Virus record (IMG/VR): IMGVR_UViG_3300025276_000110 | Span: 1-32,662 of that record | Reading direction: 5' to 3' (one strand) | Source: a virus | Length of the DNA: 32,662 bases | In this document: piece by piece, positions 1 through 32,662 of the stretch | How positions within the stretch are numbered: the first letter of the stretch is position 1 | How the letters are laid out: each line of letters starts with the position of its first letter | Made by a program: the position numbers and the translations under genes | The notes under the pieces: generated by a model | Database searches by the model: none | Told to the model about the DNA's origin: nothing | Seen by the model: the letters and a program-made list of their open reading frames with translations, nothing else

Positions 1-2
1 AT

Positions 3-152
3 GTTGTTGCACCTGTTAACAAACAGAAAGCAAGAACAACAAGAGTGGCAAAACCAGACACTTCACAACCTGTTATTATTACATACAGTAATGGTACAGT
101 AGTGAACATCAGTCCAAATGGTCCTATCACTGTTAACTTTAAAACTACATAA
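3..152 (+). CDS. C-terminal end of an unknown phage protein (5' partial)
   Basis: The third reading frame is open from the left edge and stops at TAA 150-152, giving 49 residues of a protein whose start lies outside the window. The visible tail is first basic (Lys/Arg, positions 6-16) and then Thr/Val/Ile-rich with alternating polar and hydrophobic residues, which looks like beta-strand. The next ATG follows the stop by one base, the spacing seen all along this block, and this supports the frame as coding. No family is recognised. Confidence 0.5.
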   Translation, partial: VVAPVNKQKARTTRVAKPDTSQPVIITYSNGTVVNISPNGPITVNFKTT

Positions 153-153
153 G

Positions 154-321
154 ATGGATGAAACTATGATACAGCTCATAGCTATGAAAGATGCTCAAAT
201 TCAGGCACTTACAAATGCTAATAAAGAGCTTCTTTCTAAAGTAGAACTACTAACAAGTAATAGCGATGCTATTATAGAGTTAGTAAAACAACTTAATCCA
301 AGTTTATTTAATGAAGACTAA
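154..321 (+). CDS. Small coiled-coil protein, unknown function
   Basis: A 55-residue protein begins at the ATG one base after the preceding stop. I prefer this start to the in-frame ATG at 118, which would lie inside the upstream gene. The protein is a single amphipathic helix with Leu/Ile at heptad-like spacing (ALTNANKELLSKVELL), so a short coiled coil is likely. It overlaps the next gene by 11 nt, implying translational coupling. No homologous family is recognised. Confidence 0.5.
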   Translation: MDETMIQLIAMKDAQIQALTNANKELLSKVELLTSNSDAIIELVKQLNPSLFNED

Positions 322-772
322 AATAGGATTAGGTAGTATAGAGATATGTGATGAAGACTTAACTGTCCTAGTAACTAAGCATTCAGATAATGAAAGCACA
401 AGTGAACGAACAGTTTTGTTTTCTAACCACATATCAGGGGAAGATTATTCATTCTCCGAAGACGAAATTCAAAGATGTGCTGACTTTTCAGATAAGTACG
501 ACATTGAAATTACATACAAAGATGACAGAGTGCTGGAATCAGTATGTAAATATATGACAGCAGAGTTTTTCGAATGTTCAATAGCAGGAGAAAATTCAGA
601 GCTGATACTAAGTGATGCTAATATGTTCAGGTTATTATCTATTGTTAAGATGCACGCAAGTGAAATCAAGACATTTATTAACAGAGACAGATTAGACTTG
701 TTTAAAGAAAAACATAATCTATCAGATGCACAGTATGACGAAATACAACAGCACTTTCAGGCTATTAGTTGA
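311..772 (+). CDS. Hypothetical early protein, 153 aa
   Basis: A 153-residue acidic, soluble protein with no signal peptide or membrane segment. The N-terminal two thirds look mixed alpha/beta. The C-terminal 50 residues look helical and include a DRLDLFKEKHNLSDAQYDEI stretch resembling a small helical bundle. It overlaps both neighbours, as expected in a compact early operon. I do not recognise the family. Its position just before the amidotransferase and amidoligase is the only functional hint. Confidence 0.6.
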   Translation: MKTKIGLGSIEICDEDLTVLVTKHSDNESTSERTVLFSNHISGEDYSFSEDEIQRCADFSDKYDIEITYKDDRVLESVCKYMTAEFFECSIAGENSELILSDANMFRLLSIVKMHASEIKTFINRDRLDLFKEKHNLSDAQYDEIQQHFQAIS

Positions 773-956
773 TTACATCAACAGCCTTGGACATAAGCCT
801 AATACATATACTGTACTAAGGCATCATATACATGAAGAGTTTTATTTGTACAATAAAGGAGATTTTATTGAATGTATACCATTGAATGGTGGCTATACAG
901 ATGTTACATTACAAGCAATTAAAAGGTTTATGTACAGACATAGACAAATCAATTAA
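726..956 (+). CDS. Hypothetical early protein, 76 aa
   Basis: A 76-residue basic protein. The start could be ATG 726 or, three codons in, ATG 735. Either overlaps the end of the previous gene by about 40-47 nt, longer than usual here, so the start is uncertain. The C-terminal half carries a GGYTDVTLQAIKRFMYRHR segment that reads as a helix-rich, possibly nucleic-acid-binding surface. No family is recognised. A 20-nt gap separates it from the glutamine amidotransferase gene. Confidence 0.5.
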   Translation: MHSMTKYNSTFRLLVDYINSLGHKPNTYTVLRHHIHEEFYLYNKGDFIECIPLNGGYTDVTLQAIKRFMYRHRQIN

Positions 957-976
957 CTATTAAAGATTAGAAAATT

Positions 977-1942
977 ATGTGTGGAATCACAGCATACTCT
1001 GGTAAGAGTGTAAATATACTAAAGGCTATGCACTTGTTAAACGACAACGACAGCCGCGGCGGACACAGCACAGGATTGTACGCAGAGAACGGTAGCTTTA
1101 AGAAGCTATACAAAACAACAGACGAAAGCCACAACTTACTTAGAATGATTGAACATAATAAATGTGAACTATTTATAGGTCATACACGTTATGCAACTCA
1201 CGGTAAAAAGACTGCTAACAACAGTCATCCATATGTAATCGATAAGTATATCGGTTGCCACAATGGTGTATTGAGTAACTATGAAAAGTTGTGCAAAGAT
1301 AATGGTATAACACCACCTGATGTAGACAGTAAAGCTATCTATGAAATGCTAGCTAAGACAAATGATTATCAAAGTCTTGGTATGCACGGTGGTACTATCA
1401 ATGCAGTGTGGACTGAACGTGATGGTAAGTTGTATGTATACAGAAGAAACAACCCTTTGTTTATGTTAGACACAGGTAATGGTGTATACTTCTCATCTCT
1501 TGAAGAAGGTCTACTAGACATAGCTGATGGTAATGAAGTGGTAGAAGTTCCTAAGAACAAGTTACTTATATACAATCAAGGTATTTGTGATGTTGAGCTT
1601 GACATTCCTGTTACATACGTTGAGCCTGTTGGCAAGAAAGTTAAGAACTGGACTGACTACCAAGTAGACAACACAAAAGCTACTACATACAATGCAGGGT
1701 ATTGGACTGACAGTTATGCTGAAGCACCTGTTAAGGATGAGCCTGAACATATCACTACTATAAGAACACAAATTAACGTGTGTGAAATGATATACTGGGA
1801 AGCCGACCATTACTTTGAGAAATTTGAGCTCATATGTCTTGATTTGTTACGTGCTAAACTAGAAGAAGAACTAGAAGCAGAAAAAGAAAAAATTCAATAC
1901 GAAGAGATTATGAAATCCAATCAATTAACAGCACCGTTTTAA
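977..1942 (+). CDS. Class II glutamine amidotransferase (GlmS N-domain-like, stand-alone)
   Basis: This is an Ntn-hydrolase glutaminase domain that releases ammonia from glutamine. Once Met1 is removed, Cys2 (MCGITAYSG) becomes the N-terminal nucleophile. The family motifs follow in order: GHTRYATHG at residues 68-76 (substrate-binding Arg71), CHNG at 94-97 (oxyanion-hole Asn96), and VDSKAIYEML near 116-125. At 321 aa it is about half the length of GlmS. It lacks the sugar-isomerase domains and ends in a Glu/Lys-rich helix, so its acceptor partner must be another protein. The stop overlaps the next start (TAATG), and a predicted amidoligase follows. Family confidence is high. Partnership with the amidoligase is inferred from proximity and from this combination having been described in phage and plasmid amidoligase operons. 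An asparagine-synthase or sugar-amination role is less likely. Confidence 0.9.
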   Translation: MCGITAYSGKSVNILKAMHLLNDNDSRGGHSTGLYAENGSFKKLYKTTDESHNLLRMIEHNKCELFIGHTRYATHGKKTANNSHPYVIDKYIGCHNGVLSNYEKLCKDNGITPPDVDSKAIYEMLAKTNDYQSLGMHGGTINAVWTERDGKLYVYRRNNPLFMLDTGNGVYFSSLEEGLLDIADGNEVVEVPKNKLLIYNQGICDVELDIPVTYVEPVGKKVKNWTDYQVDNTKATTYNAGYWTDSYAEAPVKDEPEHITTIRTQINVCEMIYWEADHYFEKFELICLDLLRAKLEEELEAEKEKIQYEEIMKSNQLTAPF

Positions 1943-2109
1943 TGAACAGTAATCTTGAAAAGAACCTTGTCTTTGTATCTGATAGTCAGTACATTGACGA
2001 GGTCCTTACCCTCACACGTAGGTTAAGAGAGCGTTCTAACGACAAGCTAGATGTTGATGTAGTTATTAACAAACTTGTAAATATTAAGAAGTTATGCCAG
2101 AAGAAATAG
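1942..2109 (+). CDS. Small protein between amidotransferase and amidoligase, 55 aa
   Basis: A 55-codon ORF starts on the A of the upstream stop (TAATG) and ends 16 nt inside the amidoligase gene. It begins MNSNLEKNLVFVSDS and contains a charged helix (LTLTRRLRERSNDKLDVDVV) followed by a Lys-rich end. The tight overlap on both sides supports it as real and co-translated with the two enzymes. No family is recognised. It could be a small adaptor or tag-carrier for the amidoligase system, but nothing in the sequence proves this. Confidence 0.55.
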   Translation: MNSNLEKNLVFVSDSQYIDEVLTLTRRLRERSNDKLDVDVVINKLVNIKKLCQKK

Positions 2110-3518
2110 ACATTAGTAGTATACTAGTTGAAGGAGAAAATAATGATGTGTTAGACATGTCAACATTTGACGTAACTCAACAAGACAGTAACATGTGTAC
2201 TATTACTGTAGATGGTACTGAAATAGAAGTTGAGCGTTGTTTTACTTACAGAGATGAAGGTAATGAGCTTGATGAAGATAGATTCACTCAAGAAAAAATG
2301 ATTGAGTTTGCTCGAGAACATGAGTATGCATTCATAGAAAGTATGTGGCAAATTTGCAGCACAAATATTGTATGGGATTGTTGGAATGACAACTACATTG
2401 AAGAAGCAGATTCAGTATATGGTTGGGTAAGCAGAAGAGAAGAAGGTCACTTCCATTATAATGAATGTTATATAAGAGTTAACGATGCAATATACATTGA
2501 TGAAGATGTAGCTGCAGAACACAATGTACATCATAATGAATGTTGTGATGATTACAGACACGAAGACGACCCATGTGATTGTAATGACGGAAATGATTGT
2601 CACTTTGATAACACAATAAGTTATTGTAAATCAGATTCGTTAGCTCAACAAAAAAGTTTTGGTACTAACAGTCCTACATTTACTATATCTAACGGTATGC
2701 GTTATACATTCGGTGTAGAGATAGAAACAAGTCGTGGTAATTTAGATGAATGGGATGACCTAAATATATCTTCTGTTTACGATGGTTCAACTAGTGGTCC
2801 TGAATACGTTACAGGTATTCTAAAAGGCGACTACGGTTTTAATCATCTGAAGACTATATGCGATAGAGTACATGAAAATCATGAGATAAACAGACGTTGT
2901 GGTGTACATGTACACATCGGTGGTCAGTTCAATAGACTGTTCACTATCATGCTCTTACGTCTCGGTTATCAAATTCAAGATGAAATCTATCGTATGATGC
3001 CACCTTCTAGACTTGGTAATACTTTCTGTAAATACATACCTGATTATGTGATGGACATCAATCTAACAAATTGGCGTGAACACTTAGGTCGGTATATACA
3101 CGGTAGTGGTAATACGTTGGATAAAAATTGTAACAAGAAGTCAAGACTTGGTAGTTATCCATCAACTCGTTACAGGTGGATTAACTGCGTTAACTTTAGT
3201 AGTAACAGTGGTAAACCAACTGTAGAGTTCAGAAATCACAGTGCTTCTATGAGTTATTATAAGATACGCAATTGGACGTTAATGTGTATGGCTATTGTAC
3301 GCTTTGCACAGAACAACCAGAAACGTATATGGTATAATTTAGAAGATATTACACTGCATGAAGTTATGATGACTTCACTTGGTAATAATATTGGTCTACA
3401 AATTATGTCATATTATCAAAAACGTGTAGCTTTATTCGCTCATAATTATACAGAAGGTGGTGATTACTATAATAAATTACCATCGGGATACAGAAGAAAC
3501 GAAGAGACAATTGATTAA
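2094..3518 (+). CDS. Predicted amidoligase (Amidoligase_2 family, GS-like COOH-NH2 ligase)
   Basis: The C-terminal half carries the hallmarks of the glutamine-synthetase-like amidoligases, which form amide bonds in an ATP-dependent way. These are TFGVEIET at residues 205-212, YDGSTSGPEYVT at 229-240, CGVHVHIG at 269-276, RYRWINCVNF at 359-368 and TVEFRNHSAS at 376-385. The conserved Glu and His residues would bind metal and ATP. The first 190 residues are acidic and contain a Cys/His cluster (H146, H147, C150, C151, H156, C161, C163, C169, H170, C178) that may bind a metal. The substrate is unknown. The gene follows a class II glutamine amidotransferase, and a GGCT-fold gene lies 6.5 kb downstream on the same strand. 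Known family proposals include peptide tagging and cell-surface or small-molecule modification. The exact role here is inference. Confidence 0.85.
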   Translation: MPEEIDISSILVEGENNDVLDMSTFDVTQQDSNMCTITVDGTEIEVERCFTYRDEGNELDEDRFTQEKMIEFAREHEYAFIESMWQICSTNIVWDCWNDNYIEEADSVYGWVSRREEGHFHYNECYIRVNDAIYIDEDVAAEHNVHHNECCDDYRHEDDPCDCNDGNDCHFDNTISYCKSDSLAQQKSFGTNSPTFTISNGMRYTFGVEIETSRGNLDEWDDLNISSVYDGSTSGPEYVTGILKGDYGFNHLKTICDRVHENHEINRRCGVHVHIGGQFNRLFTIMLLRLGYQIQDEIYRMMPPSRLGNTFCKYIPDYVMDINLTNWREHLGRYIHGSGNTLDKNCNKKSRLGSYPSTRYRWINCVNFSSNSGKPTVEFRNHSASMSYYKIRNWTLMCMAIVRFAQNNQKRIWYNLEDITLHEVMMTSLGNNIGLQIMSYYQKRVALFAHNYTEGGDYYNKLPSGYRRNEETID

Positions 3519-3631
3519 TATACAGTAGGTAAGAGTAATTAGTGTACACTCTTTTAAGACCGTGATACTAGTGCGAGCCTGGCGAACCACATGTGCGCCT
3601 ACTATATATATTTAACTAAAACAAGACTAAG
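3519..3631 (+). other. Intergenic region with two inverted repeats (possible terminator or RNA)
   Basis: This 113-nt gap is unusually long for the block and locally G+C-richer. A first hairpin pairs AAGAGT (3531-3536) with ACTCTT (3548-3553) and is followed by a short T run, like a weak terminator for the amidoligase operon. A second pairs TAGTGCG (3569-3575) with CGC and ACTA (3596-3598 and 3601-3604, 2-nt bulge), with a palindromic CACATGTG in between. The last 30 nt are A+T-rich and lead into the next gene without a recognisable SD. Confidence 0.35.
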
Positions 3632-3814
3632 ATGGGAGTAATGAAGAAGCTAGCTATACAAATAGCAGAAGCAAATATATCAAGCCTGTACAGAGATGCA
3701 GACGCAGAAATGTTATTCATAAAAGCTATGGATGCAGAACAGCAACAACGTGTTATGCACGAAGAACAACTATTAGAAAACAAAATAGATGAAGACAGAC
3801 AAGAAAACAAATAA
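3632..3814 (+). CDS. Small helical protein, 60 aa
   Basis: A 60-residue, highly charged protein predicted to be almost entirely helical. Its C-terminal half is rich in Gln, Glu and Asp (EQQQRVMHEEQLLENKIDED). It is the first gene after the 113-nt structured gap and may begin a new transcript with the replication genes. No family is recognised. Such helical microproteins are common in phage early operons and often regulate host or phage partners, but there is no direct evidence here. Confidence 0.5.
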   Translation: MGVMKKLAIQIAEANISSLYRDADAEMLFIKAMDAEQQQRVMHEEQLLENKIDEDRQENK

Positions 3815-3821
3815 ACCAAAA

Positions 3822-3959
3822 ATGGTTACAGAAACCACTGATGTATTACAATTCGGTGCAGTTGGTTTGACAGGTGGTTACTATAGTAGTAGTAACAACA
3901 AACAAATCAAATCTTCATCAAGTTATTCACACATGTTAAACGGAAAAAAGATTAAGTAA
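3822..3959 (+). CDS. Small Ser/Gly/Tyr-rich protein, 45 aa
   Basis: A 45-codon ORF whose stop TAA (3957-3959) overlaps the ATG of the DUF932 gene, with an A-rich leader (ATAAACCAAAA) before its own start. It is rich in Ser, Gly and Tyr (GGYYSSSNNK) and ends in a basic tail. The exact overlap is the main reason to call it. No family is recognised. Confidence 0.45.
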   Translation: MVTETTDVLQFGAVGLTGGYYSSSNNKQIKSSSSYSHMLNGKKIK

Positions 3960-4834
3960 TGACAAAAAGAGATTTTTTACAAAACGGAGGGTTAGACTTT
4001 ACCGTTTTAAAAGTTCCTGTACACACATATGATGTGCTACATGAAGACGATTATAACAAAACACCATTCTTTGCTACAGTGAATGTAAATTCAGGAGAGG
4101 CGTTAGGTACAGTAAAAAGTAAATATACTGTAAAACAAAACCATGAGTTGTTAGATTATATATTAGAAAAGATTGGTGATGGTAATTATGACCTATCAGA
4201 ATCTAAGTGTGGACATTTTAACCATGGCCGTAAGGTATACTTCTATATAAAGACAACTTATACAGCTGACTGGGGTCAAGAACAAGCAGATACATATGTA
4301 TACGGCTTATCATCACATGATGGTAGTCAAAAGCTAGTGTTCGGTGTATGTAATAAGATACACAGTTGTAGTAATATGTTTGGGGTTCTTATGAACGACA
4401 AAGATAAAGCTCATATTGTTAAGCATACCAAAGCTATATCAAGTATCGAAGGTAGTAATACACTAGAAGACATGATTAATAGTAACATACGTGGTATATC
4501 TAACCTTATGAAAATTATGCAACTAAATCGAATTACACAAGATAATCCTATTGTATCTGATGTAATGGATATTGTTGCTAACTCTAAAGGTAAAGTACTA
4601 CGTACACCTTACTATACCAGACGTGATTTAGTAGAAGATTCAGTTAGAGCTGAGATGAATACTAAAGGTAATACTTACTACGGATTGTTTAACGGTATGA
4701 CTCACTATATTACACACAACATGGAGTCTGATGACAACGTGATGAATAGTATAGTAGGTAAGGGTAGCGAAATATCCAAGAAAGTAGTTCAAAAGATTGT
4801 TAAACATATGAAAGAAAATGGATGTCTGAACTAA
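3959..4834 (+). CDS. DUF932 (phage/plasmid-like) protein
   Basis: A 291-residue soluble protein with the layout of DUF932. The N-terminal strand region names the input (VPVHTYDVLHEDDYNKTPFFATVNVNSGEALGTVKSKYTVKQNHELLDYI), here spanning residues 19-70. A beta-rich core follows, with VYFYIKTTY near 92-100 and SHDGSQKLVFGVCNKIHSCSN near 118-138, and the C-terminus is helical. Family members are widespread in phages and plasmids near replication genes. Their biochemical function is not established, though a DNA-metabolism or nucleotide role is commonly suspected. The gene starts on the stop of its neighbour and overlaps the replication protein by 13 nt. Confidence 0.75.
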   Translation: MTKRDFLQNGGLDFTVLKVPVHTYDVLHEDDYNKTPFFATVNVNSGEALGTVKSKYTVKQNHELLDYILEKIGDGNYDLSESKCGHFNHGRKVYFYIKTTYTADWGQEQADTYVYGLSSHDGSQKLVFGVCNKIHSCSNMFGVLMNDKDKAHIVKHTKAISSIEGSNTLEDMINSNIRGISNLMKIMQLNRITQDNPIVSDVMDIVANSKGKVLRTPYYTRRDLVEDSVRAEMNTKGNTYYGLFNGMTHYITHNMESDDNVMNSIVGKGSEISKKVVQKIVKHMKENGCLN

Positions 4835-5421
4835 CAAAAGCAACTGATAAGTTATTATGTATCTATGAAGATGCAGAACTACAAATTAGCTTATTGTCTT
4901 TTTTAGTATTAGAATATCATGCCTCGTTAGACGAACATCTGATGGGGCATGATTCTCTATCTAATTTCTATGGTTACACTGGTAATCAATTACTTACAGC
5001 CTATGAAGAGTTAGAATACTATGGATATGTTGTACAAAAAAACGAATACATTAGTTTTACAAACAAAACAAAACAGTTGTTTAATTCTAAAGTTAATCGG
5101 TTAACTACAATAGAAAGAGAAACACTAGAAAAAACATTTGAAATCTTTTGGAAAGCTTACCCTGTTCGGGTGGGTAAAAAGAAAGCAAAGTTTGAATGGA
5201 TGAAGTTAAGACCAGACAAGAATCTATACGAAACTATAATAGAATCTATAACAACGCAAATCAAGTACAAAGCACAAGAAGAAAGAAAAGGAAAATTTGT
5301 TCCTGAATTTCAACACGCTGAACGTTGGTTGAAAAATGAACGGTACAATGACGAGTGTGTAGTAGGTAAAAACTTTATAGGTAAGCTAACTAACAATAAA
5401 CCTAAGAGAGATGAAAGATGA
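4822..5421 (+). CDS. Phage replication initiator / helicase-loader-like protein
   Basis: A 199-residue protein. The N-terminal part (residues 15-80) reads as a winged-helix DNA-binding domain (DSLSNFYGYTGNQLLTAYEELEYYGYV). Residues 107-175 contain the signature often found at the C-terminus of phage O-like or DnaD-like replication proteins: FWKAYPVRVGKKKAKFEW, then an FVPEFQHAERWLKNERYND end. Proteins of this type bind the origin and recruit the replicative helicase. The DnaB-type helicase gene follows immediately with an 11-nt overlap, which fits a loader/helicase pair. The C-terminal signature is clear; the precise mechanism is inferred. Confidence 0.7.
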   Translation: MSELTKATDKLLCIYEDAELQISLLSFLVLEYHASLDEHLMGHDSLSNFYGYTGNQLLTAYEELEYYGYVVQKNEYISFTNKTKQLFNSKVNRLTTIERETLEKTFEIFWKAYPVRVGKKKAKFEWMKLRPDKNLYETIIESITTQIKYKAQEERKGKFVPEFQHAERWLKNERYNDECVVGKNFIGKLTNNKPKRDER

Positions 5422-6697
5422 TTTAGAAGAGTTACTTATTAGTAAACTAATACATAAGAAAGATGATTACTATGAACACCATGAATTAATTACAAGTGAT
5501 TTATTTCAGAATATATCATGGCGTAAAATATTTCAATGGTTAGATGCAGAGTATCAACAAGGTAACTCTTTTGATTTAGTAAAAGGTTTAATGGAAATAC
5601 AAGGTGTTTCAGATATTGATTATAAGCTATCTAAGTGCAGTGCTAATGACAGTTGGATGCACAACACCTTAACGCTAATTGAACAGCTTACAAACAATAA
5701 AAAGCGTGTTGTAATCAAAAGTATGTGCCAAGATGTATTGTTGCAGTTAGATGATAAAGACATCAATGAACATATACAGGGTATTGAAAGTTCGATAATT
5801 AACCTATCTCGTAAAGAACATGGTGGTATTATCGAACTCACTCAACACTTGCGTGACACGATACATTTGATTGAGCAGAATTCACTATCACCAGGTCTTT
5901 CAGGTATACCTTCAGGCTTCGAATCAATTGACAGATTCACAGGTGGTTGGCAACCTCAAGATTTAATTATTGTAGGTGGTGCATCATCCATGGGTAAGAC
6001 TTCATTTGCTCTTGCTCTTGCTCATAATGCAGCTAAACATAACTATGGTACTGTTATATTCTCTTACGAGATGTCTAGTACTCAGCTAGTTTCTAGATTA
6101 TTAAGCTCTGAAACTCTTATAGATAATAGGTATCTAATAAAAGGTACATTAACTGATGACGAGTGGCGGAGAATCCACACATCTACAGGTGTTATCGAAA
6201 AAGCACCTTTGTATATAGACGAGTGTAAGAGTACTGAGCTACGTTATTTACTTAACAAGGTAAGACAATATGTATTAACTAGAGATGTAAAACTTGTAAT
6301 GATAGATTATCTCCAGCTTGTGAGCAACATGCAAAAAGGTAGAAGCAGGGAACAGGAGGTATCTGTCATTGCAAGGTCTCTTAAGAACTTAGCTAAAGAA
6401 CTAGACATAACAGTTATAGCTTTATCACAGTTATCAAGAGGTGTAGAAAGAAATGCAGGGTGCAGGCCTATGTTGTCTAATCTAAGAGAATCAGGCGAGA
6501 TAGAACAAGCAGCAGATGCAGTTGTCTTTGTATACAGACCTGAATATTATGACATTATAGCTGATGATGCTGGTAACAGCACAGAAGGTATGGCAGAAAT
6601 AATATTTGCTAAAGGTAGGAACATTGGCATAGGTAGCAAATGGCTTAAATGGATAAATTATCTAACTAAATTTGAAGACACAAAGCAAGATTATTAA
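5411..6697 (+). CDS. dnaB: DnaB-type replicative DNA helicase
   Basis: At 428 aa this matches the usual length of DnaB helicases. Residues 1-135 form the helical N-terminal domain. The RecA-like motor domain holds Walker A GGASSMGKTS (189-198), Walker B MIDYLQL (297-303), the H3 segment ALSQLSRGVERN (337-348), and the arginine-finger/L2 region LRESGEIEQAADAVVFVYRPEYY (358-380). All key residues appear intact. It unwinds the phage replication fork as a hexamer and probably works with the loader encoded directly upstream. No primase domain is fused to it and no DNA polymerase gene is present, so the phage either has these outside the window or uses the host's. Confidence 0.93.
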   Translation: MKDDLEELLISKLIHKKDDYYEHHELITSDLFQNISWRKIFQWLDAEYQQGNSFDLVKGLMEIQGVSDIDYKLSKCSANDSWMHNTLTLIEQLTNNKKRVVIKSMCQDVLLQLDDKDINEHIQGIESSIINLSRKEHGGIIELTQHLRDTIHLIEQNSLSPGLSGIPSGFESIDRFTGGWQPQDLIIVGGASSMGKTSFALALAHNAAKHNYGTVIFSYEMSSTQLVSRLLSSETLIDNRYLIKGTLTDDEWRRIHTSTGVIEKAPLYIDECKSTELRYLLNKVRQYVLTRDVKLVMIDYLQLVSNMQKGRSREQEVSVIARSLKNLAKELDITVIALSQLSRGVERNAGCRPMLSNLRESGEIEQAADAVVFVYRPEYYDIIADDAGNSTEGMAEIIFAKGRNIGIGSKWLKWINYLTKFEDTKQDY

Positions 6698-6704
6698 CAT
6701 TTTC

Positions 6705-6735
6705 TTGTTTTGTTAGTATTAATTTTGTATATTTG
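6705..6735 (+). promoter_or_regulatory. Bacteroidota-type promoter upstream of the HU-like gene
   Basis: TTG (6705-6707) and TATATTTG (6728-6735) are separated by 20 nt. This matches the -33 TTG and -7 TAnnTTTG elements used by the primary sigma factor of Bacteroidota. The -7 box ends 9 nt before the ATG at 6745, so the leader would be very short. The 47-nt gap is one of few early intergenic spaces and probably starts transcription of the recombination genes. Confidence 0.55.
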
Positions 6736-6744
6736 TAAAACAAT

Positions 6745-6972
6745 ATGAAAACATCCAAGGATATTATTGATTCAATCAGTAAAAGCAACAACTTTAGCAA
6801 ACAAATTATAAGAAAAGTTGTCAACAAAACGTTTGAAGAAATAAAAGAACGACTTAGTAAAGATGATAAAATCATGCTAAGAGGATTCATGAAGTTTGTG
6901 TGTGCAAGTAAAAAGAAAACCAAAACGTATAGTATCGAAGATTATCAAAAGTTAAAAACCAAAAACAAATGA
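6745..6972 (+). CDS. Short HU/IHF-like DNA-binding protein
   Basis: A 75-residue basic protein. The N-terminal 50 residues fit the HU/IHF helical body (IIDSISKSNNFSKQIIRKVVNKTFEEIKERLSKDDKIMLRGFMKF). The GFxxF motif at residues 47-51 corresponds to the GFGxF hinge of HU. Typical HU is about 90 aa with a long beta-arm carrying an RNP tip. Here the arm is cut short and replaced by a Lys-rich tail, so DNA bending may be altered. It has its own candidate promoter and overlaps the Sak4-like gene by 4 nt. The fold assignment is likely; whether it is a nucleoid-type or regulatory protein is open. Confidence 0.65.
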   Translation: MKTSKDIIDSISKSNNFSKQIIRKVVNKTFEEIKERLSKDDKIMLRGFMKFVCASKKKTKTYSIEDYQKLKTKNK

Positions 6973-7604
6973 AACCAAACATTATCGTAGTTGGGAAAAG
7001 TGGCTCAGGTAAGTCCACATCCCTAAGAAATCTAAATCCAGCAACAACTGCTGTATTAAACACAGAGCGTAAGCAATTACCTTTCAAAGGTGCAGGAAAG
7101 TTTAAGAATGTACCTATCCCTGACCTTAACACATTCAATGCAGCGTTTAAAAAAGCTGTAGAATCTACAGACATTGATACTATTGTAATAGAATCATTTA
7201 CATCTCTTGTAGAAATGATATACAGAGAAGCTGACGTACGTTTCAAAGGCTTTGATGTGTGGTCATTCTACAACAAAGAGATAGATAGAATCTTAAACAT
7301 GAGTAAGAACACTGACAAGCATATAATATACTTAGCTATTGATGGTGCTTACGACAGCGAAGACGGTGTGCAAGAAAGATTTGTTGCTGTAGACGGCAAC
7401 AGGTGGAAGAAACGTGTAGAGAAAGAGTTTGTTGTATGTTTATTTACAGACAACCACTATTCAAACGACCAAACAAGTTATAGATTTAGAACACAAAGCC
7501 AAGGAAAAGACTCTGCTAAGAGCCCAATGGAAATGTTTGACAATCTATATATAGACAACGACCTAGCACAGGTTATCGAAAAGTGCAACGAGTATTATAT
7601 TTAA
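6969..7604 (+). CDS. Sak4-like RecA-fold ATPase (single-strand annealing / recombination)
   Basis: A 211-residue P-loop NTPase. Walker A is GKSGSGKST (residues 9-17) and the Walker B strand is TIVIES (71-76). Helical and beta elements follow with a conserved-looking RWKKRVEKEFVVCLFT segment. Size and layout match the phage ATP-binding/Sak4 group, whose members are RecA-core ATPases that promote annealing and are commonly paired with an SSB. The next gene here is SSB-like with an acidic tail, and an exonuclease, NinB-like and RusA-like genes follow. Together this supports a phage recombination role. A generic AAA_24 ATPase is the alternative name for the same family. Confidence 0.75.
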   Translation: MKPNIIVVGKSGSGKSTSLRNLNPATTAVLNTERKQLPFKGAGKFKNVPIPDLNTFNAAFKKAVESTDIDTIVIESFTSLVEMIYREADVRFKGFDVWSFYNKEIDRILNMSKNTDKHIIYLAIDGAYDSEDGVQERFVAVDGNRWKKRVEKEFVVCLFTDNHYSNDQTSYRFRTQSQGKDSAKSPMEMFDNLYIDNDLAQVIEKCNEYYI

Positions 7605-7623
7605 CAACTAAAACCAGAGACAA

Positions 7624-8169
7624 ATGTTTCCAGATTTAAACAAAGTAGAAGTAAAAGAAACTACAAGCTATTTAACAGCAGGTGCACACAAAGTGCGAGT
7701 AGATGAAATGAGAAACTCTAATCAAAAAGAAGGGTACACAGGTACTCCTTATGTAGAGTTTAAAGTATCTAACAAAGAAGGTATATCATACCTTAAGTTT
7801 AGTGGAGTAGATGGTAATACATCAGAGAATGCAGCTCGTGTACGTACTGAAATCTTTAAAGGTTTCTTACATTCAACAGGTGCTAAATCATTTAACAGTT
7901 TACCAACAGCTTGTAAAGAAGCATTAGGTAGTACAATAAATGTTTGCCTAAGAGAACGTGAGTATTGGACTACAGATAAAGAAACAGGCGCTCCTGTAGT
8001 AAAGAGTGTAGTAGAGTACAAGTTTGCTAACCCTGAGAACAGAGCAGTTATATGGAATGATAGATTTAATCAAGCATTGAATCCAGCAGACCAAGCAGCA
8101 TACAAAGCTGCAAACGATGCGTTCTTAATGAGTCAAGGTAATGTACAAACAGATGACATGCCTTTCTAA
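7624..8169 (+). CDS. Single-stranded-DNA-binding-like protein with acidic DDMPF tail
   Basis: A 181-residue protein whose beta-rich first 140 residues could form an OB-fold (aromatic/basic strands around GTPYVEFKVSN and ISYLKFSGVDG). It ends in a flexible Gln/Ala-rich linker and the tip TDDMPF. That tip is nearly the same as the DDIPF tail by which bacterial SSB docks repair and replication proteins. Primary-sequence similarity to classical SSB is weak, so the call rests on the tail, the size and the position directly after the Sak4-like gene. A stem-loop follows 10 nt after its stop. Confidence 0.65.
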   Translation: MFPDLNKVEVKETTSYLTAGAHKVRVDEMRNSNQKEGYTGTPYVEFKVSNKEGISYLKFSGVDGNTSENAARVRTEIFKGFLHSTGAKSFNSLPTACKEALGSTINVCLREREYWTTDKETGAPVVKSVVEYKFANPENRAVIWNDRFNQALNPADQAAYKAANDAFLMSQGNVQTDDMPF

Positions 8170-8179
8170 ATAATTATAC

Positions 8180-8209
8180 GGGGGTAGCTAACACTACCCC
8201 TTATATATT
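8180..8209 (+). terminator. Stem-loop between SSB-like and NinB-like genes
   Basis: A perfect 7-bp stem pairs GGGGTAG (8181-8187) with CTACCCC (8194-8200) around a 6-nt loop, followed by TTATATATT. The T run is interrupted, so termination would be partial. It could instead protect the highly expressed SSB message or act as a processing site. The next gene starts at 8210, directly after the stem. Confidence 0.5.
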
Positions 8210-8608
8210 ATGAAGTTAAAACATATAGCAAAAGTTATAAAGTGTAAACTACACTTTGGTGATGTAACCAGACTTAACGAAGACATTTGTAGATACGAAG
8301 ATAAAACTATTGAAGTAACTATAAAAGAGTACAAACCTAAAAGAAGTAATCAATTGAATCAATACTATTGGGGAGTTGTTGTTAAAATTATATCCGACTA
8401 TACAGGGTATACTAAAGAAGAAACACACGAGCTGTTAAAGCAAACTTTTCTAAAAAAGAAAATCCTTATAGATGATGAATGGTACGACACTACGGAGAGT
8501 ACTACTAAGATGAACAATAAAGAAATGTTAGAGTTCATTGACGAAGTTAAGATGTGGGCATCACAAACACTAAGCGTTTATATACCCGACCCACATGAAA
8601 AAGAATGA
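8210..8608 (+). CDS. NinB-like recombination protein
   Basis: A 132-residue protein with the NinB/Orf layout: an RSNQLNQYYWGVVVKIISDYTGYT segment near residues 45-68, an STTKMNNKEMLEFIDEVKMWAS segment near 96-117, and a YIPDPHE terminus. Lambda NinB binds single-stranded DNA and assists recombination mediated by annealing. The gene lies between the SSB-like and RusA-like genes and overlaps the latter by 14 nt, which suits that role. The ST...EF...W and IP-P signatures make the family reasonably secure. Confidence 0.7.
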   Translation: MKLKHIAKVIKCKLHFGDVTRLNEDICRYEDKTIEVTIKEYKPKRSNQLNQYYWGVVVKIISDYTGYTKEETHELLKQTFLKKKILIDDEWYDTTESTTKMNNKEMLEFIDEVKMWASQTLSVYIPDPHEKE

Positions 8609-8999
8609 AATATTTATACCATTTAATGTTAGTTCAAGTAAGAACAGCAAACAATGGACAGGTAAATACCTAATAAACAGCAAGGCAACAAGAGAGTATA
8701 TAAAGAAGAGCAAGAACTATTACGTCGAACAGACTGAACGGTTTATCGAACTCACTAAAGACTTACCTAAACCTTTGCATGTATCATTCTATTTCATACG
8801 CAATAGCAAACGTAGGTTTGACTATATCAATCCAGCACAAACAGTGCAAGACCTGATGGTCAAGTACGGATGGATTGAAGATGATGATGTATACAACTTA
8901 GTACCATACTTTCATGGATACCATGTTGATAAAGAAAACCCAGGAGTAATTATAAAAGTTTTAAAAAATGACGAAGCAAAAAAGCACACACAAGACTAG
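8595..8999 (+). CDS. RusA-like Holliday-junction resolvase
   Basis: The central segment RRFDYINPAQTVQDLMVKYG (residues 73-92) followed by the acidic run EDDD (95-98) and a NPGVIIKV end (115-122) matches the phage RusA-like family. In E. coli RusA the catalytic set is DxDN plus a Lys and a downstream Asp. Here D76, N79, D86 and D96-98 are present, but the second Asp of DxDN is Ile78 and the Lys is Gln82. It therefore belongs to a divergent phage branch whose metal ligands may be arranged differently. It probably resolves branched replication or recombination intermediates before packaging. It overlaps both neighbours. Confidence 0.7.
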   Translation: MKKNEIFIPFNVSSSKNSKQWTGKYLINSKATREYIKKSKNYYVEQTERFIELTKDLPKPLHVSFYFIRNSKRRFDYINPAQTVQDLMVKYGWIEDDDVYNLVPYFHGYHVDKENPGVIIKVLKNDEAKKHTQD

Positions 9000-9189
9000 A
9001 CTATTAGAATGGTTTAAGACACACAATAGCATTACATCTTTAGAAGCGTTTAAAGAGCTTGGTAATACAAGGTTAGCAGCTACAATATTTACGCTGATAG
9101 ACGACGGTAATACAATAGAAAAAGAAACTATTGCAGCACCTACTAGATACAATACAAACGCATACGTAACTAAATACACACTAAAGTAA
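8968..9189 (+). CDS. Small winged-helix DNA-binding protein
   Basis: A 73-residue basic protein with a compact helix-turn-helix: TRLLEWFKTHNSITSLEAFKELGNTRLAATIFTLIDDG (residues 10-47), followed by a two-strand wing ending YVTKYTLK. Very similar small wHTH proteins are common in phage replication and recombination operons, where they may regulate or bind DNA structures. Its stop overlaps the exonuclease start, suggesting the two are made together. Confidence 0.65.
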   Translation: MTKQKSTHKTRLLEWFKTHNSITSLEAFKELGNTRLAATIFTLIDDGNTIEKETIAAPTRYNTNAYVTKYTLK

Positions 9190-9971
9190 TGAGAGAAATC
9201 AAAAAACTTACAGATGATTACATCAAAGATGATGAGTCATACTTTGCAGATAATATGTACGTTACCAACAGTATGCTTAAGCAGCTTAATAACGGTAGTA
9301 CAATAGAGCTTGAACACTATTTAAACACTGAACATAAAGAATCAGAATCTTTATTAGTTGGTAGTGCTTTTCATTGCTACATACTAGAGCCAGATGAATT
9401 TGATAAGCGTTACGTTTATGCACCAAAAGTTGATAAGCGTACTAAAGCAGGTAAAGAGTTATATGCAGAGTTTTTAGAAACTATTGGAGATAGAAAGCCA
9501 GTGCCAGCTTATTACGAATTAGTATTTGAATGTATGAACAATGCTCTTATGGTTAATCCTAATTCAAGAAAATTACTTGAAGGTGCCAAGCAACGTGAAG
9601 TGATACACTTTTGGGAAGATGTAGAAACAGGTATCAAGTGTAAGGGTAAGGTAGACGCAGAAGGTGATGAGTATTTAGTAGACCTTAAGACTACAAGTAA
9701 GGGTGCTAACCTAAAGGCTTTTCAAAAGTTTGCTACAGACTATAACATTACACAGCAAGCAGCTTTCTATTTAAATGGTACACAAAAGAAAACATTCTTC
9801 TTTATAATGTGTGAGCTTAAAGCTCCGTTCGGTATAGGTATATATCAGATGAGCGACAAAGCTATTGAGCATGGTAACAAAGAAGTTGCAGGTTGTTTAA
9901 ATTTCTACTCTAAAATAATAGAGGAAGAATTAGTAACTGACCTTAACGGAGGTAATGTAGTTATTGTGTAA
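9189..9971 (+). CDS. PD-(D/E)XK exonuclease (RecE/DUF3799-like)
   Basis: A 260-residue nuclease of the lambda-exonuclease/RecB fold. Visible motifs are LLVGSAFHCYILEPDEF (residues 55-71, motif I GxAxH), D156 in KGKVDAEGD, the catalytic D165-x-K167 in VDLKTT, and QQAAFY at 189-194 for the conserved Gln/Tyr motif. Such enzymes resect one strand of dsDNA to give single-strand tails for annealing, so it fits with the Sak4-like, SSB-like and NinB-like proteins encoded upstream. All catalytic residues are present. Confidence 0.85.
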   Translation: MREIKKLTDDYIKDDESYFADNMYVTNSMLKQLNNGSTIELEHYLNTEHKESESLLVGSAFHCYILEPDEFDKRYVYAPKVDKRTKAGKELYAEFLETIGDRKPVPAYYELVFECMNNALMVNPNSRKLLEGAKQREVIHFWEDVETGIKCKGKVDAEGDEYLVDLKTTSKGANLKAFQKFATDYNITQQAAFYLNGTQKKTFFFIMCELKAPFGIGIYQMSDKAIEHGNKEVAGCLNFYSKIIEEELVTDLNGGNVVIV

Positions 9972-10372
9972 TGGAGTTAGTATTTGTATACGGTACTCTT
10001 AAGCAAGGCTTTAGTAACCACGGGTTGTTAAAACAATCTAAACTAATAGGTAGTGCGCAAACAAAAGAAAAGTTTGTAATGTATTCTAGTGGTATACCTT
10101 ACGTTTCTAAAAGGTTTAAAGCTTCTTACATATCAGGCGAAGTATATAGTGTTAGCAATGACACTATGTACAACCTTGATATTTTAGAATGTCACCCAGA
10201 ATGGTACGTAAGAAGTAAAACTTCAGTGGAGGTTATAGACAAAAAAGGAAAATTAATAACAGTAGATGCGTGGTTGTATTTTAACGAACACATACCACAA
10301 GGCGCATCTTTAATACAGTCAGGAATTTATGGACAAAACAAAACAAGTAGATTTAACGCCTTACTTCTCTGA
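9971..10372 (+). CDS. Gamma-glutamylcyclotransferase-fold (AIG2/GGCT-like) protein
   Basis: A 133-residue protein with the GGCT signature VYGTLKQGFSNHGLL (residues 6-20), which forms the substrate-binding loop. The ISGEVYSV strand (54-61) and the LDILECHPEWYVRSKTSV segment (69-86) follow. E73 in LDILE matches the proposed catalytic acid/base. Known members cleave gamma-glutamyl amides, releasing 5-oxoproline. In a phage that also encodes a class II amidotransferase and an amidoligase, it could remove or edit the amide-linked adduct. This family is a recognised companion of GS-like amidoligases. It starts on the stop of the exonuclease gene and overlaps the next ORF by 44 nt. Confidence 0.8.
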   Translation: MELVFVYGTLKQGFSNHGLLKQSKLIGSAQTKEKFVMYSSGIPYVSKRFKASYISGEVYSVSNDTMYNLDILECHPEWYVRSKTSVEVIDKKGKLITVDAWLYFNEHIPQGASLIQSGIYGQNKTSRFNALLL

Positions 10373-10553
10373 TAAAGATGTAAGAAAATCAATAGACATA
10401 CTACTGCATAAGAACGCAGTAGTACAATCTAGCTTAGGTATAGATAGCACTAAAGAAGAAAAAGATATAGCACATGAGAAAACTAAGAGAATCAAAACTG
10501 ATATTGCAGCCATGGATGGTGTATTCGCAGAACATTGCTTCCCTGAATACTAG
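10329..10553 (+). CDS. Hypothetical charged protein, 74 aa
   Basis: A 74-residue helical, Lys/Asp-rich protein with no membrane segment. It overlaps the GGCT-like gene by 44 nt and the DnaA-domain gene by up to 80 nt, both longer than usual. Coding frame is plausible from composition (KEEKDIAHEKTKRIKTDI reads as a helix). No family is recognised. Confidence 0.5.
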   Translation: MDKTKQVDLTPYFSDKDVRKSIDILLHKNAVVQSSLGIDSTKEEKDIAHEKTKRIKTDIAAMDGVFAEHCFPEY

Positions 10554-10995
10554 CGATAGAAATAAAGATTTAATACTTGAAATTGTTAAAACTGCATTTA
10601 CATACAAAGGCGTTGAATACAAATATATAGAATCGCGCAGAAGAGAAATAGTAGATGCTAAAATTATAGTATGCAAAGTATTGTATGAGTTCTTTAAATT
10701 ATCATTTGCTGGTATAGGTAGTGTGTTTAATAAAAATCATGCAACTGTAATACATTACATAAAGATGTATAACAACACTTTGATACATAACAAAGAAGAT
10801 GTAGTTTTGTTTAATAGATTGTGTGATAACGCAATTACAGGTATATATGGAGATAAGGTTGATTTAGAGTTGTCCTTATCTACTGCTGAATTAGAAAAGC
10901 TAAACAATCAACAATTACGTAGATTAATCAAGGAGATTACTATAGAAAACAATTCTCTTAAAAGTAAATTAGAGAAAATTAAAAGCTATGCATAG
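10516..10995 (+). CDS. DnaA domain IV-like origin/DNA-binding protein
   Basis: The core matches the C-terminal DNA-binding domain of DnaA. ESRRREIVDAKIIV (basic loop/helix) is followed by LSFAGIGSVFNKNHATVIHYIK, where NHATVIH corresponds to the DHTTVIHA signature that reads the DnaA box. The AAA+ domain of DnaA is absent. The upstream ORF edge is at 10474, but ATG 10516 reduces overlap with the preceding gene to 38 nt and is preferred. After the domain, a roughly 50-residue Leu/Glu/Lys coiled coil (AELEKLNNQQLRRLIKEITI) ends the protein and could dimerise it. It may act at a phage origin, compete with host DnaA, or repress host initiation. Confidence 0.75.
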   Translation: MVYSQNIASLNTSDRNKDLILEIVKTAFTYKGVEYKYIESRRREIVDAKIIVCKVLYEFFKLSFAGIGSVFNKNHATVIHYIKMYNNTLIHNKEDVVLFNRLCDNAITGIYGDKVDLELSLSTAELEKLNNQQLRRLIKEITIENNSLKSKLEKIKSYA

Positions 10996-11284
10996 TGCTC
11001 CTATATATTTTCTAAGTATAACATACACAGTAAAAAGATACTTCATGAGAAATAAAAAATTAGAGTTACAACACTCTACAGTTTTTCATATGTCTGATGA
11101 AGTGTGTATAGGTAATACAGTTGATATGCTAAACAATGAATACTGGAATCAAAACTTACTTAATAGACTTAAAAAAAAGAATCAAAGTAAGAATGGAATT
11201 GAGTTGAAAGTTTATGCAATCAATAAAGAGTTGTCATCAAACGGTTACACAATCGAAAGATTTGAACAAGAGTTTCCTGCGTGA
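10988..11284 (+). CDS. Hypothetical early protein, 98 aa
   Basis: A 98-residue basic protein overlapping the DnaA-domain gene by 8 nt. It has no clear motif; there is a polar middle (NTVDMLNNEYWNQNLLNRLKKKNQ) and a C-terminal IERFEQEFPA. Its last 15 coding bases plus stop form the first copy of a 16-nt direct repeat that recurs 70 nt downstream in non-coding sequence. The first Met is hydrophobic-rich (APIYFLSITYTV), and a later start at Met20 (11045) is possible. Confidence 0.5.
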   Translation: MHSAPIYFLSITYTVKRYFMRNKKLELQHSTVFHMSDEVCIGNTVDMLNNEYWNQNLLNRLKKKNQSKNGIELKVYAINKELSSNGYTIERFEQEFPA

Positions 11285-11354
11285 ATCGAGATATGGAATA
11301 TGAGCCGAATAGAAAGACTAATTGGCTCAGAATTAACGAGAGTTTCCTGCGTGA
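11269..11354 (+). repeat. 16-nt direct repeat, two copies 70 nt apart
   Basis: AGAGTTTCCTGCGTGA occurs exactly at 11269-11284 and 11339-11354. Similarity continues weakly beyond it (ATCGAG versus GTGGAG). The first copy is the end of the 98-aa gene and includes its TGA stop. The second is outside any gene. The 54 nt between them form a hairpin. Confidence 0.8.
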
Positions 11355-11474
11355 GTGGAGCATATAGTGTAAAGTCCTAACAGGGGTGTTAGGCGAAGTC
11401 AGCGTCGAAGGTAGAGCTTAAGTCACTCTACCCTTGACTATGGACTAAATCTGCTAACATAAGTAGAGTCAGTT
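11285..11474 (+). ncRNA. Candidate structured RNA in gene-free region
   Basis: No ORF of credible length covers these 190 nt, the longest such gap in the window. At least three strong helices are visible. TGAGCC(g)AAT (11301-11310) pairs with ATTGGCTCA (11321-11329). CCTAACA (11376-11382) pairs with TGTTAGG (11387-11393) around a GGGG loop. GGTAGAG (11410-11416) pairs with CTCTACC (11426-11432) and is extended by AGTCA (11397-11401) with TGACT (11435-11439). AGTC near 11373 could close the last two hairpins with GACT near 11443. Local G+C is higher than in flanking genes. I could not match it to a tRNA, tmRNA, riboswitch or group I intron core. Confidence 0.45.
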
Positions 11475-11654
11475 ATGATAAACAGTATATCAATACTAAT
11501 TAATTTGATAAAAAATGCGTGGTATAATATCAAGAATGCTAAGAGTATCAATCAAGAAAGGTATAACTTTAAACGTTTTAAGAAGATACCTAAGAATGAA
11601 GTACAGAATAAATGTAAGCGAAACTGTGCTTGCAAAAAGAAAAAATCAAATTAA
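11475..11654 (+). CDS. Small basic Cys-rich-tail protein, 59 aa
   Basis: A 59-codon ORF starting at ATG 11475, directly after the structured region. It has a hydrophobic N-terminal helix (MINSISILINLIKNAWYNI) and a Lys-rich C-terminus with three close cysteines (NKCKRNCACKKKK), which might bind metal. A 47-codon ORF in another frame starts at 11515, but its composition looks less protein-like. No family is recognised. Confidence 0.45.
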   Translation: MINSISILINLIKNAWYNIKNAKSINQERYNFKRFKKIPKNEVQNKCKRNCACKKKKSN

Positions 11655-11660
11655 ATAACT

Positions 11661-11792
11661 ATGAGTAAATCTAAACGAGAATCTCTTATTAATATGGAGA
11701 AGGTAGATACTAAGGTAATAAACAAAGAGTTGATACCTGACTTAATCAAATTAATCGAACAAGAAAAAACAAAAGAAAATGATAAAACATAA
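11661..11792 (+). CDS. Small charged protein, 43 aa
   Basis: A 43-codon ORF (MSKSKRESLINMEKVD start) with a leader typical of this phage (AATTAAATAACT). It overlaps the HNH gene by 14 nt. The sequence is helical and charged, with an IPDLIKLIEQEKTKEN end. No family is recognised; spacing and overlap are the evidence. Confidence 0.45.
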   Translation: MSKSKRESLINMEKVDTKVINKELIPDLIKLIEQEKTKENDKT

Positions 11793-12042
11793 AAAAGTAT
11801 ATACTACCTTCTTTAATTTAGACATAAGTGACCACATTCTGTGTACCATGTGTGGACAAGAAGCTGTAGATATTCATCATATTCAGCCTCGTGGGATGGG
11901 GGGTTCAGAGAAAGACTATATAGAAAATCTTGCAGCACTATGTAGGTTATGTCACGATAAGGCAGAGTCAAGTTCTTCATTTAATAAATCTGTAAGGTTA
12001 ATTCACTTATCAAAAGTTCTAAATTTTTTAAAATATTCCTAA
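11779..12042 (+). CDS. HNH endonuclease
   Basis: An 87-residue HNH nuclease. The zinc knuckles are C22-x2-C25 (LCTMCG) and C55-x2-C58 (CRLCH). The catalytic beta-beta-alpha metal core includes H33-H34 (DIHHIQPRGMGG), N50 (YIENLAALC) and H59 (CRLCHDKA). The layout is that of small phage HNH proteins, which either act with a terminase in packaging or move as homing nucleases. It is the last plus-strand gene and meets the minus-strand metallophosphoesterase tail to tail, far from any terminase visible here. This position and the structured RNA upstream leave a homing role open. Confidence 0.85.
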   Translation: MIKHKKVYTTFFNLDISDHILCTMCGQEAVDIHHIQPRGMGGSEKDYIENLAALCRLCHDKAESSSSFNKSVRLIHLSKVLNFLKYS

Positions 12043-12053
12043 TACTTATGCAC

Positions 12054-12077
12054 CGTACCTACTCTGATACAGGTACG
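12054..12077. terminator. Possible bidirectional terminator at convergent junction
   Basis: CGTACCT (12054-12060) pairs with AGGTACG (12071-12077) around a 10-nt loop, exactly between the convergent HNH and metallophosphoesterase genes; it includes the latter's stop codon. Flanks are A+T-rich but lack a long T run, so it would be a weak intrinsic terminator in either direction. Confidence 0.4.
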
Positions 12078-13387
12078 TTGTAATAGTATTCGCACTGCAT
12101 TCCATGTTCTTTATGCCATACAAATGCATGTGCTCGCTTAACTGTAGATAAGTATCCACTATCATCATGCCATTGGTCTGTAGGACTCATACTTCCAAGA
12201 TGTCTCACTGCAATACCATTGAGTTCTTCAACTTGACCCATGTAACTTGTTTTAAGGCTATGTAGATGCCCTCTATGGACTTCAATGTGCCTTACACTGC
12301 TCCATACATCTCTAAAGCGTTGAGAGATAACAGAAGCAAGGTTTTTGTAGTTCTTAACTCTATTACCGTGGTCAAATATCAGTAGACATTCACCGTACTT
12401 ATATGCTTTCATAAGTGGTCGGCTATTGTCTACTGTCACATGGGGGGTTTTCTCGTATAATGCTTCTAGTGCGTCACCCATATGTAACATAGACTCTTCG
12501 TCATGATTACCAGGAACAACGACAACACGAACAGGAGCTTTTTCAGACAACAAATTTATAGCCTCAACTAATAATTTACGTCCGTATCTATAAGCTTCGT
12601 AGGCAGATACAGTATTACTCTGTGGTGTACCTGCAGTTGTAGAGTTGAACGGATTAGCTCTATCTATATTTAAGAAATCATTACCTACAACAAAGACTAT
12701 TTCTTCGATTCGGAATCCTCTCGCTCTATGAAAAAGGGAATGAACAGCAGAGAAAAGCCTATCCCTAGCCACATCAAGACTATAACTATCGCCAGCAATA
12801 CCCAACTTGCCAAGATGCAGGTCGTATGCCCCAATTTCGAGCAGATAGCCTTCGCTTTCTTCCTTATCAGTATTATAAGTAGGTTTAAGTGCATATGATT
12901 GAAACGCCTCAAATAGGTCTTGTTTTAAATCTTCTTTTAATTGTGGCAAGTTTTTCCAGATGTCAATCTTTTTAAACTTAGCTTTAGTTCTATACATAGT
13001 CACTGTAACAGGCTTTCTATCATTGTCAAACCCTGTAACTTCGTATGTACCAATATCAAACCAATCAACCTCCCAGGTAGACAAGTCTACATTACAGTTA
13101 GTTATAAGGTCATCTAGTGATTTTACTCTACTGCTGTTCTCTACAGATACAAGTAATGAATCTTTCTTTTCATTAGTTATAACTTTCTCTTCTGGCACTT
13201 CGTCAGATGAGTATGATGCTGCCTTAATATTGTCATCAAAGGCAGCTCTTAGCTTTCTTGCTTGCATTCTAACAGCTTCGTATGTACTGTCAAACATCTT
13301 AGCTGTGTATGCGTAATCACCTCTAAGTTTTTCTGGATTCTTTAATAAGTAACTACGTAACTTATCATTTTTGTTATTTCTTTCCAC
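12059..13387 (-). CDS. Calcineurin-like metallophosphoesterase with N-terminal HTH-like region
   Basis: A 442-residue protein with all five metallophosphoesterase motifs: D189-x-H191 (GAYDLHLG), GND (235-237), GNHD (293-296), H340 (IFDHGN) and GHLH (373-376). It should be a two-metal phosphodiesterase or phosphatase. The first 50 residues (KNPEKLRGDYAYTAKMFDSTYEAVRMQARKLR) resemble a helix-turn-helix, and residues 100-170 form an extra beta-rich domain. This suggests a nucleic-acid substrate, though the sequence does not prove it. It is the distal gene of the late operon, read after the lysis cassette. Its 5' end overlaps the small basic protein gene by 14 nt. Confidence 0.85.
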   Translation of the reverse strand: MERNNKNDKLRSYLLKNPEKLRGDYAYTAKMFDSTYEAVRMQARKLRAAFDDNIKAASYSSDEVPEEKVITNEKKDSLLVSVENSSRVKSLDDLITNCNVDLSTWEVDWFDIGTYEVTGFDNDRKPVTVTMYRTKAKFKKIDIWKNLPQLKEDLKQDLFEAFQSYALKPTYNTDKEESEGYLLEIGAYDLHLGKLGIAGDSYSLDVARDRLFSAVHSLFHRARGFRIEEIVFVVGNDFLNIDRANPFNSTTAGTPQSNTVSAYEAYRYGRKLLVEAINLLSEKAPVRVVVVPGNHDEESMLHMGDALEALYEKTPHVTVDNSRPLMKAYKYGECLLIFDHGNRVKNYKNLASVISQRFRDVWSSVRHIEVHRGHLHSLKTSYMGQVEELNGIAVRHLGSMSPTDQWHDDSGYLSTVKRAHAFVWHKEHGMQCEYYYNVPVSE

Positions 13388-13652
13388 GGTTTCTTGCTCT
13401 ATTCTTAGATTGACCTTCCTTCACCATCTTTCCATTTTTCTTGTGTGACATGTCTTTATTATCTTTATTACCATACGTACCTGCTTTACGGTTCTTGGCA
13501 TTTAATTCAGACCTGTATTTTTTACGTTCATCTGTTGAATGGTATTTTTTATCGTAAGCCTGCTTTTTTTTACGAGCTTCAGGGTTTGAAGCGTAGTATT
13601 TTGCGCTTTTACTTTTTCCTTTACCCTTACCAGCTAATGAATTTCTAGCCAT
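13374..13652 (-). CDS. Small very basic phage protein, 92 aa
   Basis: A 92-residue Lys/Arg/Asn-rich protein with KYYASNPEARKKKQAYDKKYHS near residues 18-39, GTYGNKDNKDMSH near 58-70 and a C-terminal KNRARNRGKK. This arrangement is familiar from small hypothetical proteins of aquatic phages and resembles the basic part of some nuclease-associated proteins. It is probably nucleic-acid-binding because of its charge. Similar strongly basic small proteins lie at 17092-17766 in the same operon. The exact role is unknown. Confidence 0.7.
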   Translation of the reverse strand: MARNSLAGKGKGKSKSAKYYASNPEARKKKQAYDKKYHSTDERKKYRSELNAKNRKAGTYGNKDNKDMSHKKNGKMVKEGQSKNRARNRGKK

Positions 13653-13654
13653 AC

Positions 13655-13795
13655 CTAAACTATTTCTGAGTTTATAAACGCTACATACACAAAAGGTATG
13701 TATATATGAGTTTCAGTATAAGGATAACTTTCATCTTTAGAAAAACTTCTTACACCAAGCAACACGCCACTATATAATCCTATCTCTATTCTCAT
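13655..13795 (-). CDS. Small conserved phage protein, 46 aa
   Basis: A 46-codon ORF whose ATG overlaps the stop of the amidase-like gene (TAATG) and which ends 2 nt before the next start. The sequence reads MRIEIGLYSGVLLGVRSF with a C-terminal IYIPFVYVAFINSEIV. A very short protein of the same pattern (MRIEIGLY start, IPF core) recurs in phages and prophages of Bacteroidota, as I recall it. The strands are hydrophobic, but it is not clearly a membrane protein. Confidence 0.6.
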   Translation of the reverse strand: MRIEIGLYSGVLLGVRSFSKDESYPYTETHIYIPFVYVAFINSEIV

Positions 13796-14175
13796 TACAT
13801 TATATTTTTTTTATTAACTCCTATATCTTCAAGCCATTGCCTAATTCTAATACCAGCGTGTGTATCAAAAAAAAGTGACGAACAACCTACTTTTAAATTT
13901 TGATTATAAAGTAAGTGATACATCACTATATGTTCTAAACTGTCATATTGTTTCCAGGTAGCGGTGTCGGAAGCTTTGCCATCTATTTTACCTCCTATAT
14001 ATGCTATATGCTTATAGGTTTCATTTGAGGATGGGTGCTCCGAGCTCGCTTTATACCTTGATAACTGCCCATTATAATGGACTATATCGCAAGATACTAA
14101 TAAATTATATTCTTTTTTTTCAGGTACGTAATCTTTTTCTGTACCAGTCGAATGAATAATTAAATACTCAACCAT
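13795..14175 (-). CDS. Amidase_2-like peptidoglycan amidase, C-terminus degenerate
   Basis: A 126-residue protein beginning VEYLIIHSTGT, where H8 is the first zinc ligand of N-acetylmuramoyl-L-alanine amidases. The family segment IAYIGGKIDGKASDTATWKQ at 58-76 follows. In ordinary members a GHxE/D and an (A)CPxF motif then supply the other two ligands. Here that stretch is shortened to LKVGCSSLFFDTHAGIRIRQW, with C98 and H106 as the only possible substitutes. The enzyme may therefore be altered or inactive, or act as a binding or regulatory relative of the M15 endolysin encoded 650 nt upstream. The fold is likely; activity is uncertain. Confidence 0.6.
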   Translation of the reverse strand: MVEYLIIHSTGTEKDYVPEKKEYNLLVSCDIVHYNGQLSRYKASSEHPSSNETYKHIAYIGGKIDGKASDTATWKQYDSLEHIVMYHLLYNQNLKVGCSSLFFDTHAGIRIRQWLEDIGVNKKNIM

Positions 14176-14258
14176 TATTCCTGCTCTTCCATAAACGCAT
14201 TAGCAATTACGTATATACAAACGGTTGAAAGTAATATTATTACTATGTTTTCTATCAT
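14175..14258 (-). CDS. 27-residue single-TM peptide in the lysis cassette
   Basis: A 28-codon ORF placed exactly between its neighbours: its ATG overlaps the TGA of the 59-aa gene and its TAA overlaps the ATG of the amidase-like gene. MIENIVIILLSTVCIYVIAN is one hydrophobic helix with an acidic tail (FMEEQE). It could be an antiholin, pinholin-like or accessory lysis peptide. The two perfect stop/start overlaps are the main evidence for a gene this short. Confidence 0.5.
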   Translation of the reverse strand: MIENIVIILLSTVCIYVIANAFMEEQE

Positions 14259-14434
14259 GACTTTTCTTGTATTAACTTTTCTAAGTACACAGCTAAGTCC
14301 ATTGCTTCTTCCTGTGCGTGTCTAAGCCATTGTAGTTCAGTCAGGTCTTTTCTCTCCATGGTAACACCATACTTTTTTTTACCCTTTTCAGAACGCTTTA
14401 AAATCTTATAGCATACCTGCTCTTCTATTGCCAT
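14255..14434 (-). CDS. Short MazG-like (EEAMD) phage protein, 59 aa
   Basis: A 59-codon ORF between the holin-like gene (6-nt gap) and the TM peptide (ATGA overlap). It reads KYGVTMERKDLTELQWLRHAQEEAMDLAVYLEKLI. The HAQEEAMDLAVYLEKL helix is a pattern I associate with small proteins of many phages and resembles the metal-binding ExxED helix of all-alpha NTP pyrophosphohydrolases. It holds only one of the two helices such an enzyme needs, so activity as a dimer or loss of activity are both possible. Confidence 0.6.
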   Translation of the reverse strand: MAIEEQVCYKILKRSEKGKKKYGVTMERKDLTELQWLRHAQEEAMDLAVYLEKLIQEKS

Positions 14435-14440
14435 TGTTTT

Positions 14441-14830
14441 TTATTTTTTCGAAGAACCTCCAAAAAAGAAATCGATTATAGTATTAACTTTACTAGACAT
14501 AGCACCAAAAACAGTACTAATAAAACCTATTTCGTAATCAGATAATTCTAAAGTATTCATTACAAAGTACTTAAACATGGTGTAAGATAGGAAAAAATAT
14601 GCACCCGTAAAGATAATTGCAAGAAGTTTTTGTATAATGCTATCATCAGCAAATAAATTACGTGCACTTTTACGGTCTTCTACCTCTAACTTAAACACCT
14701 CTTGTTCATGTTGTTGACCTAATTGTTCAAGTTTATTTTTAAGAACCAATCGTTCTTCGTCAGTAGTTACTACCTCGTCTATTATAGTAGATGCTTGACC
14801 TACTAGTTTACTTATTATATTTTTAAACAT
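14441..14830 (-). CDS. Holin (3TM-holin-like)
   Basis: I choose ATG 14828-14830, which overlaps the stop of the endolysin gene (ATGTTTAA), rather than the ORF edge at 14905. This gives 129 aa. The N-terminal half has the pattern VVTTDEERLVLKNKLEQLGQQHEQEV...EVEDRKSARN, typical of the GTA/3TM holin group. Two clear hydrophobic segments follow, at about residues 66-92 and 100-122, and the end is SSKK. It would form the inner-membrane lesions that let the endolysin out. The immediate upstream neighbour encoding an M15 peptidase supports this. Confidence 0.7.
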   Translation of the reverse strand: MFKNIISKLVGQASTIIDEVVTTDEERLVLKNKLEQLGQQHEQEVFKLEVEDRKSARNLFADDSIIQKLLAIIFTGAYFFLSYTMFKYFVMNTLELSDYEIGFISTVFGAMSSKVNTIIDFFFGGSSKK

Positions 14831-15278
14831 CTGCGTATTTGTATTTAGTGTCTCCATCCTCATCTTTGTAGGCTTCGAGTACTTGGTTTCTATTATTAAC
14901 TCCAACTAAAGATATGTGTATCCATGCAAAGTCAAACTCATTAATCATCTGGTCAAATTCTAATCCAGAACTTAGTATCCAATCATATATAACTTTGTTA
15001 TCCATTTTACCATCAGCCCAAAATTGTATATCTAATGCCTGACCTTTACAATGCTGGCTTTTTCTACTACCACCAATAGCTCGATTTAAATCTTTTCCTC
15101 TGTATCCACTACTTATACGTATTGGCCCTATAGCATCTCGCATAGTCTGTATAAGATTGTTAATCAATAAACTCATGTTCGCTAAATGTTTATCATTAGG
15201 CTCGTTATCTATACCTAATCGTTTAGCTGTGTTGCTGTGCGTTATTTCAGACAATGCAAAGTTTTTACTTAATTTCAT
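14823..15278 (-). CDS. Peptidase M15 endolysin (D-Ala-D-Ala / L-Ala-D-Glu-type)
   Basis: A 151-residue zinc peptidase of the M15_3 family. Ligands are H76 and D83 (SRKSQHCKGQALDI) and H121 (AWIHISL). SSGYRGKDLNRAIGG at 56-70 is the family's conserved stretch before the first ligand. No signal peptide is present, so it depends on the adjacent holin for export. All catalytic residues are intact, making it the most likely main endolysin. It cuts peptide cross-bridges of peptidoglycan. Confidence 0.85.
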   Translation of the reverse strand: MKLSKNFALSEITHSNTAKRLGIDNEPNDKHLANMSLLINNLIQTMRDAIGPIRISSGYRGKDLNRAIGGSRKSQHCKGQALDIQFWADGKMDNKVIYDWILSSGLEFDQMINEFDFAWIHISLVGVNNRNQVLEAYKDEDGDTKYKYADV

Positions 15279-15279
15279 C

Positions 15280-15399
15280 TTAAGAATGTGTTAGAATTAT
15301 AAATCCTATTATATAACATAATACCATAGTTGTCCAAAAAAATGCAATGGCTATAGTAGATTTATGTAACTTGTTTAAGTTTGTTTTTATTTTTTTCAT
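15280..15399 (-). CDS. 39-residue single-TM peptide in the lysis cassette
   Basis: A 40-codon ORF whose ATG overlaps the stop of the thioredoxin-like gene and which ends just before the endolysin start. A basic N-terminus (MKKIKTNLNKLHKS) is followed by one hydrophobic helix (TIAIAFFWTTMVLCYIIGFIIL). Orientation N-in is expected. It may be a second holin-type or regulatory membrane peptide. Confidence 0.5.
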   Translation of the reverse strand: MKKIKTNLNKLHKSTIAIAFFWTTMVLCYIIGFIILTHS

Positions 15400-15767
15400 T
15401 AGTGAAACTTACTAAATGTTATATCGTCTATTGAATTTTGTACTTTTTTTTTATTAGCATTTAACTGTAACATAATGTTAGAGATAAATCTCTTTTCTTC
15501 AGTACCATTGTTTAATACAACAACTGTAGGCACAGAAGTAATGCTAAATTTTTTTTGTATTGATGAATGCTTTACTATGTCTACCCTGTACACATCGCAA
15601 TCTTTTAACGCAGGTAAAAAATCAACTTGATTACCTTTATTCCATTCAGCCCAAAACTCAATTACCACTGTTCCTTTAGAAGTTTTAGAATCAAAAGTGT
15701 TAGTAGAAATAAAGTCTTGAGCGTGGGTAATCAGGGGGAGTAGTAATATGTATACAAGCTTATTCAT
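15399..15767 (-). CDS. Exported thioredoxin-fold protein lacking the CxxC motif
   Basis: A 122-residue protein with a signal peptide (MNKLVYILLLPLITHAQ, likely cut after Ala16). A thioredoxin domain follows: VVIEFWAEW at 34-42, VDIVKHSSIQKKFSITSVPTVVVLNNG at 62-88, and the cis-Pro P80 preceded by Val. The WCxxC active site is W42-N43-K44-G45-N46, so both cysteines are Asn and it cannot act as a classical oxidoreductase. It lies between a TM/coiled-coil protein and a TM peptide in the lysis cassette, so a periplasmic binding or chaperone role in lysis or envelope modification is plausible but unproven. Confidence 0.7.
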   Translation of the reverse strand: MNKLVYILLLPLITHAQDFISTNTFDSKTSKGTVVIEFWAEWNKGNQVDFLPALKDCDVYRVDIVKHSSIQKKFSITSVPTVVVLNNGTEEKRFISNIMLQLNANKKKVQNSIDDITFSKFH

Positions 15768-16038
15768 AAAGTTTTTGCTTGATGAGCTTCAAATCATCTT
15801 TGATTTCAGTTACATCTTCCTGTGTAGACATTATAGTTTGTCTAATTAGCTGGTCTTTCATGTCAAACTCAACTCGACTTATTTCAGGGTCTAATGGTTC
15901 GGGTAAAGCTCTAGCTTCTGCTATATCATTTTGTAATGTAAACCACATTGCACACAAAGTTGCTATTAGTGTAGCTATACCAGCTAACGTTTTTAAACTT
16001 ACTTGTACTTCTGTATCTTCACTAATTTTAGTAGCCAT
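15760..16038 (-). CDS. Membrane-anchored coiled-coil protein (holin- or spanin-like)
   Basis: A 92-residue protein with one transmembrane segment (LAGIATLIATLCAMWFTL, about residues 17-35). An Asp/Glu/Pro linker and a C-terminal helix with heptad spacing (STQEDVTEIKDDLKLIKQKL) follow. Small proteins of this design are common beside phage lysis genes. An inner-membrane spanin or holin accessory would look like this. It overlaps the thioredoxin-like gene by 8 nt. Confidence 0.6.
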   Translation of the reverse strand: MATKISEDTEVQVSLKTLAGIATLIATLCAMWFTLQNDIAEARALPEPLDPEISRVEFDMKDQLIRQTIMSTQEDVTEIKDDLKLIKQKLYE

Positions 16039-16039
16039 G

Positions 16040-17104
16040 TTAGAATATTAAATAATTTATTCCTGTTTTCAATTCATAAGACGGTAAACCCCAAAACTTT
16101 AAGTGTTTACCCTCTACGAATATACTAAAATGTCTGTTAAAATTCACACCAAATATTAAACCTGTATCCCATTCTTTTTGTGATGAGTTTCTTTGATATG
16201 AAAAATTAGTCAAGCCTTTATGTATAGGGTATACAGAACCCCAAGCATGTAGCCAGTAATTTTTTTTGTATAAATAATAGTCTAATCCTAAAACTGCCGA
16301 CACCTCTTGTTGAAGACCTAAATCGTCGAGTATGCGTTTATTGTAGTTGTTTACTGCATTACCAAAATGATACTTATAAAACTCGTTATCACTACCCGCT
16401 ATCCACTCAGGCCCATTATCAGTAACTTGCATCCATATACCATTTGATGTAGGTAAATACATTTCACTAATAGCAAACTCTTCCCAAGTACCTTCGTAAT
16501 CATCCATAGGATTAAAACCATACACAGGATGTGAACGATGGGCTACGCCAAAAGTAAAGTCCAAACTACCAAAACTTTTGCGTAACCTAACCTCGCCCAA
16601 TGAATACTTTAAATTTATTAACTCATTATTAACATAATTAGCTTTAGCTGTAAATATATTAGATATGTATCTAATATTGTATTCTTGTTGAGATACTTCA
16701 ATTCCATTGTTTCTTACAAAAGAATATTGAAATAGATATTCGAGCCCAGGAGCGTTAGAGATTGTAGCGTAATCGCTAGCCTCGTGTTCATTACCTGTGT
16801 AAAAATTGTTTTGTTTTCTTTGATAATCAAACCTTGCTATCTTACGAAGTCCAATGGTTATAATTAAATTTGGGTCATTAATCTGTGTAGTTTCAACAAG
16901 CTCTCCGTCTACAAAATTACTTACGTGCTCCCAAGGATTGGTAGGTAGTACACCTTCTACTTCAAATCTAGTAGGCATTATCTGTGGAGTACCTGTCGAA
17001 TAACTTGCATATAAAGTGCTAAACCTAAGTACATCTAATTGCCCATAAACATTATGCACATTCATTAATGCAACAATATATAGTAACTTTTTTAACACTT
17101 CCAT
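16040..17104 (-). CDS. Outer-membrane beta-barrel-like protein with signal peptide
   Basis: A 354-residue protein with a signal peptide (MEVLKKLLYIVALMNVHNVYG, then Q) and many short amphipathic strands rich in Tyr, Phe, Trp and Gly (LEYLFQYSF, GEVRLRKSFGSLDFTFGVAH, WDTGLIFGVNF, FSIFVEGKHL). It ends in ELKTGINYLIF, with the terminal aromatic residue that the BAM machinery recognises. This points to a host outer-membrane barrel encoded by the phage. It sits directly before the lysis cassette (1-nt gap). Possible roles are superinfection exclusion, receptor masking or outer-membrane disruption at lysis. A secreted beta-rich structural protein is the main alternative. Confidence 0.65.
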   Translation of the reverse strand: MEVLKKLLYIVALMNVHNVYGQLDVLRFSTLYASYSTGTPQIMPTRFEVEGVLPTNPWEHVSNFVDGELVETTQINDPNLIITIGLRKIARFDYQRKQNNFYTGNEHEASDYATISNAPGLEYLFQYSFVRNNGIEVSQQEYNIRYISNIFTAKANYVNNELINLKYSLGEVRLRKSFGSLDFTFGVAHRSHPVYGFNPMDDYEGTWEEFAISEMYLPTSNGIWMQVTDNGPEWIAGSDNEFYKYHFGNAVNNYNKRILDDLGLQQEVSAVLGLDYYLYKKNYWLHAWGSVYPIHKGLTNFSYQRNSSQKEWDTGLIFGVNFNRHFSIFVEGKHLKFWGLPSYELKTGINYLIF

Positions 17105-17391
17105 CTTCTTCTAGCTTGCCTTATTCTGCTGTCAGGGTCATTCTTTGTTTTAGCACTACTTTTTTTAAGTTGTCCTGCTGAACGTGCACAGTATGATTTA
17201 CGTCTTCCTGCTGCCTTACTACCTTTCTTAACTTTGCCTGTAACGGCAGTTTTAAGTTTACTTCCAGGGTTCTTCTTTCTATATGCTGCAACTCCTTTCG
17301 CGGTCATTCCAGCACCAGATTTAGTAGGTCTATAATTAGCACCTTTCCCTTTAGTAGTTTTACGTATTGGTGTTTCTTTTTTTCTAGGCAT
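17092..17391 (-). CDS. Basic conserved phage protein (DUF6321-like), 99 aa
   Basis: A 99-residue Lys/Arg-rich protein with MTAKGVAAYRKKNPGSKLKT near residues 29-48, KKGSKAAGRRKSYCARSAGQ near 55-74 and a final RQARRRWKC. I recognise the pattern from a conserved small protein of aquatic tailed phages (DUF6321-like). It has a conserved Cys near residue 68 and ends in Cys. A structural, DNA-associated or processing role is possible, but the function is unknown. It overlaps the barrel gene by 13 nt and shares one base with the next basic protein. Confidence 0.7.
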   Translation of the reverse strand: MPRKKETPIRKTTKGKGANYRPTKSGAGMTAKGVAAYRKKNPGSKLKTAVTGKVKKGSKAAGRRKSYCARSAGQLKKSSAKTKNDPDSRIRQARRRWKC

Positions 17392-17591
17392 TAGTTTAGT
17401 TGTCTGTCAAAATTACACTTACAATCAACCATACCACCATTCTTATAATTCTTGGCAGTTTTTTTTGCGCGTTTAAAATTTGCGTTAGTAGGAGCTCCTT
17501 TGCTACCTTTCTTGCGCATCTTTTCTTTACTACCCGCTTTAATTCTTTTGCGTTTAGCGTGTATATTAGCGTACAAACCTTTACTAGCCAT
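17391..17591 (-). CDS. Small basic phage protein, 66 aa
   Basis: A 66-residue protein starting MASKGLYANIHAKRKRIKAG, with KGSKGAPTNANFKRAKKTAK in the middle and a short acidic/Cys end (VDCKCNFDRQLN). The GLYANIHAKRKRI...GAPT arrangement is common in aquatic phage genomes next to structural genes. The high positive charge suggests contact with nucleic acid or with the negatively charged envelope. Its stop overlaps the next ATG. Confidence 0.7.
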   Translation of the reverse strand: MASKGLYANIHAKRKRIKAGSKEKMRKKGSKGAPTNANFKRAKKTAKNYKNGGMVDCKCNFDRQLN

Positions 17592-17598
17592 AGTCTAT

Positions 17599-17766
17599 CT
17601 ATTTTTTTAATTTAGCTTTAACTGCTTTAGATAAATCTTTCATGTGAACTAATGGTTTACTAGTTTTTGTATGCGTCTTTCCTGTATGTAATTTACCGTT
17701 AGACATTTTATGACTAGCACCTTTCCATTCAGTACCATTTTTTAAATAATGTTTTACACCTTTCAT
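17599..17766 (-). CDS. Small basic phage protein, 55 aa
   Basis: A 55-codon ORF in the 180-nt space between two called genes. MKGVKHYLKNGTEWKGASHK is followed by GKLHTGKTHTKTSKPL and a Lys-rich helix. The HYLKNGTEWKG...LHTGKTHT pattern is one I associate with small conserved proteins of marine phages. It is the third basic microprotein in a row here. Confidence 0.65.
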   Translation of the reverse strand: MKGVKHYLKNGTEWKGASHKMSNGKLHTGKTHTKTSKPLVHMKDLSKAVKAKLKK

Positions 17767-17769
17767 GGT

Positions 17770-18027
17770 TTAGTTTTTATATAAAGCTACAGCATCTGCT
17801 GCATCTGCTGCATCCATAGATGTTATATCCCCAAACAGTACACACCCTCCGCTTATTAGAATAGAAGTACTTGTTACTCCGTCCATAATAAAAGTGTATG
17901 TACCATCATTTAAGAATTGACATCCAAAATATTTACCTGAAGTAGCAGTGGTTGCAGTTGCACCTTTATGTATATCAGTGCCTTTAGCAGCTGTTAATCT
18001 TGTATTTAAATCATGTATTGAAGCCAT
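17770..18027 (-). CDS. Small structural-type protein, 85 aa
   Basis: An 85-residue Thr/Ala/Gly/Ser-rich protein with beta strands (KYFGCQFLNDGTYTFIMDG, STSILISGGCVLFG) and an Ala/Asp-rich end. Composition resembles head- or tail-decoration proteins rather than enzymes. A TATATTTG box (18050-18057 on the complementary strand) lies about 22 nt before the start. No family is recognised. Confidence 0.55.
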   Translation of the reverse strand: MASIHDLNTRLTAAKGTDIHKGATATTATSGKYFGCQFLNDGTYTFIMDGVTSTSILISGGCVLFGDITSMDAADAADAVALYKN

Positions 18028-18049
18028 TGTATATTGTTTTAGTATTATT

Positions 18050-18057
18050 CAAATATA
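18050..18057 (-). promoter_or_regulatory. Possible -7 box (TATATTTG) before the 85-aa gene
   Basis: Reading the minus strand, TATATTTG matches the Bacteroidota TAnnTTTG element about 22 nt upstream of the ATG at 18027. No TTG lies at 18-23 nt spacing, so this is a half-supported promoter. Confidence 0.3.
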
Positions 18058-18065
18058 ATTCTTTT

Positions 18066-18221
18066 TTATGAACCACACGCCTCACAATCAGGGTCATCCA
18101 TATTGCACGTCTCTGGTTGGTCTGTTTCTTCTAAGTCTTTAATCCAACTATCCCAAGTAGTTCTAGCTGTTTCTTTGTTTTTCTCTTCAAAGTCTTTAAT
18201 GTTGTCCATTGTTTTATTCAT
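18066..18221 (-). CDS. Small acidic protein with Cys-rich end, 51 aa
   Basis: A 51-codon ORF overlapping the end of the upstream paralogue gene by 8 nt. A helical N-terminus (MNKTMDNIKDFEEKNKETA) leads to TWDSWIKDLEE and a C-terminal CNMDDPDCEACGS with three cysteines, which could bind a metal ion. The only other content of this 186-nt gap is the promoter-like box. No family is recognised. Confidence 0.5.
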   Translation of the reverse strand: MNKTMDNIKDFEEKNKETARTTWDSWIKDLEETDQPETCNMDDPDCEACGS

Positions 18222-19185
18222 TTATTTTTAGTTTACCGTGTATCCAAGTTGTTTGGTCTATATAAGATTCTTCGTATGGCTTTTCATGTATTAAAGTTCT
18301 ATTAGTGCCACCATCAAAATTTCCTGCAGATACATCTCCAACAAGATTGGCCATGTTACTTAAAGATTTAAAAGTGTATTTGTAATTACCTGCAGGTAGG
18401 TTAAACTTATCGTGGTTAAATTTAATTTGAAAACTATTATTACCTTCTACTCTTCCAAAAAATATATATCTATTGCCTGTGTATTCAGTAAAATCTGGGT
18501 TAGACAATAGCTCACTATTCATAAAAGAATTTTTAACTACATCTAAATTAGTAAATATATTATACAGCCAATCTCTATAATCAGGAAATTTATATATAAA
18601 TGGAAGGCCTTGAGAACTTGCTCCGCTACCTTCACCTAATTTAGTTTCTAAACGTAAACTTTTAAAATTTAAGTTTTTTATACCATAGTTACTTTGTTCT
18701 TCTTCTGTGTTTTTATGAGAAGCTTTCGACATTGCATTTGCAATAGCTTTAATTTTAATTATATGTTCAGGTAAATAAAGTTTATCGAAATCTCTTTGAT
18801 TAGTAGAATTTGTGTAATTACCACCGTTTTGAGTATTATTATCAAAATGCTGAGTTGGGTCATAGTTATCAAAATTTATGTCTGTATCAGTACCTGGAAT
18901 TACACCTCCAACCATTGACAAGTCTAAATCAGAACTACAAGCAGCAAGAACAGGGGTATCATCTTCTGTTGTTATAGTAAACAGCATAACATCTTCCCTA
19001 CCTAATGAATTTCGTTTATCACCTATAGATATTGTATCTTTATTCAAGTACGTATAAGCGTCTCTAGTAAACCCTACAAGATTACCACTTTCGTTTTTAA
19101 TTTCTAAATTAACTATAAAGTCATCTAATCGTTTAGCTGTAATGTCTACTTTTTTAGACTTGTCTGTTGTTATTTTTATAGCCAT
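18214..19185 (-). CDS. BppU-like tail/receptor-binding protein, paralogue 1
   Basis: A 323-residue protein. It starts KSKKVDITAKRLDDFIVNLEIKNESGNLV, the N-terminal strand pattern of BppU-type baseplate/tail domains, and ends GNYKYTFKSL...TTWIHGKLKINE, like the closing strand of that beta-sandwich. Compared with its two paralogues it carries about 130 extra residues in the middle, including a Gly/Asn/Thr-rich loop. It probably forms part of the tail tip or fibre attachment that contacts the host. It is separated from paralogue 2 by 2 nt. Confidence 0.6.
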   Translation of the reverse strand: MAIKITTDKSKKVDITAKRLDDFIVNLEIKNESGNLVGFTRDAYTYLNKDTISIGDKRNSLGREDVMLFTITTEDDTPVLAACSSDLDLSMVGGVIPGTDTDINFDNYDPTQHFDNNTQNGGNYTNSTNQRDFDKLYLPEHIIKIKAIANAMSKASHKNTEEEQSNYGIKNLNFKSLRLETKLGEGSGASSQGLPFIYKFPDYRDWLYNIFTNLDVVKNSFMNSELLSNPDFTEYTGNRYIFFGRVEGNNSFQIKFNHDKFNLPAGNYKYTFKSLSNMANLVGDVSAGNFDGGTNRTLIHEKPYEESYIDQTTWIHGKLKINE

Positions 19186-19187
19186 AA

Positions 19188-19760
19188 TTAATTTTTATTA
19201 ACTGTAAATTTACCTTCTATCCAAGTTGTAGAATTTTTATAATTAGATTCTGAAACAGCATTAATTGGATGTAAAACATCTTGTAAGTCAGAGACTAATT
19301 TAACATCATAACTATACACACCAAAAGGTATGTTAAAATGTACAGAAGGTATTATAATTTGCATAGAATTATTGGTAATTCTTATAGTTCTAATATCTAC
19401 AAAGTCACCTGCAGCATTATCGTTTATAGTAGGGTATATATATTCTAACATGTCTTCGTAAACAAAATTGAATAAATCTGGTAAAGTATTATATAAACTA
19501 ATTAAACCCCTTGCAAATTTTTTATTTACATCTGAAAAATTAGTTTGTTTATCAGAGGTTAATTTAGGGAGTAAATAATTGTTAGAACATATTTTAATAG
19601 GTTGATTACGTGCATCATATATAGCAAACAAAACAGTTTTATCTGTAAAGTCAAACGCACTACCACCTACATTAGTTACATCTATATTTAATTCAAAGCT
19701 ATCACCTTCTCTACAAGAGATGTCTACTTTAGTTGTTAAATCTACGTTTATCTTTGCCAT
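19188..19760 (-). CDS. BppU-like tail/receptor-binding protein, paralogue 2
   Basis: A 190-residue protein with the same frame as its paralogues: TTKVDISCREGDSFELNIDVTNVGGSAFDFTD at the start, FNIPFGVYSYDVKLV near 145-159 and STTWIEGKFTV at the end. That is a single immunoglobulin-like beta-sandwich of the kind placed at the base of tail fibres. No signal peptide or membrane segment is present. It directly follows the long tail-fibre gene, which supports assembly with it. Confidence 0.65.
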   Translation of the reverse strand: MAKINVDLTTKVDISCREGDSFELNIDVTNVGGSAFDFTDKTVLFAIYDARNQPIKICSNNYLLPKLTSDKQTNFSDVNKKFARGLISLYNTLPDLFNFVYEDMLEYIYPTINDNAAGDFVDIRTIRITNNSMQIIIPSVHFNIPFGVYSYDVKLVSDLQDVLHPINAVSESNYKNSTTWIEGKFTVNKN

Positions 19761-19766
19761 AATATT

Positions 19767-22301
19767 TTATTGTGCTGAGTCATATTCTTGATGTGCTGTA
19801 AATCCTTGATTTGCCCAATCGTATTCTACTACTGTAGTAGCATACCAAAATGAAGTAGCAGGAAAACCGTCTATGTTAGTATCAGATTTTATACCTATCG
19901 CTACAAGCTCTCCAGATTCAAAATGTTTTGCATTATCAAATACAAAATGAAAAGCGTGGTGGTCGTCTGCAGTATTAATGTCGTGAGCCTTAGACTCTTC
20001 TATTGTAAAAGAAGTAGAAACAGACGCGTTTAAACCAAATGTTCTAACACTTATAGTAACTTCGCCTGAACCTGTTATAATGTGACCTCTTACAGTAACA
20101 GATACAACCCTTCCGTCAGTTGGTGACAAAAACGCTGCCTCTTCTGCAAAAGGAAGCGTTTGTTCGTTTGCACTCTTAAAAGGTATATACAATTGTGTAG
20201 TACCTATTTTATCATCAAAGTTATTAAAATAAATTTCTTTTTGTTTCGCTATAGTTGTAGCTCTATTTGTAGAAACCACTTCACCTGTTAAGTTTCCAAT
20301 AGATGTAACTGTACCTGCAGAACCCGTAACATTTGTTTGGTCAGCAGTTGCACCATCAGCAACATTAAGTATTGTACGAAGATTAGCTGCAGATATTTCT
20401 TCTACTACACCTGAACCTGCAGAATCTCTACCTAGCACTACGTTAGTAGCTGATACGTTTTGCATCTTAGCATATGTGACAGCATCGTTAGCTATTGTAG
20501 TTGCTCTATTGCTAGAGGTTACATCTCCTGTTAGATTACCTATGTTATCTACAGTTCCTGATTCTCCTGAAGTATCTATATCGCTAGCTACAGCTAATGT
20601 AATAGCTCCGTTAGCGTTAGTTATAATTGTACCATTACCTTGTGTAAGTGTAGCCACTGCAGGACCACCTGTACCACCAATTAATAATTGTCCATTTGTA
20701 GACATTGCAACAGCAGCGAGTGTATCTGTACCTGAGTCTTGTGTTATTATAACAGCTTTATCTGCAAAAGATGTAGCGCCTGTTCCTCCTTTTGAAACAG
20801 GAACTGTGTCTGAAAGAGTAGAACCTGCTGCAGTAATTGTTATTGGAGCGCTACCATTAAAATCAACACCATTAATTGCTCTAGCTGTTCCTAATATAGT
20901 TGCTGTACCTGCATTACCTGTAACGGTAGTTTGTACTACATTTGTTTCTTTTGCAGTGTTAGCAGCAACAGCATCAAACATCTCATCTGTCATAACTCCC
21001 CAAGCGTCTGTTGTAGCAGCAGGAAGAGAAACATTATTACCATCGCTAGACTCTACAGTTAAAGATGTTCCGTTAGCTGTAGATGATAAGTTAGTAGATA
21101 CATTAGTGGCTTTCGCTGTATTAGCGTCTATCTCTGCTAATAGCGTGTTAGCTAGCTTGTCTTCTGTGACTGCATCGGTTGCAATCATGTTTGTAACAAT
21201 CTGAGTTTCACCAATAACTCCTGCACTTGTTGAGCCTAAAACTCTATCAGCAGTTCCTAAGTTCTGCATTTTAGCGTAAGTAACTGCGTCTGCAGCTATA
21301 GTAAGAGCTCCACTACCTGTAACATCCCCTGAATGAGTGGCATTTGTATTCTTTGCTGTGTTTGCATCAATCTCATCAAATAGACTAGGAGTTAGTAAGC
21401 CCGATACACTAGTAGTTGCAACAGGAATAGTTGCATTATCTCCGTCAGAAGAAGTAATAACTCTTGCTCCTGTATCGCCTGTTATTCCAAGATTAGTACT
21501 TACGTTAGTATTCTTAGATACATTTGCAGTGTGTTCATCAAATATTGCTTTAGACATAACACCACCTATGCTTGTAGTAGCTACAGGAATTGTTGCGTTG
21601 TCACCGTCAGAGCTAGTCACTATAACTGTCGTAGTGCCTGTAGTAACACCTAAATTTGTGCTTACATTTGTATTTTTCGAAGTGTTTGCAGTAATAGCTG
21701 AAGTCTGCCCACTAGTTATACCCGTCTTAGATGTATTAGCTGTAATAGCTGATGCTTGAGATGTAGTAATTCCTGTCTTTGCAGTGTTTGCAGTTATTGC
21801 AGAAGCCTGACCATTAGTTATACCAGTTTTATTGGTGTTAGCTGTTATAGCAGAAGACTGACTTGTAGTAATCGTAGTAGTGTTACCTGCTAATGCGTTA
21901 GTACTATTCGTACCTATTTGTAAGTGTGTTTGTCCATCTACATACGCTTTAACGGACTGTTGGGTTGGTGCTAGTGTATCACTATCACTAGCCATGTTAT
22001 CTTCGTCTAGAAGCGCTCTATTGACTTGTGCATTAGCTTCTATATTGTTTAGCTTGTTTATAGACGCACCGTCAAAAGAATTTTTAGCTGTGTTTGCGTC
22101 TATAGCTGCAGCTTGTTCTGTTGTTATGCCTGTACCTGCTGGGCCTTGTGGCCCTGTATCACCTTTAATACCACTTGAACCTGTAGCTACAAAGTTTATA
22201 TCAGAACTTTTAGCAGCGTTTTTTATGTCTACCTTATCAGTTGTAGTAACTACTACTGTAGGGTTATCTGTTCCTATTACTAATTTTATATCTTCTGCCA
22301 T
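19767..22301 (-). CDS. Modular tail fibre with collagen-like segment and repeats
   Basis: An 844-residue fibre. Residues 1-40 are a beta-rich attachment region, and GIKGDTGPQGPAG (44-56) is a short collagen-like trimerisation element. Five related ITxxQxxAITANTxKxG units occur at 58-74 and 144-210. Three longer modules follow with TNVSTNL...SSDGDNATIPVATTS...FDE. Two copies of the DAVTYAKMQN...VLG...AG...EE shaft module come next, as seen in many phage fibres. The last 170 residues (IYFNNFDDKIGTTQLYIPF to the end) look like a jelly-roll tip that binds the host surface. It is one of the largest tail genes and probably a receptor-binding shaft. Confidence 0.85.
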   Translation of the reverse strand: MAEDIKLVIGTDNPTVVVTTTDKVDIKNAAKSSDINFVATGSSGIKGDTGPQGPAGTGITTEQAAAIDANTAKNSFDGASINKLNNIEANAQVNRALLDEDNMASDSDTLAPTQQSVKAYVDGQTHLQIGTNSTNALAGNTTTITTSQSSAITANTNKTGITNGQASAITANTAKTGITTSQASAITANTSKTGITSGQTSAITANTSKNTNVSTNLGVTTGTTTVIVTSSDGDNATIPVATTSIGGVMSKAIFDEHTANVSKNTNVSTNLGITGDTGARVITSSDGDNATIPVATTSVSGLLTPSLFDEIDANTAKNTNATHSGDVTGSGALTIAADAVTYAKMQNLGTADRVLGSTSAGVIGETQIVTNMIATDAVTEDKLANTLLAEIDANTAKATNVSTNLSSTANGTSLTVESSDGNNVSLPAATTDAWGVMTDEMFDAVAANTAKETNVVQTTVTGNAGTATILGTARAINGVDFNGSAPITITAAGSTLSDTVPVSKGGTGATSFADKAVIITQDSGTDTLAAVAMSTNGQLLIGGTGGPAVATLTQGNGTIITNANGAITLAVASDIDTSGESGTVDNIGNLTGDVTSSNRATTIANDAVTYAKMQNVSATNVVLGRDSAGSGVVEEISAANLRTILNVADGATADQTNVTGSAGTVTSIGNLTGEVVSTNRATTIAKQKEIYFNNFDDKIGTTQLYIPFKSANEQTLPFAEEAAFLSPTDGRVVSVTVRGHIITGSGEVTISVRTFGLNASVSTSFTIEESKAHDINTADDHHAFHFVFDNAKHFESGELVAIGIKSDTNIDGFPATSFWYATTVVEYDWANQGFTAHQEYDSAQ
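21672..21872 (-). repeat. 51-nt tandem repeats in the tail-fibre gene
   Basis: Four consecutive 17-residue units (ITxxQxSAITANTxKTG) give a 51-nt period across this stretch of the fibre gene. Codons differ between units, so the repeat is stronger in protein than in DNA, which suggests old duplication kept by function. A separate copy lies at residues 58-74. Confidence 0.75.
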
Positions 22302-22313
22302 GTCTTTATATAT

Positions 22314-23045
22314 CTATCTATTAACATTGTCTACATCTAAAATAGTAAACACATTACCTTCAAGTAGGTTTTTAGATGGGTTAATTACATTTGGTAAATT
22401 ATTCACACCATAAAAATTGTTAACAGTTGTTGTAAAATCTGGTCTTAACAACCCAAACCTATTAGTGTAATAAAATTTTCCAACTGTTGTATAAGAATTT
22501 CCTACCACTTTGCGTACAGATAAAACTGTAGTATTTTTTCTTATGTTATTTAATGCATCAACAAACACATCTTTAAAAGTGTCACTAACCTGTAAAGTAT
22601 ATAGGTTTCTATCAAACTCCACTCCAAAACTTGTAGGTACAAATTTAGCAAATTCAACAGCAGTAGAGTCAGTAAATTTGATTTCATACAATAATTTTGC
22701 ATTTAATATGTCAAACTTTGCTTTATAGTCTGCCTGATAAGCTTTATGGTCAAAACCAGGTATATCACTTCTAGATGGGTCAACTGCGTTTAAAATTTTA
22801 ATAGTTTCTTGATATTTGTATGCATCTGTACCACTAAAACCATTAAAAAGATTAGCAACGTTTGTGTCTGATGCTCTATATGAGTCTACTAACGCATTAC
22901 GCATAACACCAATAGATGCATCTTCAGGTATAGAACTTACTATTTTTAACATTGCTGTTTTAGTAATTTGTATAGCACCAATAGGTTTTGTTCTAAAGTC
23001 TAGCTTTGCTTCTATTAATGGAAAGTTTTTTCTATCTACAATCAT
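22314..23045 (-). CDS. Tail-associated structural protein, 243 aa
   Basis: A 243-residue soluble protein made of mixed helices and strands (ASIGVMRNALVDSYRASDTN, FDRNLYTLQVSDTFKDVFVDALNNI), ending in a Tyr/Asn-rich beta tail. It overlaps the upstream gene by 4 nt (ATGA) and lies directly before the tail fibre, so it is likely part of the same tail-tip assembly. No family is recognised with confidence. Confidence 0.6.
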   Translation of the reverse strand: MIVDRKNFPLIEAKLDFRTKPIGAIQITKTAMLKIVSSIPEDASIGVMRNALVDSYRASDTNVANLFNGFSGTDAYKYQETIKILNAVDPSRSDIPGFDHKAYQADYKAKFDILNAKLLYEIKFTDSTAVEFAKFVPTSFGVEFDRNLYTLQVSDTFKDVFVDALNNIRKNTTVLSVRKVVGNSYTTVGKFYYTNRFGLLRPDFTTTVNNFYGVNNLPNVINPSKNLLEGNVFTILDVDNVNR

Positions 23046-24127
23046 CTCAAAATAAATTTATGTGTAAAAGAAGCACCTGTAATTATTAAATAACCTCTAC
23101 CAATTTCTAAATCTTTTAAACCACCTTGAGGGTAATAATTTCCAGTAGTTAAATCGTGTATTTTTGTTATTTTAGACAGTTTATCTCTACTAAATATTTG
23201 TTGTATTTCTGTTTTATCACCTAATATCATAGGAAACCAACTTTCTCCTTGTGGTACAGTTATAATTATATTACGTATTAAATCTCCAACTATTTTTAAT
23301 GTATCTATAGTAGTATCTGAAAATGTTAATTGATACGCAACTCCGTTGACAATAGAATTTAAATTAGTGTTTCCTGTAGATGAATCAGCGTACCATATTT
23401 TATTGTCATTACTTCTTACAGATGTTAAATTTGGTATTAGACTAAATAATGATTGTGGTGTAGCTGCTTGTCCTTCAGCTAAATTCGTCATGTCTATATA
23501 AAAACACAATATAACACTAAACTCACCTCTACCTTTAATTAAAATTTCTTGTATGTGCGATATATTTTCAGGGTAAGATATGAAACCAAAGTCCAAAATA
23601 TCATTTGAAGCTAAAAGCTCTTTACCTGATATGTTTTCTACACTTATTACAGGTGGTTTGTAACTTTGTTTTCTTATATACCTAAATACTCCTGCATTAG
23701 AAGTTAATGGTATTGTAACTGTAACACCGTCACGACCTTTAATTGCTTTAAAATTAGAGCCTATAATAGAAGATGTTCCGTAAAATTTATTAGCAATAAA
23801 AACTGTTTGAGATACTCCTGAATTATATAATTGTTGCATCTCACCTAGTGAGGCAATAAACCAATCATCGTGTCCTGTATTTGGTGTAACAAAATCAGAA
23901 ATTATTTGTGGTGCATCATCACTTGAAGTGTGTTGTATTATAGCTGTTGTATTAGCTTGACCTGAATTTAAAGCATCACTTGTGCTTATTCCAGCTGCAC
24001 CATTTAATTTGTTAAACGGCTTTCTATCAACCTCACCAGGGCCTTCTATTAAGACGTGTTCATTTGTAGTGTCTACATAGAAAACCACCCCTCCATATAT
24101 GTAATCTCCTATCTCTGGCGTTGGCAT
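23042..24127 (-). CDS. DUF1566/Lcl-like domain tail protein
   Basis: A 361-residue protein. The first 150 residues match the DUF1566/Lcl pattern: IGDYIYGGVVFYVD at 6-19, an NTTAII segment near 59-64, HDDWFIASLGEMQQLY at 86-101 and YGTSSIIGSN near 116-125. These domains have a C-type-lectin-like fold and bind surface ligands. The C-terminal 200 residues are a separate beta-rich part (FGFISYPENISHIQEILIKGRGEF). It is probably a receptor-binding or tail-tip protein. It shares one base with the preceding gene's stop and overlaps the following gene by 4 nt. Confidence 0.65.
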   Translation of the reverse strand: MPTPEIGDYIYGGVVFYVDTTNEHVLIEGPGEVDRKPFNKLNGAAGISTSDALNSGQANTTAIIQHTSSDDAPQIISDFVTPNTGHDDWFIASLGEMQQLYNSGVSQTVFIANKFYGTSSIIGSNFKAIKGRDGVTVTIPLTSNAGVFRYIRKQSYKPPVISVENISGKELLASNDILDFGFISYPENISHIQEILIKGRGEFSVILCFYIDMTNLAEGQAATPQSLFSLIPNLTSVRSNDNKIWYADSSTGNTNLNSIVNGVAYQLTFSDTTIDTLKIVGDLIRNIIITVPQGESWFPMILGDKTEIQQIFSRDKLSKITKIHDLTTGNYYPQGGLKDLEIGRGYLIITGASFTHKFILR

Positions 24128-24678
24128 TAGTTAAGATTTATAATTTGACTTTTTTGTATGTCAAATATAGAGTTAATATTATTGTATGGTACGTTTTGTA
24201 TTTTAGCTACTATTTTATCAGAACTTTGCCCTATTAGATTGAATTGTACATTTTTAACTTGCCCTGTATTTACTTCCTGAAAGTTAATTTTAATTTTTGC
24301 ATTAAATTCTCCTTTTTTTACAGTGTGTTTGTTGATGTTAGGATTAAATATAACGACAAAATTAAACTCCTTTGTATTTTCTAGACTAAAAACAAAATTA
24401 ATTTTATCTTTTTTTTTCAAATTTTGATTAACAAAAATAAATCCTGAATGCAAAACATCATAAGTTGCTGTGTATAACTTTTCTGCTTGTGTGTAATCAC
24501 TTAATGTTTCATCAAAATAAAATAAAATGTCATTGTTTGATATTGTATTCGAATCAGCAATATTTTCTATAAAAAAAGAATTAACAATCATACCCTCACC
24601 ACTTACGTTTTTAAGCGTTAATGGTAAGGCTATAAATTGTTGACTAAATTCATTATTTAAAATAGTAAATTTTGACAT
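24127..24678 (-). CDS. Structural/tail protein, 183 aa
   Basis: A 183-residue beta-rich protein (FTILNNEFSQQFIALPLTL, INFVFSLENTKEFNFVVIF) with many Asn, Lys and Phe residues. The pattern of repeated strands fits an Ig-like fold in the tail. It overlaps the DUF1566-like gene by one base (TAATG), so the two are coupled. No family is recognised. Confidence 0.55.
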   Translation of the reverse strand: MSKFTILNNEFSQQFIALPLTLKNVSGEGMIVNSFFIENIADSNTISNNDILFYFDETLSDYTQAEKLYTATYDVLHSGFIFVNQNLKKKDKINFVFSLENTKEFNFVVIFNPNINKHTVKKGEFNAKIKINFQEVNTGQVKNVQFNLIGQSSDKIVAKIQNVPYNNINSIFDIQKSQIINLN

Positions 24679-24686
24679 TTAAAATA

Positions 24687-27600
24687 TTATCCTATAATTG
24701 TTCCAAAATCAAATGAACCATCCTCCTGTACTACTGTACCATCAGTATCAGATACTTTTATTTGACTTGCTTGTTCTATTTCAACTTTTATTAACACTCT
24801 TGATGTCCATACTCTTTTTTCAGATAAATTTCTTTGTGTTAAACTACCAGAAGATTCTTTTTTACATTGAGTGATACCTTCGTCTCTGAAATATTTTATT
24901 TCTAAAGCTTTGAAAAATACCCCTGATGCATTAGACTGATTAACAGCAAACTTAACGGTTAAATTAGTATTACTGTATTGGTAATCTGAAGAATTTTCTT
25001 CTAATAATGTTTTAGATGTACGTGATGTTTTAAATGCTCTATTCAATGTAGAACTTGCATCGTTAGTGTTTAAATCTTTTGCTACAAATTCATTTAAATT
25101 ACTAAATTCGTCTAAAAAATTAGCGTTTTGAATAGAAAACGTTGGAGTTGAAGCTGAAGTAGGTTTAATTGTAAAATGACCTTCTGGAAGGTAGAGAGGG
25201 TCAAATAATGAAACACTTTTAATTAAAACATCTTCTAAACCTAAATTAAATAAATCAAAACTAAAAGTAGTCCGATATTGTGAATCAATAATTGCCGTTG
25301 AACCTAAATTTTTATAAAAAACAGGCACTTTTGTACCGTCACGGCGCCCAATATCTTCATTATCATCTATAAATCTTGCTGATTTGATTTCTGTTGAACC
25401 ACCAAATGTTATACCTAATTCTTTTGGTTCTAAATCTAAAATATCAACTGTTGCAGTACCAGCAATTCCATTCCCACTTGCTGTGTACTTTGTATTTAAT
25501 ACAGTTGTGCTTCCAGCATGAGCACCTGCAGCACTAGCACCGTTTCCAGTTAAACCACCTGTAGGAATAAATACGTCTAGTGGTATAACATCACCTATAT
25601 CTCTTCTTATACTACAAGTTAAATCATAACCGTATGGTCTAAAGACTCTACTTCTTAATTCTGCTGAAGCAAGACCGTTTGTAAATGCAAAGTCTGCTCT
25701 TTTAACTGTTACTGGGTGTGTAGGTTTACCATATGTACATGTGATATTATTATCAGTAGAAGTTAACCTACAAACTGCAGCACTACCGTCTTCTTTTACT
25801 AATACAGTAAATCCTTTACCGCCTGAAACTGCTGTGTACCCAGTTGATGCTACAAAATGCCTATCTGGACCAAAAAACTTAGATATGCCAAACACTTCAG
25901 CACCTACAATTTGTGAATTTTGATTAGAACCTGCATCATTTGCAAAATCTGTTAATCTATTTTGGTTTGCACTAGAGCTGCAAGTAAATGCTGCACTTTC
26001 TTGTCTAAATACATCATCACCAGAAGAGTTAAATTTTTTAAGTCCAAGGTTTATATTATTTATAACTGGGTTAGTACCAGGAGCGCCTACAAATTCTAAT
26101 CTAGTCGCAAAGTCTGTTCCTATATTATTTGTTTGTGTATACGGAGTTATATGTAAAAGAGGTCTAGGCACGTAGTAAGCACCTTTAGTTTTATATGTTT
26201 TACCTGTAGCATATACATTATCGTAGTAAGGTATTCTTTGTGTACCCCATATTTGTCCATGACGACGCCCAGGTTGCCAATTTGTTATTGGTGCTCTAAA
26301 TTCTTCGTTTATTGTATAAAAACCTCCATTTAAATCCATATCTTTATATACACCAGTAGAATTTCTGCCTGCGAATGCAGTATAATCTAATATGTTAGTA
26401 GAAGTATAATCTGACTCTGTAGTTTCGATTGTATAGTCAAGAAATTTTTGACTTGTAGTTGGTACATTTGTAGTTTCTGTAGCACTTGATGTATCTGCTA
26501 AAACAGTATTTTCATCAGTAGCAGTAAAAACTTTTACAGAACCTGCACCTCTATAATAAGTGTTATTTGCATCCAAAGCATGCTTACCTATAACGTCTTC
26601 ATTATTTAAAACGTTTATTCTAACGTTGTGTTTTGATATAATATCTGAAGTGTTTCCCTCTGCATTTTTATAAACTTTTCCAGAGTCAACTATAGGGCAA
26701 TATTTAGAAGCAAGTGTGTCTAATTTTACATAAGTGTGAGAAGCATGAACTATATCACTTACAGGCTTATCATTATTAGTGTGTAAATTTGAAGCTTTGT
26801 CATATAAACCTATAGCTGCTGAACCGTAAGTAAGTTGTGGGTATACTAAAAAATTAGCAGTTACTGTTTTGTCTATAACATCTTCTCCTTGAGTTCCTCT
26901 AATTGATAAACTTTGATTAGTCATTTCGTTAGCAGCTACAAAATTAGGATATAAACTTGCTTCAACACCAATTGAATCGACTACAGGCGTTGCATCTAAA
27001 GTTCCATTTTCATAGATTTGGCTAGATAATATTGTATTATGTTTAAAAGTAAATGAAGTTGTATTTTTTATTGCTGTATCGTGATTATACTTAATTTTTG
27101 AATCAGCTTGTGTGAAAAAAGTAGAATCGCCAGCATTAGGTCTAAATGAAAAAGCTTGTGTTACAGCAGAAGCATCAAATATAGTTAATGTAGCTTCTTC
27201 AAATATGTAACCATTAGCATTCCATGCTGTAAGTATGTCAGTATCGTCTACACCTGCAGCCCCCCCTATACCTATATGAAATGTAGTGCCTTCAAAAAAA
27301 TCAGGTGGAATTAATGCAGTGAAACTACTATTAATATAAAGCTGATTATCAATTGGATTTAAATTTACATAAGGTAATGGATTAGTTTCGTCTCCAGCAT
27401 GCCAAGAATAACCAGTTACAATATCTGTACTGATATGTTTAATAGTTCTAAACAGATTAGCACTAGATACTGAAAGTTCGTTACTAAAATTAACACCTAC
27501 AAAACTACTACCAAATATAAATAAATTTTCTCCGTTTACTTTTAGCGTAATATTATAATCTTGATTAGCATCAGTTCCATTTATAACGCTATCGTGACTA

Positions 27601-28283
27601 ATAGATAATGTATTTTCTTTTTCTCCATCAAAAATTCCTTGACTTACATCGCATTTAATTAAAACAGCTGCGTATTTTCCTGCAGGAATTGGATTAGCTT
27701 CTATGTATGCATGATTATAAATAGGTATAATAAACTCTGCAGTAGAAATAGCTGTTGTAGCGTCATTTATTGCATCTATAATATTTGTACTTGCGTTTTT
27801 ATTTACTTTAATATATACTTCAGGCCCTGCTCCAACTGCATTAAAAATAGCTGTAGTTAAACCAGCAGTTCCTGAAACTGCAGCCCAATTAGCGGTTTTT
27901 ATTTGTTCGTAAGAAGTATTATTAGATTTTACAACACCCATAAATGGTTTAGATGGCGTCCATGATGAAGCTCCAGTTTTTTGTAAAGGAGATAATGTAA
28001 AATAAGCATCTTGTATAGCAGTGTTACTTCTAAAAGTAGCTCCTGTTCCTTCATGCTCAGTTGACATGTTAACACCATCAGCGTTTTTTATGTGCATGTC
28101 AGATATTGATACAGTAGAACCTGGGTCACCTGAGCTTTCAATAATAACTACTCCATATATGTATTCTTTTCCACTAACAGAGTCTGTTAACTTAGTTTGA
28201 AAAAAATTTGTACTACCTAGGCCTGCAGGTCTATCTAGCACTGCTGCGCCACTATTACCAGTAATTTTTGGATAATTTGCCAT
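24687..28283 (-). CDS. Large beta-rich tail/structural protein, 1198 aa
   Basis: A 1198-residue protein with no signal peptide or membrane segment, rich in Thr, Ser, Asn and Gly, and beta-structured throughout. Several stretches resemble repeated Ig-like domains (YNITLKVNGENLFIFGSSFVGVNF near 245-268; ELGITFGGSTEIKSARF near 960-976). Its size and place between tail proteins suggest a tail spike, fibre or baseplate hub component. I do not recognise a named family. The 5' end lies 15 nt after the neighbouring gene's stop in a T-rich stretch. Confidence 0.65.
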   Translation of the reverse strand: MANYPKITGNSGAAVLDRPAGLGSTNFFQTKLTDSVSGKEYIYGVVIIESSGDPGSTVSISDMHIKNADGVNMSTEHEGTGATFRSNTAIQDAYFTLSPLQKTGASSWTPSKPFMGVVKSNNTSYEQIKTANWAAVSGTAGLTTAIFNAVGAGPEVYIKVNKNASTNIIDAINDATTAISTAEFIIPIYNHAYIEANPIPAGKYAAVLIKCDVSQGIFDGEKENTLSISHDSVINGTDANQDYNITLKVNGENLFIFGSSFVGVNFSNELSVSSANLFRTIKHISTDIVTGYSWHAGDETNPLPYVNLNPIDNQLYINSSFTALIPPDFFEGTTFHIGIGGAAGVDDTDILTAWNANGYIFEEATLTIFDASAVTQAFSFRPNAGDSTFFTQADSKIKYNHDTAIKNTTSFTFKHNTILSSQIYENGTLDATPVVDSIGVEASLYPNFVAANEMTNQSLSIRGTQGEDVIDKTVTANFLVYPQLTYGSAAIGLYDKASNLHTNNDKPVSDIVHASHTYVKLDTLASKYCPIVDSGKVYKNAEGNTSDIISKHNVRINVLNNEDVIGKHALDANNTYYRGAGSVKVFTATDENTVLADTSSATETTNVPTTSQKFLDYTIETTESDYTSTNILDYTAFAGRNSTGVYKDMDLNGGFYTINEEFRAPITNWQPGRRHGQIWGTQRIPYYDNVYATGKTYKTKGAYYVPRPLLHITPYTQTNNIGTDFATRLEFVGAPGTNPVINNINLGLKKFNSSGDDVFRQESAAFTCSSSANQNRLTDFANDAGSNQNSQIVGAEVFGISKFFGPDRHFVASTGYTAVSGGKGFTVLVKEDGSAAVCRLTSTDNNITCTYGKPTHPVTVKRADFAFTNGLASAELRSRVFRPYGYDLTCSIRRDIGDVIPLDVFIPTGGLTGNGASAAGAHAGSTTVLNTKYTASGNGIAGTATVDILDLEPKELGITFGGSTEIKSARFIDDNEDIGRRDGTKVPVFYKNLGSTAIIDSQYRTTFSFDLFNLGLEDVLIKSVSLFDPLYLPEGHFTIKPTSASTPTFSIQNANFLDEFSNLNEFVAKDLNTNDASSTLNRAFKTSRTSKTLLEENSSDYQYSNTNLTVKFAVNQSNASGVFFKALEIKYFRDEGITQCKKESSGSLTQRNLSEKRVWTSRVLIKVEIEQASQIKVSDTDGTVVQEDGSFDFGTIIG

Positions 28284-28298
28284 TTTGTTTTATTTTTT

Positions 28299-28817
28299 TT
28301 AAGATATTGTAAAGAATGTACTATCTGGTTCAAACCAGATTCTTTTTTTGTTTTCTATATTAGGCATGCAAAATCCTATTGATTTTACAAAGTGCCCGCT
28401 TGTTTGTGGTGGCGTAATAGCCATTTTATCGTCTTTTAAATACAAAGTATCTCCCTCACTCCAAGAAGCTAAAGAAGAGTTTTCTGTATCTTCAAAATCA
28501 ATAAAACCTTTTTGCATAACTATTAAGTTACCGTTTTCATAACTAACAAATACAAATAAATTTTTACTTGCATAAACAGTTTGATTTGTGTTAATAGAAA
28601 CTAAAGCTGCGCTATACGGATTATTAGAATCAGTTGAATTTGTGAACGCACAAACATCACCGTACTCAAATACTCCTGGGAAAGGAAAGCCTTCAAAAAG
28701 ATATTTAAGTTCCATCAAGCTATCTGTAGCTCCGTTAGGTAAGCCATTAAGACCTACACCAAAAGAGTTTATAGCAATGGTTTGTTGCTGTATAATAGGG
28801 TTTATTATAACTGTCAT
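28299..28817 (-). CDS. Structural protein with C-terminal beta module, 172 aa
   Basis: A 172-residue protein starting TVIINPIIQQQTIAINSFGV. The C-terminal half (ENGNLIVMQKGFID, EGDTLYLKDDKMAITPP, HFVKSIGFCMPNI) follows a pattern often seen at the end of phage fibre or decoration modules, where a GDTLYxS...G.l...xP... segment precedes a KIGFV strand. It is probably a tail or capsid accessory. Its ATG overlaps the stop of the paralogue gene (ATGA). Confidence 0.6.
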   Translation of the reverse strand: MTVIINPIIQQQTIAINSFGVGLNGLPNGATDSLMELKYLFEGFPFPGVFEYGDVCAFTNSTDSNNPYSAALVSINTNQTVYASKNLFVFVSYENGNLIVMQKGFIDFEDTENSSLASWSEGDTLYLKDDKMAITPPQTSGHFVKSIGFCMPNIENKKRIWFEPDSTFFTIS

Positions 28818-29383
28818 TGTTTTGTTACATCTTCAATTACTGTAAACTTTCCATATAACCATGTAGAATAAGAAGCTGAATCATCTGAACTAGCAGCAGT
28901 GTAAACAGCTTTTTTTCTAGTTTGTAAATCATATTCATATTCACCTGCGTCTATACTCATGTAAGCGCCAGGTATAGTAACATATATTACGTCTCCTAAA
29001 ATTCCTGTACTTGACTTAAACCAAATACCTGCGTCATCAGGATTTGTACTTCCTACAAAAGGAGTACCTGTTTTAGCTCCAGACCAATGACCTGTTCTTG
29101 ATAAAGTTGGTAATGTATTATTTGTAATGCTGTCTTTCCACCAGAAAGAATACACGTTTAAAGATTCAAAATTAGTACCAGCTTTTTTAATAGTCATCTT
29201 ACCTTGATAAACTGTAACAAAACCATTATCAGTTGAAGATGGTGAGTTAGTTTGAGTACCAGACAAATTAAACGGCAATTTGCTTACAGAATCTTCTACA
29301 CTTAATTTCATTTGAAATGTGTCGTTCTTTCTTGCAGTTATATTAAGCTCTACAGCTATGTCGCTATTTAGTTCTAATGCCAT
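28814..29383 (-). CDS. BppU-like tail/receptor-binding protein, paralogue 3
   Basis: A 189-residue paralogue of the proteins at 18214 and 19188. It starts LNSDIAVELNITARKNDTFQMKLSVEDS, has MSIDAGEYEYDLQTRKKAVY near 148-167 and ends STWLYGKFTVIED. The beta-sandwich layout is the same. Here it lies 9 kb from its relatives, at the start of the visible tail gene group. This suggests a second attachment point for fibres or an ancestral copy. A TATATTTG box lies about 17 nt before its start. Confidence 0.65.
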   Translation of the reverse strand: MALELNSDIAVELNITARKNDTFQMKLSVEDSVSKLPFNLSGTQTNSPSSTDNGFVTVYQGKMTIKKAGTNFESLNVYSFWWKDSITNNTLPTLSRTGHWSGAKTGTPFVGSTNPDDAGIWFKSSTGILGDVIYVTIPGAYMSIDAGEYEYDLQTRKKAVYTAASSDDSASYSTWLYGKFTVIEDVTKQ

Positions 29384-29400
29384 TGTATAATTTTATCTAA

Positions 29401-29408
29401 CAAATATA
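29401..29408 (-). promoter_or_regulatory. Possible -7 box (TATATTTG) before BppU-like paralogue 3
   Basis: The minus strand reads TATATTTG about 17 nt upstream of the ATG at 29383, in the small gap after the large virion gene. It is identical to the boxes at 6728 and 18050. No matching -33 TTG is present, so support is partial. Confidence 0.3.
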
Positions 29409-29412
29409 GTAA

Positions 29413-32400
29413 TTATTTTAGTACTCTTTTGTTCCTGTCTTTCTTGTTACTTAACTGCAAAGGACCTCTTAAAGCTGTAGGTATTAATCTTGCAAAGTGA
29501 GCAACAGCTTTTGCGTCTCCTTTGTCACCATACTTAGCCTTACGTTGATATTCTGTTTGCATAGCTGTATGATACAATGCAAGTGCTAAATTCTCTACAG
29601 TATCAGATGCTGGTATGTTAGTCATGTACGTAAGTTTAGGTACGTTACCTAATAGCAACATATCACCTAATAACTTTTCAAAAAACTTAGATGTTTCATC
29701 TTGTGGTTCATCGTCATCTAATCCTGTTTTAGATATTGCAAACAATAAAGATGCAACCATAATACCATTTGTACCATACAGTACTCTCATAACACCATCA
29801 CGAACATGTGGTTCAAATTTAGCTAATTCTTTTTTAAATTCTTTTGGTTTAGATAACTTGCCTTCTTTGTTCATTTTATCAATAAACTTACGTGCTGCAG
29901 TTATAGAACCAATGGTCATATCGCCTAAATCATTAACGTCTTCTTTTTTAAATCTATCTGCTAAGAAAGTTGGAAACCATCTTTTAAATTGCATAACCAT
30001 ATTACCTAATGAATAAAGTTGTATAAAACGCATGTCTGTAGCAGAGTAACCTCTACCTTGAACGTCAATCACTTTTCTTTCTAACTTAGCAATATCTTCT
30101 TGCGATAGTTTTCTAGCACCTGTTTTAGCTGCTAAATCTTCATTAAATTTAAGTGTTCCATCTTCTGCTATATAATAAGCTTCCCATTGTTCTTGACTTA
30201 ACATACCTAAAAATGATGCTTGCTGTATATTGTTTTCAGCTAATACCATAGGCGCAAAGATTAAAGAGCTTAACGAACTAGTACCTATACCTTCTGATAT
30301 TTCTTCAGCTCTATAAGTTAAGATACCAAACTCGTCTATCATTTTTCTAGCTTTCACTCTAGAAGCGTTGTCATAAGTACCATTACTTTTGATACCCCAA
30401 AACCTAGCTTCTCCTTTACGTAATGCTTTACCACCTGCAAGTCTGTATGCATTGTATTTACCAATTGCTACGTTACCTATTGCAGCAGGTATGTTAAAAC
30501 CTAAAGCTACATACATAGTCCATTGTGTAAAAAAGTTTACTAATACCCTTTCAGGTTGTTTACTAAGTATTTTATATGGGCTGTCAGACAATGTTAAATT
30601 CTTTTCTTTTAATAAGAAACCACCTTTAACTACTTTTTCTAAAAACTTAACAGAGTTTTCGTTAAACTCTCCTAGGTTATTTATAGCTGCGTCTATTTCA
30701 GCAGTTTTATCGTTAAACCCTGAAAATGATAAATCATACTGTTTCAAACTAGCATCTCCATTTATAGGCTCAAGACGTGTCAAATCAGAATAATTTACTT
30801 TATTACGCTCTGTTTTTAAATTGTCTGCGCTTATATAAGAATGTTCAACTGCTTTATCGTCACCCGCCCAAGATAATGTGTTCCACACTTGCGCTTCTGA
30901 ATCAAAGAACATATTACCGTGTAAGAACATAAAGTCTCTAACGTACGTGTTTAAGGCTTGATGTATATTATGAGTGGCTAAGTATGAAGATGTCATAGAA
31001 CGTTTGTGTACGTGTCTGTTAACAGCCTCTTCTGACTCTAGCTTCATTATATCATTAACAGGTGATTCTACATTAATATCATTGTTGTCGTCATCTTTAC
31101 CTAGTTCCCATAACTTTTCAGCTCTTTTTTGTATTTCTCTAAACGCTTGTATACGTTGAGGGCCTGTCATAGTTTGCAAGCTTTCTGCAGCAGACTTTAC
31201 AGTTTGTCTTTTACCTTTTACAGTTTTAGTTTCTTTAATAGTAAATGACTCTCCTGGTGCGTGCATAAATATTGCTTTCCAACTAAAGAAGTCTAACTTT
31301 TCTGTTTCTCCTGTAATAGGGTTATACGCTTCTATAACTATATCATTAAGCACAGCATCACCTTTAAACATTTGGTAGTACATACCAAACAATCCTCTTC
31401 TGTGATATGTTTCCCAAGAGTTTGCATTTATGTTTGCTACGTAATTAGCACCTTTAGTGTTTTCATATAATCCTTTAGCTCTAATTAGTTGTTTATAGAA
31501 GTTAGTATACTTTACATACATTTCTATATAATCTTTTTCTTCTAATGATAATGCCTTATAAGCATCACCATTTCTTTTTAACTCGTATACACCGTCTCTT
31601 TTAGTTATTTTAAATAAAGATTCTTTAAGTTGCAAGTTAGATACATCTTTGTATGTAATGTTATTACCTTCTACAACTTTGCGTATACCAGTTTGTGTTT
31701 CATAAAAATTACCAAATAATATTTCATTGTAACTTAAAGTACCAATAGGCATGTAGTTCATATAGAACTTTTTAAGTTTCATCTTTGACTCACCACCAAA
31801 CTCAGCCATTTTACTTTTAAATAGCTTATCAAGTTTGTCGTTCATTTCTTTAGCAACAAGGGCTAAGTTCCTTGTGTACTTCATATGAGTCTTCTTGATG
31901 TTTTTATTTATGTATGCTATTGCAGGTTTTGTTTTACCAAAATCACCTGGCGACATCCATAATTTTAAATGAGATATGTCTTTAGCTTTTTTGTATTTAC
32001 CATCTATGATAGTTTCTACAAAACTTTCACCATGCGCGTATTCCCAATCAGCTATTTGTTTCTCTGCTATGTGATTACCAAACTTAGTTTGTGCAACACG
32101 TAACAACGTGTCAAAAGCTATAGCGTCCATTGTAAAGTTTTCACCATTTACTACTACAGTACCTTTACTTATGTCATCCCTAAGCTGCGCATACACACCT
32201 CTTACTCTTTCAAATCTTTCGTCAAGAGCTTTCTTACTATCTTCTTTGTTGTCTTTAATTAATCTGTATGTAGTATCGTCTAGTTTTGTGCCTAATTCTT
32301 TTTTTATTGCAGCAGCTTTTTTAACAGACTCTTGATACACTTTGTATTGTAAGTTAAAGTCTTCTCTTTCTGCTGGAGCTAGTGACTCAAAGTCTACACC

Positions 32401-32662
32401 TCTAGGTAATATCAATTTAGAATATTCTTTATCAGAAAGTTCAACACCTGTTTCTCCATAGAAAGCACGTGAGTTAGAACTTACTTTAAGGTATTTCTTT
32501 TTACCTACATCATGGTATGTAACACCATCATCTTTAATGTCTTTAGTTGTTAAAGCACCTAAAGTTTGCAACATACCTAATTCAGGTAATTGATTGTTGT
32601 ATGTAATGCTTTGCCCTTTTTGAAATACAGAGCGTTTTTCTTTTACTTCATTAGATATTTTT
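29413..32662 (-). CDS. Very large virion or polyvalent protein (5' partial)
   Basis: The frame stays open from the stop at 29413 to the right edge, giving over 1080 residues; the real start is outside the window. The first in-frame Met (32574) is probably internal, because coding-like sequence continues upstream (SITYNNQLPELG). The N-terminal 600 residues are helical and charged. A hydrophobic stretch (TQWTMYVALGFNIPAAIGNVAIG) lies about 690 residues after Met 32574 and another (GIMVASLLFAISKTG) near 935. A C-terminal KRWFPTFLADRFKKED region resembles long internal-virion or ejection-type phage proteins and their polyvalent domains. It may be carried in the capsid and injected with DNA. The exact family is not certain. 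Confidence 0.6.
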   Translation of the reverse strand, partial: KISNEVKEKRSVFQKGQSITYNNQLPELGMLQTLGALTTKDIKDDGVTYHDVGKKKYLKVSSNSRAFYGETGVELSDKEYSKLILPRGVDFESLAPAEREDFNLQYKVYQESVKKAAAIKKELGTKLDDTTYRLIKDNKEDSKKALDERFERVRGVYAQLRDDISKGTVVVNGENFTMDAIAFDTLLRVAQTKFGNHIAEKQIADWEYAHGESFVETIIDGKYKKAKDISHLKLWMSPGDFGKTKPAIAYINKNIKKTHMKYTRNLALVAKEMNDKLDKLFKSKMAEFGGESKMKLKKFYMNYMPIGTLSYNEILFGNFYETQTGIRKVVEGNNITYKDVSNLQLKESLFKITKRDGVYELKRNGDAYKALSLEEKDYIEMYVKYTNFYKQLIRAKGLYENTKGANYVANINANSWETYHRRGLFGMYYQMFKGDAVLNDIVIEAYNPITGETEKLDFFSWKAIFMHAPGESFTIKETKTVKGKRQTVKSAAESLQTMTGPQRIQAFREIQKRAEKLWELGKDDDNNDINVESPVNDIMKLESEEAVNRHVHKRSMTSSYLATHNIHQALNTYVRDFMFLHGNMFFDSEAQVWNTLSWAGDDKAVEHSYISADNLKTERNKVNYSDLTRLEPINGDASLKQYDLSFSGFNDKTAEIDAAINNLGEFNENSVKFLEKVVKGGFLLKEKNLTLSDSPYKILSKQPERVLVNFFTQWTMYVALGFNIPAAIGNVAIGKYNAYRLAGGKALRKGEARFWGIKSNGTYDNASRVKARKMIDEFGILTYRAEEISEGIGTSSLSSLIFAPMVLAENNIQQASFLGMLSQEQWEAYYIAEDGTLKFNEDLAAKTGARKLSQEDIAKLERKVIDVQGRGYSATDMRFIQLYSLGNMVMQFKRWFPTFLADRFKKEDVNDLGDMTIGSITAARKFIDKMNKEGKLSKPKEFKKELAKFEPHVRDGVMRVLYGTNGIMVASLLFAISKTGLDDDEPQDETSKFFEKLLGDMLLLGNVPKLTYMTNIPASDTVENLALALYHTAMQTEYQRKAKYGDKGDAKAVAHFARLIPTALRGPLQLSNKKDRNKRVLK

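Follow-up and report, generated by a model that had tools for sequence, protein, structure and literature searches.

Amide bonds of glutamate are made by glutamine synthetase (GS)-like ligases, hydrolysed by class II glutaminases and opened by GGACT enzymes, which detach a gamma-glutamyl group from an amine by cyclisation. GS-like gamma-glutamylation of amines is carried out by PuuA and 1-naphthylamine GS, and in the butirosin pair BtrJ/BtrG a gamma-glutamyl group is added and then removed by GGCT deprotection. A phage cassette of such enzymes was reportedly predicted by Iyer et al. in 2009, as papers citing that work state. In PSA-HP1 the cassette consists of a gamma-glutamyl amidoligase, a second amidoligase, an ATP-grasp protein, a glutamine amidotransferase and a gamma-glutamyl cyclotransferase, and its predicted role is peptidoglycan modification against superinfection (PMC5498523). 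The cassette is also listed for RIO-1, phiEco32, LUZ24, PaP3 and CW02 (PMC5498523; PMC3890496), and UFV-P2 has the same genes (PMC3890496). Modification of the host surface is a published prediction and not a new idea; the sections consulted of the publications on these cassettes describe no test of an individual enzyme.

We analysed 32,662 nucleotides of viral DNA (IMG/VR record IMGVR_UViG_3300025276_000110), here called the window. A preliminary description made from the letters had reported three enzymes in one early operon, a class II glutaminase, a GS-like amidoligase and a GGCT-fold protein, and had read them as a functional module with candidate targets on the host surface, on phage proteins or on DNA. 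Its statement that GS-like amidoligases had already been described with these partners in phages agrees with the published cassette (PMC5498523; PMC3890496). The following features were located.

977-1942, plus strand: class II (Ntn-hydrolase, GlmS-like) glutaminase domain protein, 321 aa, no fused synthase, helical C-terminal tail
1942-2109, plus strand: 55-aa accessory ORF, overlapping the glutaminase gene on one side and the amidoligase gene on the other
2094-3518, plus strand: glutamine-synthetase-like amidoligase (Amidoligase_2), 474 aa, 200-aa N-terminal extension
3959-9971, plus strand: replication/recombination block between the pair and the GGCT gene, order conserved in relatives
8180-8201, plus strand: GC-rich hairpin, 8 nt before the NinB start (8210)
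9971-10372, plus strand: GGCT-fold (GGACT/AIG2-like) gamma-glutamyl cyclotransferase, 133 aa

Like the RIO-1/LUZ24-type cassette, the window holds a GS-like amidoligase, a class II glutaminase and a GGCT amid genes of transcription, DNA metabolism and replication. It differs in having neither an ATP-grasp ligase nor a second COOH-NH2 ligase, in a glutaminase of 321 aa as compared to 486-510 aa in UFV-P2 and LUZ24, and in not being contiguous: the GGCT gene lies 6.5 kb off behind replication/recombination genes, at the distance and on the strand first reported. For the ATP-grasp ligase, a PF13535 search was dropped because it missed even phages with an ATP-grasp gene, and phrog_2599 was used instead; it matched nothing in the window or in 29 related records, mostly fragments, and matched 4/4 annotated phages expected to carry the gene. 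The COOH-NH2 ligase (PF14395) was found neither in the window nor in the four closest records and was matched in four annotated phages carrying it. In a seeded search of all loci, both ligases were confined to other phage groups. Absence of the two extra ligases from the window clade thus appears well supported for the neighbourhood of these genes, the records being too fragmentary for a genome-wide statement. We class the window set as a variant form of this cassette rather than as a full member.

Two further phage groups invite comparison. In the crAss-like phages phi14:2 and cr108_1 the glutaminase adjoins Amidoligase_2 in the early region, as in the window; unlike the window, both carry ATP-grasp and COOH-NH2 ligases, cr108_1 has no GGCT, and amidoligase identity with the window is 27-28%. 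The OM43 phages, a marine lineage, share an amidoligase (PF12224) and a GATase (PF13522) with the window, whereas GGCT is absent from the metabolic genes named in the sections consulted (PMC10580990).

The description of all three enzymes as intact by motif was upheld: each exceeded the curated cut-off of its family, and catalytic residues were kept in relatives of 32-37% identity. The glutaminase matched PF13522 (GATase_6) with 34.5 bits (cut-off 27, E = 2.5e-8) and also phrog_4736/14519 in profile searches. Its N-terminus reads MCGI, the motif GHTRYATHG is present, and the class II features (a Cys exposed by loss of the initiator Met, together with the RxxTHG, NG and D motifs) were all found. 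Residues C2, R27, R71, T74, H75, H84, N96, G97 and D117 were invariant in an alignment of 33 clade sequences, and catalytic positions were unchanged in the most distant relatives collected (36% identity). Comparison of its AlphaFold model with known folds gave GlmS, PurF and EgtC as structural matches. GlmS and PurF are ammonia donors, and EgtC is a stand-alone gamma-glutamyl hydrolase. Because no synthase is fused to the window glutaminase, its acceptor is to be expected in trans, and the amidoligase is the obvious candidate.

The amidoligase matched PF12224 with 55.4 bits (cut-off 22, E = 1.1e-14) and contains GVEIE, CGVHVHIG and TVEFR. E209, E211, E237, H272, H274, R359, E378 and R380 were invariant in 35 sequences, and the most distant relatives collected (32% identity) showed no change at catalytic positions. 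We take ExE (E209/E211), HxH (H272/H274) and ExR (E378/R380) to be the metal and substrate positions equivalent to those of GS. A structural model (pLDDT 79.6) matched glutamine synthetase, YbdK, 1-naphthylamine GS, Dop and PafA among PDB folds. The best matches by E-value belonged to the GS/GCS superfamily, just two of them below E 0.001, and TM-scores were low; hence, the superfamily is supported and not a specific function. The amidoligase profile found no match among PDB sequences, so that the link to GS comes from the fold comparison alone. With PuuA/1-naphthylamine GS and BtrJ/BtrG the window would share the pairing of a ligase that adds gamma-glutamyl with an enzyme that removes it, whereas in sequence its amidoligase is too distant for any PDB profile match, naphthylamine GS being a fold match. 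The N-terminal 200 aa (2094-2693) are rich in Cys, His and acidic residues, are repetitive in relatives, matched no Pfam family and are missing from bacterial forms of about 310 aa.

The GGCT protein matched PF06094 (GGACT) with E = 2.5e-21 in a profile search and contains YGTLKQG and E73. The YGTL loop and the catalytic Glu E73 were invariant in 50 clade sequences, and catalytic positions were unchanged in the most distant relatives collected (37% identity). The nearest solved relatives include the AIG2-like domain proteins 1vkb, 3jub, 3juc and 3jud, and active-site features could be aligned to 2kl2 and 1vkb. In a GGCT tree, linked genes grouped together weakly and deep forks were unresolved; use of this tree to date the move of GGCT away from the glutaminase was dropped for that reason. 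Comparison of the window with L001 gave dN/dS values of about 0.22 for the glutaminase, about 0.36 for the amidoligase and 0.05-0.18 for the neighbouring replication genes; all compared genes are constrained, the amidoligase least.

Glutaminase and amidoligase are adjacent and overlapped by the 55-aa ORF, as had been noted; its overlap with the glutaminase stop is 1 nt (TAATG) and that with the amidoligase start 16 nt. The ORF was 87-96% identical in the closest relatives, above the amidoligase beside it, and is, judging by this conservation, a real gene. Its 23 distinct copies were confined to the subclade bearing DUF932; in the other subclade it is absent, and glutaminase and amidoligase abut. 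Being missing from one subclade, it is disfavoured as an essential part of the system or as a tag. At its start the GGCT gene, for its part, overlaps the exonuclease stop (TAATG) and not a gene of the glutaminase-amidoligase pair.

Co-occurrence was analysed with Sak4 as a neutral anchor, 80 IMG/VR loci being picked by the Sak4 gene alone as a guard against circularity. Glutaminase and amidoligase were present in 34/34 loci with at least 6.5 kb of upstream sequence and GGCT in 38/40 with at least 4.2 kb downstream. As some of the contigs counted overlap or are almost identical, and as one clade of shared gene order is among them, these are not independent trials. Of 72 distinct viral amidoligase alleles, 26 had sufficient flanking sequence, and all three genes were present at 24 of these. 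Of 50,697 phage records, 295 contained a detectable relative of the glutaminase and 114 one of GGCT; since such relatives are this rare, chance co-occurrence is excluded. The three genes are retained across a large family of related phages.

Throughout the window clade, GGCT lies 7-9 kb downstream, split off by the replication/recombination block. Sister phages were gathered by a search with the amidoligase profile, and eight of them (L251, L253, L254, L256, L257, L259, L261 and L263) have GGCT directly upstream of the glutaminase; in L243 it lies 2.7 kb upstream of the amidoligase. LUZ24 and phi14:2 have it beside the ATP-grasp gene. Phage C75C1 encodes one 298-aa protein (L012:14503-15399) that is half class II glutaminase and half GGCT, located 0.85 kb after the amidoligase and annotated solely as a gamma-glutamyl cyclotransferase. 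We rejected synteny as a full account of the co-occurrence, given the several positions of GGCT and its fusion to the C75C1 glutaminase. Several sister clusters additionally carry a C26-family protein.

Exceptions were also found. Contigs L100 and L098 agree at 99.99% for 11.6 kb and are unrelated beyond that point, where L100 has other sequence in place of the exonuclease and GGCT; its glutaminase and amidoligase are kept. The break reflects either recombination that swapped this module or a join made in assembly. GGCT is missing beside the glutaminase-amidoligase pair in L255, L265/L266 and cr108_1. In Bacillus phage 031MP004 it is the glutaminase that is missing, amidoligase and GGCT being present, and one Porphyromonas phage carries the amidoligase alone. 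Short amidoligases outside the window clade often occur without one or both partners: at 80 bacterial loci they were near a short glutaminase in 11 and near GGCT in 6, with neither partner within 10 kb in 63. Glutaminase alone or GGCT alone is the sole neighbour of some short amidoligases. Furthermore, a conserved small protein (about 60-100 aa) was observed directly downstream of short bacterial Amidoligase_2 genes at 25 of 57 loci (L136:10539-10859, L210:10155-10502, L182:10792-11166 and 22 others); three examples scanned matched nothing in Pfam, and a C-terminal tag motif is lacking in the family.

Within related phages, the amidoligase was found with its partners and GGCT co-occurred with it, the pattern on which the preliminary description had made its module reading depend. 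That reading has gained from conservation at the Sak4 anchor, from the rearrangements and the fusion and from the published cassette, and has lost some ground through the independent loss of GGCT in L100. The claim of one early operon went too far: the genes share a strand, but a 113-nt gap lies 3' of the amidoligase and a conserved hairpin before the NinB-to-GGCT block. The whole replication/recombination block that follows the pair runs DUF932, 199-aa ORF, DnaB-like helicase, HU-like ORF, Sak4, 181-aa ORF, NinB, RusA and exonuclease VIII-like gene. The hairpin stem is at the same place, with small changes, in L001, L003 and L004 and may separate or regulate the part that holds GGCT. Downstream of the amidoligase, an RNA element was sought; the fold was no better than that of shuffled sequences and Rfam gave no match, and a Bacteroidetes-type promoter pattern was in no excess over shuffles. 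Additionally, the window encodes at 10474-10995 a fast-diverging phage protein (32% identity in L001) with a DnaA C-terminal helix-turn-helix (PF08299) and, on the minus strand, a thioredoxin-like protein (15399-15767) near an M15-type peptidase (14823-15278), likely an endolysin.

With moderate confidence, and from comparison of sequences, we regard the window trio as a reduced three-enzyme form of the cassette of RIO-1-like, LUZ24-like and some crAss-like phages, whose members would jointly carry out gamma-glutamyl or amide chemistry. The amidoligase, by its fold and invariant residues, would activate a carboxylate with ATP and join it to an amine or to ammonia. The glutaminase would break a gamma-glutamyl amide, either delivering ammonia to the ligase or taking gamma-glutamyl off the ligase product, and GGCT, by family and active site, would free the gamma-glutamyl group of a gamma-glutamyl-amine as 5-oxoproline. 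As a net result, a group may be installed and removed, or a molecule amidated, on host or phage early in infection; the published guess for such a target is peptidoglycan. Gamma-glutamyl chemistry appears to fit better than ammonia supply alone because some short amidoligases are accompanied by just one of the two cleaving enzymes, be it glutaminase or GGCT, which would be expected of enzymes that share gamma-glutamyl amides as substrates, and because of the C26-family additions.

It is conceivable, though on the unlikely side, that glutaminase and amidoligase form a split glutamine-dependent amide synthase and that GGCT is independent, serving gamma-glutamyl-amine or glutathione turnover and travelling with the recombination exonuclease. 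The glutaminase would then give NH3 and the amidoligase would amidate a carboxylate, e.g., in peptidoglycan peptides. The coupling of the pair by overlapping frames, its never being separated in the clade, the overlap of the GGCT start with the exonuclease stop, the joint exchange of these two genes in L100 and the GGCT-less clusters (L255, L265, cr108_1) are all consistent with this explanation, but it does not account for GGCT beside the pair in sister phages, LUZ24 and phi14:2, for its fusion to the glutaminase in C75C1, or for amidoligases whose only partner is GGCT. We consider it rather doubtful that the enzymes are auxiliary genes of nitrogen metabolism, which push host ammonia, glutamine and glutamate flux and modify no specific target. 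A phage with a glutamine amidotransferase, an amidoligase, a 'glutathione synthase' and a gamma-glutamylcyclotransferase raised host growth on nitrate or ammonium, and its authors propose this role; the growth effect is described there for the phage as a whole (PMC10945688). The 200-aa N-terminal extension of the amidoligase and the up to three ligases in larger clusters, in contrast, suggest a dedicated product.

Two other explanations carry little weight. That the replication block produces a modified nucleotide or a DNA-linked group is very improbable: the genes do lie amid replication/recombination genes here and in crAss-like phages, but seven clade records, being fragments and therefore weak evidence, contained no PF00303 thymidylate synthase/hydroxymethylase relative, and base-modification partners were not seen in annotated relatives. 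Hardly any probability at all is left for ligation of the neighbouring small ORF to a target by the amidoligase, as by PafA with Pup. PafA and Dop are among its fold matches, the 55-aa ORF lies inside the pair in one subclade, and bacterial short amidoligases are followed by a small protein at the 25 loci described above. On the other hand, the ORF is missing from the other subclade, the conserved LCQ at its C-terminus overlaps the amidoligase ATG and is explained by that start codon, and no C-terminal tag motif is common to the small proteins of bacteria, whose kinship to the 55-aa ORF is at best putative.

To return to the reduced three-enzyme cassette, a narrower version, which we hold only tentatively and think improbable, is that the trio forms a minimal self-contained gamma-glutamyl cycle: the amidoligase would add gamma-glutamyl to an amine on some molecule of host or phage, with GGCT and glutaminase as alternative erasers. 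If so, the phage could switch a modification on and off, and the larger cassettes would be elaborations of this core. The glutaminase-GGCT fusion and the short amidoligases with a single partner point to gamma-glutamyl amide chemistry as a common theme of these systems. The cassettes were predicted more than 15 years ago, and the three-enzyme clade with its invariant active sites offers a far smaller system for a first biochemical test.
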